Origin: Cyanosarcina radialis HA8281-LM2
GTDB lineage: Bacteria; Cyanobacteriota; Cyanobacteriia; Cyanobacteriales; CCAP-1448
Reading direction: 5' to 3'
Assembly (NCBI GenBank): GCA_019359615.1
Contig: JAHHHA010000016.1
Location: 1 to 64,000, forward strand
Length of the DNA stretch: 64,000 nucleotides
A program made the translations under genes and the position numbers. The notes under the pieces are model-generated. The model was not told the DNA's origin and did no database searches. It worked only from the letters and a program-made list of their open reading frames with translations. Shown in pieces: positions 1 through 64,000 of the stretch (its first letter is position 1; each line of letters starts with the position of its first letter).

Positions 1-119
<119 letters not shown>

Positions 120-140
120 TCGCTAAGCGATCCGTTAACT

Positions 141-178
141 AAAAGCGCTCCCAGTTTCTGGGGGCGCTTTTGGTTTTT
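141..178 (+). terminator. Rho-independent terminator of psbA
   Basis: AAAAGCGCTCCC pairs with GGGGGCGCTTTT across a short AGTTTCT loop and is followed by a T-rich run (TGGTTTTTT). It lies 22 bases after the psbA stop. Confidence 0.85.
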
Positions 179-214
179 TCTGCTATAAGTTAGGAATAGG
201 CATAGATCGTCATC

Positions 215-249
215 GCGTTGGCGCTAGCCTGTGCGCTAGCACGTATCGC
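215..249 (+). repeat. 35-bp dispersed palindromic repeat (copy 1)
   Basis: The 35 bases starting GCGTTGGCGCTAGCC and ending CACGTATCGC recur in inverse orientation at 43007-43041 with 33 of 35 matches. A 17-base core recurs at 42798-42814. Here the copy is intergenic; the 43 kb copy is inside a reading frame. Confidence 0.8.
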
Positions 250-258
250 CTAATTTAA

Positions 259-437
259 GGGGTGAATTATAAAAAAGAGCGGCAGGTCAAGGGGGTGAGC
301 GTCCTGCCGCCGGGTGGGTGTTAACCCTAAATCTAAGTTAATTTATTGCTTTAGGGTTGTCGGTAAGAAAAAGTCATAAAAAGTAGGAACTTGTTGAGTA
401 AATAAGTAACCATTCGATCGCCAGTAAAATTCACCCC
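259..437 (+). ncRNA. Structured psbA-pheT spacer, candidate non-coding RNA
   Basis: A 10-bp outer stem (GGGGTGAATT at 259-268 with AATTCACCCC at 428-437) encloses two hairpins. One is GCGGCAGG/CCTGCCGC (279-286 with 303-310). The other is AACCCTAAA/TTTAGGGTT (323-331 with 352-360). No reading frame is supported here. Three nested perfect stems in 180 bases suggest a structured RNA or a mobile palindromic element. No known RNA family was recognised, and the strand is not determined by the stems alone. Confidence 0.4.
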
Positions 438-523
438 GATTTTGTCAAAGGTGAAGACGGAGTATCGGCTACAGTAAAATAGACAGGCTGCTTTTTTGTT
501 TTTGACTTTTGACTGGCCGATAA

Positions 524-2986
524 ATGCGTATATCTCTGAACTGGTTACAAGAATTAGTTGACATCGCGATCGCTCCCGCAGAATTGGCCGAAAAGCTAAC
601 TCTAGCTGGGTTTGAAGTCGAAGATATTGAAGATCGAAGGACCTGGGCTGATGGTGTCGTAGTCGGAAAAGTCCTGAGTCGCGAGTCTCATCCTAATGCC
701 GATAAATTAAGCGTTTGCCAGGTAGATGTCGGCAATGGCGCGGAGGTATTGAACATAGTTTGCGGTGCTGCTAACGTCCGCGAGGATATCTACGTGCCCG
801 TGGCAACTGTAGGGACGTATCTGCCGATCGTGGATTTGAAAATTAAACCAGCTAAACTGCGGGGCGTGCGTTCCGAGGGCATGATCTGCTCTTTAGCAGA
901 ATTGGGCCTAGCCAAAGAATCGGCTGGCATTCACATTTTTGAGGGCGATAACCTGCAATTAGGTAGCGACGTGCGGCCGCTTCTCGGTTTGGAAGATGTC
1001 ATTCTCGATTTGACCTCCACCGCCAATCGCGCCGATGCTTTGAGTATGGTGGGGATAGCGCGGGAAGTGGCAGCCCTGACGGGTGCTACCGTTAGATTGC
1101 CCGCCGCTGAAAAAACTCCTATTCCTTCCGGCAAAGGCAATCTGGGCGTGAAAATCGATCGCCCTCCAGCTTGTCCGGTTTACATCGGCACGGTAATTAC
1201 TGGAGTCAAAATTGCTCCTTCTCCCGAATGGTTGCAAACTCGCCTGCAATCGGCTGGCATTCGACCGATTAATAACGTGGTAGATGCCACCAATTACATC
1301 TTGTTGGAATGGGGTCAACCGCTACACGCCTTCGATCGCGAACGGTTATTATCGATCGCCCCTGGAACGTCCATACAGATTGGGGTACGGTTCGCGGAAA
1401 CTGGGGAATCTTTGAAAACCCTAGACGATCGCACCAGAAATCTGCAACCGCAAAACTTGTTAATTACCGCCAACGATCGCCCAGTGGCTTTAGCTGGCAT
1501 CATGGGCGGGCAGGAAACGGAAGTTTATGAAGGCACGCAAAATCTGGTTTTAGAAGCGGCTATCTTCGATTCTGCTACCACCCGGCGTTCTGCCCGCAGC
1601 CAAGGGGTACGCACCGAAGCCTCAAATCGCTACGAACGGGGAGTAAATTTGGCCGAATTAGAGGTTGCTACTCAAAGAGCGATCGATTTGATAACTCAAC
1701 TAGCTGGCGGGCAAGCTATTACTCAAGAAATTGCCGACTTTCGCCCGCATCGAGAGACTTGGACGCGATCGATCGAATTGCGATTAGAGCAAATCGATCG
1801 AATTTTAGGTTCGGTGGAGTTAGAAGAGGGCACGAGCGAACTTCAACCTGCTGATGTCGAGCGCACTTTAACAGCTTTGGGTTGTCAGGTAGAACGGGCA
1901 AAGTCGAAAAAGAAAGCCGACGCACCCGTTTGGACGGTGAAAGTTCCACCCTATCGCTATCGCGATTTAGAACGGGAAATCGATCTAATTGAAGAAGTTG
2001 CCCGGCTCTACGGTTACGATAACTTCTCTGTGACTCTGCCAGAGAAAACTGAAGCGGGGTATCTATCTTGGGAAGAAGAACTAACCCGGAAGGTGCGATC
2101 GACTTTTCGCGCCGCTGGACTAACGGAATTGATGCACTATTCCTACTCCCTCTCGAAGTCTGAAGATGGAGATTTGGTAGAGATTATCAATCCCATGTTT
2201 AGCGAATATTCCGCCTTGCGAACGGAATTAATTTCGGGGTTGATTAATGCCTTTCAGTACAATCTAGAGCAAGGAAACGGTGCTTTAAATGGGTTTGAGA
2301 TCGGCAAAGTCTTCTGGCGGGACGAAGAAGGGTTAGCCGAAGCCGACGCGCTAGCAGGGATTCTAGGCGGCGATCCGACTCAAGGACGCTGGATTAGAGG
2401 AGGTCGAGAACAGCCCATGACTTGGTTTGAAGCCAAGGGGGTGCTAGAAAGTGTATTTCAACGACTGGGACTGTCGGTAGAGTATCAGCCAGATCGCCGC
2501 GATCCGCGCCTCCATCCCGGACGCACCGCATCTTTATGGCTCTCAGGCGAAAGTTTGGGGACTTTTGGGCAATTGCACCCCCAACTTTGCCAGGAACGAG
2601 ACTTACCAAATGCTGTCTATGCCTTCCAACTCAATTTAGACGTAATCTTCGACTACCTGGAGACGAACGCCAATCTCAAACCTCAATTTCAGCCCTTTTC
2701 GACTTATCCCGCTTCGGATCGAGATCTGGCCTTTTTTGCTCCCATCGACGTATCTGTGGCCGAACTTCAACGAACGATCGTTAAAGCTGCTGGTAACTTG
2801 CTAGCAGCGGTGGAATTGTTTGACGAGTATCGGGGCGATAACGTCCCCGCCGGACAGCGGAGTTTGGCCTGGCGGCTAATTTATCGAGGCAGCGATCGCA
2901 CTCTCACCGATGAAGAGATCGAACCCGTGCATCAAAAAGTCCGGGAAGCTCTAACTGAAAAGTTTAGCATCAGCCTCAGAAGCTAG
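524..2986 (+). CDS. pheT: Phenylalanine-tRNA ligase beta subunit
   Basis: This 820-residue protein matches the full-length bacterial PheRS beta chain. That chain pairs with PheS to charge tRNA-Phe in the cytosol. Seen in order: the N-terminal [14 protein letters not shown] start, an EMAP/OB-type tRNA-binding domain (about 40-150, with [16 protein letters not shown]), the B3/4 editing domain (about 210-400), the B5 domain, the catalytic-like core (about 480-700, [11 protein letters not shown]) and the C-terminal ferredoxin-fold anticodon-binding domain ([13 protein letters not shown] to the end). pheS is not adjacent, as is usual in cyanobacteria. No strong ribosome-binding site precedes the ATG. 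The stop is only 10 bases from the convergent gene at 2997. Confidence 0.96.
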
Positions 2987-2996
2987 TTCGATTTTT

Positions 2997-3218
2997 CTAT
3001 TTAGTTGGAGGTTGATTGGGGGAAATCTCTTGCAACTTCTGACGAAAAGCTTCTTCCATAATTCTCATACCTTCCTCATCTAGAGGAGGTGGATATTTTT
3101 TGGCATTGGGGTTTCGACGATCTAAATAAATCCCCCAAACTTCATTGTCATCTCTATGCTCTTTCAGGTAAGCCAGCAGTTCGGCCCGAGTCATTTGCTC
3201 AAAATTTGGTTTAGTCAT
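2997..3218 (-). CDS. Small DUF6887-like protein
   Basis: This 73-residue, charged soluble protein starts MTKPNFEQMTRAELLAYLKE, the pattern of a cyanobacterial small-protein family that I believe is DUF6887. Function is unknown. Its ATG overlaps the stop of the upstream gene by eight bases (ATGACTAA), so the two are translationally coupled. The paired organisation resembles a two-gene module of the toxin-antitoxin kind, but no catalytic motif is visible and that reading is only an inference. Confidence 0.7.
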   Translation of the reverse strand: MTKPNFEQMTRAELLAYLKEHRDDNEVWGIYLDRRNPNAKKYPPPLDEEGMRIMEEAFRQKLQEISPNQPPTK

Positions 3219-3396
3219 TATCTAATTCCCAAATCCCGTCAGATGGAACGATTATTTTGAATGCGTCGTTGTCTCCTGCTAGGATATACACGATTTTTCT
3301 GATTTCATCGTAGCGAAACAGATGAATGTCCTGGTAAAAATTTGAGAGCATCTGGCAGACGCGGGCACAGGCAAAAGCTTGGTCTACGGTCAGCAA
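3211..3396 (-). CDS. Small DUF6888-like protein
   Basis: This 61-residue protein (MLTVDQAFACARVCQML...) resembles the usual partner of the preceding DUF6887-like protein, which I believe is DUF6888. It begins with TTG. An AGGAAAG ribosome-binding site lies about nine bases upstream, which supports that start. Its stop overlaps the start of the downstream 73-residue gene by eight bases. Function is unknown; both are short, soluble and cyanobacteria-typical. Confidence 0.65.
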   Translation of the reverse strand: MLTVDQAFACARVCQMLSNFYQDIHLFRYDEIRKIVYILAGDNDAFKIIVPSDGIWELDND

Positions 3397-3509
3397 AACT
3401 TTCTTTCCTTAATGGTACAAGGCAAACAATGAGTACCTCAAAAATAATGCCGATTGGCTGCCCAAGTCCAGATATTTTCCTTGGGCGGTTCGGCCGGATT
3501 TTCTGCCAC

Positions 3510-3659
3510 TTATAGACAAAGCTCGATCGCTTCTCGAATGCGGTTCATGAGTTCGTCTACAGATTTAGCTTGCGTATGACATCCAGGAAGACCGGGCACA
3601 GAAGCAACGAAGTAGCCTTCCGAATCTCTCTCCACGACTACGTTGAATTTTTGGCTCAT
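3510..3659 (-). CDS. HicB-family antitoxin, shortened by in-frame stop
   Basis: These 49 residues (VVVERDSEGYFVASVPGLPG, then CHTQAKSVDELMNRIREAIELCL) are the HicB partial RNase H-like fold. HicB antitoxins neutralise the HicA mRNA interferase. The frame stops at a TAA (3510-3512) exactly where family members continue with Glu-Val. After that TAA the same frame stays open for 23 more codons (VAENPAEPPKENIWTWAANR...) to a TGA at 3438-3440. A single GAA-to-TAA change would explain this. No hicA gene is visible on either side. It may be a pseudogene or a short orphan. Confidence 0.7.
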   Translation of the reverse strand: MSQKFNVVVERDSEGYFVASVPGLPGCHTQAKSVDELMNRIREAIELCL

Positions 3660-3835
3660 CTTTAACCTCGATCGCTATCTTTTCTATAGATCCTAATTTT
3701 ATGGCGATCGCACCTGTCATTTTGCCAACAACTTCAAGGCGATCGCTTATCCTTTGCCCTCTTGCTATTGCCCGTCCCCCATGACTGAAAGAATTACTAT
3801 AGAAATGACGCTAAAAATGCTAGATCAAAAAAAGT

Positions 3836-4066
3836 ATGACTTTAGAAGAAGCTTTCAATCTCGTACAGCAACTTTCTCTGATAGATAAGGTGCGTTTAAT
3901 TGAGCGACTAGCCCCTAAAATAGAACAAGAATTAGTGGCTGCTAGTTCTACTGCTGGGCGGTCGCTGTGGGGTTTATGCGCCGATTTGGGAACTGCACCA
4001 TCGGCTGAAGAAATCGATGGGATTCGCCAGCAAGAATGGGCTACTTTCCCACAGGAGGATATTTAG
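3836..4066 (+). CDS. Antitoxin of a VapBC-type pair
   Basis: This 76-residue protein begins MTLEEAFNLVQQLSLIDKVR, the usual opening of the small cyanobacterial antitoxins encoded just before PIN toxins. The helical N-terminus is followed by a C-terminal tail rich in acidic and aromatic residues, as expected for toxin wrapping. The stop codon shares one base with the GTG start of the toxin (TAG/GTG), so the pair is co-translated. VapB-type antitoxins normally bind their own promoter with the toxin; no operator was identified. Confidence 0.75.
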   Translation: MTLEEAFNLVQQLSLIDKVRLIERLAPKIEQELVAASSTAGRSLWGLCADLGTAPSAEEIDGIRQQEWATFPQEDI

Positions 4067-4467
4067 TGCTGCGGGCTGTAGCTGATACTCACGCAATTAT
4101 TTGGTACATATTTGCTTCCGATCGACTTTCTCTTACTGCCCGAAATCTGATAGAAGAGATAGCTGCTGAAGGAAATGAAGTGGCTTTTTCATCGATTACT
4201 TTAGCTGAAATTGTCTATTTGAGTGAAAGAGGGCGGATTCATGAAAACACTATGGAAAGATTGTTGAGCGCAGTCGATCGCGAAAATGCTCTACTGGTTG
4301 AAATTCCTTTCGATCGCCGTATAGCTCAAGCATTAGGTCGAGTCGAGCGATCGCAGATCCCAGATTTGCCAGATCGGATGATTGCAGCTACAGCTTTGGC
4401 TCTCAACTTGCCTCTCATTAGTCGCGATCGCCGAATTCAATTATCAGATATAGAAACTATTTGGTGA
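4066..4467 (+). CDS. PIN-domain ribonuclease toxin (VapC type)
   Basis: This 133-residue PIN domain has the expected four acidic positions: D7 (VADTHAIIWY), E48 (TLAEIVYL), D103 (LPDRMIAATA) and D121 (ISRDRRI). VapC toxins are Mg-dependent ribonucleases that cut specific tRNAs or rRNA. I chose the GTG at 4066 over an in-frame ATG at 4036 because AGGAGG lies seven bases before the GTG and it overlaps the antitoxin stop by one base. The 4036 start would put ten residues encoded by the antitoxin tail on the toxin. Confidence 0.85.
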   Translation: MLRAVADTHAIIWYIFASDRLSLTARNLIEEIAAEGNEVAFSSITLAEIVYLSERGRIHENTMERLLSAVDRENALLVEIPFDRRIAQALGRVERSQIPDLPDRMIAATALALNLPLISRDRRIQLSDIETIW

Positions 4468-4632
4468 AACCAATAAAGGGCGATCGCTCCTCCCATTTTC
4501 CCCAAAATCCCCCGGTCGCGATCGCTGTTGATGTAGGGCGATCGATGTTACTTTAGATTTGCTGGAGAAAAATTTAAGGATGAGGTGCGATCGGATTGAA
4601 TAAGGTAAATTCTAGAGGTTGAGGGAAAGACG

Positions 4633-5874
4633 TTGGCAGATAGAGAACAGCTAGCTTTGCTTTTAAAAGGAGTGAAGGTTTGGAATCAGTGGAGATCTGA
4701 GAATTTCTGGAAAAATATGAACCTCAGCCGCCCCAACCTCAGCGGTGCTGACCTCAGCGGTGCCGACCTCAGTGGTGCTTTCCTCAGCGATGCCGACCTC
4801 AGCGGTGCCAACCTCAGAGTTGCCGACCTCAGCGATGCCAGCCTCAGCGATGCCGGCCTCGATGGTGCCGACCTCAGCAATGCCAACCTCAGAGTTGCCG
4901 ACCTCAGCGATGCCAGCCTCAGCAATTCCAACCTCAGTGGTGCTGCCCTCAGCGGTGCCGACCTCAGCGGTGCCGACCTCAGCGATGCTGTCCTCAGCGG
5001 TGCTGTCCTCGTTAGAACTCAAGCACTAGCAACTACCTTTACAGGTGCAAACTTAACTGGGGCTTGTTTAGAAAACTGGCATATAAACAGTGAAACCAAG
5101 CTGGATAATGTGATTTGCGAGTATTTCTATGAGAGGCAAAATAAACAAGAACGTCGTCCTCGCAGCGGTAGCTTCAAGCCTGGAGAGTTTGTGGCTCTAT
5201 TCCAGAAAGCCGTACAAACCGTCGATCTGATCTTTGTTGATGGGCTTGATTGGAAAGCCTTTTTCCAATCTTTTCAAGAACTGCGCTCGCAATATGAAGA
5301 CGACAACTTCACCATCCAAGCGATCGAAAGGAAAAGCGGTGGAGCTTTCGTCATTCGCTTGGAAGTACCAGCAGAATCTGATAAGGGAGCGATCGAGCGT
5401 CGAGCTAAAGAACTTTATGAGAAAGAGCTTAAACTGTTAGAAGAACGAGTTACAGAATACAAAGACCAAGTGAAATTTTTACGTCAAAGCAATACAAATC
5501 TAGAAAGGATTGTAGAAACAATGGCTAATAACCAACCTAAGAATGTTGAGGTCGAAATGAACTTTCCAGGTACAGTTTACGGTGCTGCTGGGAAGGTAGC
5601 TGGAAATATGATTGTCAATGCTTCACCGGAAAAGCAATCCCTGGCGGAAGCGGCGGCTGAAATCCAAAAGCTCCTCAAACAATTAGAGGAAACCAACCCC
5701 ACAGCTACCGAAGCCGAACAAAAAGCCTTTGTCACGGCGGCGATTCCCGTTACTGTCCGACAGCGGGCTGTGGCTGCACTCGAAGCTGGAGGTAAAGCTG
5801 CGATCGAAGAATTTCTCGATAATCCCTACGTCAATGTGGGCATGGCGATCGTTGAAGGGTGGCGCAATGGCTGA
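4633..5874 (+). CDS. Pentapeptide-repeat protein with coiled-coil C-terminus
   Basis: This 413-residue protein starts at TTG (GAGGGAAAG upstream). Residues about 34-125 are roughly 18 pentapeptides of A(D/N)LSx type, which form a right-handed quadrilateral beta helix. A linker follows, then a domain with a long charged helix (about 250-295, EKELKLLEERVTEYKDQV), a short Gly-rich strand (VYGAAGKVAGN) and a helical C-terminal part seen in many cyanobacterial proteins. Function is unknown and a scaffold role is likely. At DNA level the repeats are very young: a 43-base block is duplicated exactly 75 bases apart (4806-4848 and 4881-4923). Confidence 0.85.
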   Translation: MADREQLALLLKGVKVWNQWRSENFWKNMNLSRPNLSGADLSGADLSGAFLSDADLSGANLRVADLSDASLSDAGLDGADLSNANLRVADLSDASLSNSNLSGAALSGADLSGADLSDAVLSGAVLVRTQALATTFTGANLTGACLENWHINSETKLDNVICEYFYERQNKQERRPRSGSFKPGEFVALFQKAVQTVDLIFVDGLDWKAFFQSFQELRSQYEDDNFTIQAIERKSGGAFVIRLEVPAESDKGAIERRAKELYEKELKLLEERVTEYKDQVKFLRQSNTNLERIVETMANNQPKNVEVEMNFPGTVYGAAGKVAGNMIVNASPEKQSLAEAAAEIQKLLKQLEETNPTATEAEQKAFVTAAIPVTVRQRAVAALEAGGKAAIEEFLDNPYVNVGMAIVEGWRNG

Positions 5875-6004
5875 GAAGCCAGAATAGGCGATCGCATTCT
5901 CACCAATCGAGAGATCGAACCGCTGCATCAAAAAGTGCGTTTGCCCTTGCTCCCTCTTGACAATTCCTGGTCTGAAACTGCTAATATAACAAAGGTAAAA
6001 TCGA

Positions 6005-6076
6005 TGGGGTGTCGCCAAGTGGTAAGGCAGCTGGTTTTGGTCCAGCCATTCCGAGGTTCGAATCCTTGCACCCCAG
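6005..6076 (+). tRNA. trnQ: tRNA-Gln (anticodon TTG)
   Basis: The 72-base cloverleaf has acceptor stem TGGGGTG/CACCCCA, D arm GCCAAGTGGTAAGGC, anticodon stem GCTGG/CCAGC with loop TTTTGGT, and T arm CGAGG-TTCGAAT-CCTTG. The anticodon TTG reads CAA and CAG glutamine codons. No CCA is encoded. Confidence 0.95.
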
Positions 6077-6148
6077 TTGAATTAAGTCAAAAGCCAAGCT
6101 TTGGGAAGACTTCAGAGCGATCGCTCGGTTTCTCTCCCCGGTAGCAAT

Positions 6149-6643
6149 CTAAGGCGCGATCGCTCTCTCTTGCACCCGTTGAAAAATCCTGTCTGCTAGC
6201 TGAAACAAGGGATGTTGGGGATCTACCCCATGCTGGCAATTAGAAACCACTTCTACCCCACTTGACGTGCGGAAGCTGTATCTACTTTCTGGACCGTCGA
6301 ATGCTAGCGGGCAACCTTGAGATGGCCGAGATTTGATTTGCACGAAGTCAGTGCGACGAACTAACCGACGCAGGTTGCGCACGTCTTGGCGAGGCAAAAC
6401 CCCAGATATTTTTTGGCCCGAACTGTTGGTGTATTGATAGCGCCCGTTGGCAGTAATGGTAAGTTGCGAGAAGCATTCGCCCGCACACAGTCCACCTCCA
6501 ACCCAAATTTTAGCGATCGTATTATTGTCTAGAGGTTGTTCGCTACGAGTTTGAGAAAAAGAAGGTTCTGCTGCTACTACCCCAACAGGAGCAATAGTCA
6601 GCAAGCTTAAAGATGCTAAAAGAATAAATAATGGCTGTTTCAT
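6149..6643 (-). CDS. Secreted protein of unknown function
   Basis: This 164-residue protein begins MKQPLFILLASLSLLTIAPV, a clear signal peptide probably cut after VVAA. I start it at the Met at 6643; an in-frame Met at 6685 would add 14 residues ahead of the signal. The mature part has two close cysteines (GGGLCAGECF) and two later ones (SQGCPLAF, SNCQHG), a pattern suggesting disulfides in the periplasm. The segment LTITANGRYQYTNS resembles small secreted beta proteins common in cyanobacteria. No family is recognised. Confidence 0.7.
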   Translation of the reverse strand: MKQPLFILLASLSLLTIAPVGVVAAEPSFSQTRSEQPLDNNTIAKIWVGGGLCAGECFSQLTITANGRYQYTNSSGQKISGVLPRQDVRNLRRLVRRTDFVQIKSRPSQGCPLAFDGPESRYSFRTSSGVEVVSNCQHGVDPQHPLFQLADRIFQRVQERAIAP

Positions 6644-6766
6644 TGTTGAATTTAATAGTGAAGTTATTGCTACTATAAACAGCAATTCCAGCCAGAGCGA
6701 TCGCAGTTACAAAAGGTGAAACAAAAAAATAGTCAAGCTAAGTCGATCGTGTTAGTGGATAACTAG

Positions 6767-7396
6767 ATGGGATTATCTATAAAAGTTTTCAATCTAGCAG
6801 AGATTATCGCTGAAGACGAGCCTGAATTCCTTGAGGACTATCGGGAAGACTTTGCGGTTCTCCAAGCAGCACTACAACGTCAGGGGCTTACTAGATATCG
6901 GGAACCCGAATCTCTCCCTAACATTACCCTACGCCATGGAGTATGGGGATTTCCATATCGCGATCTACACTACCTTAGACGCTTCTATGCTCACCTGCGA
7001 TCTAATTTGCAAGTTCCTCCACCATTAATGGAAGGAGAACGGGCCGCTGAAGATCCAGTTATTGAGATGGTTTCATCTCCTGCACATCACTTGCTCTATC
7101 ATTCTGATTGCGACGGATTTTACGTTCCTATTGAGTTTAGCGAGGTCATTTTCGATTCTGATGTCATCGGAGAACTTATCGGTTCGAGTCAAAAGTTGAT
7201 GGCTGAATTGCTGTTTGTTGCCCCTTTTTTGAATATCGATCTCTCTGGGGGAATTCTCACTGATGACGAAGCAGAGAAAGTAAACGATGAAGCTCTCTCC
7301 GAAGAGCCTTACGCTACAGAAAAAATGGTGTGGATTAACCTATTTGAGTGTGCCCGCATTAGTATTGACTATGGCACAGCGATCGTCTTTGGGTAG
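6767..7396 (+). CDS. Hypothetical acidic protein
   Basis: This 209-residue soluble, strongly acidic protein (MGLSIKVFNLAEIIAEDEPE...) has no signal peptide or membrane segment. The middle carries SSPAHHLLYHSDCDGFYVPI followed by FSEVIFDSDVIGELIGSSQ. It looks like a single-domain cytosolic protein, similar in feel to contact-immunity proteins, but no family can be named. It stands alone between divergent and convergent neighbours. Confidence 0.65.
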   Translation: MGLSIKVFNLAEIIAEDEPEFLEDYREDFAVLQAALQRQGLTRYREPESLPNITLRHGVWGFPYRDLHYLRRFYAHLRSNLQVPPPLMEGERAAEDPVIEMVSSPAHHLLYHSDCDGFYVPIEFSEVIFDSDVIGELIGSSQKLMAELLFVAPFLNIDLSGGILTDDEAEKVNDEALSEEPYATEKMVWINLFECARISIDYGTAIVFG

Positions 7397-7431
7397 GCAG
7401 CGCCAACAATTTTAGAGATAGTTATAAACTT

Positions 7432-7458
7432 GTGGGATAGCCATCTTGGCTGTCCCAC
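7432..7458 (+). repeat. GTGGGATAGCC palindromic repeat
   Basis: GTGGGATAGCC and GGCTGTCCCAC form an imperfect hairpin around a five-base loop. Close relatives lie at 21820-21846 and 38289-38313. A further copy at 21625-21643 plus 21966 onward is split by a MITE. Here it sits between two convergent genes and may act as a terminator. Confidence 0.75.
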
Positions 7459-7492
7459 AGGCAGGCAGGATGCCTGCCCCACAAGATTGCTA

Positions 7493-8215
7493 TTAGGCTT
7501 CGAGTTCTTTCAGGGCAGTTTCTAAGTCAGCAGTCAGTTGTCTAGCCCCTCTTTTGGCTGACATCTGGGAATAATCAGCCGCTAGTAAGGGAGAACCAAT
7601 CTGAATTTTTACCTGACATCGCCACTTTGGTATGGGTTGACTGTAACTGATGCTCATGGGAACGATTTTTACTCCCAATCCAGAACTACCTGAAGATCGA
7701 GCTTCTTGTTCTGCTTGTAAGGCAATGCGAGCGACTCCGCGTTTCAGGGGGTGAACGCGACCATCTCTAAAAATATTACCCTCTGGAAAAATCGCGATCG
7801 CTTCCCCATCGAGCAGCAATTCTACCCCATGGCGAAAGCTACTAATTCCTGGTTGTTCGGTATCGATGGGAAATCCACCTAAACGCCGAATTAAAAAACC
7901 TTGTAGCCCTGTCATTTCATTGGCAGAAACCATAAACCGCAGTTCGCGACCTGTAATATCTTTGCCAGCAGCGTAAGGCACCATCAAAGCATCCCAGCGG
8001 GCACGATGGGTGGGAGCGAGGATTACTGGACCAGTGGTAGGTAAATGCTCGCGTCCTTTAACTTCTATGCGATTGAAATAAAATGGCAGCAAACCATAAC
8101 GCCCCAAGGGATAGGCAATAGATGTCAGCCAAGGAACAACTCTAGAATTAACCGCAACTAACTTAGACGGCGTGGATGAATTTAATATTTTGAGAGAGCG
8201 ATCTAACTGAATCAT
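7493..8215 (-). CDS. 1-acyl-sn-glycerol-3-phosphate acyltransferase family protein
   Basis: This 240-residue PlsC-type acyltransferase transfers an acyl chain to lysophosphatidic acid or a related lysolipid at the membrane. The HX4D catalytic motif is present (APTHRARWDAL), as is the acceptor-binding FPEGN motif (IFPEGNIFRDG). The next LKRG block (HPLKRGVARIA) is also present. Length is normal. A second PlsC-like gene lies at 63003-63725, so substrate division cannot be decided. It stands alone on the minus strand. Confidence 0.85.
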   Translation of the reverse strand: MIQLDRSLKILNSSTPSKLVAVNSRVVPWLTSIAYPLGRYGLLPFYFNRIEVKGREHLPTTGPVILAPTHRARWDALMVPYAAGKDITGRELRFMVSANEMTGLQGFLIRRLGGFPIDTEQPGISSFRHGVELLLDGEAIAIFPEGNIFRDGRVHPLKRGVARIALQAEQEARSSGSSGLGVKIVPMSISYSQPIPKWRCQVKIQIGSPLLAADYSQMSAKRGARQLTADLETALKELEA

Positions 8216-8358
8216 GTATAGAATTTCAACGTCTTAATAATTTCTTCTATACCTACCCTAAATCTTTTAGCTCGATCGTGGTTTCCTCAATGGACACTTT
8301 TACAACTGGCAATTTTCAACTTGCAAGGCATTAATTGCGAATTGCGAATTGCGAATTG

Positions 8359-8871
8359 TCAACTGTTCTCTTTGATGCGTCGTTGGCTGAACCAAGTTTG
8401 CAATTGCTGCCGACAAGCAGATTCTAAGATCCCTCCCAAAACTGATAGGCGATGGTTAGAGCAAGCACTATCTGGGATGTTGGCGACAGTGCGAATTGCA
8501 CCCGTTTTCGGGTCGTCGGCTCCGTAAACTAGCCACCCGATGCGAGCCAAAACGATCGCTCCAGCGCACATCGGACAAGGTTCTAGCGTGACATAAAGAG
8601 TGCATCGATCGAGATGCCAGGATTGCAAAACTCGTCCGGCGGCTCTGAGGGCAACGATTTCAGCGTGAGCCGTCGGATCTCGATCGCGTTCGCGACGGTT
8701 TTCCCCTTCAGCAATTAAGTTGCCATTAGCATCGACAATTACTGCCCCTACAGGCACTTCTCCGGCATCACCTGCTGACCGAGCTAGAGCTATTGCTTTT
8801 CTCATCCATTGCTGATGGAGGGCATAAGCATTTTGGTTAAGTTTTTCAAACCATTGAGGATCGGAGTGCAT
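8359..8871 (-). CDS. tadA: tRNA-specific adenosine deaminase
   Basis: This 170-residue zinc deaminase converts A34 to inosine in the wobble position of tRNA-Arg(ACG), an essential step in bacteria. Visible motifs are HAE at 69-71 (TAHAEIVALRAA; zinc ligand and catalytic Glu) and PCPMC at 98-102 (zinc cysteines). The ARxGWLVYGA stretch that follows is also typical. The C-terminal 20 residues run into an AATTGCGAATTG-type intergenic repeat. Confidence 0.93.
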   Translation of the reverse strand: MHSDPQWFEKLNQNAYALHQQWMRKAIALARSAGDAGEVPVGAVIVDANGNLIAEGENRRERDRDPTAHAEIVALRAAGRVLQSWHLDRCTLYVTLEPCPMCAGAIVLARIGWLVYGADDPKTGAIRTVANIPDSACSNHRLSVLGGILESACRQQLQTWFSQRRIKENS

Positions 8872-8942
8872 AAATCCAAAAAAACCAACCTATTAGCCAA
8901 CGACAGGGTGAAAACCCACTAGCTTATTTTGGAGGAAATCCC

Positions 8943-9425
8943 ATGCAACGTACATGGAAAGCAGGATTATTATTAGCTGGCGGATTGATGTTTACTTCTC
9001 TGCCCGCGATGGCAGCCCCCGTTCCTAGTATTGTCGGCTCTTGGCGAGTAACTTTTTATCTAGAGCCTAATCACACTGTAGGTGCAAGTCAGTGTGTTAC
9101 TTTCGTCCAAAACCCCATTCAAGTTGGCGAACCAGCTAGCGGACGTTGGTTCTCTACTACCTTTCCTGGTTGGCAAGGCAAATGGATTCAAGAAGCCGAC
9201 CACGTTCGGTGGTATGGCTTTACGGGTTCTCTCGCCACAGCAGAAAGCACGGGATTCACCGCATCTGCCAACCTCATAACTGGAGAGTTTATTCACTTCT
9301 CGGCCGCGAACGGTGTGACCACATCTAGCAGCGGTGCTTGGTCGGCGACGCGAGTTTCATCTTGCGCTAACGTCCGCGCTACGACCTTAACAGCCCCTCA
9401 AGGTGGAGATCCTTCTGGCAAGTAG
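8943..9425 (+). CDS. Secreted protein of unknown function
   Basis: This 160-residue protein has a strong GGAGG ribosome-binding site (8931-8935). Its signal peptide (MQRTWKAGLLLAGGLMFTSL, probable cut after AMA) is followed by a short beta-rich domain (VPSIVGSWRVTFYLEPNH and WVRWYGFTGSLATAES-like strands). Two cysteines (SQCVTF, SSCANV) could form a disulfide. The GSWRVT opening resembles lipocalin-like or avidin-like barrels, but this is only a resemblance. Confidence 0.7.
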   Translation: MQRTWKAGLLLAGGLMFTSLPAMAAPVPSIVGSWRVTFYLEPNHTVGASQCVTFVQNPIQVGEPASGRWFSTTFPGWQGKWIQEADHVRWYGFTGSLATAESTGFTASANLITGEFIHFSAANGVTTSSSGAWSATRVSSCANVRATTLTAPQGGDPSGK

Positions 9426-9548
9426 AGAGCCGTTAAAGTCTAGATTCTGAAATAGCTAACTCAGAAAGTATATCTTTGAATCGGAGAGAAAACTGCGCTA
9501 GCACGCTGGCTCGTAGAGGCAATGCTGGTGCAGTTTCCTATATTTTGG

Positions 9549-9554
9549 TATAAT
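9549..9554 (+). promoter_or_regulatory. -10 box upstream of tRNA-Cys
   Basis: A perfect TATAAT lies 16 bases before the first base of tRNA-Cys. No convincing -35 hexamer is seen at the usual spacing. Confidence 0.5.
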
Positions 9555-9570
9555 GTAAATTCGCGCTCGC

Positions 9571-9642
<72 letters not shown>

Positions 9643-9776
9643 TCAAACAATCCAAGCCTAAAATACCTATTAATCAAAGGCTCGGAGCATCAACAATTCT
9701 GTTATCCTGTAAGATTTTCTGGCAGAACTTTGCTAAGTTTAGCCCCAGAGTTGGTGTAAAAATGGGGTAAATTGGC

Positions 9777-11114
9777 TTACAAACTCGTCAGCAGTCTGGC
9801 CTTTCTCAAAATAAACGAGAGGAAAGTTTCTTCTCTAGAAACAATGTTGGCCGTAACTTCCATTCCTGGTTGAATTGGATACTGGCGATCGCCTTTAAGT
9901 AAATAAGGCCTCTCTGGTTGAATGGTAACTTCGTAGTAGGTTCCATCTATAGCGCTGCTGCTATTGGAAGAAGTTATCGCATCAGGAGCAATAGTTCTCA
10001 CCGCTCCATTAAGCGTGCCGTAATCTGGATAAGGATAAGCAGAAATTTGTAGTTGTACTCTCCCCTGCTTGCAGTCTGTTACCAGTTCTTGCGAGCAGAT
10101 TTGTACCTGGGAAATATCTTGAACGGCAACGCGGGCCTTGACCACCATCGGTACGCCGCTGGGAGCGATTTGGGCGATTTCTTGTCCGGGGTCTACTAAT
10201 TGACCGGGATTTCGCGGTGTTAGTTTTAAAATTACCCCAGACTCAGGGGCGCGAATTACCGCTTTTTGCAAGTCGGTTTCTATCTGTTTGAGTTCTTGCA
10301 GGTCGCTACTAATTTGATTTTGAGTTTCGACCTGACTGCGGAGCAAGCTCTCTTTTTCCTTCCTCAAACTAGCCATATTAGATTCGCCTTTGGCTTTTTC
10401 CTTGGCAATCTGTTCTCTGGCGATGGTGACAGGTGCTCTAGTGGGGTTGAATGCCGCTTTAGCTCTTTCCAATCTGGCTTTAGCTGCTTGTACAGCTTCT
10501 TGTTTCTGCTTCAGCGTCAGTTCGGAATTAACGCTTCCGGTATAGAAATACTGCTGGTATTGGTTTAATTCTTCCTTAACTAGATTGAAAGCGGCTTGGG
10601 CTTCTTGCAATTCAGTTTTGGCTTTAACTCGATCTTGTTGATATTCTCGCTGGGTGCGTTCTAGTTCGGCTTCGGCTGAGGCGATCGATCGATCGATCAA
10701 ATTGGCTTCAGACTGGCGCTGCTTTTCTGTGGCTTCTAACTGCGCTTTGATTTGGTTGAATTGCTGCTGGCTGCGTTGAATATCCCCTTTGAGTTTGTTC
10801 CGTTTAATCTGAAGTTGAGCGTCGTCAATTTCTGCGATCGCATCTCCTTGTTTTACGGGTTGGTTCTCTTTGACCAAAATGGTTTTAATCGGGCCTGGGG
10901 TCGCCGCTTGAACTATCCTAATTTCCCCCGCCGGCCGCACGGTAGCGTTAGCCCTAACTTTGACGTTGTACTTGACCACTCCCGCTAAGACGAAGGCTAC
11001 CCCCACTGTACCGAGGAGGACAAATCCGCCAATGGTCGTCCACAGGCTGATAGGCGGCAGAAACTCGTCACTTTGAACCGGACGCAGTAATGACGTATTG
11101 GAGTCAGTAACCAT
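9777..11114 (-). CDS. HlyD-family secretion adaptor protein
   Basis: This 445-residue periplasmic adaptor normally joins an inner-membrane ABC or other exporter to an outer-membrane channel. It has a short cytosolic N-terminus, one membrane segment (about 23-46, TIGGFVLLGTVGVAFVLAGV), a biotinyl-lipoyl half (VKENQPVKQGDAIAEIDD), a long coiled coil (about 105-290) and the returning half-motif APESGVILKLTPRNPG. A C-terminal beta domain follows. No ABC transporter lies next to it, so the cargo is unknown. In cyanobacteria this type often serves peptide or bacteriocin exporters with a peptidase domain. Confidence 0.85.
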   Translation of the reverse strand: MVTDSNTSLLRPVQSDEFLPPISLWTTIGGFVLLGTVGVAFVLAGVVKYNVKVRANATVRPAGEIRIVQAATPGPIKTILVKENQPVKQGDAIAEIDDAQLQIKRNKLKGDIQRSQQQFNQIKAQLEATEKQRQSEANLIDRSIASAEAELERTQREYQQDRVKAKTELQEAQAAFNLVKEELNQYQQYFYTGSVNSELTLKQKQEAVQAAKARLERAKAAFNPTRAPVTIAREQIAKEKAKGESNMASLRKEKESLLRSQVETQNQISSDLQELKQIETDLQKAVIRAPESGVILKLTPRNPGQLVDPGQEIAQIAPSGVPMVVKARVAVQDISQVQICSQELVTDCKQGRVQLQISAYPYPDYGTLNGAVRTIAPDAITSSNSSSAIDGTYYEVTIQPERPYLLKGDRQYPIQPGMEVTANIVSREETFLSFILRKARLLTSL

Positions 11115-11421
11115 AAGGGGATAGGGAGCGATCGTTTATCCTCTCAAGATAGCGCAAGGGGAGATCGAGTCGATCGTCGTTCTTCGGTTGCCATGGAGTC
11201 AGTCTAGGTAGTTTACTATATACATTAAGATAGATAAATCTAAGAGCGTAAAACCAAGGTTTGAAGGACGAACGAGAAACCGATCTGAGGAAAACCCCGC
11301 CCCCTAACTCTCAGGTGGCGGTACGAGAATGTCAAAATACTCTAACTCTTTGGTGGTCTTAGCAGTCCCGATCCCGGATGCGATGCTCCTTAGAAATACA
11401 TTCCTAGGAATTTTGGTTTCA

Positions 11422-12090
11422 ATGTTCACTAAGCAGGTAACTGATTCAAAAGCATTCCAGTGGTTTCAGGAACGCCTGGAAATTCAGGCACTAGCTGACG
11501 ACGTTAGCAGCAAGTACGTACCTCCCCACGTTAATATCTTCTATTGCATTGGTGGAATTACCCTTACTTGCTTCATCATCCAGTTTGCCACTGGATTTGC
11601 CATGACCTTTTATTACAAACCTACTGTCGCTGAAGCGTTTTCTTCAGTGCAGTACATGATGACGGATGTAAGTTTCGGCTGGCTGATCCGATCGATCCAT
11701 CGCTGGTCTGCCAGCATGATGGTATTAATGATGATTTTGCACATCTTCCGGGTTTATCTCACTGGCGGTTTCAAAAAACCTCGCGAGTTGACCTGGGTGA
11801 CTGGCGTAGTTTTGGCAGTAATTACTGTTTCCTTTGGAGTGACTGGATATTCGCTACCTTGGGATCAGGTCGGTTATTGGGCGGTCAAGATTGTCTCTGG
11901 TGTACCTGAAGCCATTCCTGTAGTCGGTCCCTTAATCGTCGAACTGATTCGCGGTAGTGCCAGCGTCGGTCAACCGACTCTGACTCGCTTCTATAGCCTG
12001 CACACCTTTGTTTTGCCTTGGTTTATAGCCGTCTTCATGTTGTTGCACTTCTTGATGATTCGCAAGCAAGGCATTTCTGGTCCGTTGTAA
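11422..12090 (+). CDS. petB: Cytochrome b6
   Basis: This 222-residue core subunit of the cytochrome b6f complex in the thylakoid membrane transfers electrons from plastoquinol through hemes bp, bn and cn. The start at 11422 gives [20 protein letters not shown], the standard N-terminus and length. The longer frame from 11329 adds 31 non-conserved residues. Visible are the heme-ligand histidines ([35 protein letters not shown]) and the cysteine that binds heme cn ([15 protein letters not shown]). petD follows, interrupted by a short repeat. Confidence 0.97.
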
Positions 12091-12091
12091 G

Positions 12092-12170
12092 TAGTGTTGA
12101 GTGTTGAGTGTTGAATGTTGAGTGATGAGTTCAAGATTTCACTTAACACTCCACACTCCACACTTTTTTA
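12092..12170 (+). repeat. Heptameric TGTTGAG repeats between petB and petD
   Basis: Tandem TGTTGAG/TGATGAG heptamers at 12097-12130 are followed by a related inverted stretch (AACACTCCACACTCC), so the spacer can fold into an imperfect hairpin. Similar heptamers occur at about 22910-22934. Confidence 0.7.
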
Positions 12171-12209
12171 AGTCCGCCGATTCTGTTTGGATGAAGGAGA
12201 TAATTTTCC

Positions 12210-12692
12210 ATGGCAACTCACAAAAAACCCGATCTGGCCGATCCAGATTTAAGGGCGAAGCTAGCCCAAGGGATGGGGCACAACTATTATGGCGAACCTG
12301 CTTGGCCGAACGACCTACTCTATGTCTTCCCAGTGGTGATCGCGGGAACAATTGGCTGCTGCATTGCCCTGGCAGTGCTAGATCCAGCTATGTCTGGCGA
12401 ACCTGCTAATCCTTTTGCTACCCCTCTAGAAATTCTCCCGGAATGGTATTTCTATCCCGTTTTCCAAATTTTGCGGGTCGTACCCAATAAATTGCTGGGA
12501 ATCGCCATGATGACGGGTATTCCTTTGGGGCTGATGTTGGTTCCTTTCATTGAGAACGTCAATAAGTTCCAAAACCCCTTCCGTCGCCCGGTGGCTATGG
12601 GAGTTTTTCTGTTTGGAACGCTGGTGACTTTGTGGTTGGGTATAGGCGCAACCTTCCCCATCGACAAGTCTTTAACTTTAGGCCTGTTCTAA
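12210..12692 (+). CDS. petD: Cytochrome b6f complex subunit IV
   Basis: This 160-residue protein is full length for PetD. It forms the C-terminal half of the cytochrome b equivalent and helps build the quinol-oxidation site. It starts [20 protein letters not shown]. The conserved PEWY motif ([15 protein letters not shown]) near the Qo site is present, and three membrane spans follow. GAAGGAG lies about 11 bases before the ATG. It is cotranscribed with petB, with a repeat-filled 119-base gap. Confidence 0.97.
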
Positions 12693-12720
12693 AAATTGCT
12701 ACTATCTAATCGCAAAAAAT

Positions 12721-12758
12721 GAAGGATGGAGGGCGAATAGTTTTAGCCTTCCTCCTTC
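12721..12758 (+). terminator. Hairpin after petD, likely terminator
   Basis: GAAGGATGGAGGGC pairs imperfectly with GCCTTCCTCCTTC around a loop containing GAATAGTTTTA, just after the petD stop. The T tract after it is weak. Confidence 0.5.
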
Positions 12759-12815
12759 GTTTGCGATCGACAGTTAGAATGGTATGGAGATCGACAAGCC
12801 CAGTAGGAGAGTATC

Positions 12816-13196
12816 GTGAATCAAAACAGCACCAAAATTTTACAGTTTGACCTTTCAGGCGCGAAGTTTTGGCTCACTCTGCTGGCGATCGCTTGGCTTT
12901 TAGGTACGATCGGCTTGGGCTGGTTGGTTAAGTCTTTTCTAGTATTGATGGGATTTATTTTTCTGCTGCCAGTTGTTGCCTTCGTGGGGCTGCGTTGGTG
13001 GTGGCAGCGAAATTTTGTCGCAGATCGCTGTCCGGTTTGCACTCACGAATTTACCGGATTTAACAACACCCAGTTTCAATGTCCTAGCTGTGGCGAACCT
13101 TTACAAGTAGAAAAAGGACATTTTCAACGCTTGACACCTCCTGGAACCATTGATGTCGAAGCGATTGAAGTATCGGCTCGACAGTTAGAAGACTAG
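12816..13196 (+). CDS. Membrane protein with C-terminal zinc ribbon
   Basis: This 126-residue protein has a GTG start with AGGAGA nine bases upstream. Two close membrane segments (about 15-35 and 37-57) are followed by a four-cysteine zinc ribbon (DRCPVCTHEF ... FQCPSCGEPL) and a short acidic tail. Ribbons of this kind usually stabilise the fold or bind nucleic acid or protein. Function is unknown. The arrangement is common in cyanobacterial hypothetical proteins. Confidence 0.75.
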   Translation: MNQNSTKILQFDLSGAKFWLTLLAIAWLLGTIGLGWLVKSFLVLMGFIFLLPVVAFVGLRWWWQRNFVADRCPVCTHEFTGFNNTQFQCPSCGEPLQVEKGHFQRLTPPGTIDVEAIEVSARQLED

Positions 13197-13289
13197 TACC
13201 GCTACGCGGAAGTCAAAAGTCAAAAAGTCGATACCATCAGCTTTCGATCGATTGGGAATGGTAGCCTGGTTTCCGCTTTCTTACAAAGT

Positions 13290-14474
13290 ATGCTCGATCT
13301 CGTCTTATTACTATTAGCGATCGCCATTTCTCTTCCGATCGCCGTGCTACTAATTGAAGTCATTGCTGCTCTTTGGAACCGTCAAGATAATAGCTCGGAT
13401 ACTAGCAGCCCACGACCGGAAATTGCGGTTTTGATTCCTGCTCACAACGAAGCAGCGGGGATTGATACCACCCTGTCATCGCTACAGCCACAATTGAGCG
13501 ATGGAGATCGACTAATAGTTATTGCCGACAACTGCGACGACGATACAGCTTCAATTAGCCGTCAGCAGGGCGCTACAGTCATAGAGAGACAAGATCGCGA
13601 TCGACGCGGTAAAGGATACGCCTTAGACTTTGGCTTGCGGTTCCTCGAAACCAATCCGCCAGCAGTGTTAGTGATGGTGGATGCAGATTGTGTGGTGGGT
13701 GAGGGGGCGATCGATCGAATTGCCAGACTAGCAGCAGCTTCGGGGAACCCGGTGCAGGCGACTTACTTGCTAGCTCCGCCCGCCGATCCCAGCTTGAAAG
13801 ATCGGATTTCGGCTCTAGCTTTTAAGGTGAAAAACTTAGTTCGCTCTCAAGGGCTAGCATCGCTGGGAATGCCTTGCTTGTTAGCGGGTACGGGGATGGC
13901 ATTTCCTTGGTCGGTAATTTCCTCGGCTCCCTTAGCTAGCGGCAATATCGTCGAAGATATGCAGCTTGGCATCGATTTAGCGATCGCGGGATATCCGCCT
14001 AGATTTTGCGCTGATGCCCGAGTCACGGGCGCTTTTCCCGAACTAAAATCGGCATCGTTAGAGCAAAGAAAACGCTGGGAACACGGGCACTTACAAACTT
14101 TACTGCAACAAGTTCCCAGATTGCTCAAAGAGAGTCTCAGCCAGAGAAGCGGGCAGCTATTAGCGATCGCTCTAGATTTATGCGTTCCCCCGCTATCGCT
14201 GTTAGTCTTTTTATGGGTGGCTAGTTTTGGAGTGGCTTTACTAGCAGCAATTTTAGGAGCGTCGTGGCTGCCGAGTTTAGTGTTAGCGATCGCGGGCTTG
14301 TTGCTGTTGGGGGCAATAATTACAGCCTGGGCTAAGTTTGCCCGCCAAGATTTACCCCTACTCCAGCTTTTAGCCGTTCCGCTTTACGTCCTTTGGAAGA
14401 TTCCTCTCTATCTGACTTTTTTATTTAAGCCTCAAACTAACTGGATTCGGACCAAACGCAACACTTCTCCTTAG
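13290..14474 (+). CDS. Family 2 glycosyltransferase, membrane-bound
   Basis: This 394-residue inverting GT2 enzyme has an N-terminal membrane anchor (about 1-25) and a GT-A domain starting EIAVLIPAHNEA. The metal-binding DXD-type motif is MVDADCV and the acceptor-side motif is VEDMQLGIDLA. RKRWEHGH stands in for the Q/RxxRW motif of processive synthases. Two or three membrane helices follow (about 300-385). It probably adds sugar from a nucleotide donor to a surface polysaccharide or lipid; the substrate is not predictable. Confidence 0.85.
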   Translation: MLDLVLLLLAIAISLPIAVLLIEVIAALWNRQDNSSDTSSPRPEIAVLIPAHNEAAGIDTTLSSLQPQLSDGDRLIVIADNCDDDTASISRQQGATVIERQDRDRRGKGYALDFGLRFLETNPPAVLVMVDADCVVGEGAIDRIARLAAASGNPVQATYLLAPPADPSLKDRISALAFKVKNLVRSQGLASLGMPCLLAGTGMAFPWSVISSAPLASGNIVEDMQLGIDLAIAGYPPRFCADARVTGAFPELKSASLEQRKRWEHGHLQTLLQQVPRLLKESLSQRSGQLLAIALDLCVPPLSLLVFLWVASFGVALLAAILGASWLPSLVLAIAGLLLLGAIITAWAKFARQDLPLLQLLAVPLYVLWKIPLYLTFLFKPQTNWIRTKRNTSP

Positions 14475-14500
14475 CTTTATGAGGGAAGTTTTAATAAAAC

Positions 14501-14529
14501 CACAGATGCACACAGATGCACACAGATGG
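14501..14529 (+). repeat. Tandem 10-bp CACAGATGCA repeat
   Basis: Three direct copies of CACAGATGCA occur, the last ending GG. A related inverse copy (TCTGTGTCCATCTGTGG) lies at about 16733-16749. Confidence 0.7.
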
Positions 14530-14591
14530 AGTTAATGGGCGATCGATTTGTGCCAGAGGTCTATTGACTCAAAACTCAAAACTTTCTCCAG

Positions 14592-15341
14592 ATGCTTCAA
14601 GCTGAATTTTCTTTCTATGCCGAACTCAACGATTTTCTGCCACCTCAGAGAAGGCAAGTAAGTTTTACCTATCACCTCAAAGAACGGGCATCGATTAAAG
14701 ATACGATCGAAGCTATAGGCGTACCTCATACTGAGGTCGATCTAATTGCGGTCAATGGCGAATCAGTCGATTTTTCTTATTTAGTACGAGATGGCGATCG
14801 CATTGCTGTATATCCAGTTTCGGCTTCTAGGGATATCGAGCTTGACTCTCTAGTTCGCCCCAGTCTGCTACAGCAGGTGCAATTCGTCCTAGATGTTCAT
14901 TTGGGTAAGCTGGCAATGTCTCTACGCTTGCTGGGGTTTGACGCGTTGTATCGCAACGACTACGACGATGAGGAATTGGCTGAAATTTCCAGTCAAGAGG
15001 AGCGAATTTTACTTACCCAAGATCGAGGATTGTTGAAGCGCAGTATCGTTACTCATGGCTATTACGTGCGCTCTAGCGATCCGCAACAGCAGGTAGTTGA
15101 GGTGTTGCGGCGTTTCGATCTGTTTGGAGCAATCGCTCCTTTGCGTCGTTGCGTGCGCTGTAACGGTTTGCTCGAATCGGTGACAAAAGCAGAAATTGGC
15201 GATCGCTTGCCACCTTTAACGCAGAAATATTACGACGAGTTTGCCCGCTGCTTGAATTGCGATCGCATTTACTGGAAGGGCGCTCACTATGAAGGGATTC
15301 AAAAGTCGATCGATCGTTGGCAGAGTTTAGCAACTAAATAA
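14592..15341 (+). CDS. Mut7-C RNase-domain protein with ubiquitin-like N-terminus
   Basis: This 249-residue protein has two domains. Residues about 1-85 form a MoaD/ThiS-like beta-grasp (VDLIAVNGESVDFSYLVRDG). Residues about 90-245 form a Mut7-C PIN-like nuclease: LDVHLGKLAMSLRLLGFDA, then DYDDEELAEI, then LTQDRGLL carrying the acidic residues. A zinc ribbon follows (RRCVRCNG ... ARCLNCDRIYW). This architecture is well known in bacteria but the RNA target is not. The fusion to a ubiquitin-like domain is standard for the family. Confidence 0.85.
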   Translation: MLQAEFSFYAELNDFLPPQRRQVSFTYHLKERASIKDTIEAIGVPHTEVDLIAVNGESVDFSYLVRDGDRIAVYPVSASRDIELDSLVRPSLLQQVQFVLDVHLGKLAMSLRLLGFDALYRNDYDDEELAEISSQEERILLTQDRGLLKRSIVTHGYYVRSSDPQQQVVEVLRRFDLFGAIAPLRRCVRCNGLLESVTKAEIGDRLPPLTQKYYDEFARCLNCDRIYWKGAHYEGIQKSIDRWQSLATK

Positions 15342-15414
15342 TATAGGCTATGGGGCATAGACACAGCCCTCACCCCATCCTGGCGGACACCCCTCTCCCA
15401 CCCCCCTTTTTAAG

Positions 15415-15625
15415 GCTACCGTGTATACATAAGTTATCGATTTGCCGTTTCACACTAAGATCCCCCTAAATCCCCCTTAAAAAGGGGGACTTTGATAACT
15501 TCCCCCTGTTTGGTGCAAGCTGCACAGCGAGGGAACCTCGCCGCAACCCCCCCTTTTTAAGGGGGGCTAGGGGGGATCTAATGCAGGGCCTCCAAGTTTT
15601 CCCACAGATGTGTATACACGGTAGC
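15415..15625. mobile_element. MITE, 211 bp, inside a palindromic repeat
   Basis: Perfect 15-bp terminal inverted repeats (GCTACCGTGTATACA at 15415-15429 and its complement at 15611-15625) are flanked by the 10-bp direct duplication CCTTTTTAAG (15405-15414 and 15626-15635). There is no coding capacity. The interior has a second inverted pair built from the CCCCCTTTTTAAGGGGG repeat (about 15459-15487 and 15548-15579). The duplicated target is the centre of another copy of that same palindrome. Confidence 0.85.
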
Positions 15626-15635
15626 CCTTTTTAAG

Positions 15636-15735
15636 GGGGGGCAGGGGGGGGAATGCGCAAAGCGCACGCTGCGCGAACGGAGAGGGGAAGGGCGCTGCCC
15701 TGAAGCTCTGCCGAAGGGGGTGAGGGCAAAAACAT
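15636..15735. repeat. G-rich palindromic intergenic repeats
   Basis: These are G-run and GCGCAAAGCGCACGCTGCGC-type elements plus a GAGGGG stretch, continuous with the MITE-bearing palindrome upstream. The 34.49 kb in-frame insert contains a related sequence (GTTCGCGCAGCGTTC). No gene is seen here. Confidence 0.6.
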
Positions 15736-15804
15736 TTTTTTCATAATTCCTAGATTTGAGCGCGATAACTCAATAGAAAGCCACAAAACTAGGAGAACCG
15801 ACTG

Positions 15805-16680
15805 ATGAATATATGGCTGCACAATCCCATTGCAGAAATGTACGGACCTTACTTTCTGCTATTTTATGCCTGTGCGATCGCAATTACAATCTTTGTTTGC
15901 TGGAGTTTAAGCACTAAAGATTTGACCGCTAATTTACCCTTACCATTAGTTCCTAGCAACCCCGATCCTTACGAAATAGCTTATTTGCGGAATAGCGATA
16001 CCGGAGTCATGCAGCTAGTAACGTTCGATTTATTAGTACGTGATTACTTGCAGGTTGAGGACAACAGTATAGAGCGATCGCCTACTCATCCCGATATCAG
16101 TTTGCTAACACCAAGCGAACGAGAACTTTTTGATTGGTTTGCTCAACAGCGAACGAGATTTTTACCTGCTAGTTTTCAACCGCACTGTGAAGTTTATCGA
16201 CGACGACTGCAAGCCCAGCAATTCTTATCTTTAGATGAATGGCAAGTTCAAAATAGTTACGTTGGCTCGATCGGCATCCTAATTATTTTAGGATTGGGAC
16301 TCTATAAATTAACCGCAGCTTTAGCTAACGGACACCATAATGTGGGATTTCTCATTACAATGATGATTTTCTCACCATTTTTACTGTGGAATATTGTCTG
16401 TAGCTCGTCATTTCGGTTGAGCGATCGAGGACGAAATTATTTGAACCAACTTCAAGCAGCTTTCGCCCAGCTTAAAGATCGAGAAACAAATTCTTTTGAT
16501 GATTACAATTTAATCGTGGCACTCTTTGGAGTTAGCGTACTAACCGGAACTCCTTACGATTTTTATCAACAAATATTCGCTACTCCAACTACTAGTTCGA
16601 CATTTAGCAGTAGCAGCGGCGGTTGTGGTAGTAGTTGCGGCGGCGGGTGCGGCGGCGGGTGCGGCGGTTGTGGAGGATAA
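15805..16680 (+). CDS. TIGR04222-type membrane protein with Gly/Cys-rich tail
   Basis: This 291-residue protein has AGGAGA eight bases before the ATG. An N-terminal membrane helix (about 14-35) precedes a soluble region with LVTFDLLVRDYL and LTPSERELFDWF, then two membrane helices (about 150-172 and 180-200) and the ...LSDRGRNYLNQLQAAFAQL segment typical of TIGR04222 proteins. The last 20 residues are Gly and Ser with cysteines at 274, 278, 282, 286 and 289. Such low-complexity Cys tails are expected substrates for modification. The downstream DUF692 oxygenase makes a substrate role plausible; this is inference. Confidence 0.8.
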   Translation: MNIWLHNPIAEMYGPYFLLFYACAIAITIFVCWSLSTKDLTANLPLPLVPSNPDPYEIAYLRNSDTGVMQLVTFDLLVRDYLQVEDNSIERSPTHPDISLLTPSERELFDWFAQQRTRFLPASFQPHCEVYRRRLQAQQFLSLDEWQVQNSYVGSIGILIILGLGLYKLTAALANGHHNVGFLITMMIFSPFLLWNIVCSSSFRLSDRGRNYLNQLQAAFAQLKDRETNSFDDYNLIVALFGVSVLTGTPYDFYQQIFATPTTSSTFSSSSGGCGSSCGGGCGGGCGGCGG

Positions 16681-16848
16681 AAAATCAAACCAATTTGCAA
16701 TTGCGATCGATGGCAGCTTGAATTTGTGTTTATCTGTGTCCATCTGTGGTTTTGATTCAAAAATCTGATTTAACTAAGAGGTCGAGCGATGAGATTATTT
16801 GTATTTTAATTGCGAATTGCGAATTGTAAATTGACAATTGTTTTAGTT

Positions 16849-17682
16849 ATGTTCTCTCATTTACCTACATTAGGCGTTGGCATTGGTTTTCGCCACCCTT
16901 TTCGCAGCGAACTATTTCGACAGCAGCAACAGGTTGACTTTCTAGAAATAGTTGCCGAACACTATCTAGATGCTTCCTTTCACCAGGAACAAGAATTAGA
17001 ATTACTAGCAGCACACTTTCCGATTATTCCCCATGCGATCGGCCTTTCGCTTGGTAGTGCTGAAGGCTTAGACGATCTTTACTTGAGGAAACTCGCAGCA
17101 TTAATTAAACGGTTAAATCCGCCCTGGTGGAGCGAACATATTTGTTTTACCAAAGCTGGCGGCATCGATATCGGACATTTATCGCCTCTGCCTCATACTC
17201 GCGAAGCTGTAGACGTACTTTGTCGGAATATCGATCGAGTGCGACGTTATATTGACGTACCGCTAATTCTAGAAAACATCACTTATATGATGGCAATTCC
17301 TGGCGCTGAAATGACGGAAGCACAATTTATTGCTGAAGTCTTAGAGCGTTCTGATTGCGGGTTGTTATTAGATGTCACCAACTTACATATCAATGCCGTC
17401 AACTACAACTATGATGTGAGAGATTTTTTCAATGAATTGCCTTTAGAAAGAGTCGTGCAATTGCATTTTGTAGGCGGACATTGGCAAGATGGCGTACTAA
17501 TTGATAGTCATTCGCGATCGACTCCTAGTGAAGTGTGGCAATTGATAGCTGAAGTCGTTGCTAGTGTTGCCGTCAAAGGAATCGTGTTAGAAAGAGATGA
17601 AAACCTACCGCCTTTTAGCGAATTAGTTAATGAGTTAGAACGAGCGCGATCGATCGGGAGGCAAAATCAACGATGGAATTAG
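16849..17682 (+). CDS. DUF692 multinuclear non-heme iron oxygenase (MNIO)
   Basis: This 277-residue TIM-barrel protein belongs to the DUF692/MbnB-TglH family. Known members use two or three irons and O2 to modify cysteines, or to remove carbons next to them, in ribosomal peptides. Conserved metal-site blocks are all present: PHAIGLSLG (H62), WWSEHICF (E96, H97), ILENITYM (E142), LLLDVTNLHINA (D175, H180), LHFVGGHW (H206, H211), IDSHSRSTP (D219, H221) and VLERDENLP (E248). I start at 16849; a longer frame from 16810 would be translated out of an AATTGCGAATTG repeat. It overlaps the next gene by 10 bases, so the two are coupled. Confidence 0.88.
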   Translation: MFSHLPTLGVGIGFRHPFRSELFRQQQQVDFLEIVAEHYLDASFHQEQELELLAAHFPIIPHAIGLSLGSAEGLDDLYLRKLAALIKRLNPPWWSEHICFTKAGGIDIGHLSPLPHTREAVDVLCRNIDRVRRYIDVPLILENITYMMAIPGAEMTEAQFIAEVLERSDCGLLLDVTNLHINAVNYNYDVRDFFNELPLERVVQLHFVGGHWQDGVLIDSHSRSTPSEVWQLIAEVVASVAVKGIVLERDENLPPFSELVNELERARSIGRQNQRWN

Positions 17683-18047
17683 CAGTAATTCAAAAATCTT
17701 TAGCTCTATTTTACACCGACAGCAAATTGCGATCGCGTTTCTTTGCCAATCCCTTACAAGTGCAAGAAGAATTAGGTTTAAGCGAGCAAAAGGTACTAGA
17801 ATTATCTACATTATCGCCTAGCCAAGTTAACTTATTCGCTACTTCTTTAAAACACAAGCGACTAGGAGAAGTTCGAGAATTATTACCACTGACAGCATGG
17901 AAACTAGGTAAAAAATTTAATAGTTTGTTTTGGCAATATGCCGAAACTTATATGCCGGAGGGAATTAGAAAACATCATAATGATGCGATCGCATTTGCCA
18001 CATTTATTGTCAAAAATGCCGAGATAGCCGCTAGCGATCGCCTTTAG
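17673..18047 (+). CDS. MNIO partner protein, cut by in-frame TAG
   Basis: These 124 residues (MELAVIQKSLALFYTDSKLR...) form the helical N-terminal domain typical of genes paired with DUF692 enzymes (DUF2063/SCO6045-like), which present the substrate to the oxygenase. The start overlaps the MNIO stop (ATGGAATTAG). The frame hits TAG at 18045-18047 but continues open for 76 codons in the same frame with sensible protein sequence. The full partner would be about 201 residues. CAG-to-TAG is the simplest explanation. Either the partner is truncated here, or the codon is read through, or the sequence has an error. Confidence 0.75.
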   Translation: MELAVIQKSLALFYTDSKLRSRFFANPLQVQEELGLSEQKVLELSTLSPSQVNLFATSLKHKRLGEVRELLPLTAWKLGKKFNSLFWQYAETYMPEGIRKHHNDAIAFATFIVKNAEIAASDRL

Positions 18048-18278
18048 ATAACCGAGCTAGCACGTTACGAACAAGCTTGTTTGCAAGCATCAGCAACCAG
18101 GTTTTACTGCAAAATCTGTATATTTAGCTATCGAATAGATCGACTAATGCAAAATCTCGATCGAAGCGATGAGGGCGCTCGTCAAACCTGTATGGCATTC
18201 TGGATTAAATTATTACCCCAAGGACGACTACAACATAGAATTATAAATTGTAAAATTGCCATATTCATAAAGCGATGA
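18048..18278 (+). pseudogene. In-frame C-terminal remnant of the MNIO partner
   Basis: Continuing the 17673 frame past TAG gives ITELARYEQACLQASATRF..., FSYRIDRLMQN and RQTCMAFWIKLLPQGRLQHR before a TGA at 18276-18278. The ELARYEQA helix and the LLPQGRLQHR segment resemble the C-terminal domain of family partners, so this stretch was recently coding. The best internal start is ATG 18081, with no ribosome-binding site. Confidence 0.6.
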
Positions 18279-18298
18279 AGCATAGATAATTTCTCTTT

Positions 18299-18338
18299 CA
18301 TTCATAATTCATAATTCATAATTCATAATTCACCCAGG
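18299..18338. repeat. Heptameric ATAATTC tandem repeat
   Basis: Four to five direct copies of ATAATTC lie upstream of chlI. This is a typical cyanobacterial short tandem repeated repetitive sequence. The 7-base period is shared with the blocks at 12.1 and 55.6 kb. Confidence 0.8.
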
Positions 18339-18390
18339 TATGGCAAAATAATAAAATAGCGATCGAAGATTTGAAAAATAGGTAATTAAA

Positions 18391-19509
18391 GTGAGTTTGA
18401 CAGTCGAAGCCCCCTCTAAACCTCGCCGCGTCGTTTTTCCTTTTACTGCCATTGTCGGTCAGGAAGAGATGAAATTAGCCCTGTTGCTAAACGTCATCGA
18501 CCCTTACATTGGCGGCGTAATGATTATGGGCGATCGCGGAACCGGCAAATCGACTACGATTCGGGCACTGGCAGATCTATTACCAGAAATTGAAGTCGTA
18601 GCTAACGACCCCTTTAACAGCCATCCCAGCGATCCAGACTTGATGAGCGATGAAGTCAGGCAGTCAGTAGAACAGCAAGCATCATTGCCACTAGAGAGCA
18701 AAAAAGTGCCCATGGTTGACTTGCCCTTGGGCGCGACCGAAGATCGGGTGTGCGGCACCATTGATATTGAAAAAGCTTTATCTGAAGGCGTTAAAGCCTT
18801 TGAACCGGGACTGCTAGCCAAAGCCAATCGCGGCATTCTCTACGTCGATGAAGTCAACCTGCTAGACGACCACTTAGTTGACGTGTTACTAGACTCAGCC
18901 GCCAGCGGTTGGAACACCGTCGAAAGAGAAGGAATCTCGATTCGTCACCCCGCCCGTTTTGTTTTAGTAGGTTCTGGCAACCCCGAAGAAGGAGAACTCA
19001 GGCCCCAATTGCTCGATCGCTTCGGGATGCACGCCGAAATTCGCACTGTGAAAGAGCCTAACTTGCGGGTGGAAATTGTCGAACAAAGAGCGGCATTCGA
19101 CCAAAATCCCCCAGAATTTCTCGAAAAATACCAACCTCAGCAACAAGAGTTGCAACAACGTCTAGTTCAAGCCCAAAAATTGCTACCATCCGTGACAATC
19201 GATTACGATCTGCGGGTGAAAATTTCTGAAGTCTGCTCCGAACTAGATGTCGATGGCTTGCGGGGAGATATCGTTACCAATCGCGCGGCCAAAGCTTTAG
19301 CTGCTTTTGAGTGTCGCCAAGAAGTAACGGTTGATGATATCCGTCGCGCGATCGTCTTGTGCTTGCGCCACCGCTTGCGGAAAGACCCCCTAGAAGCGAT
19401 CGATTCAGGCTACAAAGTGCAAAAATCATTCGATCGAGTATTTGGATTAGATTCATCAGCAGAAAACGCCGCTGGCAACCATGCCTCGCCAGTAGGGGCA
19501 AGAAATTAG
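18391..19509 (+). CDS. chlI: Magnesium chelatase ATPase subunit I
   Basis: This 372-residue AAA+ subunit of Mg-chelatase forms a hexameric motor with ChlD. It drives Mg2+ insertion by ChlH into protoporphyrin IX, the first chlorophyll-specific step. Walker A ([10 protein letters not shown]), Walker B ([11 protein letters not shown]), sensor 1 ([10 protein letters not shown]) and the arginine-rich sensor 2 ([12 protein letters not shown]) are present. It starts with GTG and no strong ribosome-binding site. It ends ...[19 protein letters not shown]; the last few residues run into repeat-like sequence. Confidence 0.96.
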
Positions 19510-19711
19510 GCCAAATTAAATTGCCCCAAATTTGTAGGGCGGGTTTTGCCAGTAGTTTTTGCTAAATACCATTAACATTCATTCAAACCCGCCCTACCCC
19601 ACCGATAACATCAGCCCCGTTATTCCCCAGCAATCGACGATTCGATCGAACCCGCCCTGCCACACCGATAACCAACCATTAACAGCCCATCGCAGCGTGA
19701 GGAGGACGCTA

Positions 19712-20395
19712 ATGCCTCAGAGAAAACAATCGAAAGGAACCTGCACCTACTGCGGCCAAGAAATCACCAAAGGCGGAGTCGCCAAACACCTAGCTTCTTG
19801 CCCCCAACGTCAAGAAGTAATTGCCAAAGTCGAGCAAAAGAAAACTAAAAGCGAAACGCTTTATCACCTGCGAGTGCAAGATGGTTTCCGGAGCGAGTTT
19901 TGGCTAGATTTAGAGATGCGCGGCGGCAAAACTTTAGCAGACCTTGACGATTACTTACGGGCAATTTGGCTAGAATGCTGCGGTCACATGAGCCAGTTTT
20001 CTCTAGGCAGGGGGTTAGCCGAGGAGATCGGTATGCGGCGAAAAATTAGCGAAGTGTTGGCCAAAGAGAACGAAATCAACCATATCTATGATTTCGGCAC
20101 ATCTTCAGAAACGCTGGTGAAGTTAGTGGATGCACGAGAAGGTAAACCCACCACTACTCGCCCGATCGTTTTGATGGCACGAAACACCATGCCAGAGGAA
20201 AAATGTATTGAATGCGGAGAACCAGCTACTTATCTATGTAACGAATGCCTGATTGAAGAAGAGACGTGGGGAACGTTGTGCGACAAACACGCCCAAACTC
20301 ATCCCCATCAAGACTACGGCGAACCAATTCCTCTGGTCAATTCTCCCCGGTTGGGAATGTGCGGCTACGACGGGCCAGCAAATCCCCCCTATTAA
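19712..20395 (+). CDS. Zinc-finger protein with pRiA4b ORF-3-like domain
   Basis: This 227-residue protein starts at 19712, seven bases after GAGGAGG. The longer frame upstream is made of a duplicated spacer and is unlikely. Domains in order: a C2HC-like finger (GTCTYCGQEITKGGVAKHLA then SC), a pRiA4b ORF-3-like fold (about 40-130, YHLRVQDGFRSEFWLDLEM, LDDYLRAIWLECCGHMSQF) and a C-terminal treble-clef-like cluster (CIECGEPATYLCNEC ... CDKHAQTHPH). The family is common near mobile elements. The role is unknown; nucleic acid or protein binding is likely. Confidence 0.8.
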   Translation: MPQRKQSKGTCTYCGQEITKGGVAKHLASCPQRQEVIAKVEQKKTKSETLYHLRVQDGFRSEFWLDLEMRGGKTLADLDDYLRAIWLECCGHMSQFSLGRGLAEEIGMRRKISEVLAKENEINHIYDFGTSSETLVKLVDAREGKPTTTRPIVLMARNTMPEEKCIECGEPATYLCNECLIEEETWGTLCDKHAQTHPHQDYGEPIPLVNSPRLGMCGYDGPANPPY

Positions 20396-20432
20396 AATCG
20401 ATCGACAAGAATACAGGAATTCAGGATTTGTA

Positions 20433-20452
20433 GAGACGCGCTATGGCGCGTC
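20433..20452. repeat. AGACGCGC palindrome
   Basis: AGACGCGC-TATG-GCGCGTCT is a perfect 8-bp stem in the 84-base gap before the next gene. It may terminate the upstream gene. Confidence 0.6.
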
Positions 20453-20479
20453 TGTTGAAAAATTAACCAGGAGTTTTTG

Positions 20480-20896
20480 ATGAACCTCTCAAAACGCCCT
20501 CAACAAATTCTGCTAGCGATCCTCTTTCTCAATCTCGTTTCCACCTGGCTGCACTACACCGATAACGCCCTATTTTTAAGTCAGTACCCTGGCCCGGACT
20601 GGTTTACACCTGTTGGTATTGTCGTAACTGTAATCGTCATGACCCCAATTGGACTACTAGGATACTGGTTGTACGCCAGATCCTCATTCTGGTTGGCGTA
20701 TTTATTTTTAGGTACGTACTCAATTACCAGCATTTCGAGTCCGGGTCACTATTTTTTCCCGATGGTGACTCCCATGTCGCTCAAAATGCACGGTTTGATT
20801 TGGCTGGATGCAGTTTCAGGACTATCGCTAATCGGTTTTTTGTGGTGGTCGTTTGCCATAGCTCAAGAGTGGCGCACTGGTGAGGTCAGCGATTAG
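20480..20896 (+). CDS. Small integral membrane protein
   Basis: These 138 residues with four predicted membrane helices (about 8-28, 42-64, 70-90, 105-127) open MNLSKRPQQILLAILFLNLV. ATG 20480 is preferred over the TTG one codon earlier because CCAGGAG lies about seven bases upstream. The histidines and acidic residues near helix ends (THYTDNA-like and SPGHYF) hint at a possible metal or cofactor site. No family could be named. Confidence 0.7.
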   Translation: MNLSKRPQQILLAILFLNLVSTWLHYTDNALFLSQYPGPDWFTPVGIVVTVIVMTPIGLLGYWLYARSSFWLAYLFLGTYSITSISSPGHYFFPMVTPMSLKMHGLIWLDAVSGLSLIGFLWWSFAIAQEWRTGEVSD

Positions 20897-20970
20897 AATT
20901 TTGGCAAAAGCGAGGATCGGGTGCGCCTGCTGAACCAAACAGAACTCGAACAGTCTGCGATCGTGGCTAA

Positions 20971-21588
20971 TTGTACGATGAACCGCGATCGCCGTCTCAT
21001 AGGTACGAACGGGAACTCGGATTCAACCCTGTAGCTTACCTGTGCCAGCACTTGCAGGAGGGCGATGCGGCTTGGTTAGATTTGTGTTGTGGTAGCGGAC
21101 CGGCCTTGGTGGAAGCAGCGGGGGAACTCCAGAATCTGAACCATACGGGGGGCGTTTGCATCGACGGCATCGATCTAGCAGGTCTATTTGACGAGAATCC
21201 GTTTCCTGCCATTTTGACGCTAACCGAGAGTGCCCTAGAAGCTTGGATACCTCCGCGTCAGTACCACCTTATCACCTGCATTCACGGTCTGCACTACATC
21301 GGCGACAAGCTGCGGACGCTGGCTATGGCAGCAGATACCTTGACCGAGGACGGCCTGCTAATTGCCCATCTCGATCTGGCTAGCTTTCGCTCTCCGACTG
21401 AGAAGATCCTGTCGCGACGGGTGGCTGCGGAGCTACGTCACAACGGGTTCGAGTACAACTCAAGGCAGCGGCTAATTCGGCGCGTCGGTCGCCAGCAAGT
21501 TGCTTTTAATCTCTCGTATTTGGGAGCAGATGACAGCCTGGGACCCAATTATACGGGCCAACCCGCCGTTGTATCCTACTACCAATGA
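20971..21588 (+). CDS. Class I SAM-dependent methyltransferase
   Basis: This 205-residue Rossmann methyltransferase has the SAM motif LDLCCGSGPALVEAA (motif I), the acidic end of strand 2 (IDGIDLAG) and motif IV-like YHLITCIHGLHYIGD. Residues after about 150 are lid-like. The TTG at 20971 gives MYDEPRSPSHRYERELG, a common opening for this group. The substrate is unknown; C-terminal Tyr and Leu repeats suggest a small molecule. Confidence 0.8.
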   Translation: MYDEPRSPSHRYERELGFNPVAYLCQHLQEGDAAWLDLCCGSGPALVEAAGELQNLNHTGGVCIDGIDLAGLFDENPFPAILTLTESALEAWIPPRQYHLITCIHGLHYIGDKLRTLAMAADTLTEDGLLIAHLDLASFRSPTEKILSRRVAAELRHNGFEYNSRQRLIRRVGRQQVAFNLSYLGADDSLGPNYTGQPAVVSYYQ

Positions 21589-21643
21589 TACATAGCATTT
21601 CTCAATTGAGTGAACTACATTCTTGTGGGATAGGCTTCCAGCC

Positions 21644-21954
21644 ATAGGTGTCAAGTTAAGGCTATAACCGTTGCTAAATCATGGGTTTCAGCCATCTCCG
21701 CCAGAGGTTTTCAACCTCTGGGCAATAGCACAAGTCCATTGAAATGGACTACCTTGACTACAGTTAGTCCTCTTATGAAGGTTAAGAATTAAATTCGGTA
21801 ATTGTGGGGCGGGCATCTTGTGGGATAGCCCTCTGGGCTGTCCCACAAGAATTACCCAATTATTTTTTTAACTTCCATTAGAGGACTTTAGCTTTGAGAC
21901 AGGGGTTTTGAACCCCTGTCGGATGAAGCTTTTGACCGTTAAGTTGACACCAAT
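21644..21954. mobile_element. MITE, 311 bp, inside a palindromic repeat
   Basis: Terminal inverted repeats match at 15 of 18 positions (ATAGGTGTCAAGTTAAGG at the left; complement of the right end ATTGGTGTCAACTTAACG). They are flanked by the exact 11-bp duplication GGCTTCCAGCC (21633-21643 and 21955-21965). The duplicated target is the loop of a GTGGGATAGGC-type palindrome, split by the insertion. Inside are two hairpins (CAGAGGTTTTCAACCTCTG and GGGGTTTTGAACCCC), nested inverted copies of AGTCCTCT and a full GTGGGATAGCC repeat. No transposase is encoded. The 11-bp duplication fits an IS4-like transposase acting in trans. Confidence 0.85.
21820..21846 (+). repeat. GTGGGATAGCC palindromic repeat within the MITE
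   Basis: GTGGGATAGCC ... GGCTGTCCCAC hairpin, the same family as 7432-7458 and 38289-38313. Confidence 0.75.
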
Positions 21955-21993
21955 GGCTTCCAGCCTGTTCCAGCGGCGGGGCTATATGCTTAT

Positions 21994-22899
21994 CTAAATC
22001 CGCTTCAGCTTAGCTCGATCGCCTTCTACTCGCTCGATAAACTGGCGAACTGCTTGCAGATATTTATCTCCCGCAAATTCTGCGACATTATTGTGCCTTG
22101 CACCAGGAATCAAAATTAATTGCTTCGGTTCGGGAGCGGCGGCAAATAGTTTTTCGCTCATCTGAGAAGGAATCAGCGGATCGAGCGTGCCGTGAAAGAA
22201 AATAACTGGCATTTGTAGCGATCGCACTTTCTGAATCGACTCAAACCGATGTTGCAAAATTAAATCGATCGGAAAGAAAGAATAGATTTTTTGCAAATCT
22301 ACCATCTCGCGGATCGAAGTAAAAGAACTTTCGACAATTAATCCAGCCGCTTCTGGGTGTTTTACAGCTAGATCGATCGCGACTGCCCCACCTAAAGAAT
22401 GTCCGTAAATAAAAATGCGATCCGGAGAAATCTGCCGCTGCTGCACCAAATAATTCCAAGCTACTGCTGCATCTTCATATACGCTAGCTTCAGTCGGAAA
22501 GCTGCCTTCGCTAAGGCCGTAACCGCGATAGTCGATTAACAAAACTGAAAAACCCAACTGGTGAAACCGATTGGCATGAGCCACATTAGCACCAATATTT
22601 ATGCCATTGCCGTGCAAATACAGCAATACTTTCCCTTTTGCTCCCGGAGTTTGCTGTTCCCTTGATGAGGGAATCCACCAACCGTGTATGCGCTCTACCC
22701 GGCCGGATTTAGTTGCTACTGGCAACCAAACTTCTTCGTACTTCAAATTAAAAAACTCTGGTGTCTTCTCAATAACGGCTGACGGCACGAAAATTAAACG
22801 CGATTGCTGAAAGTAAAGCAACAAACAAACACTGAGGTAGGCGATCGCACCTACTAAACCAACTCCTAAGAGTCCTCTGAGCAAAAATTTCTGCCTCAC
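21994..22899 (-). CDS. Alpha/beta hydrolase, membrane-anchored
   Basis: This 301-residue serine hydrolase of the BEM46/ABHD13 kind has an N-terminal membrane helix (about 10-32). The oxyanion region is LYLHGNGINIGANVAHANRF, the nucleophile motif is GHSLGG (IYGHSLGGAVAI) and the acid is near FFHGTLDPLIP. The catalytic His is in GARHNNVAEF. The natural substrate is unknown; related proteins are lipases or thioesterases. The gene stands alone. Confidence 0.85.
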   Translation of the reverse strand: MRQKFLLRGLLGVGLVGAIAYLSVCLLLYFQQSRLIFVPSAVIEKTPEFFNLKYEEVWLPVATKSGRVERIHGWWIPSSREQQTPGAKGKVLLYLHGNGINIGANVAHANRFHQLGFSVLLIDYRGYGLSEGSFPTEASVYEDAAVAWNYLVQQRQISPDRIFIYGHSLGGAVAIDLAVKHPEAAGLIVESSFTSIREMVDLQKIYSFFPIDLILQHRFESIQKVRSLQMPVIFFHGTLDPLIPSQMSEKLFAAAPEPKQLILIPGARHNNVAEFAGDKYLQAVRQFIERVEGDRAKLKRI

Positions 22900-23011
22900 T
22901 ATAGAAAAGTGTGAAGTGTTGAGTGTTGAGTGAAGAACGCTCCCCTGCTTCCCCTGCTCCTCTTGCCCTGAGCGTTGTCGAAGGGCTGCTCCCGCTCTCC
23001 CGCTCTCCTTT

Positions 23012-23722
23012 CTAGCGTAACAGCGCCCTCCAAGTAGAATCTCCTACAACGCCATCAGGAGTGAGTTGGAACTTCTTTTGAGCCGCTTTAACCGCATCTT
23101 CGGTTTGTTTGCCAAAAACCCCATCTACTGTTCCTTTAAAAAAACCTAAAGTCCGCAGTCGTTGTTGCAAGCTAATCACCGCTGGCCCCCGCATTCCCGA
23201 TCGCAGAGTCGGTAATTCAACTTGTTGAGGGGGCGGTTGGACTTGTAACGGCTGAGGAGAAGGAGAAGGGGTACTTGCTGGCTGTGGAGACGGAGTGGTG
23301 TTAGGGGTATTAGTAGGAGATGGGGTAGCTGCTTGAGCCGTAGGGGTGGCAGGGAACAATCGCTTCCAAGTTAGAGGGCCAGCAACGCCATCAACCGTTA
23401 AACCAGCGGCTTCTTGAAATTTAGAGACGGCGCTGACGGTTGTATCTCCATAAATGCCGTTTACTTCTCCCTTGAAGTAGCCCAATAGTTTCAGAGCCGC
23501 CTGTAATTCCGATACTTGTGTTCCCTTACTACCAGGGCCGAGGGTAGGTCGCTCTCCTGTTGCTGCGGGCGTTGGTTGGTCTGAGTTTTGGGCATTAACG
23601 ATCGCAATCTTACTGCCCAAATCGATCGTCAATAATACCAATGCGCTGCTAAAGAACAACCAGATCGAGATGTTTTTGGTCTTAGCTAAATTTTTGCTCC
23701 AGATTGTTAACATCACTCTCAC
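23012..23722 (-). CDS. Peptidoglycan-binding protein, two PG_binding_1 domains
   Basis: This 236-residue secreted or anchored protein has a signal or anchor helix (about 18-38). A PG_binding_1 domain follows (about 62-118, LGPGSKGTQVSELQAALKLL), then a Pro/Thr/Ser linker (about 119-170) and a second PG_binding_1 domain (about 174-235, LRSGMRGPAVISLQQRLRTL). It should bind cell-wall peptidoglycan in the periplasm. No catalytic domain is present, so it is probably a structural wall protein. Confidence 0.85.
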   Translation of the reverse strand: MRVMLTIWSKNLAKTKNISIWLFFSSALVLLTIDLGSKIAIVNAQNSDQPTPAATGERPTLGPGSKGTQVSELQAALKLLGYFKGEVNGIYGDTTVSAVSKFQEAAGLTVDGVAGPLTWKRLFPATPTAQAATPSPTNTPNTTPSPQPASTPSPSPQPLQVQPPPQQVELPTLRSGMRGPAVISLQQRLRTLGFFKGTVDGVFGKQTEDAVKAAQKKFQLTPDGVVGDSTWRALLR

Positions 23723-23905
23723 TCCTGCTCGGTCGAATCACCTAGCGATCGCTATAGGGTTTTACGCTTTCATAGCTATTTTCCTTCTCATGATAAGTGC
23801 GAACCGATAAATTGTCTTGTCTTCCCGATCGAACGATCGAATTAATAGACATCTTTCGATATTCTCCAGCCCCAGATTCATCTACGGGTTTTCATCATTC
23901 ATCAT

Positions 23906-25156
23906 TCAGAGCATTCCTCGGTCCGGACCTACCAGAGAGAGATAGGGTTCGATAAAATAGCGATCGGCTACTTCTTGTGCCATTTCTGGCGTTACAGCTT
24001 CGATCTCTGCCTGAAACTGAGTGTCAAATTCAATTCCCAAACCTAACGTTTCATACCAACCGAAAACTTGAGCTAGTTGAGCATTGGTTTGTTTGCCCAA
24101 AGCGTACTGGCCGAGCAATTTGTTTTTAGATACTTGCAGTTCCTCGGCGCTCAATCGCTCGCGACACAGACGTTCGACTTCATGACGCAATCCTTCCAAG
24201 GCGATCGCGGTATTCTCTGGGGCTGTTCCCAGATAAACTACGAACTGAGAGGCATCTAACCGTGTCGGATAAAAAGCTGAGACATCGTAAGCTAAACCTC
24301 GTTTTTCCCGTAATTCGACAAATAATCGACTGGAAAGACCGTTACCCAGATAAGTGTTGAGCAGTTTCAACGCCGCATAATCCTCTTCTCGCACGGATGA
24401 AGCTAGATAACCTAACATCACCATTGACTGTTGGGTTTCCTGAACTGTTGCCATTTGCTTGGGTTGCGGTGTTACCGATGGCAAATTGAGGACTGGTATC
24501 GATTCCGTTGGAGATCGCCAATCGCCAAATTCTTCGATCGCTAAGTCTACGGCCTCTTTGGCTGTAATCCTGCCAGCCAGACTGATGACTAAGTTATCGG
24601 GGCGGAAATAAGTCTGGTGATACTGTTTGAGATCCTCGCTGCTGAGCTTTTCCACGGTAGCTTCTACCCCCAAGCTCGACATCGCATAAGGATGTTGCTG
24701 GTACATGGCTTGCCGCAACTGGTCGAAAGCAATGGTAGAAGGTTGTTCTAATTGAGAGCGAATTCCTTGAATGGCGATCCGCCGTTCGAGTTCGACTTCG
24801 GCGGTGGGAAATGTGGGCGATCGCAACAACTGTCCGGCTAAATGTAAAATATGGGCAAAATCTGCTGAGACGGTTTTCATCCCGATTTGGAAGTAATCGG
24901 TAGCCGCATCGGCACCGAGACTGGCCCCAGTTGACTCGACTCGATCGGCGATTTCCCAAGAAGATAGTTTTTCTGTGCCCTTGGTGATTGTGGTAGCCAA
25001 TAGATGAGACATTCCTGCCTTTTCTCTGGGTTCCCAACGGCTGCCGCAGCGCACGAACAAGCGTCCAGCTATAATGTCGGCGGCTGGATTTTCTATTACT
25101 AAAATTACAATTCCATTGTCTAAAACTGTGCGCCCGGTAGGATCTACTGCTGGCAA
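23906..25156 (-). CDS. M16 peptidase-like subunit lacking the zinc motif
   Basis: This 416-residue pitrilysin-family protein lacks HXXEH: the corresponding stretch is MSHLLATTITKGT. It keeps the R/Y motif needed by the partner (GLSSRLFVELREKRGLAYD). In cyanobacteria a zinc-containing M16B chain pairs with such an R/Y chain to make one active heterodimer. The active partner lies upstream at 26722-27981, now separated by a TnpB element. It is likely a periplasmic or cytosolic processing peptidase subunit. Confidence 0.88.
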   Translation of the reverse strand: MPAVDPTGRTVLDNGIVILVIENPAADIIAGRLFVRCGSRWEPREKAGMSHLLATTITKGTEKLSSWEIADRVESTGASLGADAATDYFQIGMKTVSADFAHILHLAGQLLRSPTFPTAEVELERRIAIQGIRSQLEQPSTIAFDQLRQAMYQQHPYAMSSLGVEATVEKLSSEDLKQYHQTYFRPDNLVISLAGRITAKEAVDLAIEEFGDWRSPTESIPVLNLPSVTPQPKQMATVQETQQSMVMLGYLASSVREEDYAALKLLNTYLGNGLSSRLFVELREKRGLAYDVSAFYPTRLDASQFVVYLGTAPENTAIALEGLRHEVERLCRERLSAEELQVSKNKLLGQYALGKQTNAQLAQVFGWYETLGLGIEFDTQFQAEIEAVTPEMAQEVADRYFIEPYLSLVGPDRGML

Positions 25157-25186
25157 TTGTCCCTCTGTTTAACTAAACTAAAACAT

Positions 25187-26485
25187 TTATTTTAGCAAGT
25201 GACATCTCCCGTCGCCTAAAGGCAGACGGGCTTCGAGAGCCTCACGGCTAGAAATTCCTGCCCCACGCCACTTATCTAGGTCTAAGACCCCCGACAGATC
25301 GACTTGACAGGCTGTTTCCTTTCGCCAGAGTCCCTGGCTACTTACAAATTCAATTCCACGATGCAAAACCATCTCGGCGGCCGCACAATCCCGATGAGTC
25401 TGATAACCACATTCAGGACAATGATGTTCTCTGATGCCCAAATCTTTGCTAACAGTGGCCAAGCAACTCGGACAAGTTTGACTCGTGCCGTTGGGATTGA
25501 CTTTAGCAAAGTACACACCACGTTTCCAGCACACCCATTCCAACAAAGAGAGGAACTGCCCAAAGGCTGCATCAACACAGTCCTTTCTCAACATCCCTCT
25601 TGTCAGTCCTTTAGCGTTCAAGTCCTCAGCAAAAATGGTTTGGGCTTGGTTGCAAAGTTTATGCGCCGTTTTCAGGTGAAAGTCTTTGCGCCGATTGTTG
25701 ATGCGATGGTGCATTCTTGCCACTTTCGTCAGGGCCTTTTCCCGATTATTAGAACCCTGCTGTTTTTTAGCCGCTTTGCGTTGCAGCAATTTCATCTGGC
25801 TTTGCATCGACTTGAAAAACTTAGGGCGCTCTTGGAAACTGCCATCCGAAACCGTCAAAAAACGCTCCAACCCCAGGTCAATCCCGATGGCTCTACCGTG
25901 TGCCGAAGTATCGGGAACCGATACTTCCGATTCAATTGTGACCACCACGTACCATTGCGTTCCTCGCACTCTCGACAATACCCTGACCTGTTTGATCTCA
26001 AACCCATCAGGGATAGGACGATGCAGGTTGATGGGCATTTCTCCGATCTTCGGCAACTTAATAGTAAAACCATTGACCGGATTGCTCTTGAATTGTGGGA
26101 ACACAAAGGATTTGAACTGACCGAACTTTTTGAAGCGAGGAAATCCCAAGCCTCGCTTTTGGAAGGCATCCCAAGTGTCGTGCAATCTCCGAATCGTAGT
26201 TTGCAATACTTGAGAATGCACTTTGCCCAAATGGGGAAATTCTTTTTTGGCTGTGGGCAAATTGTTCTGTTGAAGTTGATAAGAGGGGAACGACTCATCG
26301 GCAGGAATAATGTATTCCTTATCCCACGAGCATCTATCCATCAAACACTTACGCGAGGCGATCCAATCTTTGAGTTCGCGCAAAGCGTAATTGTATACGC
26401 CTCTGCACGTCTCAAGCCATTCCAGTATTTGGTCTTGCTGGATGGCATCTGGATAGATTCGATAAGTGTAATTTATAGTTAACAT
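25187..26485 (-). CDS. tnpB: TnpB-family RNA-guided endonuclease (IS605/IS1341 type)
   Basis: This 432-residue OrfB/TnpB protein has intact RuvC residues D203 (GRAIGIDLGLERF), E287 (IFAEDLNAKG) and D366 (HRDCAAAEMVL) and zinc ribbon cysteines 338, 341, 356 and 359 (CPSC ... CPEC). Family knowledge: TnpB uses an RNA made from its own 3' end to cut DNA next to a short target-adjacent motif. The last codons cross the conserved end hairpin (ARLPLGDGRCHLLK). No tnpA is nearby, so this is an IS1341-type element mobilised in trans. It split an M16 peptidase gene pair. Confidence 0.93.
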   Translation of the reverse strand: MLTINYTYRIYPDAIQQDQILEWLETCRGVYNYALRELKDWIASRKCLMDRCSWDKEYIIPADESFPSYQLQQNNLPTAKKEFPHLGKVHSQVLQTTIRRLHDTWDAFQKRGLGFPRFKKFGQFKSFVFPQFKSNPVNGFTIKLPKIGEMPINLHRPIPDGFEIKQVRVLSRVRGTQWYVVVTIESEVSVPDTSAHGRAIGIDLGLERFLTVSDGSFQERPKFFKSMQSQMKLLQRKAAKKQQGSNNREKALTKVARMHHRINNRRKDFHLKTAHKLCNQAQTIFAEDLNAKGLTRGMLRKDCVDAAFGQFLSLLEWVCWKRGVYFAKVNPNGTSQTCPSCLATVSKDLGIREHHCPECGYQTHRDCAAAEMVLHRGIEFVSSQGLWRKETACQVDLSGVLDLDKWRGAGISSREALEARLPLGDGRCHLLK

Positions 26486-26590
26486 TTTCTAATTCTACCA
26501 CGTTATTTCAGTCGCAGTAGAATGTTCGGCTCCGTACCTCCGCCTAAAGGAGCTTTTCATCCCGTAAAGGAGAAGGGAGGCGGGAATTCT
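25197..26590 (-). mobile_element. IS605/IS1341-like element carrying tnpB
   Basis: The right side ends in an end hairpin (CCCGTC-GCC-TAAA-GGC-GACGGG, 25208-25230) and a second stem (AGCC-TCAC-GGCT, 25239-25250), just beyond the tnpB stop. The left side has palindromic sequence at 26530-26585 (CTCCGCCTAAAGGAG, then CCCGTAAAGG ... GGAGGCGGG). Exact ends are inferred, as IS605 elements leave no target duplication. The guide RNA should come from the region at or after the tnpB 3' end, reading into flanking sequence at about 25156-25200. Confidence 0.7.
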
Positions 26591-26662
26591 CAGCAGCTTT
26601 TTTAAGAAGTAATAAGTAATAGGGTATAGGACTACCGATAATACTTACAAAACCAATAGGCA

Positions 26663-26690
26663 GTAGGGGCGCAAAGCTTTGCGCCCCTAC
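26663..26690. repeat. 28-bp perfect palindrome
   Basis: GTAGGGGCGCAAAG is followed directly by its reverse complement. A relative (GGGCGCAAGCCCTTGCGCCC) is at 48642-48661. It sits between the TnpB element and the M16 stop. Confidence 0.7.
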
Positions 26691-26721
26691 CAATGCGATG
26701 TTATACCTGGATTTGCGCACT

Positions 26722-27981
26722 TTAACATGGTTTAAGCACCGTGACGGCGTAATAATTTGGGGAAAGATACTGCTGTGCTAACCGCTGCAATTCTGCTGCC
26801 TGAAAGCTGGCAATTCGATCGGGATAAGTTACAGCTACTTCGATATTGGCAATCGTATTGTAGTAACCGTAAAGACCGGCCAGTTGATTGGGGGCTTCGG
26901 TCGAAAAAGCATAATCGTTACAGAGGACGCGCTTGCAGCGATTGAGTTCGGCATCTGATATCGGTTTCTCTTGCAATTGAGCGATGCGATCTATAATTAA
27001 TGCCTCAACTGGTTCTAGATTTTCGGGTTCGAGGATCGCGCTGACGGTAAACAAACTTGAGTCCCGCTGGAGCGAGAAACTGCTACCAATGCTGTGGACT
27101 AATTTGTCCTCTTCTCGCAAAGAACGCACCAAGCGAGAAGATCTGCCTTCTGCTAGGAGTACCGAAAGTAAATCTAAACCGTAAGCGTCTCGCAATCGCT
27201 CTACTCCCGGCCCCATCCAAGCCATTAACAAGCGGGCTTGTTCTATTCTGGGTAAGGATATTTGCTGGCGGCGAATTTCGGCGATCGGGGGTTCGGCTTC
27301 TGCTACTATTTGAGCGCATTTGCTATTACGAGTAGGCGACTGAAACGATCGCTTTACGACTTCTACAGCTTCTTCTGCTTTTACGCCCCCGACGATCGCT
27401 ACCGTCATATTTTCCGGTCGGTAGTGAGAGCGGTGAAAGCTGCGGATTTGTTCTGGCGATCTTTGCATTAAATCCGCTTCGGTTCCCAAGATCGATCGAC
27501 CGTAGGGATGGTACTGATAAACGCTTTCCGTCAGGGCTTGAAACCCTAAAAAATCGGGATTGTCCTGACAAGAACGAATTTCTTCTAACACTACATCCCG
27601 TTCGCGCTCGAATTCGTCTTCGGGAATTTCGGCGTTTAATAACAGTTCTGCCAATACTGGTAAAGTATCTTCTAAATACGGGGCGGCTGTAGTAATGAAG
27701 TAATGGGTGTAGTCGTGACTGGTAGCAGCATTGGTTACGCCGCCTTTGCTTTCAATCGCGCGATCGAAAGCACCTGGAGGCAGGTTTTTGGTGCCTTTGA
27801 ACACCATATGCTCCAAGAAGTGAGCGATTCCGTTCCACTCTCTCGGTTCGGAGATCGCACCAGCTTTAATCCAGACATCTGCTACCACCACAGGTGTGGC
27901 GGGAATATATTGATGAATGACCGTTAACCCATTTTCCAGCCTCATCACGTTAGCTGGAAGGTTTAAAACAGCTTGAGACAA
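26722..27981 (-). CDS. M16 zinc peptidase, catalytic subunit
   Basis: This 419-residue pitrilysin-family metallopeptidase has the zinc motif HFLEH (H54, E57, H58 in AHFLEHMVFKGT). The third ligand lies near EEIRSCQDNPDFL (about E128-E135). It forms the active half of the heterodimer with the R/Y chain at 23906-25156. The gap between the genes is now about 1.56 kb because of the TnpB element, so cotranscription may be broken. The sequence from MSQAVLNLPANVMRLENG gives a good start. Confidence 0.92.
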   Translation of the reverse strand: MSQAVLNLPANVMRLENGLTVIHQYIPATPVVVADVWIKAGAISEPREWNGIAHFLEHMVFKGTKNLPPGAFDRAIESKGGVTNAATSHDYTHYFITTAAPYLEDTLPVLAELLLNAEIPEDEFERERDVVLEEIRSCQDNPDFLGFQALTESVYQYHPYGRSILGTEADLMQRSPEQIRSFHRSHYRPENMTVAIVGGVKAEEAVEVVKRSFQSPTRNSKCAQIVAEAEPPIAEIRRQQISLPRIEQARLLMAWMGPGVERLRDAYGLDLLSVLLAEGRSSRLVRSLREEDKLVHSIGSSFSLQRDSSLFTVSAILEPENLEPVEALIIDRIAQLQEKPISDAELNRCKRVLCNDYAFSTEAPNQLAGLYGYYNTIANIEVAVTYPDRIASFQAAELQRLAQQYLSPNYYAVTVLKPC

Positions 27982-28130
27982 ACTAGCTAATCTCTCACCT
28001 GGATATATGGATGTTAATCCCGGAGGATTATTCTATAATACTTTATCGCTTATCGGTTGATAAATCGGAATGTTTTGATACAAATTCAAAGTTTCTGCGA
28101 GCGCAAACTATCTTTTACTACCTTAATATT

Positions 28131-28160
28131 TAAAAATCCTCTAGCTCAAAGAGCTAGAGG
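28131..28160 (-). terminator. Terminator of the 6S-like RNA
   Basis: On the minus strand CCTCTAGCTC-TTT-GAGCTAGAGG is a perfect 10-bp stem followed directly by ATTTTTA. It lies at the 3' end of the structured RNA just upstream. Confidence 0.75.
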
Positions 28161-28312
28161 AGCAAAATCCTGGAGGTTCACCGCAACGCCGTTTTACCTC
28201 AGTTTATGACCTGGATAAATCCAGGTGGGTACCTTCGTTCCGACTTAAAGTTTCTGGGTACTTGCCCAGTCTACTGCTGCCAGAAAATCTCGGCTCCCGC
28301 GTCATTCAAATT
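28138..28312 (-). ncRNA. ssrS: Structured RNA, probable 6S RNA
   Basis: Read on the minus strand, a long-range stem closes the molecule: GGGAGC with GCTCCT and TTCTGG with CCAGGA, including wobble pairs. Inside lie hairpins CTGGGCAAGTACCCAG and ACCTGGATTTATCCAGGT. It ends in the terminator above, giving about 175 nt. That size, the closing stem around an open centre and its neighbourhood next to purK fit cyanobacterial 6S RNA, which binds RNA polymerase and has been reported beside purK. The G-U pairs would be mismatches on the + strand, which favours minus. Ends are approximate. Confidence 0.6.
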
Positions 28313-28396
28313 TGTAGATCAAAAAACGCTATTGGCAGTCACCAACGTCGCAGTGGAACCTGTTTATTAATTCTAGATCGTTTTTTCCATATTGGC

Positions 28397-28467
28397 GAGA
28401 GGGGATGGGGTGATGGGGGGATGGGGGGATGGGGTGATGGGGTGATGGGGTGATGGGGGGATGGGGA
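28397..28467 (+). repeat. GATGGGG tandem repeat with G-quadruplex potential
   Basis: Nine runs of four to six G separated by AT or TGAT make a 7-8 bp tandem array. At least two G-quadruplexes could form on this strand. It lies 28 bases beyond the purK stop and on the opposite strand. Confidence 0.75.
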
Positions 28468-28494
28468 GAATTTCTTAATTACTATATTCCTCGC

Positions 28495-29649
28495 CTAGTC
28501 GTACCAAATAGATTCGATCGTCTGAGCGATCGCTTGGGCTTGAGATCTCTGGGAATTATCTAATAAAACCGTAACATGGCCGAGTTTGCGACCGGGACGA
28601 GATTCGGTTTTGCCATACCAACAAACGGAAGCGCGAGGAATTTGGGCTAGCTGCTCTCGTTTGTCAGCGTAATCGCTATGAGAATGTTCGTAACCCAAAA
28701 GATTTACCATCACCGCTCCTTGGCAGTTTAAAGCCGGATTTCCTAACGGCAAACCAGAAACAGCCCGCAAATGTTGGGCAAATTGGGAAGTCTCGCAAGC
28801 ATCGATCGTAAAGTGTCCTGAATTGTGGGTGCGCGGAGAAACTTCGTTGACTAATACCTTGCCAGCGGGAGTCAAAAATAGCTCGATGCCAAATACGCCC
28901 ACAGCTTGCAAGCTATCTAATAGAGTGCGAGCGATCGCCTCTATTTCTGTTACTATTTCGGGAGCGATGTCGGCTGGAACGAAAACGCGGCGACATACTT
29001 GGGCTGCTTGCTGAGTTTCTACCACTGGATAGACTACTACTTCACCCGTAACCGCACGAGCCGCGATCGCAGCTAATTCCCGCTCGAACGGCACGAATTC
29101 TTCTATCAGTAAAGGAACCTCTGACAGCGGTTCTAAAGCTGCTTGTAACTGAGGCAAATCCTTAAGAATAAAAGTTCCTTGTCCGTCGTAACCGTGACGG
29201 CGAGTTTTTATAACTACAGGAAATCTCCATGGCAGCAATTCACCCGATTTGGCATTCAAAATAGCCGATAAGCGATCGCCCGTTAGCTCGGTAAATTTAG
29301 GCGTGGGCAATCCCAACTTTTGTAAATACGATCGCTGAGAATATTTATCCAAAAGTGGCTCTAGCGCCTGCAAACTCGGACGAAAACAAACTCCTCGATC
29401 TGCCAAAGGTAAAAGGGATTCGAGATCGATGAATTCGTTTTCAAAAGTAATTAGATCGCATTGAGTTGCTAGTTGTTCCGTAGCTTTAGCGTCAGTAATT
29501 GCAGCGATAATAGCACCAGCCGCATTCCCTACTGCTGGATCGGTTCGAGCGGGGGTTTGGACTATTAATTCGATCTCTAAATCTTTAGCTGCATCTGCCA
29601 TCATCCAGGCTAACTGACCGCCACCAATTACACCAATTCGTTTCATCAA
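28495..29649 (-). CDS. purK: N5-carboxyaminoimidazole ribonucleotide synthase
   Basis: This 384-residue ATP-grasp enzyme of purine synthesis makes N5-CAIR from AIR, bicarbonate and ATP. The opening IGVIGGGQLAWMMADAAKDL is the family signature. The ATP-grasp core includes KTRRHGYDGQGTF, EEFVPFERELAAIAAR and the metal site FLTPAGKVLVNEVSPRTHNS. Length is normal. It stands alone, followed on the same strand by the probable 6S RNA. Confidence 0.95.
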   Translation of the reverse strand: MMKRIGVIGGGQLAWMMADAAKDLEIELIVQTPARTDPAVGNAAGAIIAAITDAKATEQLATQCDLITFENEFIDLESLLPLADRGVCFRPSLQALEPLLDKYSQRSYLQKLGLPTPKFTELTGDRLSAILNAKSGELLPWRFPVVIKTRRHGYDGQGTFILKDLPQLQAALEPLSEVPLLIEEFVPFERELAAIAARAVTGEVVVYPVVETQQAAQVCRRVFVPADIAPEIVTEIEAIARTLLDSLQAVGVFGIELFLTPAGKVLVNEVSPRTHNSGHFTIDACETSQFAQHLRAVSGLPLGNPALNCQGAVMVNLLGYEHSHSDYADKREQLAQIPRASVCWYGKTESRPGRKLGHVTVLLDNSQRSQAQAIAQTIESIWYD

Positions 29650-29750
29650 TACCCCAATAAATTGCGATTAGCCATCTTTAATTTTCCAGTTTACTCGATC
29701 GGCGAATGCTAAAATAATTTAATTTGGTATTACACGTCCATAAAATAACC

Positions 29751-30041
29751 ATGGCTAGTAAAACAAAAAGTACGACTCCGCGTAACACGCTAAATCTGCG
29801 AATTAAGCCAGAAGAACGCAATTTAATAGATATGGCAGCCAGAGTCAAAGGTAATAACAGAACTGATTTCATCTTGGAATCCGCGCGAAATGCGGCGGAA
29901 GAAACTTTGCTAGAACGCACCATTTTTTGGGCTAGTCCAGAGGCATATGCAGAATTTCTTATGCTTTTAGACGCACCACCAGAACCTAACGAACGTCTGC
30001 GCCAAACCATGCAGACAACTCCACCTTGGGGAAAGGAATGA
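29751..30041 (+). CDS. DUF1778 / TacA-type antitoxin
   Basis: The 96 residues from ATG 29751 have an N-terminal ribbon-helix-helix (NTLNLRIKPEERNLIDMAAR) followed by a tail (LLERTIFWASPEAYAEFLML) that would wrap an acetyltransferase toxin. TacA antitoxins repress their own operon and neutralise TacT. The stop overlaps the next start (ATGA), which shows coupling to the TacT-like gene. That gene is frameshifted, so this may be an orphan antitoxin. Confidence 0.85.
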   Translation: MASKTKSTTPRNTLNLRIKPEERNLIDMAARVKGNNRTDFILESARNAAEETLLERTIFWASPEAYAEFLMLLDAPPEPNERLRQTMQTTPPWGKE

Positions 30042-30234
30042 GTTTAACACTACCAGAACCTCTCGCTAGTTATCATTCCTATACTGATTTTTCCTGTGGA
30101 ATTGCTGCACTTGACGATCGGTTAAAGCGTCGAGCATTTGCTAATCAAACCAGTAATGCAACAAGAACTTTTGTTACTTGTCTCATCGCAAAGTAATTGG
30201 GTATTATGTGCTTAGTACAAATAAGCTAAGCTGA
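30038..30234 (+). pseudogene. Broken TacT-type GNAT acetyltransferase toxin
   Basis: The 52-codon frame from the ATGA overlap reads MSLTLPEPLASYHSYTDFSC ... RRAFANQTSNATRTFVTC, the N-terminal part of TacT, which acetylates charged tRNAs. It then shifts and stops at TAA 30194-30196. Removing two bases (a duplicated TC in TTGTCTCATC, about 30181-30184) restores HRKVIGYYVLST, the expected next strand. The rest of the GNAT fold (about 100 residues) is missing, so the gene is dead by frameshift and deletion. Confidence 0.8.
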
Positions 30235-30272
30235 TAGATTGTTTGGATAGCAAAAATATCCGATATATTGCC

Positions 30273-30659
30273 ATGTCACAAGTCAAAATTTACGGACTGA
30301 GAGTACATCTAGATCCGATTAAACAACAACTATCCGACATCATTCATTCGTGCGTTGTAGAGGCACTGCAATATCCTGCTGATAAACGCGCTCATCGATT
30401 TTTTCCGCTCGATGTCACCGACTTCTTCTATCCTTCAGGGCGCACAGAGAAATATACGATCGTCGAGTTTAGTATGTTTGAAGGACGTAGTATTGAAGCC
30501 AAAAAACACCTAATTCGATTATTATTCGATCGCGTTCCGACAGTAGGAATTTTGCCGTCAGACTTGGAGATTACCATCTTTGAAACTCCGAAACACAATT
30601 GGGGTTTTCGCGGCTTACCTGGCGACGAGCATCAACTTAACTACAAGGTAGAAGTTTAA
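30273..30659 (+). CDS. Tautomerase-family protein
   Basis: The 128 residues from ATG 30273 (MSQVKIYGLRVHLDPIKQQL) resemble 4-oxalocrotonate tautomerase-like or malonate semialdehyde decarboxylase-like proteins. The later segment GILPSDLEITIFETPKHNWG then FRGLPGDE is characteristic. There is no N-terminal Pro after Met, the usual catalytic base, so activity is doubtful or uses another residue. The longer frame from 30243 starts at TTG and adds ten unconserved residues. Confidence 0.7.
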   Translation: MSQVKIYGLRVHLDPIKQQLSDIIHSCVVEALQYPADKRAHRFFPLDVTDFFYPSGRTEKYTIVEFSMFEGRSIEAKKHLIRLLFDRVPTVGILPSDLEITIFETPKHNWGFRGLPGDEHQLNYKVEV

Positions 30660-30676
30660 GGCAGTAGGAGCGATTT

Positions 30677-31555
30677 TCAACTCGATCGCTCCTCGTTACT
30701 AAATTCCCAAGGCTGCTGTCTCCACCCCAATCTCTGTTTTACAGGTGAAGTATCCACTTGAGGCATATGGATCTCGACTAGCTCTATGGTTTCTCGAACT
30801 AAGGCTTCAAGTTGGCAGACAGCGACAGCGGCTTCTTCGCGAAACAAGCTTTCGAGACGAGATCCCAGATTTCCGGGGGCAATCTTCATGCGATCGATAA
30901 ATCTGCTAGTGCGCTTGAATTGAAAAGTTGAGTAATACAAGCGGTTCAATCCCGACAGCACCCCAAGAAGATTTTGGGCTGACTCTACCAGGATTTGATA
31001 GTACCAAAGCGTTGTATCCCGCTGGGCGAGTTTTTCTCGCACTCCCCAAATCGGGAAAAACTTCAAGTAATGCTCGACCGCCGCCTGGGCAAATCGATCG
31101 GGATAATTGGCTACTTTAGCTTTCCACTGATGAATGAGAGTTTCCCCGTACAGCGGAATTCCTGCTAACGTTCCAGAGAGGGCTTTCACCAGCGGAGATC
31201 CAACATCTAACTGTTCCAAAATCTGTGAAATATCTTTCTCCCATTGGGCGATCGTCACATGACCGAACTGACATTCGATCCCATCAACTAAGTAACTCTC
31301 GGCAAAACCGCCCTCGCTGCGTTCGCCTAAAACCCACAGTCGTTCTGAACCCCGATTTTGTTGGCGTGCGATCTGCAATTCCTCTTCGGAAGGCAATTCA
31401 TCGTAATAAATGCTCGTGTCGCAATCAGAATATTCATCGCCCAGTCCTTCTGCAACTGAACCTGCGACCATGACAGCTTTAGTTTTTGGGTTGGCGATAT
31501 AGGCTTGAGCATTGCGTTTGGCTAATTCCAGTAAGTATTGATTTCGATCGCTCAT
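30677..31555 (-). CDS. Nucleotidyltransferase-domain protein
   Basis: This 292-residue protein has a pol-beta-type nucleotidyltransferase signature (MVAGSVAEGLGDEYSDCDTS, with the GS and the two Asp metal ligands of DCD). A helical C-terminal region typical of kanamycin-nucleotidyltransferase-like proteins follows (KFFPIWGVREKLAQ, ESAQNLLGVLSGLNR). The substrate is unknown. Location next to unrelated genes gives no hint. Confidence 0.75.
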   Translation of the reverse strand: MSDRNQYLLELAKRNAQAYIANPKTKAVMVAGSVAEGLGDEYSDCDTSIYYDELPSEEELQIARQQNRGSERLWVLGERSEGGFAESYLVDGIECQFGHVTIAQWEKDISQILEQLDVGSPLVKALSGTLAGIPLYGETLIHQWKAKVANYPDRFAQAAVEHYLKFFPIWGVREKLAQRDTTLWYYQILVESAQNLLGVLSGLNRLYYSTFQFKRTSRFIDRMKIAPGNLGSRLESLFREEAAVAVCQLEALVRETIELVEIHMPQVDTSPVKQRLGWRQQPWEFSNEERSS

Positions 31556-31672
31556 GGATTTTGAACTAGGGTGAAAACTACATTAGATGATTAAATTCAA
31601 TTTTGCCTAGTTTCCCGAAAATCGTCTGGCTGCTTGACTTTTGACTTTTCTCCCCCCTCCCTCCTAACAGGG

Positions 31673-31900
31673 TTAAATTTGGCGATCGCACCAAACTCCC
31701 TTGACCGCAGCTTGAGCAGACATCAGACCAGCAGGGTCTAGATTTCCCAAAACGTAGATAGCGTACAAATTGCGCTTTGGACTAATTAAAACCAAACCGC
31801 GATCGATATCGATCTCCAAGTCGTCGAATCCGGCAAGTTGCTCGACGTAAGCCAAAGAATTATTAGGAGTTTGAAGTTCGAGGGTAATCAGATACCTCAT
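31673..31900 (-). CDS. Small hypothetical protein
   Basis: This 75-residue acidic, soluble protein opens MRYLITLELQTPNNSLAYVE with a central ISPKRNLYAIYVLGNL strand. There is no signal or membrane helix. The compact alternating strands suggest a ferredoxin-like fold. Function is unknown and no family could be named. Confidence 0.6.
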   Translation of the reverse strand: MRYLITLELQTPNNSLAYVEQLAGFDDLEIDIDRGLVLISPKRNLYAIYVLGNLDPAGLMSAQAAVKGVWCDRQI

Positions 31901-32333
31901 TAGACACCTTCAACACTTATTGTCAGGTAGGCATCGGAGCCTGCCTTTGAGTTTATTTAATGGAGAGATCTATTATTTATGGGCAAATTGCCATCTCCGC
32001 CTTGGCGATCGTAAACACCTTTTCTCAATTTGTCAGTGACAAAAAGTTCCCAAAATTTACTCCCACCTCCTGTTTCCGATCGAGGTAATTGTTACGTCTC
32101 CCTAACAAATCGATCTTGGGTAGCCGATCGCTACGAGAATGTATTAAGCAGGGGTTAACCTTTTTGCATCGCTCTCGCCAAATAATATTGGCAATTATTA
32201 GTCCCTGTTGGCAACCAGCGATCTGATGAGAAAATGCCGATCTTCGATAACTTCTTGGGAGAGGGCAATCGCTAATGTCATTAGAGGCAGAGTGGAGAGG
32301 AGTAAATAAACGATCGTCGATCGCTATTGACAA
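31901..32333. other. Intergenic region with no recognised feature
   Basis: No gene is supported. The one open frame here on the minus strand has no ribosome-binding site and an unlikely composition. It must hold the promoter of the WD40 gene, but no clear boxes were found. Confidence 0.5.
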
Positions 32334-35300
32334 ATGACTGTTGAAGAGGCGCTAGGAATAGCAGACATAATTTTAGGAGAAAAACGATTAACCGATCGAC
32401 AACAGCTAGTATTTCGTGAATGTTGGGAAGGTAAGACATATCAAGAGATTGCCGAACTTACCAATTACAGCCCCGTATATATTAGGTCGATCGGCTTTCA
32501 GATATGGCGGTTGCTGTCGCAGGCATTGGGCGAAAGAGTGACGCTCAATAACGTGCGAGCCGTGCTGAGACGGTATATGCAGGAAACATTGGTTAATGCG
32601 GCAGATCGCGATGCCAATTCCTTCCTGAATAACGATCGAACCGCCGATATCGATCGAGGACGCAAACTTCTCTCTAATTACCGTCAAGATTGGGGCGAAG
32701 CACCGGATGTTTCAGTGTTTTACGATCGCCACCAAGAATTAGAACGGCTAGCTCAATGGATCGTTCGAGATCGCTGCCGTCTAGTGACAGTTTTAGGCAT
32801 GGGCGGAATCGGTAAAACCACTTTGGCAATCAAATTGGCGGAGCAAATTCAAGGTGAATTCGATTACTTAATTTGGCGCTCTCTCCGTCAAGCCCCGACA
32901 CCAGATGCGCTTTTAACTGAAATAGTGCAATTTATTTCAGGGCATGAAGTAATGAATTTACCTACTACTATTGAAGGCAAGATATCGTATTTAATCGAGC
33001 AGTTACGCAACTGCCGTTGCTTGCTAATTTTAGATAACTTAGAAAGTATTTTACAAAGTGGCGATCGCCTGGGACATTATCGAGATGGCTATCAAGATTA
33101 CGGTCAAATATTAAGACGAGTAGGAGAAACAGCGCATCAAAGTTGTTTGTTATTAACTAGTCGAGAAATTCCTACAGGTCTAGCTGCCAGAGAAGGAGAA
33201 AATCTGCCAATTAGATCGATGAAGCTATCTGGCTTTAAAGTCGATACTGCCAAGATATTTTTTGCTGCTAAAGGCGACTTTTTTGGTTTAGAAACTGAAT
33301 GGCAAACAGTTGTAGAACATTATGCGGGCAATCCTCTAGCATTAAAAATGATCGCGCCGCTAATTAAAGATTTTGCCTCTGGCAGCATTTCCGAACTGGC
33401 AGAGCTAATCGAACGCAATAGATTTATTTTTCATGACATCTACGATATTTTAGAGCGCCAATTCGAGCGATTATCTGAACTAGAGATGGAAGTAATGTAC
33501 TGGCTGGCAATTAATCGAGAGCCAGTCAAGCTAACAGAATTGCAAGCCGACTTTTTGCAATCGGAATTGCAACCAGAATTACTGAAAGCTTTGATTTCTT
33601 TACAACGGCGATCGCTGATCGAGCGCGATTCATCGGGATTTTCTCAGCAACCAGTAATTATGGAATACGCCATTCAAAAGCTGGTGGCAAATTTCGAGCG
33701 AGCGATCGTCAACGAAGAATTAGAAATACTGACTAAAAATGCTTTGGTTAAAGCTCAATCTAAAGATTATATTAGAGAAGCGCAGACTCGCTTTATTTTA
33801 GACCCGTTAATCGAGAAATTATGGAATGGGTTTAAATCTAAAGCAGCAATCGAAAAGAAACTGGGCGACATTTTAACCAAACTCAGAAGGTATTCGCTAT
33901 CTACAGGATATGCAGCCGGAAATATCATCAACTTATTAGAACGATTAAAAATCGATTTATCTGACTGCGATTTTTCTGACTTAAATATTTGGCAAGCCTA
34001 TTTAGCTAATAGCAAGTTACACCGCGTCAACTTCAGTCGATCGGATTTATCAAAATCGGTTTTTGCTGAAACCTTAAATGGAATTTGGTCGGTGGCTTTT
34101 AGTCCTGACGGTCAGCTATTAGCAACTGCCGATATTAATTGCGAGATCCGCCTGTGGCAAATACCAGATGGCAAACAGCTTTTGACCTGTAAAGGACATA
34201 CTTCTTGGGTAACTGGGGTGGTTTTCAGTCCAGACGGTCAAACCCTAGCAACTAGCAGCGGCGATCGCACGTTGAAGTTATGGGATGTCAAGACGGGTCG
34301 TTGTCTGAGAACCTTCTCCGGCCACGCTGCCTGGACTAGTTCGATCGCTTTTAGCCCAGACGGTCGAACTATCGCTAGCGCCAGTGTAGATGGCACCGTC
34401 AAACTTTGGGACGTTCGCACCGCTAACTGCCTGCAAACCTTAAAAGGGCACGATCGTTGGGTGCGGACAGTGGCTTTTAGCCCGTTCGCGCAGCGTTCCC
34501 GCAGGGAATTCCCCCCTGCGCCCCCCTTATTAAGGGGGGTTGGGGGGATCGTTGCTAGCGGTAGCGACGATAATGCCATCAAGCTGTGGGATGCAGCCAC
34601 GGGTGAATGCCTTCAAACCCTTACAGGTCATGCAGATCGAGTCCGTTCTGTAGCTTTTAGTTCCAACGGTCAGATCCTAGCCAGCGGTAGCGACGATCGG
34701 ACCGTCAAGCTGTGGGATGTAGATACAGGTCAGTGTCGGCAAACTCTCAAAGGGCATCTCAGTCAAGTTCGTTGCGTTACCTTCAGCCCGACGATCGATA
34801 GCCGTGAAACCACCCAAGAGCGGGGAATCTTAGCTAGTGGGGGCGAAGATGGCACGATCGTCGCGTGGGACAGCCTCACCGGCCAGCGCTTGAGAGTTTT
34901 GCAGGGGCACAGCAGTACAGTCTGGTCTGTGGCCTTCAGTCCCGACGGCCCAATCCTGGCTAGCGGTAGCCTCGATCGCCAAGTCAAACTCTGGGATACC
35001 CGCACCGGACAATGCCTCAAAACCTTACAAGGGCAATCTACTGCCTTGTGGTCGGCGGCCATCAGCACAGACGGTCGAACGATCGTGGCTGGTAGCACCG
35101 ACTGTACCGTGAAAGTTTGGGATGCAATTGCAGGTAAATACCAGCAATCTCTGGCAGGACACACCAATTGGTGTTGGTCGGTCGCCTTGAGTCCCATTCC
35201 CGCCAACCCAGAGCGACCGGAGCTAGGAGAAATAGCGGTCAGCGGCAGTTTCGACGGCACAGTGAGGTTATGGAATCTGGCCGCTGGAGAGAACCTCAAA

Positions 35301-36131
35301 ATTTTACAGGGGCATCACAGTTACGTCATGGCAGTGGCTTTTAGCCCCGACGGTCAAATCGTTGCCAGCGGCAGCGCGGACCAAACGATCGTACTTTGGG
35401 ATGTCAACAGCGGTCAATGTCTGAAAACCTTACCAGGAGAAGGAGGAAACGTGTGGGCGATCGCTTTTAGTCCCCTTGATACCCAAAACTCCCAAACAGA
35501 TAGCTCTGCCAGCAGGAAAGGCAGAAAAAATGCTCCTGCTGGAGTTAGGTTGACAGGTTCGCCATCACCCAAACAAGAGGGGTTCTTAGCCAGCAGTCAC
35601 GATAATTGCACCGTCAAATTGTGGGATGTCAATACTGGTTTGTGCTTGCGAACGTTTCCAGGACATACTAGTCGAGTGCGAGCGGTCGCTTTTAGTCCCG
35701 ATGGCAAAACCATAGCTAGCGGCAGCGAAGACTATACCCTGAAATTATGGGATGTTAATACTGGTCAATGCCTGCAAAGCTGGCAAGCTGCCAGCGATGA
35801 GATTTTATCGATCGCTTTCAGCCCAGACGGCAAAACCTTGGCTAGTAGCGGCAACGAGTCGGTCATCAAACTGTGGGATATCGATCGAGGTGAATGCCTG
35901 CAAGTTTTACAAGGACACACCAATTGGGTGTTTGCCCTGACATATAGCGCTGACGGCCGACTCATCAGCGCCAGCCAAGATGGCAGCGTGAGGCTCTGGG
36001 ACGTTCAAACTGGGAAATGCCTCAAAATCTTATACAGTCCTAGACCTTATGAAGGGATGAAAATTACTGGCGCTACGGGTTTGACACCAGCCCAAAGAGC
36101 TACTCTGGTTGAGCTAGGTGCGGTAGATTGA
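32334..36131 (+). CDS. NB-ARC / WD40 STAND protein, 14 WD repeats
   Basis: This 1265-residue NLR-like STAND ATPase has an N-terminal HTH-like domain (about 1-80, TDRQQLVFRECWEGKTYQEI) like those linked to vWA-MoxR systems. An NB-ARC NTPase follows (P-loop VTVLGMGGIGKTTL at about 152-165; RCLLILDNLESIL Walker B region). Helical winged-helix and linker segments come next, then 14 WD40 repeats (about 580-1240), enough for two seven-bladed propellers. STAND proteins act as ligand-triggered switches, some in phage defence. No effector domain or neighbouring nuclease is visible. Four blade loops carry insertions; the one at 34485-34552 is a palindromic repeat. Confidence 0.88.
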   Translation: MTVEEALGIADIILGEKRLTDRQQLVFRECWEGKTYQEIAELTNYSPVYIRSIGFQIWRLLSQALGERVTLNNVRAVLRRYMQETLVNAADRDANSFLNNDRTADIDRGRKLLSNYRQDWGEAPDVSVFYDRHQELERLAQWIVRDRCRLVTVLGMGGIGKTTLAIKLAEQIQGEFDYLIWRSLRQAPTPDALLTEIVQFISGHEVMNLPTTIEGKISYLIEQLRNCRCLLILDNLESILQSGDRLGHYRDGYQDYGQILRRVGETAHQSCLLLTSREIPTGLAAREGENLPIRSMKLSGFKVDTAKIFFAAKGDFFGLETEWQTVVEHYAGNPLALKMIAPLIKDFASGSISELAELIERNRFIFHDIYDILERQFERLSELEMEVMYWLAINREPVKLTELQADFLQSELQPELLKALISLQRRSLIERDSSGFSQQPVIMEYAIQKLVANFERAIVNEELEILTKNALVKAQSKDYIREAQTRFILDPLIEKLWNGFKSKAAIEKKLGDILTKLRRYSLSTGYAAGNIINLLERLKIDLSDCDFSDLNIWQAYLANSKLHRVNFSRSDLSKSVFAETLNGIWSVAFSPDGQLLATADINCEIRLWQIPDGKQLLTCKGHTSWVTGVVFSPDGQTLATSSGDRTLKLWDVKTGRCLRTFSGHAAWTSSIAFSPDGRTIASASVDGTVKLWDVRTANCLQTLKGHDRWVRTVAFSPFAQRSRREFPPAPPLLRGVGGIVASGSDDNAIKLWDAATGECLQTLTGHADRVRSVAFSSNGQILASGSDDRTVKLWDVDTGQCRQTLKGHLSQVRCVTFSPTIDSRETTQERGILASGGEDGTIVAWDSLTGQRLRVLQGHSSTVWSVAFSPDGPILASGSLDRQVKLWDTRTGQCLKTLQGQSTALWSAAISTDGRTIVAGSTDCTVKVWDAIAGKYQQSLAGHTNWCWSVALSPIPANPERPELGEIAVSGSFDGTVRLWNLAAGENLKILQGHHSYVMAVAFSPDGQIVASGSADQTIVLWDVNSGQCLKTLPGEGGNVWAIAFSPLDTQNSQTDSSASRKGRKNAPAGVRLTGSPSPKQEGFLASSHDNCTVKLWDVNTGLCLRTFPGHTSRVRAVAFSPDGKTIASGSEDYTLKLWDVNTGQCLQSWQAASDEILSIAFSPDGKTLASSGNESVIKLWDIDRGECLQVLQGHTNWVFALTYSADGRLISASQDGSVRLWDVQTGKCLKILYSPRPYEGMKITGATGLTPAQRATLVELGAVD
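34485..34552 (+). repeat. Palindromic repeat inserted in the WD40 reading frame
   Basis: The stretch contains GTTCGCGCAGCGTTC and CGCCCCCCTTATTAAGGGGG, repeats otherwise intergenic (15.4-15.7 kb). It replaces DGQ in the fourth WD blade loop with FAQRSRREFPPAPPLLRGVG, keeping frame. Confidence 0.75.
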
Positions 36132-36474
36132 GGCAGGGGAGCAGGGGAGGCAGGGGAGAGATTTGTAGCAATGGTTTGGGTAATCGATACTAAGAGTAAG
36201 CGAACAGATAGTTTTAGCTTGTCAGTAATCAATCGATTACCCAGTCTTTACCTTAGTAGATTAGATTGAGGCTGACCGAAACAATTGTCAATTCGCAATT
36301 CGTAATTCGCAATTGTTAGATCGAATCCGATCGAAGCAATCGCAATAATCGGCAGTACAAGCGGTTTTGCTTGCGATCGAGATTTTGGCGCTAACGCGAA
36401 CGAGCATGGGGTAATTGCGAATTGCGGACTGTTAATTGCGAATTGCTTTTCATTATTGGGATTTTTGATAAATC
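36132..36474. repeat. Repeat-rich spacer after the WD40 gene
   Basis: It holds a 12-bp perfect inverted pair (TGGGTAATCGAT at 36177-36188, complement at 36232-36243). It also holds CAATTCGCAATTCGTAATTC blocks (36286-36317 and 36414-36446) of the family seen at 8334, 16808 and 54609. A CAGGGGAG tandem lies at about 36132-36159. No gene is seen. Confidence 0.65.
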
Positions 36475-37140
36475 ATGCCCCCAACAACACCAACTCTACC
36501 AACTCTGGAACTAGAGAAAACTGAAGCTAACGAAGAACGGCGTTTGCACTTTTATGTCAGAGGAGAAGAGATTCCCTTAGTGACGCAAGGTGTTTGGCAG
36601 GTGTATCGGGGAATGGTGCAAGCGAGTACGCTTTGCCCTAACGGAGAAGAGGCGTTGCTGGGCTGGGTGGGATCTGGCAGTTTCTTTGGTAAGTGGTTAT
36701 TTCACAGCCAAACGATCGCGGGAATACATCCACATCCTGAGTCTAGTTTGTATGCTTCATACCGCGCCCTCTCAGATGTTTATCTCAGGTGGTATGCGAT
36801 CGACGAAATCGAGTCTTCTGGCGCTCTAGCGCAGTCGATCGTACCTTATTTAGTCAAACGCATTCAACAAACAGAATCGCTCTTAGCGATCGCCGGACAA
36901 AGGCGAGTGGAAGATCGCTTGCACCAACTGCTGCTGTTATTAAAACAGGAAATGGGTCAATCCAGCCCAGTCGGAACCCGCCTGGAATACCGCCTGACGC
37001 ACCAACATCTCGCCAATGCTATCGGGACGACGCGCGTGACTATTACCCGCATCCTCAAGAAGCTACAGCAGGAAGGAACGATCGCTATCGATGGCGATCG
37101 ACACATCATTTTGAAAGATGAATGTTTTCGATTATGGTAA
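36475..37140 (+). CDS. Crp/Fnr-family transcription regulator
   Basis: This 221-residue regulator has a cyclic-nucleotide-like sensor domain (about 30-140) and a winged HTH (about 165-215, YRLTHQHLANAIGTTRVTIT). RVEDRLHQLLLLLKQEMG at the hinge is typical of NtcA and relatives. It lacks the conserved cAMP-binding RSE motif, so the effector is unlikely to be cAMP. The C-terminal end overlaps the next gene by 23 bases, suggesting coupling with the downstream hydrolase. Confidence 0.85.
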   Translation: MPPTTPTLPTLELEKTEANEERRLHFYVRGEEIPLVTQGVWQVYRGMVQASTLCPNGEEALLGWVGSGSFFGKWLFHSQTIAGIHPHPESSLYASYRALSDVYLRWYAIDEIESSGALAQSIVPYLVKRIQQTESLLAIAGQRRVEDRLHQLLLLLKQEMGQSSPVGTRLEYRLTHQHLANAIGTTRVTITRILKKLQQEGTIAIDGDRHIILKDECFRLW

Positions 37141-37918
37141 AGATGTAGCCCTTGTCGATCGCGTTAGAAATTCAGTGCAATCTCTATCAGTTATTAACAT
37201 TCCACCAAGCGCAGGTAGATCGCCAGGGGGATTAGTGGCGATCTTGCATGGATGGGGTGCTAATGGAGAAGATTTAGCATCCTTAGTGCCATTTTTAAAC
37301 TTGCCCGACTACCAGTTTGTCGTTCCCGATGCGCCTTTCCCCCATCCTTATAGCTCGATCGGCAGGATGTGGTATGCTTTCGACCAGCAACCGTCTCAAA
37401 ATAGCGATATTCAATTAGCTACTAGCCAGCAAATCGTCAAAGACTGGCTGCAATCGCTATCAACCGAAACCAACATTCCTTTAGAACGCACCATTTTGAT
37501 GGGTTTCTCTCAAGGTGGCGCGATGACGCTAGATGTGGGACTCAATTTACCTCTAGCTGGGCTGATAGTTCTCAGTGGCTATATGCACACGATCGCATCG
37601 ATCGATGAGGCAGAAATTGTCGGGTTTAAACTGCCGATTTTGGGATTCGATCGCTTTTCTTCTCAAGCCTCGATCGATCCACCACCTACTGGAATCGAAG
37701 AGAAAATTAGCAATCGCCAATTATCTCGAACTTTTCCCCCAGTATTAGCGATTCATGGCAGACAAGATACTGTTGTCCCTCTCAGCGTCGCTCGCCAAGC
37801 CAAAGATACTCTAACGACTCTTGGGGTAGGCATAGAGTATCATGAGTTTGATATGGGACACGAAATTCGCCCAGAAGTGCTGCCATTAATCCAAAATTTT
37901 GTTAAAACTAATACCTGA
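37118..37918 (+). CDS. Phospholipase/carboxylesterase-type hydrolase
   Basis: This 266-residue alpha/beta hydrolase has the oxyanion/entry motif AILHGWGANGEDLAS and the GFSQGG nucleophile elbow (ILMGFSQGGAMTLD). The acid is in IHGRQDTVVPL and the catalytic His in FDMGHEIRPE. The first 18 residues overlap the regulator gene; an in-frame GTG at 37172 could be the real start. It probably hydrolyses acyl esters of small molecules or lysolipids. Confidence 0.85.
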   Translation: MNVFDYGKDVALVDRVRNSVQSLSVINIPPSAGRSPGGLVAILHGWGANGEDLASLVPFLNLPDYQFVVPDAPFPHPYSSIGRMWYAFDQQPSQNSDIQLATSQQIVKDWLQSLSTETNIPLERTILMGFSQGGAMTLDVGLNLPLAGLIVLSGYMHTIASIDEAEIVGFKLPILGFDRFSSQASIDPPPTGIEEKISNRQLSRTFPPVLAIHGRQDTVVPLSVARQAKDTLTTLGVGIEYHEFDMGHEIRPEVLPLIQNFVKTNT

Positions 37919-38033
37919 GACTGGGAACTATAAGAGAAGCTAGGAGGGCAGAGTTTTAGAGGCAGCCGATCGCTCCTTTATTTCCGCCAATCCAAATTTG
38001 TTTTTCGGGTAGATTCTGATGGGATGTTAAGCG

Positions 38034-38246
38034 ATGACTACTTTCACTATTTCTAGCCAAGATATTTTTGCTCTGACAGCAGCAGACATAGAAGAACTAG
38101 CTAATCGTTTAGAACGAGACGATTACACCAATCCATTTGAAGGATTGCAAGATTGGCACTTGCTGCGGGCTATTGCTTTTCAACGTCCGGAGTCGATCGA
38201 ACCTTACATCCATCTGTTAGATTTAGAGGCTTACGACGAAGCCTAA
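38034..38246 (+). CDS. Small hypothetical protein
   Basis: This 70-residue acidic protein (MTTFTISSQDIFALTAADIE, then LQDWHLLRAIAFQRPESIE) has no signal or membrane helix. It is probably a helical cytosolic protein. Its composition is that of a real gene (low Cys, no repeats) and it resembles other short cyanobacterial proteins, but no family is recognised. Confidence 0.6.
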   Translation: MTTFTISSQDIFALTAADIEELANRLERDDYTNPFEGLQDWHLLRAIAFQRPESIEPYIHLLDLEAYDEA

Positions 38247-38583
38247 AGATATCTCTAGAGAGGGTTTGATGGGGATGCTTGCCTCGCAGGGACAGCCCAG
38301 AGGGCTATCCCACAAGAGTTTTATTGGAAGTCGGCGGGAAACTCCATTCCTTTGTGGGTAGAGAGGGACAGCCGCCTGCCGACTTGGGGCATAGGGCATT
38401 GGCAGGTTCTTTCCCATGCCCCATACTCGATTCCCCATGCCCAAAAACTCCATCCCGCAAGTGGCGTGGAGTTTTTCATTTATTTAGTTGAGGCGATCGA
38501 TCTGAGGACTGGAAGGAGGGAGATTGCCCCTATATTACCTATTAGGTAAAAGACGACTAGGGGCACGATCGATTTTTGGGGAG
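38247..38583. repeat. Spacer with GTGGGATAGCC-family and related repeats
   Basis: The GGGACAGCCC ... GGGCTATCCCAC repeat is at 38289-38313. It is followed by repeat-derived sequence with CCATACTCGATTCCCCATGC and the CATTGGCAGG context. No gene is supported. Confidence 0.6.
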
Positions 38584-38871
38584 CTAATCAAAGGATTTGC
38601 GTCCGGTGATCCAACTCCATAAGAAGGTGGCAATAATTGCGCCAATAATTGCCAAGATTATTCCTTCCAAACTAGGACCGCTCAAATTTATTGCCAATGT
38701 TCTCAGCTTGATGGAACTCCAGATAGTATCGCCGATGAAAGCACCAACGATCCCCAGCAGGACAGTTATCCAAAATCCACCGCCTTGACGGCCTGGAATA
38801 ATTGCTTTGGCGATCGCGCCTGCCAAACCACCGACAATTATCCAAGCAAGTATTGTTCCGATAAGTTGCAT
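38584..38871 (-). CDS. GlsB/YeaQ/YmgE-family stress membrane protein
   Basis: The 95-residue protein (from the Met at 38871; a second start at 38886 adds five residues) has three hydrophobic segments and the Gly-rich family pattern (IIVGGLAGAIAKAIIPGRQG, GIVGAFIGDTIW). It is known as a transglycosylase-associated family and is often stress-induced. The molecular role is unknown. It is an inner-membrane protein. Confidence 0.85.
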   Translation of the reverse strand: MQLIGTILAWIIVGGLAGAIAKAIIPGRQGGGFWITVLLGIVGAFIGDTIWSSIKLRTLAINLSGPSLEGIILAIIGAIIATFLWSWITGRKSFD

Positions 38872-38886
38872 AACTCGATTCCTCAA

Positions 38887-39245
38887 AGAACCTTATTAGT
38901 TTGAGAGAGCACTCGATCGATGTCCGAGCGACATCGAACTACCCTCCTGCTTCAGTAGAAGAGAGCGTTAACTACTAGGCTGGAATCTCTACTACTAGTG
39001 CTACGAGTATAGCTTTAGATGTAATATTTCCATAGAGAAAAGCCTGGGTTCTTTGCAGAATCTTTGCATAACTTGACAAAAATTGAAGAAGGCTTCAAGG
39101 CGCGATTGCATGAGAGATTCAGACCGAGATCGATCGCCAAAGTCTTACTCTATCTGCTGAAGACCGTTCGCTCTTTGCTGAAAAACATAAAAGAGGACAT
39201 GGGAATATTTTCTTTCTCTGCATTCTCTTCGATCGGTTCTGTTTC
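38887..39245. other. Intergenic region, no gene seen
   Basis: Direct repeats of ACTACTAG occur at about 38969-38999. The open frame on the + strand here overlaps the next gene and has no support. Confidence 0.4.
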
Positions 39246-39719
39246 CTACTTACCCGATTTAACAGATTCGCGGACTTCATTTGGGGGCGTTAGCAGATTG
39301 GCGGCTTCTTGTAATAGCTCGGTTTGTTCTTCCCTAATCGCCTCTAGTCGGCTGGAAATCTCTAATAGTCGTTGGTGTTTTTGCTGTTCTAAAGATTCGT
39401 TAATAGGGGGGTCTAAAATTATCGGTAAAGTTTGGTTTTCTTCATTGCCCTTGAGAAATATTCGTTGAAATAAGAAGTCAAAAATTTTGCTGAATACTTG
39501 AAAAATCCAGCCAATTAAAACTCGAATCAATTTGACTGGCACTTTAAGAATTGACAAGCCCGCGATCTCGATGAAGCGATCGATAAGTTTGACAATTTTT
39601 CCTAAAACTACGGCGATGACGATGAAAGCTATAAAGCTGACGATCGGATGCTCTATAGCCCACATCAGTAGTTTAAGTACCTGAAATTCTAACTGATGTT
39701 GTCCTAGCAAATCGCTCAT
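39246..39719 (-). CDS. Hypothetical membrane protein with coiled-coil tail
   Basis: This 157-residue protein has an N-terminal membrane helix (about 18-45, SFIAFIVIAVVLGKIVKLID), a second amphipathic or hydrophobic stretch (about 50-80) and a charged C-terminal coiled coil (about 110-150, LEIS-SRLEAIREEQTELLQE). It is probably bound to the inner face of a membrane. No family is known. Confidence 0.6.
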   Translation of the reverse strand: MSDLLGQHQLEFQVLKLLMWAIEHPIVSFIAFIVIAVVLGKIVKLIDRFIEIAGLSILKVPVKLIRVLIGWIFQVFSKIFDFLFQRIFLKGNEENQTLPIILDPPINESLEQQKHQRLLEISSRLEAIREEQTELLQEAANLLTPPNEVRESVKSGK

Positions 39720-39729
39720 AAGTGCTTTG

Positions 39730-39890
39730 CTCTATGGGGCTTGCCCTCATCCCCCGGCCCCTTCTCCCCAGGAAGAAGGGGAGCCGGAGTCTTTCGTCCC
39801 TCTAACCAAAAGAAACTTCCTTTTCCCTCTCCTCGTAGGAGAGGGCTTCTTTGAGGTGGGAGAGGGATTTAGGGTGAGGGCACCGATTAA
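39730..39890. repeat. REP-like CTCTCCC/GGGAGAG repeat cluster
   Basis: Two tandem imperfect palindromes occur (CCCTCATCCCCC ... GAGCCGG and CTCTCCTCGTAGGAGAGGG). Related copies lie at 45390-45545 and 51457-51500. It is a typical cyanobacterial intergenic palindromic repeat. Confidence 0.7.
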
Positions 39891-39925
39891 ATGTTTTTCA
39901 AACCAGATTTGGTATTATTTGTATT

Positions 39926-42622
39926 TTATTGGTATTCGCCCTGCTGCTGGATTAATTTGGCAATTAACCCAGTCCAACCAGTCTGATGGCTGGCACCAAT
40001 CCCGGCACCGTTGTCGCCGTGAAAGTATTCGTAGAACAAGATCGAGTCGCGCCAGTGGGGATCGGTTTGAAATTTACCGCTGCCGCCATAAACGGGCCGA
40101 TTGCCAGCGGCATCTGGCAGGAAGATCCGCATCAGTCGTTGAGAGAGTTCGCTAGCCACTTCCCAGAGTGTCATCCACTTACCCGAACCTGTAGGACATT
40201 CAACTTTGAAGTCGTCGCCTAAGTAGTGGTGGTATTGCTGCAAAGATTCGATAATTAGGTAGTTAACTGGCATCCATACCGGCCCGCGCCAGTTGGAGTT
40301 GCCCCCGAATAAGCCAGTGCTGGACTCGGCGGGTTCGTAATCTACTCGATATTCATGTCCGTTAATGGCAAAAATGTATGGATGTTCGGCGTGATATTTA
40401 GACAGTGCCCGAATCCCGTAGGGGCCCAAAAATTCGTTTTCGTCGAGTAGCTTGCTGAGAATTCGGCGAAATCGATCTTTCAAGTTGAGAGATTTGGGTG
40501 TGACGTAACACAAGGCTAGCAATCTTCTGGCACCAACTCCACGGGTTTCCATACAAGCTACATTCTGTTTTAGATCTGGGCGATGGCCAATAAACCATTC
40601 CAAGCGTTTGCTGAAATTCGGTAGCTTCTCTAAAACCGCTGGTTCTAAAATAGCGATCGCAAACAAGGGAATTAACCCTACCATCGATCGCACTTTTAAC
40701 CGCTGTTTTTGTCCGTCGGGGAAGTGCAACACGTCGTAGAAGAAGCCATCCTCGTCATCCCAAAGTTCGGTATCGCTGCCACCGATGTTATTCATGGCGG
40801 CGGCAATGTAGAGGAAATGCTCGAAGAATTTAGTGGCGATATCTTCGTAAACGGGATTTTCTTGGGCTAGTTCTAAAGCAATTGTCAGTAAGTTCAAGCA
40901 ATACATCGCCATCCAGCTAGTGCCGTCGGCTTGTTCGATAGAACCGCCAGTCGGCAAAGGGGCGCTGCGATCGAATACGCCAATATTATCTAAGCCTAAA
41001 AAACCGCCTTCAAAGATATTTTTGCCATCAGCATCTTTACGATTTACCCACCAGGTAAAGTTGAGCAACAGTTTTTGAAATACTCGTTCTAAAAATTGGC
41101 GATCGCTTTTGCCATACATTTTTTGTTCGATCTTATAGACTCGCCAAGTCGCCCAGGCATGAACGGGAGGATTGACATCTCCAAACGCCCATTCATAAGC
41201 TGGTATTTGCCCGTTTGGGTGCATATACCATTCCCTAGTTAGTACATCTAACTGGTACTTGGCAAAATCGGGATCGATCGCGGCTAGGGGAATAGTATGA
41301 AATGCTAAATCCCAAGCAGCAAACCAGGGATATTCCCACTTATCGGGCATGGAGAGGATATCTTCGTTGTGCAGGTGAATCCATTGATGATTTCTGCCAT
41401 TTTTTCGTTCTGTAGGCGGTGACAATTGCTGGCTATCTCCCTTCAGCCAATCTTCGAGGACGTAATGATAGAATTGCTTGCTCCACAGCATCCCAGCAAA
41501 TGCTTGTCGCTGCACGTTACGCAGTTCTTCGCTAAGGGGGAAGGGCGTAAGAGCCTGATAAAATTCATCAGCTTCTTGTTTTCTTTGTATCAACGTCGCG
41601 TCGAACTCAGAGCCAAATAGCGATCCCCCCTCGCCCCCCTTAAAAAGGGGGGTTGGTGGAATGTCGCTCGATCGCACTCGAACGGTTTTAGTTTCTCCAG
41701 GATCGAGATTAATTAAATAGTAAGCTGCGGCTTTAGTGCCGATCTGTTCTGGGTTAACTGCCTTTTTATTCCCATTAACTACACGGTCATTTATGCTATC
41801 TTTGACATAATTAGAGCCATTGACAGAACCATATAATTTCTGATAATTAGTTTCGTTATCTGTAAATAGTAGTTCTGTTTCTCCTTGGCAATATAACCAC
41901 CTCTTGCCTAGTATGGGATGAAAAGCACCAATAATACTCAAGCCATTACCAGATTTAATTTCTTGCAGAGTCGGTTTGCTTTCGTCGTTTTTCCAAGCCC
42001 AAGTATTGCGAAACCAAATCGTCGGCAGCAGGTGTAGCGTTTTTGCTTCCGGCCCTCGATTGGTAACTTTAATTTGCATCAGAATATCTTCAGCAGTATG
42101 TTTGGCATATTCTACTACTACGTCATAGTAGCGGTTATCGTCAAATACCCCCGTATCTAATAATTCAAATTCTGGTTCTTGACGACTGCGGTATTTGTTT
42201 TTTTCAACTAATTGAGAATAGGGAAATGCTGCTTGCGGATACTTATAAAGGACCTTCATGTAAGAATGAGTGGGGGTATTATCCAAATAAAAGTAATATT
42301 CTTTGACATCTTCCCCGTGATTGCCTTCGCTACCAGTTAAGCCAAACAGCCGCTCTTTGAGAATTGGATCTTCACCATTCCAAAGGGCGATCGCCAAGCA
42401 CAATCTTTGATGGTTATCGGAAATTCCAGCAATGCCATCTTCACCCCAGCGGTAAGCGCGAGAACGGGCCTGCTCGTGAGTAAAGTAATCCCAAGCCGTA
42501 CCGTCAGGACTGTAATCTTCGCGAACAGTGCCCCATTGGCGATCGCTCAAATACGGTCCCCATCTGCGCCAATGAGCTTGGTGGGTGCGAGATGCTTCTA
42601 ACCTTTGTCGTTCTGCTGTCAT
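39926..42622 (-). CDS. MGH1-type glucosidase (GH63-like)
   Basis: This 898-residue cytosolic glycoside hydrolase has an N-terminal beta domain (about 1-330) and an (alpha/alpha)6 barrel (about 370-890). The GH63 regions are visible: [37 protein letters not shown] (with the acid), [17 protein letters not shown], and [18 protein letters not shown] near the base. It is likely an alpha-glucosidase or a hydrolase of glucosylglycerate-type compatible solutes; the substrate cannot be fixed from sequence. A palindromic repeat lies in frame at 41622-41662. Confidence 0.85.
41622..41662 (-). repeat. Palindromic repeat inserted in the glucosidase frame
   Basis: GATCCCCCCTCGCCCCCCTT then AAAAAGGGGGGTTGGTGG is a close copy of the palindrome at 34509-34550 and of the intergenic 15.4-15.6 kb family. 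It codes for [14 protein letters not shown], which looks like an insertion between two beta strands. Confidence 0.75.
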
Positions 42623-42779
42623 GGTATTTTGCTCGGATAAGGCGATCGCTTACTATTAAGTCGCAACTAGTTGAATTTCGCCTGAGACGATCGCTGAGTC
42701 AGAATAAATTTGTCCTGAGAAAAAGCCGATCGAACTCTGGCAGAAGTCGATCGCTTAGACACCCAACACCCTAGAAATG

Positions 42780-42840
42780 TTGGGTTATGCCTAACGGCAG
42801 GCTAACGCCAACGCAAGGCTCAACCCAACCTACAAAATCA
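42780..42840. repeat. TTGGGTT repeat and 17-base core of the 35-bp repeat
   Basis: TGGGTTATGCC ... CAACCCAACCTAC is a common cyanobacterial inverted motif also at 62885-62995. It contains CAGGCTAACGCCAACGC (42798-42814), shared with 215-249. Confidence 0.65.
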
Positions 42841-42847
42841 TCTGCGT

Positions 42848-43111
42848 TTATCGGCGATGGCGAACTAAAAGGTCGCTTATAGCTTCTTGCCGATCGTTCT
42901 CCATTTGCAAATCGCATAATGCTAAAACTTGTCTATCGGGTAACGACTCTACAGGCTGTTCGGTAATAGCGCAATCGATCCATTCCAGTAACACAGCTTC
43001 AAGGGAGCGATACGTGCTATCGCACAGGCTAACGCCAACGCTAAGAGCCGCAATTTCTTTAGCTTGCTGTGCCAGCGTTTCAGGAAGTTCGAGAGTGACA
43101 ATTTCCGTCAT
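42848..43111 (-). CDS. Small antitoxin-like protein with in-frame repeat
   Basis: This 87-residue protein begins MTEIVTLELPETLAQQAKEI, the RHH-like opening of a small cyanobacterial antitoxin family. Its tail reads LPDRQVLALCDLQMENDRQE. After IAAL it carries 12 extra residues (SVGVSLCDSTYR) that come exactly from the 35-bp repeat at 43007-43041. No toxin gene is adjacent on either side, so its partner is unknown. Confidence 0.7.
   Translation of the reverse strand: MTEIVTLELPETLAQQAKEIAALSVGVSLCDSTYRSLEAVLLEWIDCAITEQPVESLPDRQVLALCDLQMENDRQEAISDLLVRHRR
43007..43041 (-). repeat. 35-bp palindromic repeat, copy inside coding sequence
   Basis: 33 of 35 bases equal the inverse of 215-249. In frame it codes for the SVGVSLCDSTYR insert in the small antitoxin-like protein. 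Confidence 0.85.
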
Positions 43112-43194
43112 TTTCTTCCTTTTGATTGAACCTCTGACTTTATTTTATGAGGGATGTAGGGCTGTTGGGGTTAATCTGTCTAGAGACACTATCA

Positions 43195-43713
43195 ATGGAA
43201 CAAGTAATGGAAATCGATCGCTCGTCCAGCAATCCCCAGTCAGTTGACGAACGGGGACTACATATCAAGCGACCTTGTTTAGCCGTGGCCGATTTAGAGC
43301 GATCGCTGGCAGTTTATCGAGATATTCTGGGCTTTAGGTTAGATTATCTCAGCGATGCTTCGCCCGAATCCTATTTGTATAGCTTATTCGGCTTTCCCAA
43401 ACACGCTCGACTCAAATTTGCTGCCCTGAGTACGGAATACGAATTACGGGCGCTAGCTCTAACTGAAGTCAAAGGTGTCGATCTTCCCCCTCCTACCACT
43501 CCTCATCGCGCTGCTGTAGTTATTCAAGTGCGAGAACTGGCACCAACAATTCAAACTATTCAAGATTTAGGACTTAAGGTTATCGAACCGAATTATTTTC
43601 AAGTACCGCCCAATCTGTTGTTTACCGAACAGGCATTCTGCGATCGCGACGGTCATCTCATCATGCTTTACGATGTTAAGCAAAGTACGACAGAAACAAA
43701 AGTAGAGGCGTAG
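43195..43713 (+). CDS. VOC-superfamily (glyoxalase-like) protein
   Basis: The 172 residues from the Met at 43195 form a VOC fold with one beta-alpha-beta-beta-beta pair: KRPCLAVADLERSLAVYRDI, then GFRLDYLSD, then AAVVIQVRELAPTIQTIQDL and FCDRDGHLIMLYDV. The latter has the typical D-x-x-G-x-x metal-site end. Family members bind a divalent metal and act on thiol adducts, epoxides or aromatics. The frame from 43147 adds 16 unconserved residues. Confidence 0.8.
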   Translation: MEQVMEIDRSSSNPQSVDERGLHIKRPCLAVADLERSLAVYRDILGFRLDYLSDASPESYLYSLFGFPKHARLKFAALSTEYELRALALTEVKGVDLPPPTTPHRAAVVIQVRELAPTIQTIQDLGLKVIEPNYFQVPPNLLFTEQAFCDRDGHLIMLYDVKQSTTETKVEA

Positions 43714-43738
43714 CAGTGCTACGTCTCCCAGCCCAGTC

Positions 43739-44461
43739 ATGTCTCCAACGACTAATGAGAATTGGTATCACAATCTCATTGGCGATCGAATAATAATGAA
43801 TCGTAATAATAATACTAGGTCAAATTCATTAATTGGTGAGTTTAATAGGATAAGGATAATTCTATGTCTACTCATTCTCTTTCTTTTGATTTGGCTTTCT
43901 ACAGCAGTAGTGCAAAATCAGACTCTTGCTTTTGATAATTTTGTGTTAGATTGGCTGCATCAGTATCGCAATCCTATTCTTATTAATATTGCCAAATTAT
44001 TTTATTTGGCTGGTGAGGAATACTCTGCGGCAACAGTAGTTATATTCAATTTAGCGATCCTTTATTGGAAACACCGTCGCCAAGAAGCCAAGGCTTTGGC
44101 ATTTGGCACGCTGGGTATTATCATAATTATCGATCTCGTCCTCAAAAAACTGTTCGATCGCCCTCGCCCTCTGGACTATGCGATCGAAAAAATTACGGGT
44201 TCGAGTTATCCTAGCGGTCATGTTTCTGGAAATTTTATTCTCTATTTTTATTTAGCCTATTTGCTAGCAGAGCGATTTCCTAAACTTACCAAATACATTT
44301 ATAGTATCACCACTCTGTTTATGCTTTTAATGGGTTTTAGTGTCGTGTATTTAAGATTGCATTGGCCGACGGATATCATTGCTGGTTATGGCGTTGGCTA
44401 TATTTGGCTAACTATCAGCTTAACAATCCTAAAAGTTTCTAGAAAAAATAAAAAAAATTAA
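43739..44461 (+). CDS. PAP2-family membrane phosphatase
   Basis: This 240-residue protein with about six membrane segments has the three PAP2 motifs: KLFDRPRP, SYPSGHVSGNF (catalytic His) and LRLHWPTDIIAGYG. These enzymes remove phosphate from phosphatidate, diacylglycerol pyrophosphate or undecaprenyl pyrophosphate. It probably acts in lipid or cell-wall carrier recycling. Its stop is 95 bases from the convergent pst cluster. Confidence 0.88.
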   Translation: MSPTTNENWYHNLIGDRIIMNRNNNTRSNSLIGEFNRIRIILCLLILFLLIWLSTAVVQNQTLAFDNFVLDWLHQYRNPILINIAKLFYLAGEEYSAATVVIFNLAILYWKHRRQEAKALAFGTLGIIIIIDLVLKKLFDRPRPLDYAIEKITGSSYPSGHVSGNFILYFYLAYLLAERFPKLTKYIYSITTLFMLLMGFSVVYLRLHWPTDIIAGYGVGYIWLTISLTILKVSRKNKKN

Positions 44462-44555
44462 TGATTATGGCGATCGAAGGTATAGTTAGCTGATTTTGGA
44501 GATCGTGCGCCCCTACCAGCAAATTATGTGTAGCAGGTATGCGAGCAAAATGATA

Positions 44556-45356
44556 TTAACCTCGAATGCCATTGACGTAGGCAGCAGTTAAAGCGTCTTG
44601 CGGGGCAGTAAAAATCTGCTCGATCGTACCGTACTCGATTAATCTGCCCACCTCTTCTTGCACCCAAAACAGGGCAGCATAATCGCCAATTCTCCTGGCT
44701 TGAGCGAGGTTGTGGGTGACGATTACCACCGTATAACGTCCCCGCAAACTGGCAATTAAATCTTCAACTACTCCGCTAGAAATTGGATCGAGGGCGCTAC
44801 AGGGTTCGTCAAATAATAAAACTTCTGGCTGCAAAACTAGAGCGCGGGCAATGCACAAACGCTGCTTTTGTCCGCCAGACAAAGATAAGGCAGAGGTATT
44901 GAGTCTATCCTTGACTTCGTTCCACAATCCGACATCTTGAAGGGCGGTTTCAATTAATCGATCGAGTCGATCGCGGTTTTTGATTCCGTGTTCTTGCAAA
45001 GGAAATGCCAGATTCTTCCAAATCGAAAAGGGGAAGGGATTGGGTTTTTGGAAAATCGTACCAACCCGCCGCCGGAGGGCGATCGCATCTATCTTCTCGT
45101 TGGCGATTTCTAATCCATCTAAGCGAATGCTTCCCGAAATTTTGGTGCCCGGTATCAAATCGGTTAAGCGATTGAGACAGCTTAAAAAACTGCTTTTGCC
45201 ACAACCAGAAGGGCCGACTATGGCAGTAATTTTCCCCGCCTCGATCGGCATGGCGATCTCTCTAAAAGCAGCTTTTTTCCCGTAATATAAACTGAGTTTT
45301 TCAGTTTGGAGGGCTGGCAAAGACGATCGAGAATTTTGTCGGGCTTGAGATTTCAT
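44556..45356 (-). CDS. pstB: Phosphate ABC transporter ATP-binding protein
   Basis: This 266-residue ABC ATPase has Walker A (GPSGCGKSS), the signature LSGGQKQR and Walker B (VLLFDEPCSALDP). SALDPIS is the PstB hallmark. It energises phosphate import through PstC and PstA. The start is the Met at 45356; the 78 extra residues of the longer frame come from REP-like repeat sequence and are not conserved. It is the last gene of the arsR-pstSCAB cluster. Confidence 0.92.
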   Translation of the reverse strand: MKSQARQNSRSSLPALQTEKLSLYYGKKAAFREIAMPIEAGKITAIVGPSGCGKSSFLSCLNRLTDLIPGTKISGSIRLDGLEIANEKIDAIALRRRVGTIFQKPNPFPFSIWKNLAFPLQEHGIKNRDRLDRLIETALQDVGLWNEVKDRLNTSALSLSGGQKQRLCIARALVLQPEVLLFDEPCSALDPISSGVVEDLIASLRGRYTVVIVTHNLAQARRIGDYAALFWVQEEVGRLIEYGTIEQIFTAPQDALTAAYVNGIRG

Positions 45357-45369
45357 ATGAAAATCCGGT

Positions 45370-45550
45370 TTTAAAAGTTTTGAATCGGTGCCCTCACCCC
45401 GCCTGCGGCACCCCTCTCCCGTGGGAGAGGGGAGGTGGAAGAAAGACCAAAATTTGACTTTCTCCCCTTCTCCGATAAAATAAACTTCCTTTTCCCTCTC
45501 CTTGCAGGAGAGGGCAGGGTGAGGTGGGAGAAGGGGCTGGAGGATGAGGG
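45370..45550. repeat. REP-like CTCTCCC repeat cluster between pstA and pstB
   Basis: Copies of CCTCACCCC ... CCTCTCCCGTGGGAGAGGG (45390-45430) and CCTCTCC ... GAGAGGGCAG (45490-45545) occur in this spacer. Same family as 39730 and 51457. Its hairpins may lower pstB transcript relative to pstA. Confidence 0.7.
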
Positions 45551-45586
45551 CAAACCAAGTTTTGCGAAGTGGATTTCGGATTGCCA

Positions 45587-46438
45587 TCACGGGGTAATCC
45601 TTCTAGCTAACCAAAACTGTGCCGTCCAGGTGGCAATCCCGTTTACCAGCAACAATAAGACCGATAGCACTAGGGCAGAAGCGTAGGCACTACTGTCCCC
45701 GCCAGCCACATTCATCGATAAATCGAAGATGTGAACCGATAGCGATCGCCCGGAATCGAGTAACGACTCTGGCATTCGATCTACATAGCCGCTAGTGAAA
45801 ATTAGGGCGGCGGTTTCGGCAATTGCCCGGCCGATCCCCAGCACCAAACCCACGATTAACCCCGGTGTCGCTGCTGGCAACAACAGTTTCCATAAGGTGG
45901 TAGTGCGAGATAATCCTAAAGCGGCAGCCCCCAAGCGGTAATCCGCCGGAACCGCCCGCAGTCCGGCTTCGGTGGAACGAATCAGGATCGGTAGCACCAT
46001 GCAAGCCAAAGTCAAGCCGCCGGACAAAATCGAGAATCCCAATCCTAACTTCACCGCGAAAAAGGCATTACCAAACAAGCCAAAGACAATGGATGGCACT
46101 CCTGCCAGTACGTCCAAGCTGCGACGAACTAAACGCCCAAACCAGCTTTCATCGTTTGTAAACTCGGCTAATAGCATGGCGGTACTAATACCGAGGGGGA
46201 GAGAAACCGCCATACAAACCCCTAATATCAGACAAGTAGAAACCAGAATCGGCCCGATTCCCCCGTCGCGCCCAGCATTTTGAGGTGCAGTTGTCAGAAA
46301 TGCCCAAGATAGTTTCCCCACACCGTGCCAGAGGAGATCCCCTAAAATCCAACAGAAAGCGGCAGTGACGAATAAAGCGATCGCCCAAATAATGATGCTG
46401 GGTAGCGGGTTGTCAATCTTAGCTCGATCGCCCATCAA
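45587..46438 (-). CDS. pstA: Phosphate ABC transporter permease PstA
   Basis: This 283-residue permease with six membrane helices has the binding-protein-dependent transport loop in the middle (YRLGAAALGLSRTTTLWKLL), which contacts PstB. It partners PstC to form the phosphate channel. It starts 32 bases after the pstC stop, so the two are cotranscribed. Family members open with a long N-terminal periplasmic loop, here GAPSIVFGLFGNAFF-like. Confidence 0.92.
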   Translation of the reverse strand: MMGDRAKIDNPLPSIIIWAIALFVTAAFCWILGDLLWHGVGKLSWAFLTTAPQNAGRDGGIGPILVSTCLILGVCMAVSLPLGISTAMLLAEFTNDESWFGRLVRRSLDVLAGVPSIVFGLFGNAFFAVKLGLGFSILSGGLTLACMVLPILIRSTEAGLRAVPADYRLGAAALGLSRTTTLWKLLLPAATPGLIVGLVLGIGRAIAETAALIFTSGYVDRMPESLLDSGRSLSVHIFDLSMNVAGGDSSAYASALVLSVLLLLVNGIATWTAQFWLARRITP

Positions 46439-46469
46439 TGCTTCTCCTCTCGATCCAGAAAGTTGCCAC

Positions 46470-47351
46470 CTATGAAGAAAAACTTTTGACTTTTTCTATA
46501 CCTTCGGCAGCGGCAACTAAAATTGCGATCGCTACCATTAGCAGCAACCCGCTGACGAACAGCGCCGCGCGGTGATTTCCGGTGGCGTAAGCCATTTCTA
46601 AAGCGATATTGGCAGTCAGGGTACGAAAGGGATCGAATAGGCTAGCAGGCGTTTGGACGACGTTACCGCATACCATCAACACTGCCATGGTTTCCCCAAT
46701 TGCCCGTCCCGTTCCCAGAATTAAGCCTGTAAGTAGACCGGATTTAGCCGCAGTTAAAACCACCTTGGAGATCGTTCCCCAGCGAGAAATTCCCAAGGCG
46801 GCTGCACCCTGGATGTATTCAGCCGGAACTTCAGCAAAACTGGCTTCTGCCGTGAGAGCGATCGTCGGCAGAATCATTAATGTCAAAATGGCAATTCCGG
46901 CTAGCAGGCTAGTTCCTGGCGGATGGACTTGGTTGATTAGCGGCACTAGAACCACCAAACCCCAGAACCCGTAAACTACAGAAGGAATACCTGCCAGTAA
47001 CTCGATTAGCCGTCGATAAACTCTTGCCACCAAAGGCGGGGCGTAATACTGGCAAAATATGGCCGAGCCAATGCCCAAAGGCGCAGCCAACAGCACTGAG
47101 CCTAGCGTTACCAACAGGCTACCCCACAGCATCGGCATCAGGTTATAGAGTCCTTCGGCTGGATGCCAAGATCGATCGCTAACAAACCGCCACCATCCTA
47201 CCCGTTGCAGTAGCGGCCATGCTTCCAGCAATAAAAAGACAACTATTAAGACGACGATAATACCTGTAGATAGGGCAAGCCCCCGCAATATCCACAGCAA
47301 AATCGCATCACTTTGAGATGGGGACAAAATCTTGGCTTTTAACAATGTCAT
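46470..47351 (-). CDS. pstC: Phosphate ABC transporter permease PstC
   Basis: The 293 residues from the Met at 47351 have six membrane helices and the EAA-type loop (YIQGAAALGISRWGTISKVV). A longer start at 47378 is possible. Either way the 5' end lies inside pstS by at least 44 bases, an unusually long overlap that suggests translational coupling. The PstC-PstA pair forms the membrane channel for phosphate. Confidence 0.9.
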   Translation of the reverse strand: MTLLKAKILSPSQSDAILLWILRGLALSTGIIVVLIVVFLLLEAWPLLQRVGWWRFVSDRSWHPAEGLYNLMPMLWGSLLVTLGSVLLAAPLGIGSAIFCQYYAPPLVARVYRRLIELLAGIPSVVYGFWGLVVLVPLINQVHPPGTSLLAGIAILTLMILPTIALTAEASFAEVPAEYIQGAAALGISRWGTISKVVLTAAKSGLLTGLILGTGRAIGETMAVLMVCGNVVQTPASLFDPFRTLTANIALEMAYATGNHRAALFVSGLLLMVAIAILVAAAEGIEKVKSFSS

Positions 47352-48162
47352 GGACTTGCGGCGACTGGGCAAATTCAATAAATGCTTTATCTAAACCCTG
47401 GGGCTGGGTTTTAGTAATTAAAGTTAGGGAACGGGAAAGGGGAAACTTCCCATTCTTGACGTTCTCTGTAGTGGCGGCGATGCCATTCAGGGGCAACAAC
47501 TCGATCGGAATGCCATTGTTGATACTAAATTCTGCCGTCCCGATCGATACATAACCGATGGCGTTAGGATTGCCTGCTACTGTCTTAATCCCCTGCTGGT
47601 TGTCTCCAATCACAACTGAGGCTTTAACATCGCTATTTTTGAGTTTGAAGTAGGCTAGAAATAATTCCAGGGTAGAACGTCCTTCAGCCTTATTGACAAC
47701 TGTAATCGGTGCATTTTTGCCTTTAACTTGCTGCCAGTTGTTAATCTTGCCAGTGTAAATATCAATAATTTGCTGGTTGGAAAGAGAGCTAACAGAGTTT
47801 TCTTTATGAACGATGATGCCAATGCCATCGCGGGCAATAGCAAACCCTTGTAAATCGTTTTCTTCCGGTTTCAGGCTGCGAGAGGCCATGCCGATATTAG
47901 CCACCCCGTTGCGAGCGTCGGCAATACCGCGAGACGAGCCGCCTGTTTGCACGTCCACCCGCACCCCAGGATGCTCTGATTCAAACCGCTTACCAATTTC
48001 TGCTACTAACGGCGCTACCGTACTAGAGCCAGTTAGAACTAATTTTCCTTGCAATCCATCTGGTTTTTGAGCAGCGGTTTGAGAAGATGGATTGCAAGAT
48101 TGTATGCCTAAGCCAATACCGAGGGCGATCGAAATCAAGGCTAAATTTTTGAGTTTTTTCAC
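47308..48162 (-). CDS. pstS: Phosphate-binding lipoprotein PstS
   Basis: This 284-residue PBP-like 2 protein has a lipoprotein signal (LALISIALGIGLGIQSC, Cys 23). The typical phosphate-site loops are LTGSSTVAPLVAEIGKRFES, GGSSRGIADARNG and KAEGRSTLELF. It captures phosphate in the periplasm for PstCAB. It is encoded first in the cluster, 19 bases after the ArsR-type gene. Confidence 0.92.
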   Translation of the reverse strand: MKKLKNLALISIALGIGLGIQSCNPSSQTAAQKPDGLQGKLVLTGSSTVAPLVAEIGKRFESEHPGVRVDVQTGGSSRGIADARNGVANIGMASRSLKPEENDLQGFAIARDGIGIIVHKENSVSSLSNQQIIDIYTGKINNWQQVKGKNAPITVVNKAEGRSTLELFLAYFKLKNSDVKASVVIGDNQQGIKTVAGNPNAIGYVSIGTAEFSINNGIPIELLPLNGIAATTENVKNGKFPLSRSLTLITKTQPQGLDKAFIEFAQSPQVHDIVKSQDFVPISK

Positions 48163-48181
48163 TGAGAAATTTTCCTAGTTG

Positions 48182-48484
48182 TCATTCAAAAGAAAGCAGA
48201 CAGCAGCCTAGATCGATCGCTCGGCTGCCGTCGTGCTGTCTGGTCGTCGGCACGAAATGATAAAGAACTGCCTTCCCATCTCTAGTTGCCTCTACCAAAC
48301 CCGCTTGCCGCAAAATTTTTAAATGGTGAGATAACAAACTCTGCTCTAACCCCAAAACCGCATTAATTTCTCCAACGTGTTTGGGTCCTGCCATCAGGAT
48401 TTGGAGAACTGATAAACGAGTGGTATCTGCTATCGCTTTGAGCCGTTCGGCACAGCTTTTCGATTCATCGTTCGCGATCGCCAT
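48182..48484 (-). CDS. ArsR/SmtB-family regulator heading the pst cluster
   Basis: This 100-residue winged-helix repressor has the ArsR HTH INAVLGLEQSLLSHHLKILR and the wing RDGKAVLYHFVP. The classic ELCVC arsenite site is absent; two adjacent cysteines sit near the end (DLGCCLLSFE). It lies 19 bases before pstS. ArsR genes at the head of pst operons are known in cyanobacteria. It probably represses this operon in response to a metalloid, metal or other signal. Confidence 0.85.
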   Translation of the reverse strand: MAIANDESKSCAERLKAIADTTRLSVLQILMAGPKHVGEINAVLGLEQSLLSHHLKILRQAGLVEATRDGKAVLYHFVPTTRQHDGSRAIDLGCCLLSFE

Positions 48485-48486
48485 GA

Positions 48487-48518
48487 TTGAAAATCTATTG
48501 ATATGAAAAAATTTTCAA
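48487..48518 (-). promoter_or_regulatory. Inverted repeat at the arsR-pst start, possible operator
   Basis: TTGAAAAT-N16-ATTTTCAA begins two bases upstream of the arsR start codon (48484). The spacing fits binding of a winged-helix dimer and autoregulation. Confidence 0.45.
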
Positions 48519-48559
48519 GTTTTCGCTACTCTATCATGTTTCTAAACTATCTCTCCATC

Positions 48560-48583
48560 GGTTAACTTGGTTTATAGGGTTTA
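48560..48583 (-). promoter_or_regulatory. Pho-box-like direct repeats
   Basis: On the minus strand three units with core T(A/T)AACC repeat every nine bases (CTAAACC, ATAAACC, GTTAACC) about 76-100 bases upstream of arsR. The core is close to the cyanobacterial SphR Pho box (CTTAACCT), but the spacing is not the usual 11 bases. Confidence 0.4.
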
Positions 48584-48641
48584 GGCGATCGGGCGCATAA
48601 TATTTGTTAAATTCCTCGCTTTTGCTTTTAAACTCCTGAAC

Positions 48642-48695
48642 GGGCGCAAGCCCTTGCGCCCCTACTCCTAAACTCCTAAACTCCTAAACTCCTAA
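48642..48695. repeat. GGGCGCAAG palindrome and tandem CTCCTAAA repeat
   Basis: GGGCGCAAGCCCTTGCGCCC (48642-48661) is followed by four copies of the 8-mer CTCCTAAA (48664-48695), which end three bases before the GTPase ATG at 48698. Confidence 0.75.
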
Positions 48696-48697
48696 AA

Positions 48698-50644
48698 ATG
48701 GTGCGATTACAACTGTGGCAGTGGATCGTCTTGGCAACGCCGATCGCTACGACGATCGCTTTTTTACTCGTAGCGGCAGGATGGCAAATCCACACTTGGG
48801 GAATTAATTGGATCTGGGGGGTTTTAACTCTAGTCTTGGTGGGATGGCGTTGGCTGCTAGTGAAATGGACGCAACCAGCCATAGTTGAAATTGAAGCGGC
48901 GATCGCTCGAGTAAATCTAGAACTCGAATTGGACCAAGGCGGAGCAAATCCAAAATCTAAAATCCAAAATCCAAAATCGAGTGGCGATCCTACTAACCAA
49001 GCGGAAGCGGCTTTAGAAGAAATCCTCAACAGCGCCCAAGACGATCGCCCGTTGTGGGAAGACTGGCCGACTTTTTGGCAGCGATGTCAAGATCTAGTGG
49101 TAGCGATCGCTCGGATTTACCATCCAGAAGTCAAGTATCCCTTGCTGAATATTTACGTGCCCCAGGCTTACGGGTTGATTCGGGGAACGGTAGACGATCT
49201 GGACTCGTGGATGCAAAAGTTATCTCCGGTACTCGATCGAGTGACAGTCGGACAGGCATATCAAGCCTATGAGGTGTACCGGAAACTAGAACCATCTGCT
49301 CGCAAGCTTTGGCAGGTTTGGAACTGGGCGCAGTGGCTTTTAAATCCGGTAGCAGCTTTAGCCAGACGAGCCAGCCTGAGTTACGGCAACCGAGCCAACC
49401 AACAACTGCTGGTGAATTTAAGTCAATTGTTGCGTGCTGCTGCCCTGAGAAATTTATGTCAGCAAGCGATCGCTCTCTACAGCGGCAATACACTCCCAAC
49501 TGCGGAATTCGCTCCTGATAACCCAAAGCTACCTTCAGCCCAAACCCAAACTTTAAAAGAGATTTTGGCTCACGCCGAACCCGTCGAAGAGATAGAACAA
49601 AAACCAGTCAATTTGATGCTGGTGGGGCGCACGGGAGCCGGAAAAAGCAGTCTGATTAATACTTTGTTTCAAGCCGATCTGGCGGTGGTAGATCTTTTAC
49701 CTAGTACCGATCGCCTGCAAGATTACCGATGGGAAACCAAAACGGGAGAGAGCCTAACCTTGTGGGACACTCCAGGTTACGAACAAGTCGATCGCGAGGA
49801 TTTGCGCGAATTGGTTCTCGATCGCGCCCAAATTGCCGATTTATTGCTTTTAGTGACTCCGGCGCTCGATCCGGCATTGCAAATGGATGTGGACTTTCTG
49901 GCATCTTTGAAGGCAGAAGTAGCCGATTTAAAAGCGATCGCAGTTGTCACTCAAGTCGATCGCTTGCGGCCGATCCGCGAGTGGGAACCGCCCTACGACT
50001 GGCAAACGGGAGAACGCCCGAAAGAGGTGGCAATTCGAGAGGCGACTAGCTATCGCGCTGGAGTATTGGGAGATATTTGCTATCGAGTTTTGCCTATAGT
50101 CACGGCTGACAGTCAAACGGGACGCACTGCTTGGGGCATTGAGGCGCTATCGGTAGCCTTGCTAGAAGCGATCGCTCCTGCCAAGCAACTCCGTTTAGCG
50201 CGGTTTTTGCGCGACTTAGATGCCCGCAGTGTTGCTGCTGCCCGAATCATCGATCGCTACACCTTCCAGATGACGACTTCTCAGGGATTGACTGCCCTGC
50301 TGAAAAGTCCGGTACTTCAGTTCGTTTCTACTCTGACGACTGGCTCCCCAACTTTAGCTTACTTGCTGGCAGAAAAAGTTCCAGTAGAGCAATTACCCTT
50401 GGTCATCGGCAAGTTGCAAATGGCTTACGAACTGTTTTCCTTGCTGAGTCCGAGTAATGCTAACTCGATCGATTTCGATTTGCGATCGCTCTGGCCCTTG
50501 CTACTAGAAAATTCTGCTTCTCCCGATCGAAATGCTTGGGCATTCGGTCACGCCCTCGTAGAATACTGGACTCAAAATCTGACTGTCGATCGACTCCGGG
50601 AGCGGTTTGAATTTTATTTGAGTACCCAAGCAAAATTAAGCTGA
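48698..50644 (+). CDS. Membrane-anchored dynamin/Era-like GTPase
   Basis: This 648-residue protein has an N-terminal pair of membrane helices (about 8-28 and 34-53) and a helical region to about 300. The G domain carries P-loop VGRTGAGKSSL (about 308-318), switch/G3 WDTPGYEQ and a G4 variant VTQVDRL. A helical C-terminus follows. It belongs to the family of cyanobacterial Era/Der-like membrane GTPases; likely roles are membrane remodelling or ribosome assembly. A Lys/Asn/Ser-rich linker at about 86-95 (NPKSKIQNPKSSG) is coded by an AAATCCAAAATC-type repeat. Confidence 0.85.
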   Translation: MVRLQLWQWIVLATPIATTIAFLLVAAGWQIHTWGINWIWGVLTLVLVGWRWLLVKWTQPAIVEIEAAIARVNLELELDQGGANPKSKIQNPKSSGDPTNQAEAALEEILNSAQDDRPLWEDWPTFWQRCQDLVVAIARIYHPEVKYPLLNIYVPQAYGLIRGTVDDLDSWMQKLSPVLDRVTVGQAYQAYEVYRKLEPSARKLWQVWNWAQWLLNPVAALARRASLSYGNRANQQLLVNLSQLLRAAALRNLCQQAIALYSGNTLPTAEFAPDNPKLPSAQTQTLKEILAHAEPVEEIEQKPVNLMLVGRTGAGKSSLINTLFQADLAVVDLLPSTDRLQDYRWETKTGESLTLWDTPGYEQVDREDLRELVLDRAQIADLLLLVTPALDPALQMDVDFLASLKAEVADLKAIAVVTQVDRLRPIREWEPPYDWQTGERPKEVAIREATSYRAGVLGDICYRVLPIVTADSQTGRTAWGIEALSVALLEAIAPAKQLRLARFLRDLDARSVAAARIIDRYTFQMTTSQGLTALLKSPVLQFVSTLTTGSPTLAYLLAEKVPVEQLPLVIGKLQMAYELFSLLSPSNANSIDFDLRSLWPLLLENSASPDRNAWAFGHALVEYWTQNLTVDRLRERFEFYLSTQAKLS

Positions 50645-50661
50645 GCGATCGCAACTACCGC

Positions 50662-51261
50662 TCAGTTAACGGGTGGAAGGATGGCTGTGAGGTTAAGGGT
50701 GAGGTTGGGGAATGCTAAGGGCGAAAACTCGTTAGGTTCTGCCAAGATGAGATGAGTAGCATAGCCTGTGGGTGTAGGTTGCCGGAAAACGTGCAGTTGC
50801 CGATTTTTGAGATCTACTACCCAATACTCAGTAATTCCGGCTTCAGCGTAGCGTTTATCTTTAATTTCGCAGTCATCTTTGAGCGTTGCATCTGCTACTT
50901 CTACCACTAGATAAACATCTTGGGGATACGGATGATGTGCTGTATAGTCCAGGATGGTTCCGCGCACGATCGCTAAATCGGGTTCGGGTTCGGAGAAATT
51001 ATCGAGTTGAATCGGATCTTGGGTACGAATTAAGACTTCATTCCCAAGGCGATCGCGTAAAGTATCGGCTAAGATTTGTAGCGCCACTACATGGGGAGTT
51101 CCTTTAGCAGCCATCAGAAAAATTTGTCCGGCAATCAGTTCGGTTCGTTGGTGGCGATCGATAATTCCTAACTCACTCAGGCGATGGTATTCTTCTACAG
51201 TCCAACGCTTGAGTCGGTTTGAATCGGCATTTAAGGTGGGGGGATAAATGTTAGTTGTCAT
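50662..51261 (-). CDS. Uma2-family putative endonuclease
   Basis: This 199-residue protein of the DUF820/Uma2 group has a PD-(D/E)XK-like core: EPDLAIV, then VYLVVEVADATLKDD and IKDKRYAEAGITEYWVVD. The family is greatly expanded in cyanobacteria. It is often linked to mobile or accessory regions, but its biological target is unknown. It is a lone gene, followed by repeats. Confidence 0.85.
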   Translation of the reverse strand: MTTNIYPPTLNADSNRLKRWTVEEYHRLSELGIIDRHQRTELIAGQIFLMAAKGTPHVVALQILADTLRDRLGNEVLIRTQDPIQLDNFSEPEPDLAIVRGTILDYTAHHPYPQDVYLVVEVADATLKDDCEIKDKRYAEAGITEYWVVDLKNRQLHVFRQPTPTGYATHLILAEPNEFSPLAFPNLTLNLTAILPPVN

Positions 51262-51588
51262 GGATTCGATCGCGCGTACCTTTTTTCAAGATACTGCAAA
51301 ATTTTTACGAATATTAGGAAGCGATCAATCGACTCTGACTGGGATAACTATTCATTTTCCTAAAGCGGTGCGTTACGACGGATTGTTAAATTTCCGTCAC
51401 AGCAAAGGTTATCGCCGTCTAATACCAAATCCGATTTTCATACTATCCATTCAGCCCTCACCCCCAACCCCTCTCCCAAGGGAGAGGGGAGCCGGAGGCT
51501 CCTTTGAAGCAAAGAGGGTTTTGTAAACCGGATTTGGTATAACGCACCCTACCTAATGCAAGAAATTAAGCTTGACGCGCTATTACAT
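51262..51588. repeat. Spacer with REP-like repeats
   Basis: CCCTCACCCCCAACCCCTCT then CCCAAGGGAGAGGGGAGCCG at about 51455-51497 is the REP family of 39.7 and 45.4 kb. Flanking stretches ACCAAATCCGATTTTC and GGATTTGGTATAAC form a near-perfect outer inverted pair (about 51423-51438 and 51530-51543). No gene is seen. Confidence 0.6.
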
Positions 51589-52566
51589 CTAAAAGTTAAC
51601 TGCACTTTCAGATTGCCGCTCGGAGTCTTGAGAATTTAGAGTTTGGAAAGCTTTTTGAGCGATAATTCGATGTCCCGTATGAGTAGGATGAATCCCGTCC
51701 CAAAATAAATACTCGTCTGGGCGATCGCAAATTTGAGGAGGATTAACTTGCAGATTTAAGCAACTAGTTGTGACATTAGTAAAGTGAAATTTCTGCGGCT
51801 CGCGAACGACAGTTTTAAACAAGCGATCGATATCAACTAAAATAAATTCTGTTCCTGGAAATTGCTGCCTCAATCTCAAAAGTTCGACTCTCAACACCCA
51901 GTTGTGAATCTTAGTTAAAAGAGTAAGTTGCTGGGATAGGGAAGGGTTACTTCTGCCAAAAGGAGTTTGACCCAAATCTGATAAGTTAAATACCAAGATA
52001 GTTTTGGCTTTAGCTTTTGCCAGCGCCGTCAACGCCACTGAGATATTTCTCACCGTTTCTTGCGGCGTTTGCCTCAAGTTCCAGCGGTTGGGATCGGCCG
52101 GAAACAAGCTTAAGTAATCATTGGCACCAATCCAGACGGCATAAAGAGTTCGGGTCTGACGGGGGCGCGGTAATTGGCTAAAAGCTGCTATTTGCTGTTG
52201 CAAGCCGAATAAAGACCCATTGAGGACGTTCTTGCTGCTCGATGTAGCCCCAACGAAAGCGAAGTTGATACCCTCAGTCGGTGGGAATCGATCGACATCC
52301 ACTAAGTTGGTGGGAAGTAATCCTAAGTTGGAAGCGAAATATTCTGTCCACAGCGGGCCGTTGGAGGTGCGCCCCTGAAAGTAAGGCGGACTGGGGGGAA
52401 CGGTACGACCTGTCAGGGTGTAGACGTTGCCTGGATCGGAAAGGCTATCGCCAAAAATATACAGCCGCCGGAAGGATGAACCTTCTGCCGCCGATGGCTG
52501 TGCCCAGGCGAGGCTGAGAGTTAGGGCAGAAATGGTCAGAGTCGATTTGAGAGTGTGTGATTTCAA
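51589..52566 (-). CDS. Secreted SGNH/GDSL hydrolase
   Basis: This 325-residue esterase or lipase has a signal peptide (about 1-26, LTISALTLSLAWAQPSAAE). The GDSL motif with nucleophile Ser (YIFGDSLSDPGNVYTLTG), the Gly/Asn oxyanion blocks (VGATSSSKN, WIGANDYL) and the catalytic DxxH end (WDGIHPTHTGH) are present. It is related to the GDSL group containing thermolabile hemolysin and phospholipase A. It acts outside the cytoplasm on an unknown ester. Confidence 0.88.
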   Translation of the reverse strand: MKSHTLKSTLTISALTLSLAWAQPSAAEGSSFRRLYIFGDSLSDPGNVYTLTGRTVPPSPPYFQGRTSNGPLWTEYFASNLGLLPTNLVDVDRFPPTEGINFAFVGATSSSKNVLNGSLFGLQQQIAAFSQLPRPRQTRTLYAVWIGANDYLSLFPADPNRWNLRQTPQETVRNISVALTALAKAKAKTILVFNLSDLGQTPFGRSNPSLSQQLTLLTKIHNWVLRVELLRLRQQFPGTEFILVDIDRLFKTVVREPQKFHFTNVTTSCLNLQVNPPQICDRPDEYLFWDGIHPTHTGHRIIAQKAFQTLNSQDSERQSESAVNF

Positions 52567-52670
52567 ATTTACCTCCGCTCAAAATTGCTATGGTTTTGGG
52601 CAACACCATGTGCCACCACTATAATTTCTAGTGGATATGAGGCTTAATGATACTCTCAACTCGATCGATT

Positions 52671-52949
52671 TCACAATTGACAGCGATCGAACTCCCGATG
52701 CTCTTGGGTTATGCTGTCACCCTGCAAATCAGTAGGAATTTCCCGAACTCTAGTGACAAAGATGGGCGTGCCTCCTTTAGCTTTACACTGTGCGATCGCG
52801 GTATTTTCGCGATAACTGGTAATCGCTAGCACGACGATTCCACTCACCAGCAGCATGGCAGTCACCATAATGACTCGATTCGCTGAGGATTGCAGCCAGG
52901 GATATTCCCGTATCAATTCCCTGTATAAGCGAAACATTTGCTTGGTCAT
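52671..52949 (-). CDS. Small membrane protein
   Basis: This 92-residue protein with one membrane helix (about 25-46, VIMVTAMLLVSGIVVLAITS) has a soluble C-terminal part and two cysteines (AQCKAKGG, DRCQL). It is probably anchored with the C-terminus in the periplasm. No family is recognised. Confidence 0.6.
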   Translation of the reverse strand: MTKQMFRLYRELIREYPWLQSSANRVIMVTAMLLVSGIVVLAITSYRENTAIAQCKAKGGTPIFVTRVREIPTDLQGDSITQEHREFDRCQL

Positions 52950-53079
52950 GCGATCCTACAACTTCAAGCGGTTAGGAACTTTTTGACCTCAGCTAATACA
53001 AAGCTGCTAAGTTGGATTCCGCAACCTGTGAAATTTCCCCGCTGGTCGATCGCTCTTTGTCGCTATTGGCAGACAAGAC

Positions 53080-53487
53080 TCAGATTTTCTCTAAGCATTT
53101 TCCTGTAACCCTAACTGTAAAAGAAATACCAGATTTTTGAGGCAACCATCCCATCTGCATCGCTTGTTTTATCCACAAGGCCACATCTGAAGGCTTGACT
53201 GGAATTAGGGGAGATTTCCGTTCGATTTCCCAACCTTTAATCTCTCCTAAGTCGGTTTGAATGGATAAGGGTGAAAGTTTGCCTCCAACCAATGTATACC
53301 CTTGTGGATGAAGGCGATCTGTTTCGATTATTAATGTCGAGCCAGGTTCTAAAGCGTGTTCGACGGCAACGTGCAGACACCCTTCTGGATAGTCTGCTTG
53401 CATATTAGTAGCTTGTCTGCGAATCAGCCAGATGAATGGTTCTTGTTCGACAATTATTTTTCTCGTGCCTTTTTTTGGGATAGACAT
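53080..53487 (-). CDS. Conserved hypothetical protein
   Basis: This 135-residue protein begins MSIPKKGTRKIIVEQEPFIW, an opening I have seen as typical of a small cyanobacterial family. The DYPEGCLHVAVEH block and later SFTVRVTGKCLEKI are beta-rich. It is a soluble cytosolic protein of unknown function. It starts 16 bases from the DedA stop, on the same strand. Confidence 0.65.
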   Translation of the reverse strand: MSIPKKGTRKIIVEQEPFIWLIRRQATNMQADYPEGCLHVAVEHALEPGSTLIIETDRLHPQGYTLVGGKLSPLSIQTDLGEIKGWEIERKSPLIPVKPSDVALWIKQAMQMGWLPQKSGISFTVRVTGKCLEKI

Positions 53488-53502
53488 TTACAAAATAGGC
53501 TT

Positions 53503-54135
53503 CTAGTCTTTTTCTACCGATCGCTTGGTTTGACGAGACTCCAACCACAGGGGAATCCCGATGGCCGCGATCGCTATGACTAAAGCCACCAGGGCAAATT
53601 GAGCCGCCCAACTCACCAATTGTTCTAGAGAGACGATGCGACCGATAAAGAAAGATACAGTGACCATCACTGATGCCCAAACCGTAGCGCCAGCGATATT
53701 AAACCCTAAAAATTGGCCGAACGGCATTTGCACGATTCCGGCCATCAGTCCGACAAACATTCTCAAAAAAGCGACAAATCGACCAAAAAAGACGGCTTTA
53801 CTGGCATTATCGCTAAATTTGTCTTTTAATTCTACTAACCGCACTTCCGGCAGGCGGAAAAACTGACCGATCTTCAAGAGCATTTGCCAGCCGCCATATC
53901 TGCCGATCGCATATCCGCAGGTAGCACCGATAAAAGCACTGAGAATCGCATCACCAAGCAGGAACCAGTAATTCAGTTCGCCGCTACCAGCTAAAAAACC
54001 ACCGACGATCGTAAAGGTTTCACCAGGTAGGGGCAAGCCCACGTTTTCGAGTAAAACTCCTAAGAAAACTGCCAAATAGCCGAAGTCGCGGGCAATTTCT
54101 TGAATTTTTTCCAGCGATACAAATTCTAAGGACAT
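53503..54135 (-). CDS. DedA-family membrane protein
   Basis: This 210-residue VTT/SNARE-associated-type protein starts with a FGYLAVFLGVLLENVGLPLPGE region. The Gly-rich loop is AIGRYGGWQMLL and the conserved acidic/Arg helix is FFGRFVAFLRMFVGLMAG. Four or so membrane helices are present. DedA proteins help flip undecaprenyl phosphate or other lipids and keep membrane homeostasis. It is closely followed by the hypothetical gene at 53080-53487. Confidence 0.9.
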   Translation of the reverse strand: MSLEFVSLEKIQEIARDFGYLAVFLGVLLENVGLPLPGETFTIVGGFLAGSGELNYWFLLGDAILSAFIGATCGYAIGRYGGWQMLLKIGQFFRLPEVRLVELKDKFSDNASKAVFFGRFVAFLRMFVGLMAGIVQMPFGQFLGFNIAGATVWASVMVTVSFFIGRIVSLEQLVSWAAQFALVALVIAIAAIGIPLWLESRQTKRSVEKD

Positions 54136-54294
54136 GCAGCGCAGCGTTTACATATTTTTACATCTTCTATCATAATCGCTGCGATCGCTCTTTAGAGCGG
54201 GTGTAGCGGGCGATACCAATTAATCAAGAAGGGGCAGGGACAAAAATAAATGGCGATCGTTTGCAGTTAAGCTAGTCGATCGCCACCCTTTCGT

Positions 54295-54543
54295 TCAAGT
54301 CGGTACTAGTTCGCCAGGACGCAACTTAGACCATTTGCCAGCTTCTCGCTTGAAACTCTGGCAACCGACAACATCCCATTCCATTTCGATCTCATCTCCA
54401 CGAGTGCGAATGTTGACGTTGATGGTGGGTTCGACTGGCTCAAAAGTGGGGTTGTCTGTTAAGTGAGGCTCTTGATGCTGTGTTTCGACTGCGTGGTAGG
54501 TAACGCACGAGTCTACGTAATGACAGTTAACGCAAATACACAT
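54295..54543 (-). CDS. ycf34: Ycf34-family iron-sulfur protein
   Basis: This 82-residue protein is full length for Ycf34, starting MCICVNCHYVDSCVTYHAVE. It has PTFEPVEPTINVNIRTRGD and the ending KWSKLRPGELVPT. Family knowledge: this cyanobacterial and algal plastid protein binds an iron-sulfur cluster through the N-terminal cysteines (C2, C4, C7, C13) and has been linked to photosynthetic electron transport. It is an isolated gene. Confidence 0.92.
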   Translation of the reverse strand: MCICVNCHYVDSCVTYHAVETQHQEPHLTDNPTFEPVEPTINVNIRTRGDEIEMEWDVVGCQSFKREAGKWSKLRPGELVPT

Positions 54544-54608
54544 TGCCCTTTCCTCCCAGGCGCTTATCTGTTAATCTAGCGCGAACTAGATAGATCGACA
54601 AAAACAAT

Positions 54609-54639
54609 TGTCAATTCGCAATTGGCAATTCGCAATTTT
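54609..54639. repeat. AATTGCGAATTG-family repeat
   Basis: CAATTCGCAATTGGCAATTC and TTCGCAATTTTT are in the same family as 8334-8360, 16808-16840, 36286-36317 and 36414-36446. Confidence 0.7.
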
Positions 54640-54707
54640 TACATTCTTGGATTCATCCACGGCAAAAATCGGACTTATACCAAGAAAGGCCTGATGTTCG
54701 ATCGAAC

Positions 54708-55127
54708 TTACATGACACTGAGATATGTATCTTTGCCCTCTAAGGGTAAAACTCTCACTCTTTGATTCTGCAAATCTGGCTCTAAACCTAAATCTTCTAG
54801 AGGAATCAAACCTAGTAGGGGTTCTTCGTTGGCTGGTAATTCTACACGATTAAATGTTCCCTCGCGCCCAGCAACAGTGAGGCTTACCTCCCTAAATATC
54901 CGAACTTTCTTAACTCCAACGGCTAGTTTAACGTCAGCTTCTCCCTGAAGAGACAAACCTAATTGACTGATAATTTCTTCTGGCAAGCAGAGACGAGTAG
55001 CACCTGTATCGACTAAAACGTTTTCTAAGGTAATAGATCGAACTCGATCGACATCGATAAATCCTCGTGCTGCCAAGATTTCATCGATCCGATTAGTCAC
55101 TTTAATAGTAGTGGTAACTTTACCCAT
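54708..55127 (-). CDS. Retropepsin-like aspartic protease
   Basis: The 139 residues from the Met at 55127 have the clan AA signature: ENVLVDTGATRLCLPEE (catalytic DTGA) and a flap-like EVSLTVAGREGTF. The closing part is EPLLGLIPLEDLGLEPD with the LLGLxxLxxLG ending. Bacterial members of this type act as dimers. The longer frame from 55253 has 42 extra residues rich in basic amino acids that partly cross repeats. The target protein is unknown. Confidence 0.85.
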   Translation of the reverse strand: MGKVTTTIKVTNRIDEILAARGFIDVDRVRSITLENVLVDTGATRLCLPEEIISQLGLSLQGEADVKLAVGVKKVRIFREVSLTVAGREGTFNRVELPANEEPLLGLIPLEDLGLEPDLQNQRVRVLPLEGKDTYLSVM

Positions 55128-55209
55128 GGGTTCGCTAGCCTTGGCGCAGCCTGTTGTGAAACAACGTATCGCCGATCTCATAATTGCTGCCCTCCTCCAT
55201 TCGATGAGG

Positions 55210-55584
55210 TTATTTCGATGAATCGCCGTAAGCCATGCCATTAGCCTCGGCATAGCGGTGCATGAATCGCATGAATCTTTCCCAGTGGTCTTCGCGATCG
55301 ATGTCGAATCGACATTCTATAGCTTTTAATTCGTCTTTTTCTTCACCACCATAGATCGATCGCACCGATTGAGGTTCGATCGCAATTACGCCTTCTTCAT
55401 CGATTAAACGTAGAGTGTTAGAAGAGCCTTTGGTAAAACTGTTGAGCTTTTCTAAAGCTTGCAAACTGCTAAAAGTCATCACCACTCTTCTAGTCGCAGA
55501 ATCTTTCACTCGTCTCAAGCTGACATCGCTCAGTTCTTCGGAAATGCCATCAAAAATTTCAATTCTGGGAGTAGCAGAAACCAT
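55210..55584 (-). CDS. psb28-2: Photosystem II assembly protein Psb28, class 2
   Basis: This 124-residue Psb28-fold protein begins TPRIEIFDGISEELSDVSLR and ends EDHWERFMRFMHRYAEANGM, both typical of the divergent Psb28-2. Psb28 proteins bind PSII intermediates near cytochrome b559 and CP47 and ease D1/D2 maturation or chlorophyll protein assembly. It sits on the minus strand directly after the retropepsin-like gene and near a kinase; a (TTACTTA)n block lies just upstream. Confidence 0.88.
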   Translation of the reverse strand: MVSATPRIEIFDGISEELSDVSLRRVKDSATRRVVMTFSSLQALEKLNSFTKGSSNTLRLIDEEGVIAIEPQSVRSIYGGEEKDELKAIECRFDIDREDHWERFMRFMHRYAEANGMAYGDSSK

Positions 55585-55599
55585 TGAAACCTCGGATAA

Positions 55600-55630
55600 A
55601 TTACTTATTACTTATTACTTATTACTTATT
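55600..55630. repeat. Heptameric TTACTTA tandem repeat
   Basis: Four perfect copies of TTACTTA plus a partial one lie between psb28-2 and the kinase. It is a short tandem repeated element typical of cyanobacteria. Confidence 0.85.
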
Positions 55631-58005
55631 TATTGAGGAAGAGGTGGAGGGGAAGAGGGGATTACTGGTGCTGGTTCCGGTGCAGCCGCAGGATCGCTAA
55701 TTGTTACTCCTAACTGGTAATCGACAGGCGCAGAGGCATTAGAGATGATGGTAAATTCGTAATAACCAGATTCTGGTAATTGCCCCGACCAAATGCGTTC
55801 TTTAGAATCTTGTAGCAGATTCGATTTGCCTGTAGGACTGTAAACCGACAGCAAAACATTTTCAGGAGTTGTCAACTGGAGTTGCATGAATTGCCCTTGA
55901 GATAGTTGGGCGATGTAGGCTTTGCCTTCTCCTGGTTTGAGATTCCCAGCAATGGGCTTGCTAGCTACTCCTCCGTTGAAGGTAATCGTTTCTAAATTAG
56001 TTCCTACCTGCAACGATCTTAATTGGTCTAAGGAGGTCGCTTGCCATAGTTGCCCCAAAGGAGTATTGAGCCAATCGTCGAACTTCAACTTTAAGGCCGA
56101 AGCCGAATAGTCGGGAAACAAAGTCAAAAACTTGGCATCGGTTAAATCGTTGACCGATCGACTGCTGAGACGTAGCTGGTTGGCTTCTCGCGCCCACCGC
56201 TGGCGATCGTCGTTCCTGAAATTGCCCATCCCTTCGCGGGCTTCGCCGCTGAATTGGGCCTGTTCGATTTTGTCTAGCAAGTCGGTGGCAATCTGATTTC
56301 TTTGAGCTTGCAATCTCGCTGCTTCCGGCCCATCGCTGCCGATAATTCGCCCTCTTTGACTGGGATTTTTGGCCTCAAAAGCTTGATTCACCATGCGATC
56401 GAACAAGCTTTTGTTAATCCCTAAACTTGTCAGGCGTTGCTCTACGAGGGCTGCTTGCTGTTCGTCTGGAGCAGGAGAAGCCGATGGCGTGGAAGGTGCT
56501 GGAGAGGCGCTGGCCGAGGGTGAAGATGTCGGGGAAATCTCGACACTGCCTTCAGGAGATGGAGTTGACGGGGTAGTAGGAGATGGCGTTTGTGGCGCTA
56601 CCTGAGACTGGATGTAATAATTACCGGCCCACCAACCGATCGCCCCAGCACCACCTATTACCAGCAAGACGAATAAAGTTTTGGCCAATAAACCCCACGG
56701 TTGACTAGATTTGTCTGGGCTGGGAGCCGGAGCCGAGGGTGCGACTGCTAATGTCGCTCCTGTGGGCGGCGAGCCTAAAGGTTGAGTCGGTTGATTGCTC
56801 GCTACTGGGGGAGTGGGCGTGGCTAAAGGTTGAGTTGGTTGGTTGCTGGGCAAGGGGGGCGCAGGCGTAGCTAAAGGCTGAGTCGGTTGATTGCTCGCTA
56901 CCGGGGGTGCAGGTGTAGCTAGAGGTAGAGTCGGTTGATTGCTGGGCAAGGGCGGCGCGGACGTAGCTAGAGGTTGAGTTGGTTGGTTGCTCGCTACAGG
57001 TGTCGGTGGTGTCGCTAACTGAGTAGGCTGATTCCCTGCGGGTACGGAATAACCAGCCAAAGCATCCATGACCTCGCGGGCGCTAGAGTAGCGATCGCTC
57101 AACCTCGGTTGCAACATCTTACTCAGCACCTCTCCCAAAATCGGGTGCAGGTTAACCTGTGGCTGCCACTCCCATTTTTGGGTTTGCGGATCGATTAATT
57201 GTTGGGGTTCCTTACCCGTCAGCCATACCATTACCGTGGCCGCCAGGGAGTAAAGATCGCTTTGGGGAGAAACTGTCCCCCTTTGGATTTGTTCTAGGGG
57301 CGCATATCCGGGCTTACCTACCCTGGTTTGCAAAGGAGATACACCACCCAAGATCGCCGCTTGACTGAACTGAGATTCTAACCGAGAGGCAATTTGCTTG
57401 ACTCCACCAAAATCTACTAATACTGGCAATCCATCTTGGCGACGGCGGATCAGATTTTCTGGGGAAATATCGCGGTGAATTACCCATAAAGAGTGCAAGT
57501 AATCTAATACTGGCAGCATTTGGAACAAAAGCTGGGCGGCTTCGGTTTCGGTAGATTTTACCCCTTGCCGTTTCCGCAATTCCAAGAGTTCGCGGTAAGT
57601 TTCTCCCTCGACGTAATCTTGCACCAGAAACAGTTGTTCTTTGTGGGGCGGGGCGGTGCGGAACAGTTCTCGAAATTGGGCGATTTGAGAATGTTGCAGC
57701 TTGTAGAGAACCCCAGCTTCTCTGGCAAATAGTTCCTCAGCCTTTTGCAAGGCATAATTACCTTGAATCTGGGGAGCAAATTCTTTTAAAACCCGCAATT
57801 GGCTCGATCGCTTGAGATCTTCGCATAAGTATGTGCGGCCGAAGCTGCCTTCTCCGAGTCGATCGACGATGCGATAGCGATCGCTCAAAATCGTCCCGGT
57901 CGTTAAATTGTTGCCACCAGAAAGGTTCAACTGTTCGCCGCAGTGCTGGCAAAAGCGATTTCCGGTCGGATTTTCGTGTCCTTTGCTGCAATAAATGGGG
58001 TTCAT
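55630..58005 (-). CDS. Serine/threonine protein kinase with zinc ribbon and PPC-like tail
   Basis: The 791 residues start at the Met at 58005 (a 45-residue longer frame is unlikely). Order: zinc ribbon (YCSKGHENPTGNRFCQHCG), Hanks kinase (about 35-310), Pro/Thr repeats (about 335-450, units of TQPLATPAPPLPSNQ), a membrane helix (about 465-485), a Ser/Pro-rich linker and a periplasmic pre-peptidase-like domain (about 700-790). The kinase has GEGSFGRTYL, HRDISPENL and VDFGG. It senses an extracellular cue and phosphorylates cytosolic targets, as in other cyanobacterial SPKs. Confidence 0.9.
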   Translation of the reverse strand: MNPIYCSKGHENPTGNRFCQHCGEQLNLSGGNNLTTGTILSDRYRIVDRLGEGSFGRTYLCEDLKRSSQLRVLKEFAPQIQGNYALQKAEELFAREAGVLYKLQHSQIAQFRELFRTAPPHKEQLFLVQDYVEGETYRELLELRKRQGVKSTETEAAQLLFQMLPVLDYLHSLWVIHRDISPENLIRRRQDGLPVLVDFGGVKQIASRLESQFSQAAILGGVSPLQTRVGKPGYAPLEQIQRGTVSPQSDLYSLAATVMVWLTGKEPQQLIDPQTQKWEWQPQVNLHPILGEVLSKMLQPRLSDRYSSAREVMDALAGYSVPAGNQPTQLATPPTPVASNQPTQPLATSAPPLPSNQPTLPLATPAPPVASNQPTQPLATPAPPLPSNQPTQPLATPTPPVASNQPTQPLGSPPTGATLAVAPSAPAPSPDKSSQPWGLLAKTLFVLLVIGGAGAIGWWAGNYYIQSQVAPQTPSPTTPSTPSPEGSVEISPTSSPSASASPAPSTPSASPAPDEQQAALVEQRLTSLGINKSLFDRMVNQAFEAKNPSQRGRIIGSDGPEAARLQAQRNQIATDLLDKIEQAQFSGEAREGMGNFRNDDRQRWAREANQLRLSSRSVNDLTDAKFLTLFPDYSASALKLKFDDWLNTPLGQLWQATSLDQLRSLQVGTNLETITFNGGVASKPIAGNLKPGEGKAYIAQLSQGQFMQLQLTTPENVLLSVYSPTGKSNLLQDSKERIWSGQLPESGYYEFTIISNASAPVDYQLGVTISDPAAAPEPAPVIPSSPPPLPQ

Positions 58006-58202
58006 CAACCTTGAGGAAGAGTTTTGACTCTTGGGGGGATATCCAATACTATCAAACTCATGTGGGAGGTTGAGAAGTCCCGATCTTTCCAGGAGGGGAT
58101 AGAAGCAGGCACGAAGGATTTTAACCCGCTGATTCTCCACATATCTTTTACGATCGACTGCTGGATGCGAGCGCCAGTTCGATCCCGAAAAGCCTACGCC
58201 TA

Positions 58203-58946
58203 TTACTTATTACCAATTGGTTTAGCTACCACATCGCAAGGCTGAGTTTGACAGTTTTGGATATAAAGTTGTTCGACGTAACTCTTTTGCCAACTCAGAG
58301 GAATTTCTAGCAAATCTCGCGTACCTGTCATTCCTTGACCGATAAATAACAACAGTGCCAGACAGTTAAGAACTACATGGATCGTCCGCCAGCGATGGGA
58401 GCGATCGCGATAAATTTCGGGAATAATTGCTAGAGAAACAATCATCAATAAAGTTACGGCAATTCCATAGTAAAAATGAGAATAGTACCACTCAGCATCT
58501 CGACGGTAAATCCATGCCTGCTGGCGCTGCAAAATCAGATCTTGGAAGCCGATAACTAAAATTCCTAAACTTGTAAGTAGAGTAAAAATTGCTCGCCACC
58601 ATCTCGGTTGAGATTTATATAAAAAGACTAATGAAGCGATCGTAGCGGCAAACATCAGAATTAGAAAGACCGTTTCTCCTGGTTGCTGGCTAAAAGCCCG
58701 ATTCTTAATAGCTGCATCAAATGTAGGATGAGCCAATCCTAAAATAGATATGCCCACAACTGCCCCAGTTAGTTTTTTGCCAATTTGAACGTGTTCTTTT
58801 CCTACATTGGGTGGAATTTTCTGGTTTCGATCGGCTTGCAATCGCCGTTGACGAGTTTGCCAAGCAAAATTAATGACGATGCCAATTAAAGGAAACACGA
58901 CTGCAATCGCGATCGCTGGGTGAATTAGAGTCAAAAAGTCTGCCAT
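58203..58946 (-). CDS. DUF4079 integral membrane protein
   Basis: The 247 residues from the Met at 58946 are a DUF4079 protein with about six membrane helices, starting MADFLTLIHPAIAIAVVFPL. Conserved His residues (LIHPAIA, WYYSHFYYGIA, RWRTIHVVLN) resemble heme ligands of b-type cytochromes, as often proposed for this family; that is only inference. It is expected in the plasma or thylakoid membrane. Confidence 0.8.
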   Translation of the reverse strand: MADFLTLIHPAIAIAVVFPLIGIVINFAWQTRQRRLQADRNQKIPPNVGKEHVQIGKKLTGAVVGISILGLAHPTFDAAIKNRAFSQQPGETVFLILMFAATIASLVFLYKSQPRWWRAIFTLLTSLGILVIGFQDLILQRQQAWIYRRDAEWYYSHFYYGIAVTLLMIVSLAIIPEIYRDRSHRWRTIHVVLNCLALLLFIGQGMTGTRDLLEIPLSWQKSYVEQLYIQNCQTQPCDVVAKPIGNK

Positions 58947-59030
58947 ATTAACCTTATCCAATAAGGGCACAGGGAAGAGGGAGCAGGGAACAGTTTTTCC
59001 TATTTCCTGTTTCCTCTTTAATCGATCTAA

Positions 59031-59504
59031 TTACATTAGAGTGGCGTAGCCAAATGTAGCGTTAAACTGGCGACACCAAATCGCCACTGAAGCAAATTGA
59101 GAAATGTCAACATTGCTGGGAATAGCATAACGTTGAGAACCACTAACTTTTTTAAGTTTGGCTATATTGACATAATCTGCTTCCTGAATACCGCTAACAG
59201 GAACGGTACTGCTGCGATACAAAATGACAAATAAATCTGGTCCTTCATTAGTTTTAAAGGAATCGTTAAACTCTAGATAACTTTTGCCATTTTCATTAAT
59301 AATCCGAACCGTTCCGGTTGTAGGATGTTCGCCTTTAACAAAGTTACCAGTAGCAATACCTGACTGCGCTGCGGCAATTTGGCCGCTAGCCCTTTTGTTA
59401 CAATCGGCTAACGCAGGATTGCGATCGAAGATTGCTATTACTCCTACGCTACCAATCAACAGAGAGGAAGCCAGACCTAGACCAGATAGATAGTTGAGTT
59501 TCAT
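59031..59504 (-). CDS. Secreted DM13-domain protein
   Basis: This 157-residue protein has a signal peptide (about 1-32, LASSLLIGSVGVIAIFD) and a DM13 domain (about 45-155, GIATGNFVKGEHPTTGTVRI, GPDLFVILYRS). The ISQFASVAIWCRQFNATFGY end is typical. DM13 domains can carry a redox-active Cys in electron-transfer-like extracellular proteins. It is isolated from other genes. Confidence 0.85.
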   Translation of the reverse strand: MKLNYLSGLGLASSLLIGSVGVIAIFDRNPALADCNKRASGQIAAAQSGIATGNFVKGEHPTTGTVRIINENGKSYLEFNDSFKTNEGPDLFVILYRSSTVPVSGIQEADYVNIAKLKKVSGSQRYAIPSNVDISQFASVAIWCRQFNATFGYATLM

Positions 59505-59725
59505 GGTTTGAGAATCCTTATGTCAGTCACATCGATTCCTAATTTAGAGGCTAGTGACGAGGATTAAATGAATTTTCGATGAGAAGTTGCTGAAATCTCA
59601 CCCTCTTAGTGCTGGCGACGAGCTATCAATATCTTTCAGCAAATTTTCAGCAAATTCTAATCTTTCTCACCAAAGCAGATGCTATTCCTGATTAAAGGCG
59701 AAAAGAGCAAAATTTAGTTCTAATT

Positions 59726-62005
59726 ATGACTGCTTCAAATTTTGATAATAATCGGATAAAACCTTTTGCCAGCGCTCGAATTAATTCCCCTCAAACAGCA
59801 ACATTAGTGATGTTGGGATTTATGGGCTTTTCCGCCGTAATTGTAACGGCATGGTTTGGAGGCGAAGGTCGGATTAGCCGAATATTTCAAAACCTGCAAT
59901 TGTTACAAGAAAATCCACCTATGTGGTTAGAAGTACCAATGGTTGCAGGAGAATACTTAACAATTCCAACAGTGTTGCTGATGTTAATAGTATTAGCGGT
60001 CATGCAAATTTCTCCTCAACCTCGTCGCTGGTCGCGGTGGATTGTTGTCGGTCTTTTACTAATTTTGACTGGGCGTTATTTATTATGGCGATCGCTCTCT
60101 ACTCTGAACCTGACAGATCCTTTGAATGGAGTTTTCAGCGTCGGGTTATTTAGTTTAGAAATGCTAATCTTAGTCAGCAGCACTATCCAGCTAGTTTTCA
60201 TGCTCAATACTAAGGATCGTCGCCGCGAAGCAGATCGGCTATCTGTTGATGTTATCAATGGTAACTTTACCCCATTAGTAGATATTTTAATTCCTACCTA
60301 CAACGAGCCAAATTTTATCTTAAAGCGGACTGTAATTGGCTGTCAAGCTTTAGAATATAGCCACAAAAAGGTTTATCTGTTGGACGATACCAGACGACTG
60401 GAAGTTAAACAACTAGCTGAGGAATTAGGTTGCGAGTATCTGACTCGTCCCGATAATCTTTATGCAAAAGCTGGAAATCTAAATCACGCGATCGACCGCA
60501 CCCAAGGAGATCTGATTGTGGTTTTCGATGCAGATTTTGTCCCCACAAAAAACTTTTTAACTCGAACAATCGGTTTTTTTCAAGATAGTAAAGTAGCCTT
60601 AGTCCAAACTCCTCAAAGTTTTTATAATGCCGATCCGATCGCCAGAAATTTAGGCTTAGATAACGTTCTTACTCCCGAAGAAGAAGTATTTTATCGTCAA
60701 ATCCAACCCTTACGAGATGCGGCTGGTAGCGTCATTTGTTCTGGCACTTCTTTTGTCGTTTGTCGCCGCGCCTTAGAAGAAGCTGGTGGCTTTGTTACTG
60801 ATTCTTTAAGCGAAGACTACTTTACCGGAGTGCGTTTATCTGCTAGAGGTTATCGCCTGGTTTATCTAGATGAGAAATTGAGTGCGGGTTTAGCCGCCGA
60901 GAATATTTCTGCTCATGCTACGCAACGATTGAGATGGGCAAGAGGAACGCTGCAAGCTTTTTTTATTGATGCTAATCCTTTAACAATTAAAGGCCTGAAT
61001 TTTTGGCAAAGATTGGCACATTCTGAAGGTTTATTGCACTGGTTTGCTAGCATTTCTCGCTTAGGTTTCTTATTAATGCCGTTAGCTTACTCGTTTCTAG
61101 GTGTCATCCCCGTGCGGGCAACCCCGATGGAGTTAATGTATTTTTTTCTACCTTATTACATAGTTAACTTAACTACATTTTCTTGGTTAAATTATCGCAG
61201 TCGTTCGGCTTTATTATCCGATGTTTACTCTTTAATTCTCACTTTTCCTTTAGCATTAACTACGATCCAAGTTATGTTTAATCCCTTTGCTAAGGGGTTT
61301 AAAGTTACGCCTAAAGGTACTCGAAGCGATCGCTACTTTTTTAATTGGAATTTAGCTTGTCCATTAATCTTAATATTTGTGCTTTCAGCTATCAGTTTGT
61401 GGCGAAATTGGGGAATGTGTATGCTACAAACTCATGGGGGATTAGATAATCCTCTAGAAGTAGCAGCACGCTTGAAGGGTTTGAGCTTGGGATGTTTGTG
61501 GAGCGGGTATAATTTAATAGTAATTTGGGTAGCCTTACTAATTCTTTTAGATGTCCCCAAACTAGATGTAAATGAATGGTTCGATCTGAGGAGAACTGTG
61601 CGCTTCAACGTCGGCGATCGCGCGTTTTGGGGAAGCACGACCATGATTTCTGAAGCAGGCGCTGAAATTGCCATTACTCAGGGAGGATTACCAACAATTT
61701 CGCCTGGGGATTATTTGCCAGTAAGTTTGACAATTATGGAAGAAAAGTTAAAGTTAACAGCATCAATTAACTGGATGGGTTTCCGAGAGGGATTTTCCAT
61801 AGTGCGCGTGCAATTTGAGGAAGTGCAATTACCTCAACATCGACGTTTAGTGGAAATGCTATTTTGTCGTCCCGGTCAGTGGAAAAGCCGTTGTTCGCCA
61901 GGAGAATTGAGATCTCTATTTATCCTATTTCAAACTTTGTTCCGCCCTCGTGTCTTATTCAATCGCCGGGTCGATATTCTTCCGATTGCGGTCGCTCAGA
62001 TTTAG
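59726..62005 (+). CDS. BcsA-like cellulose synthase, GT2 with PilZ domain
   Basis: This 759-residue membrane GT2 enzyme has membrane helices at the N-terminus (about 25-145) and a GT domain (about 180-420) with substrate residues VYLLDDTRR, VFDADFVPTKN and SEDYFTG. The processive QRLRW motif is in ATQRLRWARGTL. More helices and a C-terminal PilZ domain (RFNVGDRAFWGSTTMISEAG, about 620-730) follow. It matches BcsA-type synthases that make cellulose or another beta-glucan under cyclic-di-GMP control. No bcsB is adjacent. Confidence 0.9.
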   Translation: MTASNFDNNRIKPFASARINSPQTATLVMLGFMGFSAVIVTAWFGGEGRISRIFQNLQLLQENPPMWLEVPMVAGEYLTIPTVLLMLIVLAVMQISPQPRRWSRWIVVGLLLILTGRYLLWRSLSTLNLTDPLNGVFSVGLFSLEMLILVSSTIQLVFMLNTKDRRREADRLSVDVINGNFTPLVDILIPTYNEPNFILKRTVIGCQALEYSHKKVYLLDDTRRLEVKQLAEELGCEYLTRPDNLYAKAGNLNHAIDRTQGDLIVVFDADFVPTKNFLTRTIGFFQDSKVALVQTPQSFYNADPIARNLGLDNVLTPEEEVFYRQIQPLRDAAGSVICSGTSFVVCRRALEEAGGFVTDSLSEDYFTGVRLSARGYRLVYLDEKLSAGLAAENISAHATQRLRWARGTLQAFFIDANPLTIKGLNFWQRLAHSEGLLHWFASISRLGFLLMPLAYSFLGVIPVRATPMELMYFFLPYYIVNLTTFSWLNYRSRSALLSDVYSLILTFPLALTTIQVMFNPFAKGFKVTPKGTRSDRYFFNWNLACPLILIFVLSAISLWRNWGMCMLQTHGGLDNPLEVAARLKGLSLGCLWSGYNLIVIWVALLILLDVPKLDVNEWFDLRRTVRFNVGDRAFWGSTTMISEAGAEIAITQGGLPTISPGDYLPVSLTIMEEKLKLTASINWMGFREGFSIVRVQFEEVQLPQHRRLVEMLFCRPGQWKSRCSPGELRSLFILFQTLFRPRVLFNRRVDILPIAVAQI

Positions 62006-62023
62006 CAAATAGCGAGGGATATC

Positions 62024-62827
62024 TTAACTCTCGACGAATTCGGGAGCTAAAAAATTTTGCTGCTGCATAATTTGGTAGAGATTGACATCGGCTTCTAACA
62101 GGCAAGCATGACCGCTATCGGGCAAAATTACCACTCGAGCCTGGGGCAACCGACGGACTAAGTTTTGGGCTTCCTCGACTGAAGGCAACAAGCGATCGCT
62201 ACCGCTGGCCACAATTAGTATTGGTTGAGTCAGACGTTTTAAATCCAAATCGTCGAGATTAAACCCAGAGAGCAACGACAGCCGCCAAACAGACGTAGCT
62301 TGGGGAACAGATTGGGTTGCCTTTAGTAAGCTTTGGCGATCGCCTGGTGCTATCCGTTCGAGATTGGCCAAACAAGCCAACAGCAAAGATGACGACATTT
62401 GGTAGAGGAAGTGAGGGAAGTAGCGAATAACCTGTCCTCCCCAAGCCATCCAATAGCGCCGCTGGAAGGCAGAAGCGGTATTGATTAACAATATCTGAGT
62501 AAATAAGTGCGGCGAATGAGTTGCCACTCGGAGAGCCAAGCAAGCACCAAAGGACTCGCCACAAAGATAAACCGGACGAGCTTTTGGTGTTTTATCTATT
62601 TCTGTTTGAATCAGTTGCACTACCCGTTCGGTTAGCACCTCCCAAGAACTGAGGTCGTCTCTAGGAATAGCCAAGCAGCGCACGTCAAATGCTTTTTCTA
62701 ATCCGGCGGTTTGAACCCGTAATAGCTCTCCCGTGCCATCCATTCCTGGCAAAAATATAAATAGCGGGTAGGTAGGTTGAAGTTTGGTCGGAGTTAAAAA
62801 GCAAGGATGACTTTTAATTTTAGACAC
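62024..62827 (-). CDS. Alpha/beta hydrolase, PES-like
   Basis: This 267-residue hydrolase begins PLFIFLPGMDGTGELLRVQT. It has the nucleophile motif LCGESFGACLAL, acid near IVASGSDRLLP and His in LPDSGHACLLE. The FLPGMDGTG opening matches the hydrolase half of plant and cyanobacterial phytyl/lipid ester synthases. In cyanobacteria that domain may be fused to an acyltransferase; here a separate acyltransferase gene lies 175 bases upstream. It probably hydrolyses or transfers acyl esters of isoprenoid or lipid alcohols. Confidence 0.8.
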   Translation of the reverse strand: MSKIKSHPCFLTPTKLQPTYPLFIFLPGMDGTGELLRVQTAGLEKAFDVRCLAIPRDDLSSWEVLTERVVQLIQTEIDKTPKARPVYLCGESFGACLALRVATHSPHLFTQILLINTASAFQRRYWMAWGGQVIRYFPHFLYQMSSSLLLACLANLERIAPGDRQSLLKATQSVPQATSVWRLSLLSGFNLDDLDLKRLTQPILIVASGSDRLLPSVEEAQNLVRRLPQARVVILPDSGHACLLEADVNLYQIMQQQNFLAPEFVES

Positions 62828-62837
62828 GAGCGAAGAA

Positions 62838-62995
62838 GAATATAGGAGTTCAGGAGTTCAGGAGTTCAGAATAGTGCAATAAACGTAGGTTGGGTTGAGC
62901 GCCAGCGAAACCCAACATGGCTTTCGCGTAACGCTAATTTGTTAATTTCATATTTACCGTAACCCACCAAAGATTGGATTTGTCCCAACCTACAC
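62838..62995. repeat. AGGAGTTC tandem repeat and TTGGGTT inverted motifs
   Basis: Three copies of the 8-mer AGGAGTTC (62845-62868) lie next to GTAGGTTGGGTTGAGC ... CCCAACCTAC (62885-62995), the family also seen at 42.8 kb. All lie between the hydrolase and the acyltransferase. Confidence 0.75.
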
Positions 62996-63002
62996 GGGGT
63001 AT

Positions 63003-63725
63003 TCAATTGGCGATCTTCAGAAGGCTAGTAATTTCACTTTGGCAGTAATCGGTCAAGTTATCCACAACTATTTTGGCAGACTTGCCCCGGTATTGCTGGC
63101 GATCGCGCTCGGTAATCCGATAAGGACGACCGATGAGGACGCTTGCTTGATGATAAACTACCAGCGGATGAAACCCCGGCCGATCGAACAAAGGCTCTGA
63201 AGGGTCGAACCAATGAAATACTTGCAACGGGAGCGAGTAGTGAACTGTTTCCTCGCTTACTGAAATCGCGACAGGCAGAATATCTAATTCGGGAACGGGC
63301 GATCGCAAGGCTAAGTGAGCAAACCCTCGCTGGAACTGCCACATTCGATCTGGGGGTGTTACCTCGACGATCGCTTTTCCACCCTCTGGAAAGATGCCGA
63401 CTACTTGTTGAGATTGCAGCAACTGGCCTGCTTGCTGCAAAAAGCCCTGCTGTCTGCTGTTGGTAGGATCTAGCGGCACGCAGCCGAACTGTTGCACCAA
63501 CTCTCGCAAAATCGGTACTTGCTTCATATAGTGATGGCAAGCAAATCGAATGGAACGATTCAGCGCCGTCATCAGCAGCGGGGCATCTAAAAAACTACGA
63601 TGATTGCTCACCACCAAAACTGGGCGTTCTGGAGGAGGAATGCGATCGGCGTGGTAAAGAGATTGGCGCGTCCCCAAACTCAAAAGCATCAAACGAGAAA
63701 GTAGCAAAGGATCGTTGACAAACAT
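63003..63725 (-). CDS. PlsC-type acyltransferase, partner of the hydrolase
   Basis: This 240-residue LPLAT-family acyltransferase has the HX4D motif (VSNHRSFLDAPLL), FPEGG and the conserved Arg/Gly segments (FQRGFAHLALRS). It transfers acyl groups to a lysolipid or alcohol. It reads in the same direction as the PES-like hydrolase (175-base gap filled with repeats). Together they may do what fused phytyl-ester synthases do. Upstream sequence to the window end shows no clear gene. Confidence 0.85.
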   Translation of the reverse strand: MFVNDPLLLSRLMLLSLGTRQSLYHADRIPPPERPVLVVSNHRSFLDAPLLMTALNRSIRFACHHYMKQVPILRELVQQFGCVPLDPTNSRQQGFLQQAGQLLQSQQVVGIFPEGGKAIVEVTPPDRMWQFQRGFAHLALRSPVPELDILPVAISVSEETVHYSLPLQVFHWFDPSEPLFDRPGFHPLVVYHQASVLIGRPYRITERDRQQYRGKSAKIVVDNLTDYCQSEITSLLKIAN

Positions 63726-64000
63726 AAAAGTGTAAAGTGCGAAGGGCAGAATGAAAGAAAAAACAACAGATCCAAATATAGAAACGCTCTTATCTCGTGT
63801 TTTACTGCTCAGTCAAGTGTCTCACGATATTTCTCGGATCGCTAGCGTGTAGCTCACCTCCTAAAATATTTGTAGCCCGATATTATCGTTGCCTAGCAAA
63901 ACCAGACTTCTTTCCCAGGGATGAAGCGATCGATATAAGTAGGCAGGTTTTGTCAATTGTTTTGGTCGATTATGCGATCGCCAGCACGCAGAAACCCCGC
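63726..64000. other. Intergenic or partial-gene region at window end
   Basis: On the minus strand a frame open from the window edge to a TAG at about 63867 could be the C-terminal end of a gene (ending ...RSLVLLGNDNIGLQIF), but 45 codons is weak evidence. An AGGAGG-like sequence follows it. No promoter or RNA is recognised. Confidence 0.3.

Follow-up and report, generated by a model that had tools for sequence, protein, structure and literature searches.

The window, a stretch of 64,000 nucleotides of cyanobacterial DNA, carries three contiguous genes for a TIGR04222 membrane protein, an MNIO (DUF692) enzyme, and a partner protein, in an order that recurs in several phyla. MNIOs are iron enzymes that, aided by a helper protein, modify cysteines. 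We give an even chance to the reading that this locus belongs, as a cyanobacterial example, to the published TIGR04222-MNIO-PME-type 2 clusters, and that the Gly/Cys tail of the membrane protein faces the cytosol and is oxidised by the MNIO with the help of the partner. Such clusters have been described by Antoine et al. in 2025, with the tail proposed as the MNIO substrate, so that neither the pairing nor the substrate idea is new (PMC12452194). The points added here are the interrupted partner gene, the Gly/Cys tails without MNIO, the evidence for a cytoplasmic tail, and the NHLP-like N-terminal domain of the partner. The features of the locus are as follows.

15805 to 16680, + strand: TIGR04222 membrane protein, 291 aa (open reading frame list, profile match, AlphaFold2)
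16624 to 16677, + strand: Gly/Cys tail, C274 to G291, five Cys, candidate MNIO substrate (direct reading)
16849 to 17682, + strand: MNIO (DUF692, PF05114) enzyme, 277 aa (profile match, conserved MFSHLP start)
17673 to 18047, + strand: partner (PME-type 2-like), 124 aa, N-terminal helical part, ending at TAG 18045-18047
18048 to 18278, + strand: same-frame stretch homologous to the missing C-terminal (RRE-like) domain of the partner (sequence match)

In the proposed mechanism, the TIGR04222 protein would insert via three transmembrane helices with the N-terminus outside, and the tail would therefore lie in the cytoplasm, the compartment of the MNIO. The N-domain of the partner would dock on the MNIO, while its C-domain would feed the tail into the active site, where the Cys residues would be oxidised, possibly into 5-thiooxazoles as in the related bufferin and HvfB enzymes. 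The product would be a membrane-anchored brush binding soft metals (probably copper) or thiols, with both the copper and the thiooxazole proposed by analogy only. The same tail could function unmodified where MNIO is absent.

Association of the TIGR04222 and MNIO genes

The 291-residue protein matches the TIGR04222 (NCBIfam) profile over residues 20-246 with 91.4 bits, above the curated cut-off of 43. AlphaFold2 predicts helices at residues 14-37, 144-174, and 181-199, which are taken as three transmembrane segments; the mean pLDDT is 86.2, and that of the disordered Gly/Ser/Cys tail is below 55. A Foldseek search of the predicted fold against the PDB gave no match with E < 0.001, VIA-align found nothing beyond moderate helical similarities (best Z 8.8 over 86 residues), and no known fold is claimed. 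The reading frame ends in ...GGCGSSCGGGCGGGCGGCGG, with Cys at 274, 278, 282, 286, and 289. The original prediction had given these five Cys, the DUF692 enzyme, and a 10-base overlap between enzyme and partner (partner ATG at 17673, MNIO end at 17682), all of which are exact to the base. Its end point of 18278 includes a further stretch, which is the C-terminal part of the partner behind an in-frame TAG.

The two families occur together in 10 of 386 genomes of the phylum, where carrier numbers of 22 and 28 would predict ~1.6, and in nine of these ten the genes are adjacent. Two further adjacent pairs (G390 and G403) have been found among 40 relatives. One finding named in advance as fatal to the prediction was a lack of TIGR04222 and DUF692 co-occurrence in other genomes; pairs were found, so this test does not refute it. 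A search by MNIO similarity gave 55 loci, 38 of which contain TIGR04222 (24 of 25 cyanobacterial loci and 14 of 30 others). The distance from the TIGR04222 stop to the MNIO match is 5-6 nt in 15 of the 38 and at most 20 nt in 21, and some loci have long gaps of up to 1049 nt. The TIGR04222-MNIO link is real.

The other 17 of the 55 loci, two of which end at a contig edge (L103, L105) and two of which are partial or weak matches (L115, L117), have no TIGR04222, and the MNIO there must therefore have other substrates or be orphaned. These loci favour the alternative in which the MNIO makes another product and TIGR04222, instead of being the substrate, takes part in delivering or exporting it, and a small hidden precursor may exist since the loci have been compared by open reading frames of at least 90 aa. 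This alternative is improbable given that TIGR04222 lies upstream of MNIO in all but one of the cyanobacterial loci and that the tail Cys are maintained.

The neighbours of the locus in Nostocales are an ion channel, a deaminase, a response regulator, and a histidine kinase, taken as synteny. The window contains a match to just one of them, the deaminase (34% identity, 8413-8841).

The MNIO enzyme and its interrupted partner

The MNIO matches PF05114 with 305 bits (gathering cut-off 25) and is the sole match to a profile search in the 6.5-Mb genome. Its start, ATG 16849, was picked from relatives; a longer TTG frame runs from 16810. The nearest curated models are the BufB and HvfB equivalogs, which score 249.8 and 216.8 bits, below their curated cut-offs of 310 and 360, respectively. 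Nine residues (H62, H97, E142, D175, N178, H206, D219, H221, and E248) are invariant in 9/9 sequences and align with identical residues of 3BWW, TglH (8hci), and MbnB (7dz9). We take them to be the iron ligands of the solved members.

Neither the window partner nor its relative L039 matches a Pfam family. The full-length relative L083 resembles TglI (8hi7; Z 11.8 over 181 residues, rmsd 3.7, Foldseek E 4.8e-5), NGO1945 (3dee; Z 10.0 over 122 residues, rmsd 3.1, E 0.019), and MbnC (7dz9_C; Z 6.4 over 140 residues, rmsd 4.6, E 0.65). The partner therefore combines the two marks of a PME-type 2 protein, no DUF2063 Pfam hit and an NGO1945/TglI-like fold, the fold being known from L083 and not from the truncated window protein. 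The N-domain also matches NF038399 (NHLP/Os1348 RiPP leader) at 16.2 bits in the window and at 15.6-30.7 bits in the partners shown, below the curated cut-off of 40; at E <= 0.1 the profile hits 23 of 24 partners, the best with E 1.2e-9. By sequence, this domain resembles nitrile-hydratase-like RiPP leaders.

The C-terminal RRE-like domain, which is optional in PME-type 2 proteins, is absent from the window partner but lies in frame behind the TAG, where residues 2-66 of the stretch match the domain with 43.6 bits. In TglI, the N-terminal helical part docks on the MNIO and the C-terminal domain binds the substrate, and destroying the latter has been reported to abolish substrate interaction in TglHI (PMC10880893). 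Without its C-domain, the partner may leave modification impaired here, or the short form may suffice. The first outcome leads to a reading that we place a little short of even, in which decay of the operon is under way in this strain: the TAG has removed the substrate-binding domain, the MNIO is idle, and the tail is unmodified. The still recognisable C-domain, the TglHI result, and the gap of 168 nt between the TIGR04222 and MNIO genes, as compared to the 5-6 nt common elsewhere, are consistent with decay. On the other hand, the MNIO and the tail are both intact, several other loci also have long gaps, the TAG may be a sequencing error, and a natural PME-type 2 protein of 115 residues has been described (PMC12452194). 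For the three genes as an MNIO-tail system in the window, as originally put forward, the contiguity holds, but the interrupted partner makes the window itself a doubtful working example.

Gly/Cys tails with and without MNIO

As in MNIO-modified precursors, the gene adjoins MNIO and the tail carries a conserved Cys motif, and the CGGCGG-type end is common to relatives. Among 53 genes, 51 have Cys-bearing tails, whose NGY codons comprise 663 Gly, 447 Ser, 376 Cys, and 3 Arg. An origin of the tail by drift of a simple GC-rich repeat has been rejected because Arg (CGY) codons are nearly absent beside the Cys codons. An internal Cys box is present in L020. The tree left out the tail-less L068:4168 and L100:4105, a set of MNIO-linked genes from genomes other than that of the window, and the unlinked L003, L004, L008, L023, and L062.

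The published clusters have been predicted to place the tail in the periplasm (PMC12452194). Here, the mean K+R count is 8.7 on the side of loop 1 and the tail and 1.4 on the other side, a difference that holds in 27/27 sequences (of 53 genes), although the former side counts ~2x the residues of the latter. AlphaFold2 gives three long helices followed by a hydrophobic stretch that forms only an 11-residue helix. A fourth membrane pass may nevertheless exist, since this stretch and helix 2 are not clearly distinguished by the length of their longest segment free of D, E, K, R, N, Q, H, and P (median 14 versus 15). Charge pattern and helix count together favour a cytoplasmic tail, contrary to the published prediction.

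TIGR04222 genes that are not linked to MNIO also carry such tails: 15 of 18 keep at least two Cys in the last 45 residues, but fewer than the MNIO-linked genes do. At least four tail Cys are found in 13/13 linked and 9/18 unlinked genes (Fisher p 0.0036, uncorrected for kinship). Among the 18 unlinked genes are two from genomes with MNIO elsewhere (G360, G397), three from G053 (contamination 9%), and several belonging to a single genus. Some of their tails have eroded (GGCGC, GCGGCFPICGV) or have been lost, which agrees with a relaxed need after MNIO loss. Genomes in which no MNIO was detected still encode Gly/Cys tails, carried by TIGR04222 fusions and by proteins whose N-terminal domain is GRDP-like; MNIO is therefore not required for the tail. 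The strict form of the proposal that the tail Cys depend on MNIO has thus been rejected, and a weak form is kept.

Of the 21 matches at the level of close GRDP-like-domain genes, 20 were read, and 18 of these have at least two Cys in the last 45 residues. Sixteen of the 18 are in genomes without detected MNIO. Ten are TIGR04222 fusions, and seven of the eight without TIGR04222 are in MNIO-less genomes. The genome of the window also encodes a Gly/Cys-tailed GRDP-like protein. PF07173 scores 21.0 bits on the GRDP-like domain by hmmscan (gathering cut-off 22.7) and 22.7 bits with neighbouring stretches in a six-frame search, while a scan of four fusions gave one match (E 0.058). The fusion comparison covers 13 fusions, without L008, whose gene is split over two frames with L026. 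A codon-pattern search was not enriched (65 matches in 22 genomes versus 59 for the reversed control, 30 of them in G340) and was used for locations only; 29 of its 30 loci were read, plus L144.

The idea that unlinked TIGR04222 genes are accompanied by a different modifying enzyme was also considered and rejected, with no gene recurring in most of the 14 loci (11-17 kb, open reading frames of at least 90 aa). Three unlinked loci (G360, G393, G397) share a DUF1822 gene, an unnamed gene, and a CHAT/periplasmic-binding-protein gene, and a relative of the binding-protein gene also occurs in G402. A histidine kinase family, of which one member was scanned, likewise recurs in three loci. None of these recurring genes belongs to a family known to modify Cys.

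It is possible, though we put it clearly below even, that the tail is a module of its own, a flexible thiol- or metal-binding brush that a membrane protein exposes to the cytosol and that works unmodified, with MNIO and partner optional or conditional and recruited in one lineage. The MNIO-less tails on fusions and GRDP-like proteins and the lack of a gene recurring beside most TIGR04222 fusions point this way; the richer Cys content of MNIO-linked genes and the erosion or loss of some unlinked tails argue against it. A broader synthesis, put forward just as tentatively, is that the tail is a portable cytosol-facing membrane module common to TIGR04222, GRDP-like proteins, fusions, and perhaps plant GRDP tails, with a basal function without MNIO and with MNIO and partner as optional tailoring. 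The NHLP-like domain of the partner would dock in trans, which would explain a substrate without a leader.

Relation to known systems

If the tail is modified, the MNIO product would be fixed to an integral membrane protein and face the cytosol, unlike the secreted metal-buffering peptides. A literature search turned up no TIGR04222 tail described as modified. The MNIO-less relatives provide a natural control that could separate the function of the bare Gly/Cys tail from the contribution of the enzyme, and the cytoplasmic reading bears directly on the published periplasmic prediction. The GRDP-like link could provide a bacterial entry point to plant proteins whose function is unknown.

A protein C-terminal tail as MNIO substrate has experimental precedent, since in the MelA1/MelH/MelHc system an MNIO, which requires a second protein, acts on the C-terminus of a folded protein of 34 kDa (PMC12636315, preprint). 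This precedent, together with the co-occurrence and contiguity of the genes, partly supports the original prediction, in which a membrane-protein tail could be the substrate, but the tail Cys are not tied to MNIO. MelA1/MelH/MelHc differs in its CPACGMG motif, its ChrH subfamily, its lack of Gly/Cys repeats, and the secretion signal of its precursor, which is described as a secreted protein (PMC12636315).

The closest system is that of the TIGR04222-MNIO-PME-type 2 clusters, with the same families, the substrate gene upstream of MNIO, and a Gly/Ser/Cys C-terminal tail; their partners, as here, lack a DUF2063 Pfam hit yet have the DUF2063 fold (PMC12452194). The published clusters are mostly from Actinomycetota and have a tail predicted to be periplasmic (PMC12452194), whereas the window cluster is cyanobacterial, its partner is cut short, and its charge pattern points to the cytoplasm. 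Captophorins, bufferins, and HvfA share with the tail several Cys in repeat and a Gly after Cys, but are peptides that carry a Sec signal and whose partners are of the DUF2063 (PME-type 1) kind (PMC13097082, PMC12452194). TglI has the closest fold to the partner relative, but TglH excises carbon from the Cys that ends a small peptide scaffold (PMC10880893). Plant GRDPs such as AtGRDP2 combine an N-terminal DUF1399 with a C-terminal Gly-rich region with interspersed Cys (PMC4299439), an arrangement resembled by the cyanobacterial GRDP-like proteins, whose N-domain scores just below the Pfam cut-off (21.0 versus 22.7 bits). The plant proteins are eukaryotic, and the passages on them mention no TIGR04222 (PMC4299439).

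The three-gene operon and its recurrence

The TIGR04222 membrane protein, the MNIO (a DUF692/PF05114 iron enzyme) and its PME-type 2-like partner are encoded in one operon. The original prediction gave their coordinates and five cysteines in the Gly/Cys-rich tail of the membrane protein, all of which proved correct on ORF reading and family searches of the window. The features are as follows:

14592-15341, just upstream of the trio: Mut7-C RNase with an N-terminal ubiquitin-like Ub-Mut7C domain
15805-16680, co-directional with the MNIO and partner genes: TIGR04222 membrane protein, 291 aa
16849-17682, co-directional with the TIGR04222 and partner genes: MNIO, 277 aa counted from the conserved start
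start 17673, co-directional with the TIGR04222 and MNIO genes: partner

Upstream of the TIGR04222 gene (window 15500-15740), G-rich runs with the pattern ttaagggggg(c/g)(t/a)(a/g)gggggg recur several times and resemble interspersed repeats. The nearest named relatives point to a cyanobacterium as the source of the window.

TIGR04222 is present in 22 and MNIO in 28 of 386 genomes sampled from the phylum. The co-occurrence of the two families, suggested as a check of the original prediction, has been found in ten of the 386; the genes are adjacent in nine of these and on different contigs in the tenth (G360). The pair is also side by side in G390 and G403, from a set of 40 relatives that overlaps in part with the phylum sample. 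The reverse approach, from MNIO similarity, retrieved 55 named loci, with a partner profile match in 51 and TIGR04222 (profile search) in 38. TIGR04222 is found in 24 of the 25 cyanobacterial loci and 14 of the 30 others (Armatimonadota, Verrucomicrobiota, Planctomycetota, Acidobacteriota, Myxococcota and one Actinomycetota MAG). The sole cyanobacterial exception, L082 (Nostoc sp. CMAA1605), has MNIO and partner and no TIGR04222 within its 10.8-kb locus. Two or three TIGR04222 copies occur in 12 of the 38 loci. The gap between the MNIO match and the nearest TIGR04222 gene ranges from -5 to 1049 nt; it is 5-6 nt in 15 of the 38 loci and 168 nt in the window.

Other neighbors of the MNIO have been observed. 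Second TIGR04222 copies at L072:3949-5003 and L068:4168-4956 are apparently decayed or truncated ahead of the tail. Five loci without TIGR04222 (L099, L101, L102, L107 and L114), from MAGs labelled Verrucomicrobia or Proteobacteria with MNIOs of the same clade, share one ~470-aa family upstream of the MNIO that is ROK/hexokinase-like by eye. In 20 of the 25 cyanobacterial loci, the upstream region includes a gene that resembles voltage-gated potassium channels and has Cys clustered at its C-terminal end (L063:1905-2768 and equivalents), probably as Nostocales synteny; one of these genes was scanned, and its matches to potassium channel models score under the respective cut-offs.

The partner protein

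Full-length relatives of the partner are mostly 180-210 aa long. A model of the partner from locus L083 (pLDDT 93.6) matches the structures of TglI (Z 11.8, 181 residues, rmsd 3.7), NGO1945 (Z 10.0, 122 residues, rmsd 3.1) and MbnC (Z 6.4, 140 residues, rmsd 4.6). According to PMC10880893, TglI of the TglHI pair docks on the enzyme through its N-domain and requires its C-domain for substrate contact. The partner described here would dock on the MNIO.

The window partner stops after 124 residues at an in-frame TAG (18045-18047). Against a partner profile from which the window sequence was excluded, the piece ahead of the TAG scores 164.0 bits; the piece that follows it in the same frame reaches 43.6 bits, with E 3e-15 when only the two pieces are searched. 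The loss of function of the window partner is not certain because short PME-type 2 proteins exist, as described in the accessible part of PMC12452194. As far as we have searched, an interrupted partner goes beyond what is in print.

Of 24 partners, 23 match the NHLP-clan model NF038399 over their N-domain (best E 1.2e-9), with the scores shown under the cut-off. This N-domain, compared as residues 1-59 of the partner alignment, resembles in structure the N-domain of the borosin precursor SonA (7lts_B; Z 5.0, 46 residues, rmsd 2.0, 30% identity), while by sequence its matches to solved chains are weak (nitrile hydratase 1v29, E 0.0022; SonA, E 0.32). The domain with likeness to nitrile-hydratase-like RiPP leaders is seen in the partner, not in the substrate. 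For the N-domain of TglI, the TglHI study (PMC10880893) did not find any structural homologue, so the NHLP/SonA likeness may be new; no statement of it was found in the accessible portions of the literature searched.

Tail carriers with and without MNIO

At least four tail cysteines are present in 51 of 53 TIGR04222 genes (the window gene and 52 others), the exceptions being one truncated and one tail-less copy. The most frequent tail ends are CGGCGG and CGGCGGG, with ten each among the 53. The NGY codons of the Cys-bearing part encode Gly 663, Ser 447 and Cys 376 times and Arg only 3 times, so Cys in the tail is selected.

The dependence of the tail on MNIO was tested on genes retrieved by TIGR04222 alone, with Cys counted over the last 45 residues. 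At least four Cys are found in 13/13 genes with MNIO beside them (linked) but 9/18 unlinked genes (Fisher p 0.0036, not kinship-corrected), and at least two in 13/13 and 15/18, respectively. Sixteen of the 18 unlinked genes are in genomes without detected MNIO; G360 and G397 carry MNIO elsewhere. On a tree of 64 rows, ten unlinked proteins, two with a two-Cys tail and one without a tail, form one clade (100/99) amid MNIO-linked rows, and the label changes 3 times compared to 12.1 in shuffles. The simplest reading is that MNIO was lost while the tail was kept, on a tree whose root, long branches and MNIO-based sampling do not fix the direction of change. The tail thus also exists apart from MNIO, and many TIGR04222 genes without MNIO have already been noted in the available text of PMC12452194.

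An extra N-terminal domain of ~145 residues, with a weak match to PF07173 (GRDP-like), is present in 13 unlinked TIGR04222 proteins whose frames measure 383-552 aa. A CGGCGG-codon scan of 22 genomes, in which the pattern shows no enrichment over its reversed control (65 vs 59 over all 22), yields in the genome of the window (6.5 Mb in 65 contigs, 64 kb of it the window) just two genes, that of the window and the following:

L144:2321-3214, minus strand, contig C54: GRDP-like-domain protein without TIGR04222, from the scan and reading

This protein has two hydrophobic segments (by eye) and the tail SGCSNGDSGCCGCGGCGGCGGD. In a comparison with ten fusions, its domain shares 44-63% identity with their N-domains; against PF07173 it scores 21.0 bits (cut-off 22.7). 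The genome of the window thus has as separate genes the two halves that are fused elsewhere in the phylum. Frames of at least 200 aa with a CGGCGG motif at most 16 residues from their end are, throughout the loci read, either TIGR04222 or GRDP-like proteins.

The GRDP-like domain is found in 31 of the 386 phylum genomes. Matches at E 2e-36 or better number 21, of which 20 were read, the remaining one (G064, 183-aa frame) being short. A tail with at least two Cys is present on 18 of these 20, comprising ten TIGR04222 fusions and eight other proteins, and 16 of the 18 are in genomes without detected MNIO; the two tail-less proteins are short (173 and 186 residues). The plant protein AtGRDP2 combines an N-terminal DUF1399 with a Gly-rich C-terminal region containing interspersed Cys (PMC4299439). 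Our literature search found no paper naming any two of PF07173, DUF1399, TIGR04222 and cyanobacteria, and MNIO-free tail carriers, one of them in the same genome as the window, go beyond print as far as searched. In L135, L137 and L142 (genomes G360, G393 and G397), the fusion has three neighbors: a DUF1822 gene, a CHAT/periplasmic-binding-protein gene whose domains were assigned in L135, and one that matches no Pfam family.

Location and possible fate of the tail

The AlphaFold2 model of the window TIGR04222 protein has long helices at 14-37, 144-174 and 181-199, with a folded domain between the first two. Three membrane passes would place the tail on the same side as this loop-1 domain. Mean K+R is 8.7 on the loop-1/tail side and 1.4 on the opposite side, a pattern present in 27/27 sequences given, over ~57 and ~26 residues, respectively, so that the density differs about threefold. 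Among the 13 fusions, a regex identifies 11 in which a lipobox-like Cys (in motifs such as ITGC, LTAC or VSGC) closes the hydrophobic segment that follows the N-domain; L020, counted by eye, makes 12 (L002-L007, L010, L019, L020, L058, L059 and L062). This Cys would be located outside; it is internal, ~170-240 residues into the frame, and such a lipoprotein-type signal would be unusual. Two hydrophobic segments can be made out by eye in several GRDP-like proteins, and in L185 the tail is preceded by RRRRK. Together, the helices, the K+R pattern, the lipobox-like Cys and the GRDP-like segments favour a cytoplasmic tail. The model also has a fourth hydrophobic stretch behind the three helices, an 11-residue helix at 231-241, with which the tail may be periplasmic.

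With a cytoplasmic tail, the tail Cys would be modified in the cytosol, possibly by thiooxazole chemistry in analogy with the nearest MNIOs (available text of PMC13097082), and the tail may bind metal. The tail as the MNIO substrate, the central idea of the original prediction, is plausible and had already been proposed before. For the published TIGR04222-MNIO-PME-type 2 clusters, the available text of PMC12452194 predicts a periplasmic tail, whereas our reading is a likely cytoplasmic one, which goes beyond print as far as searched.
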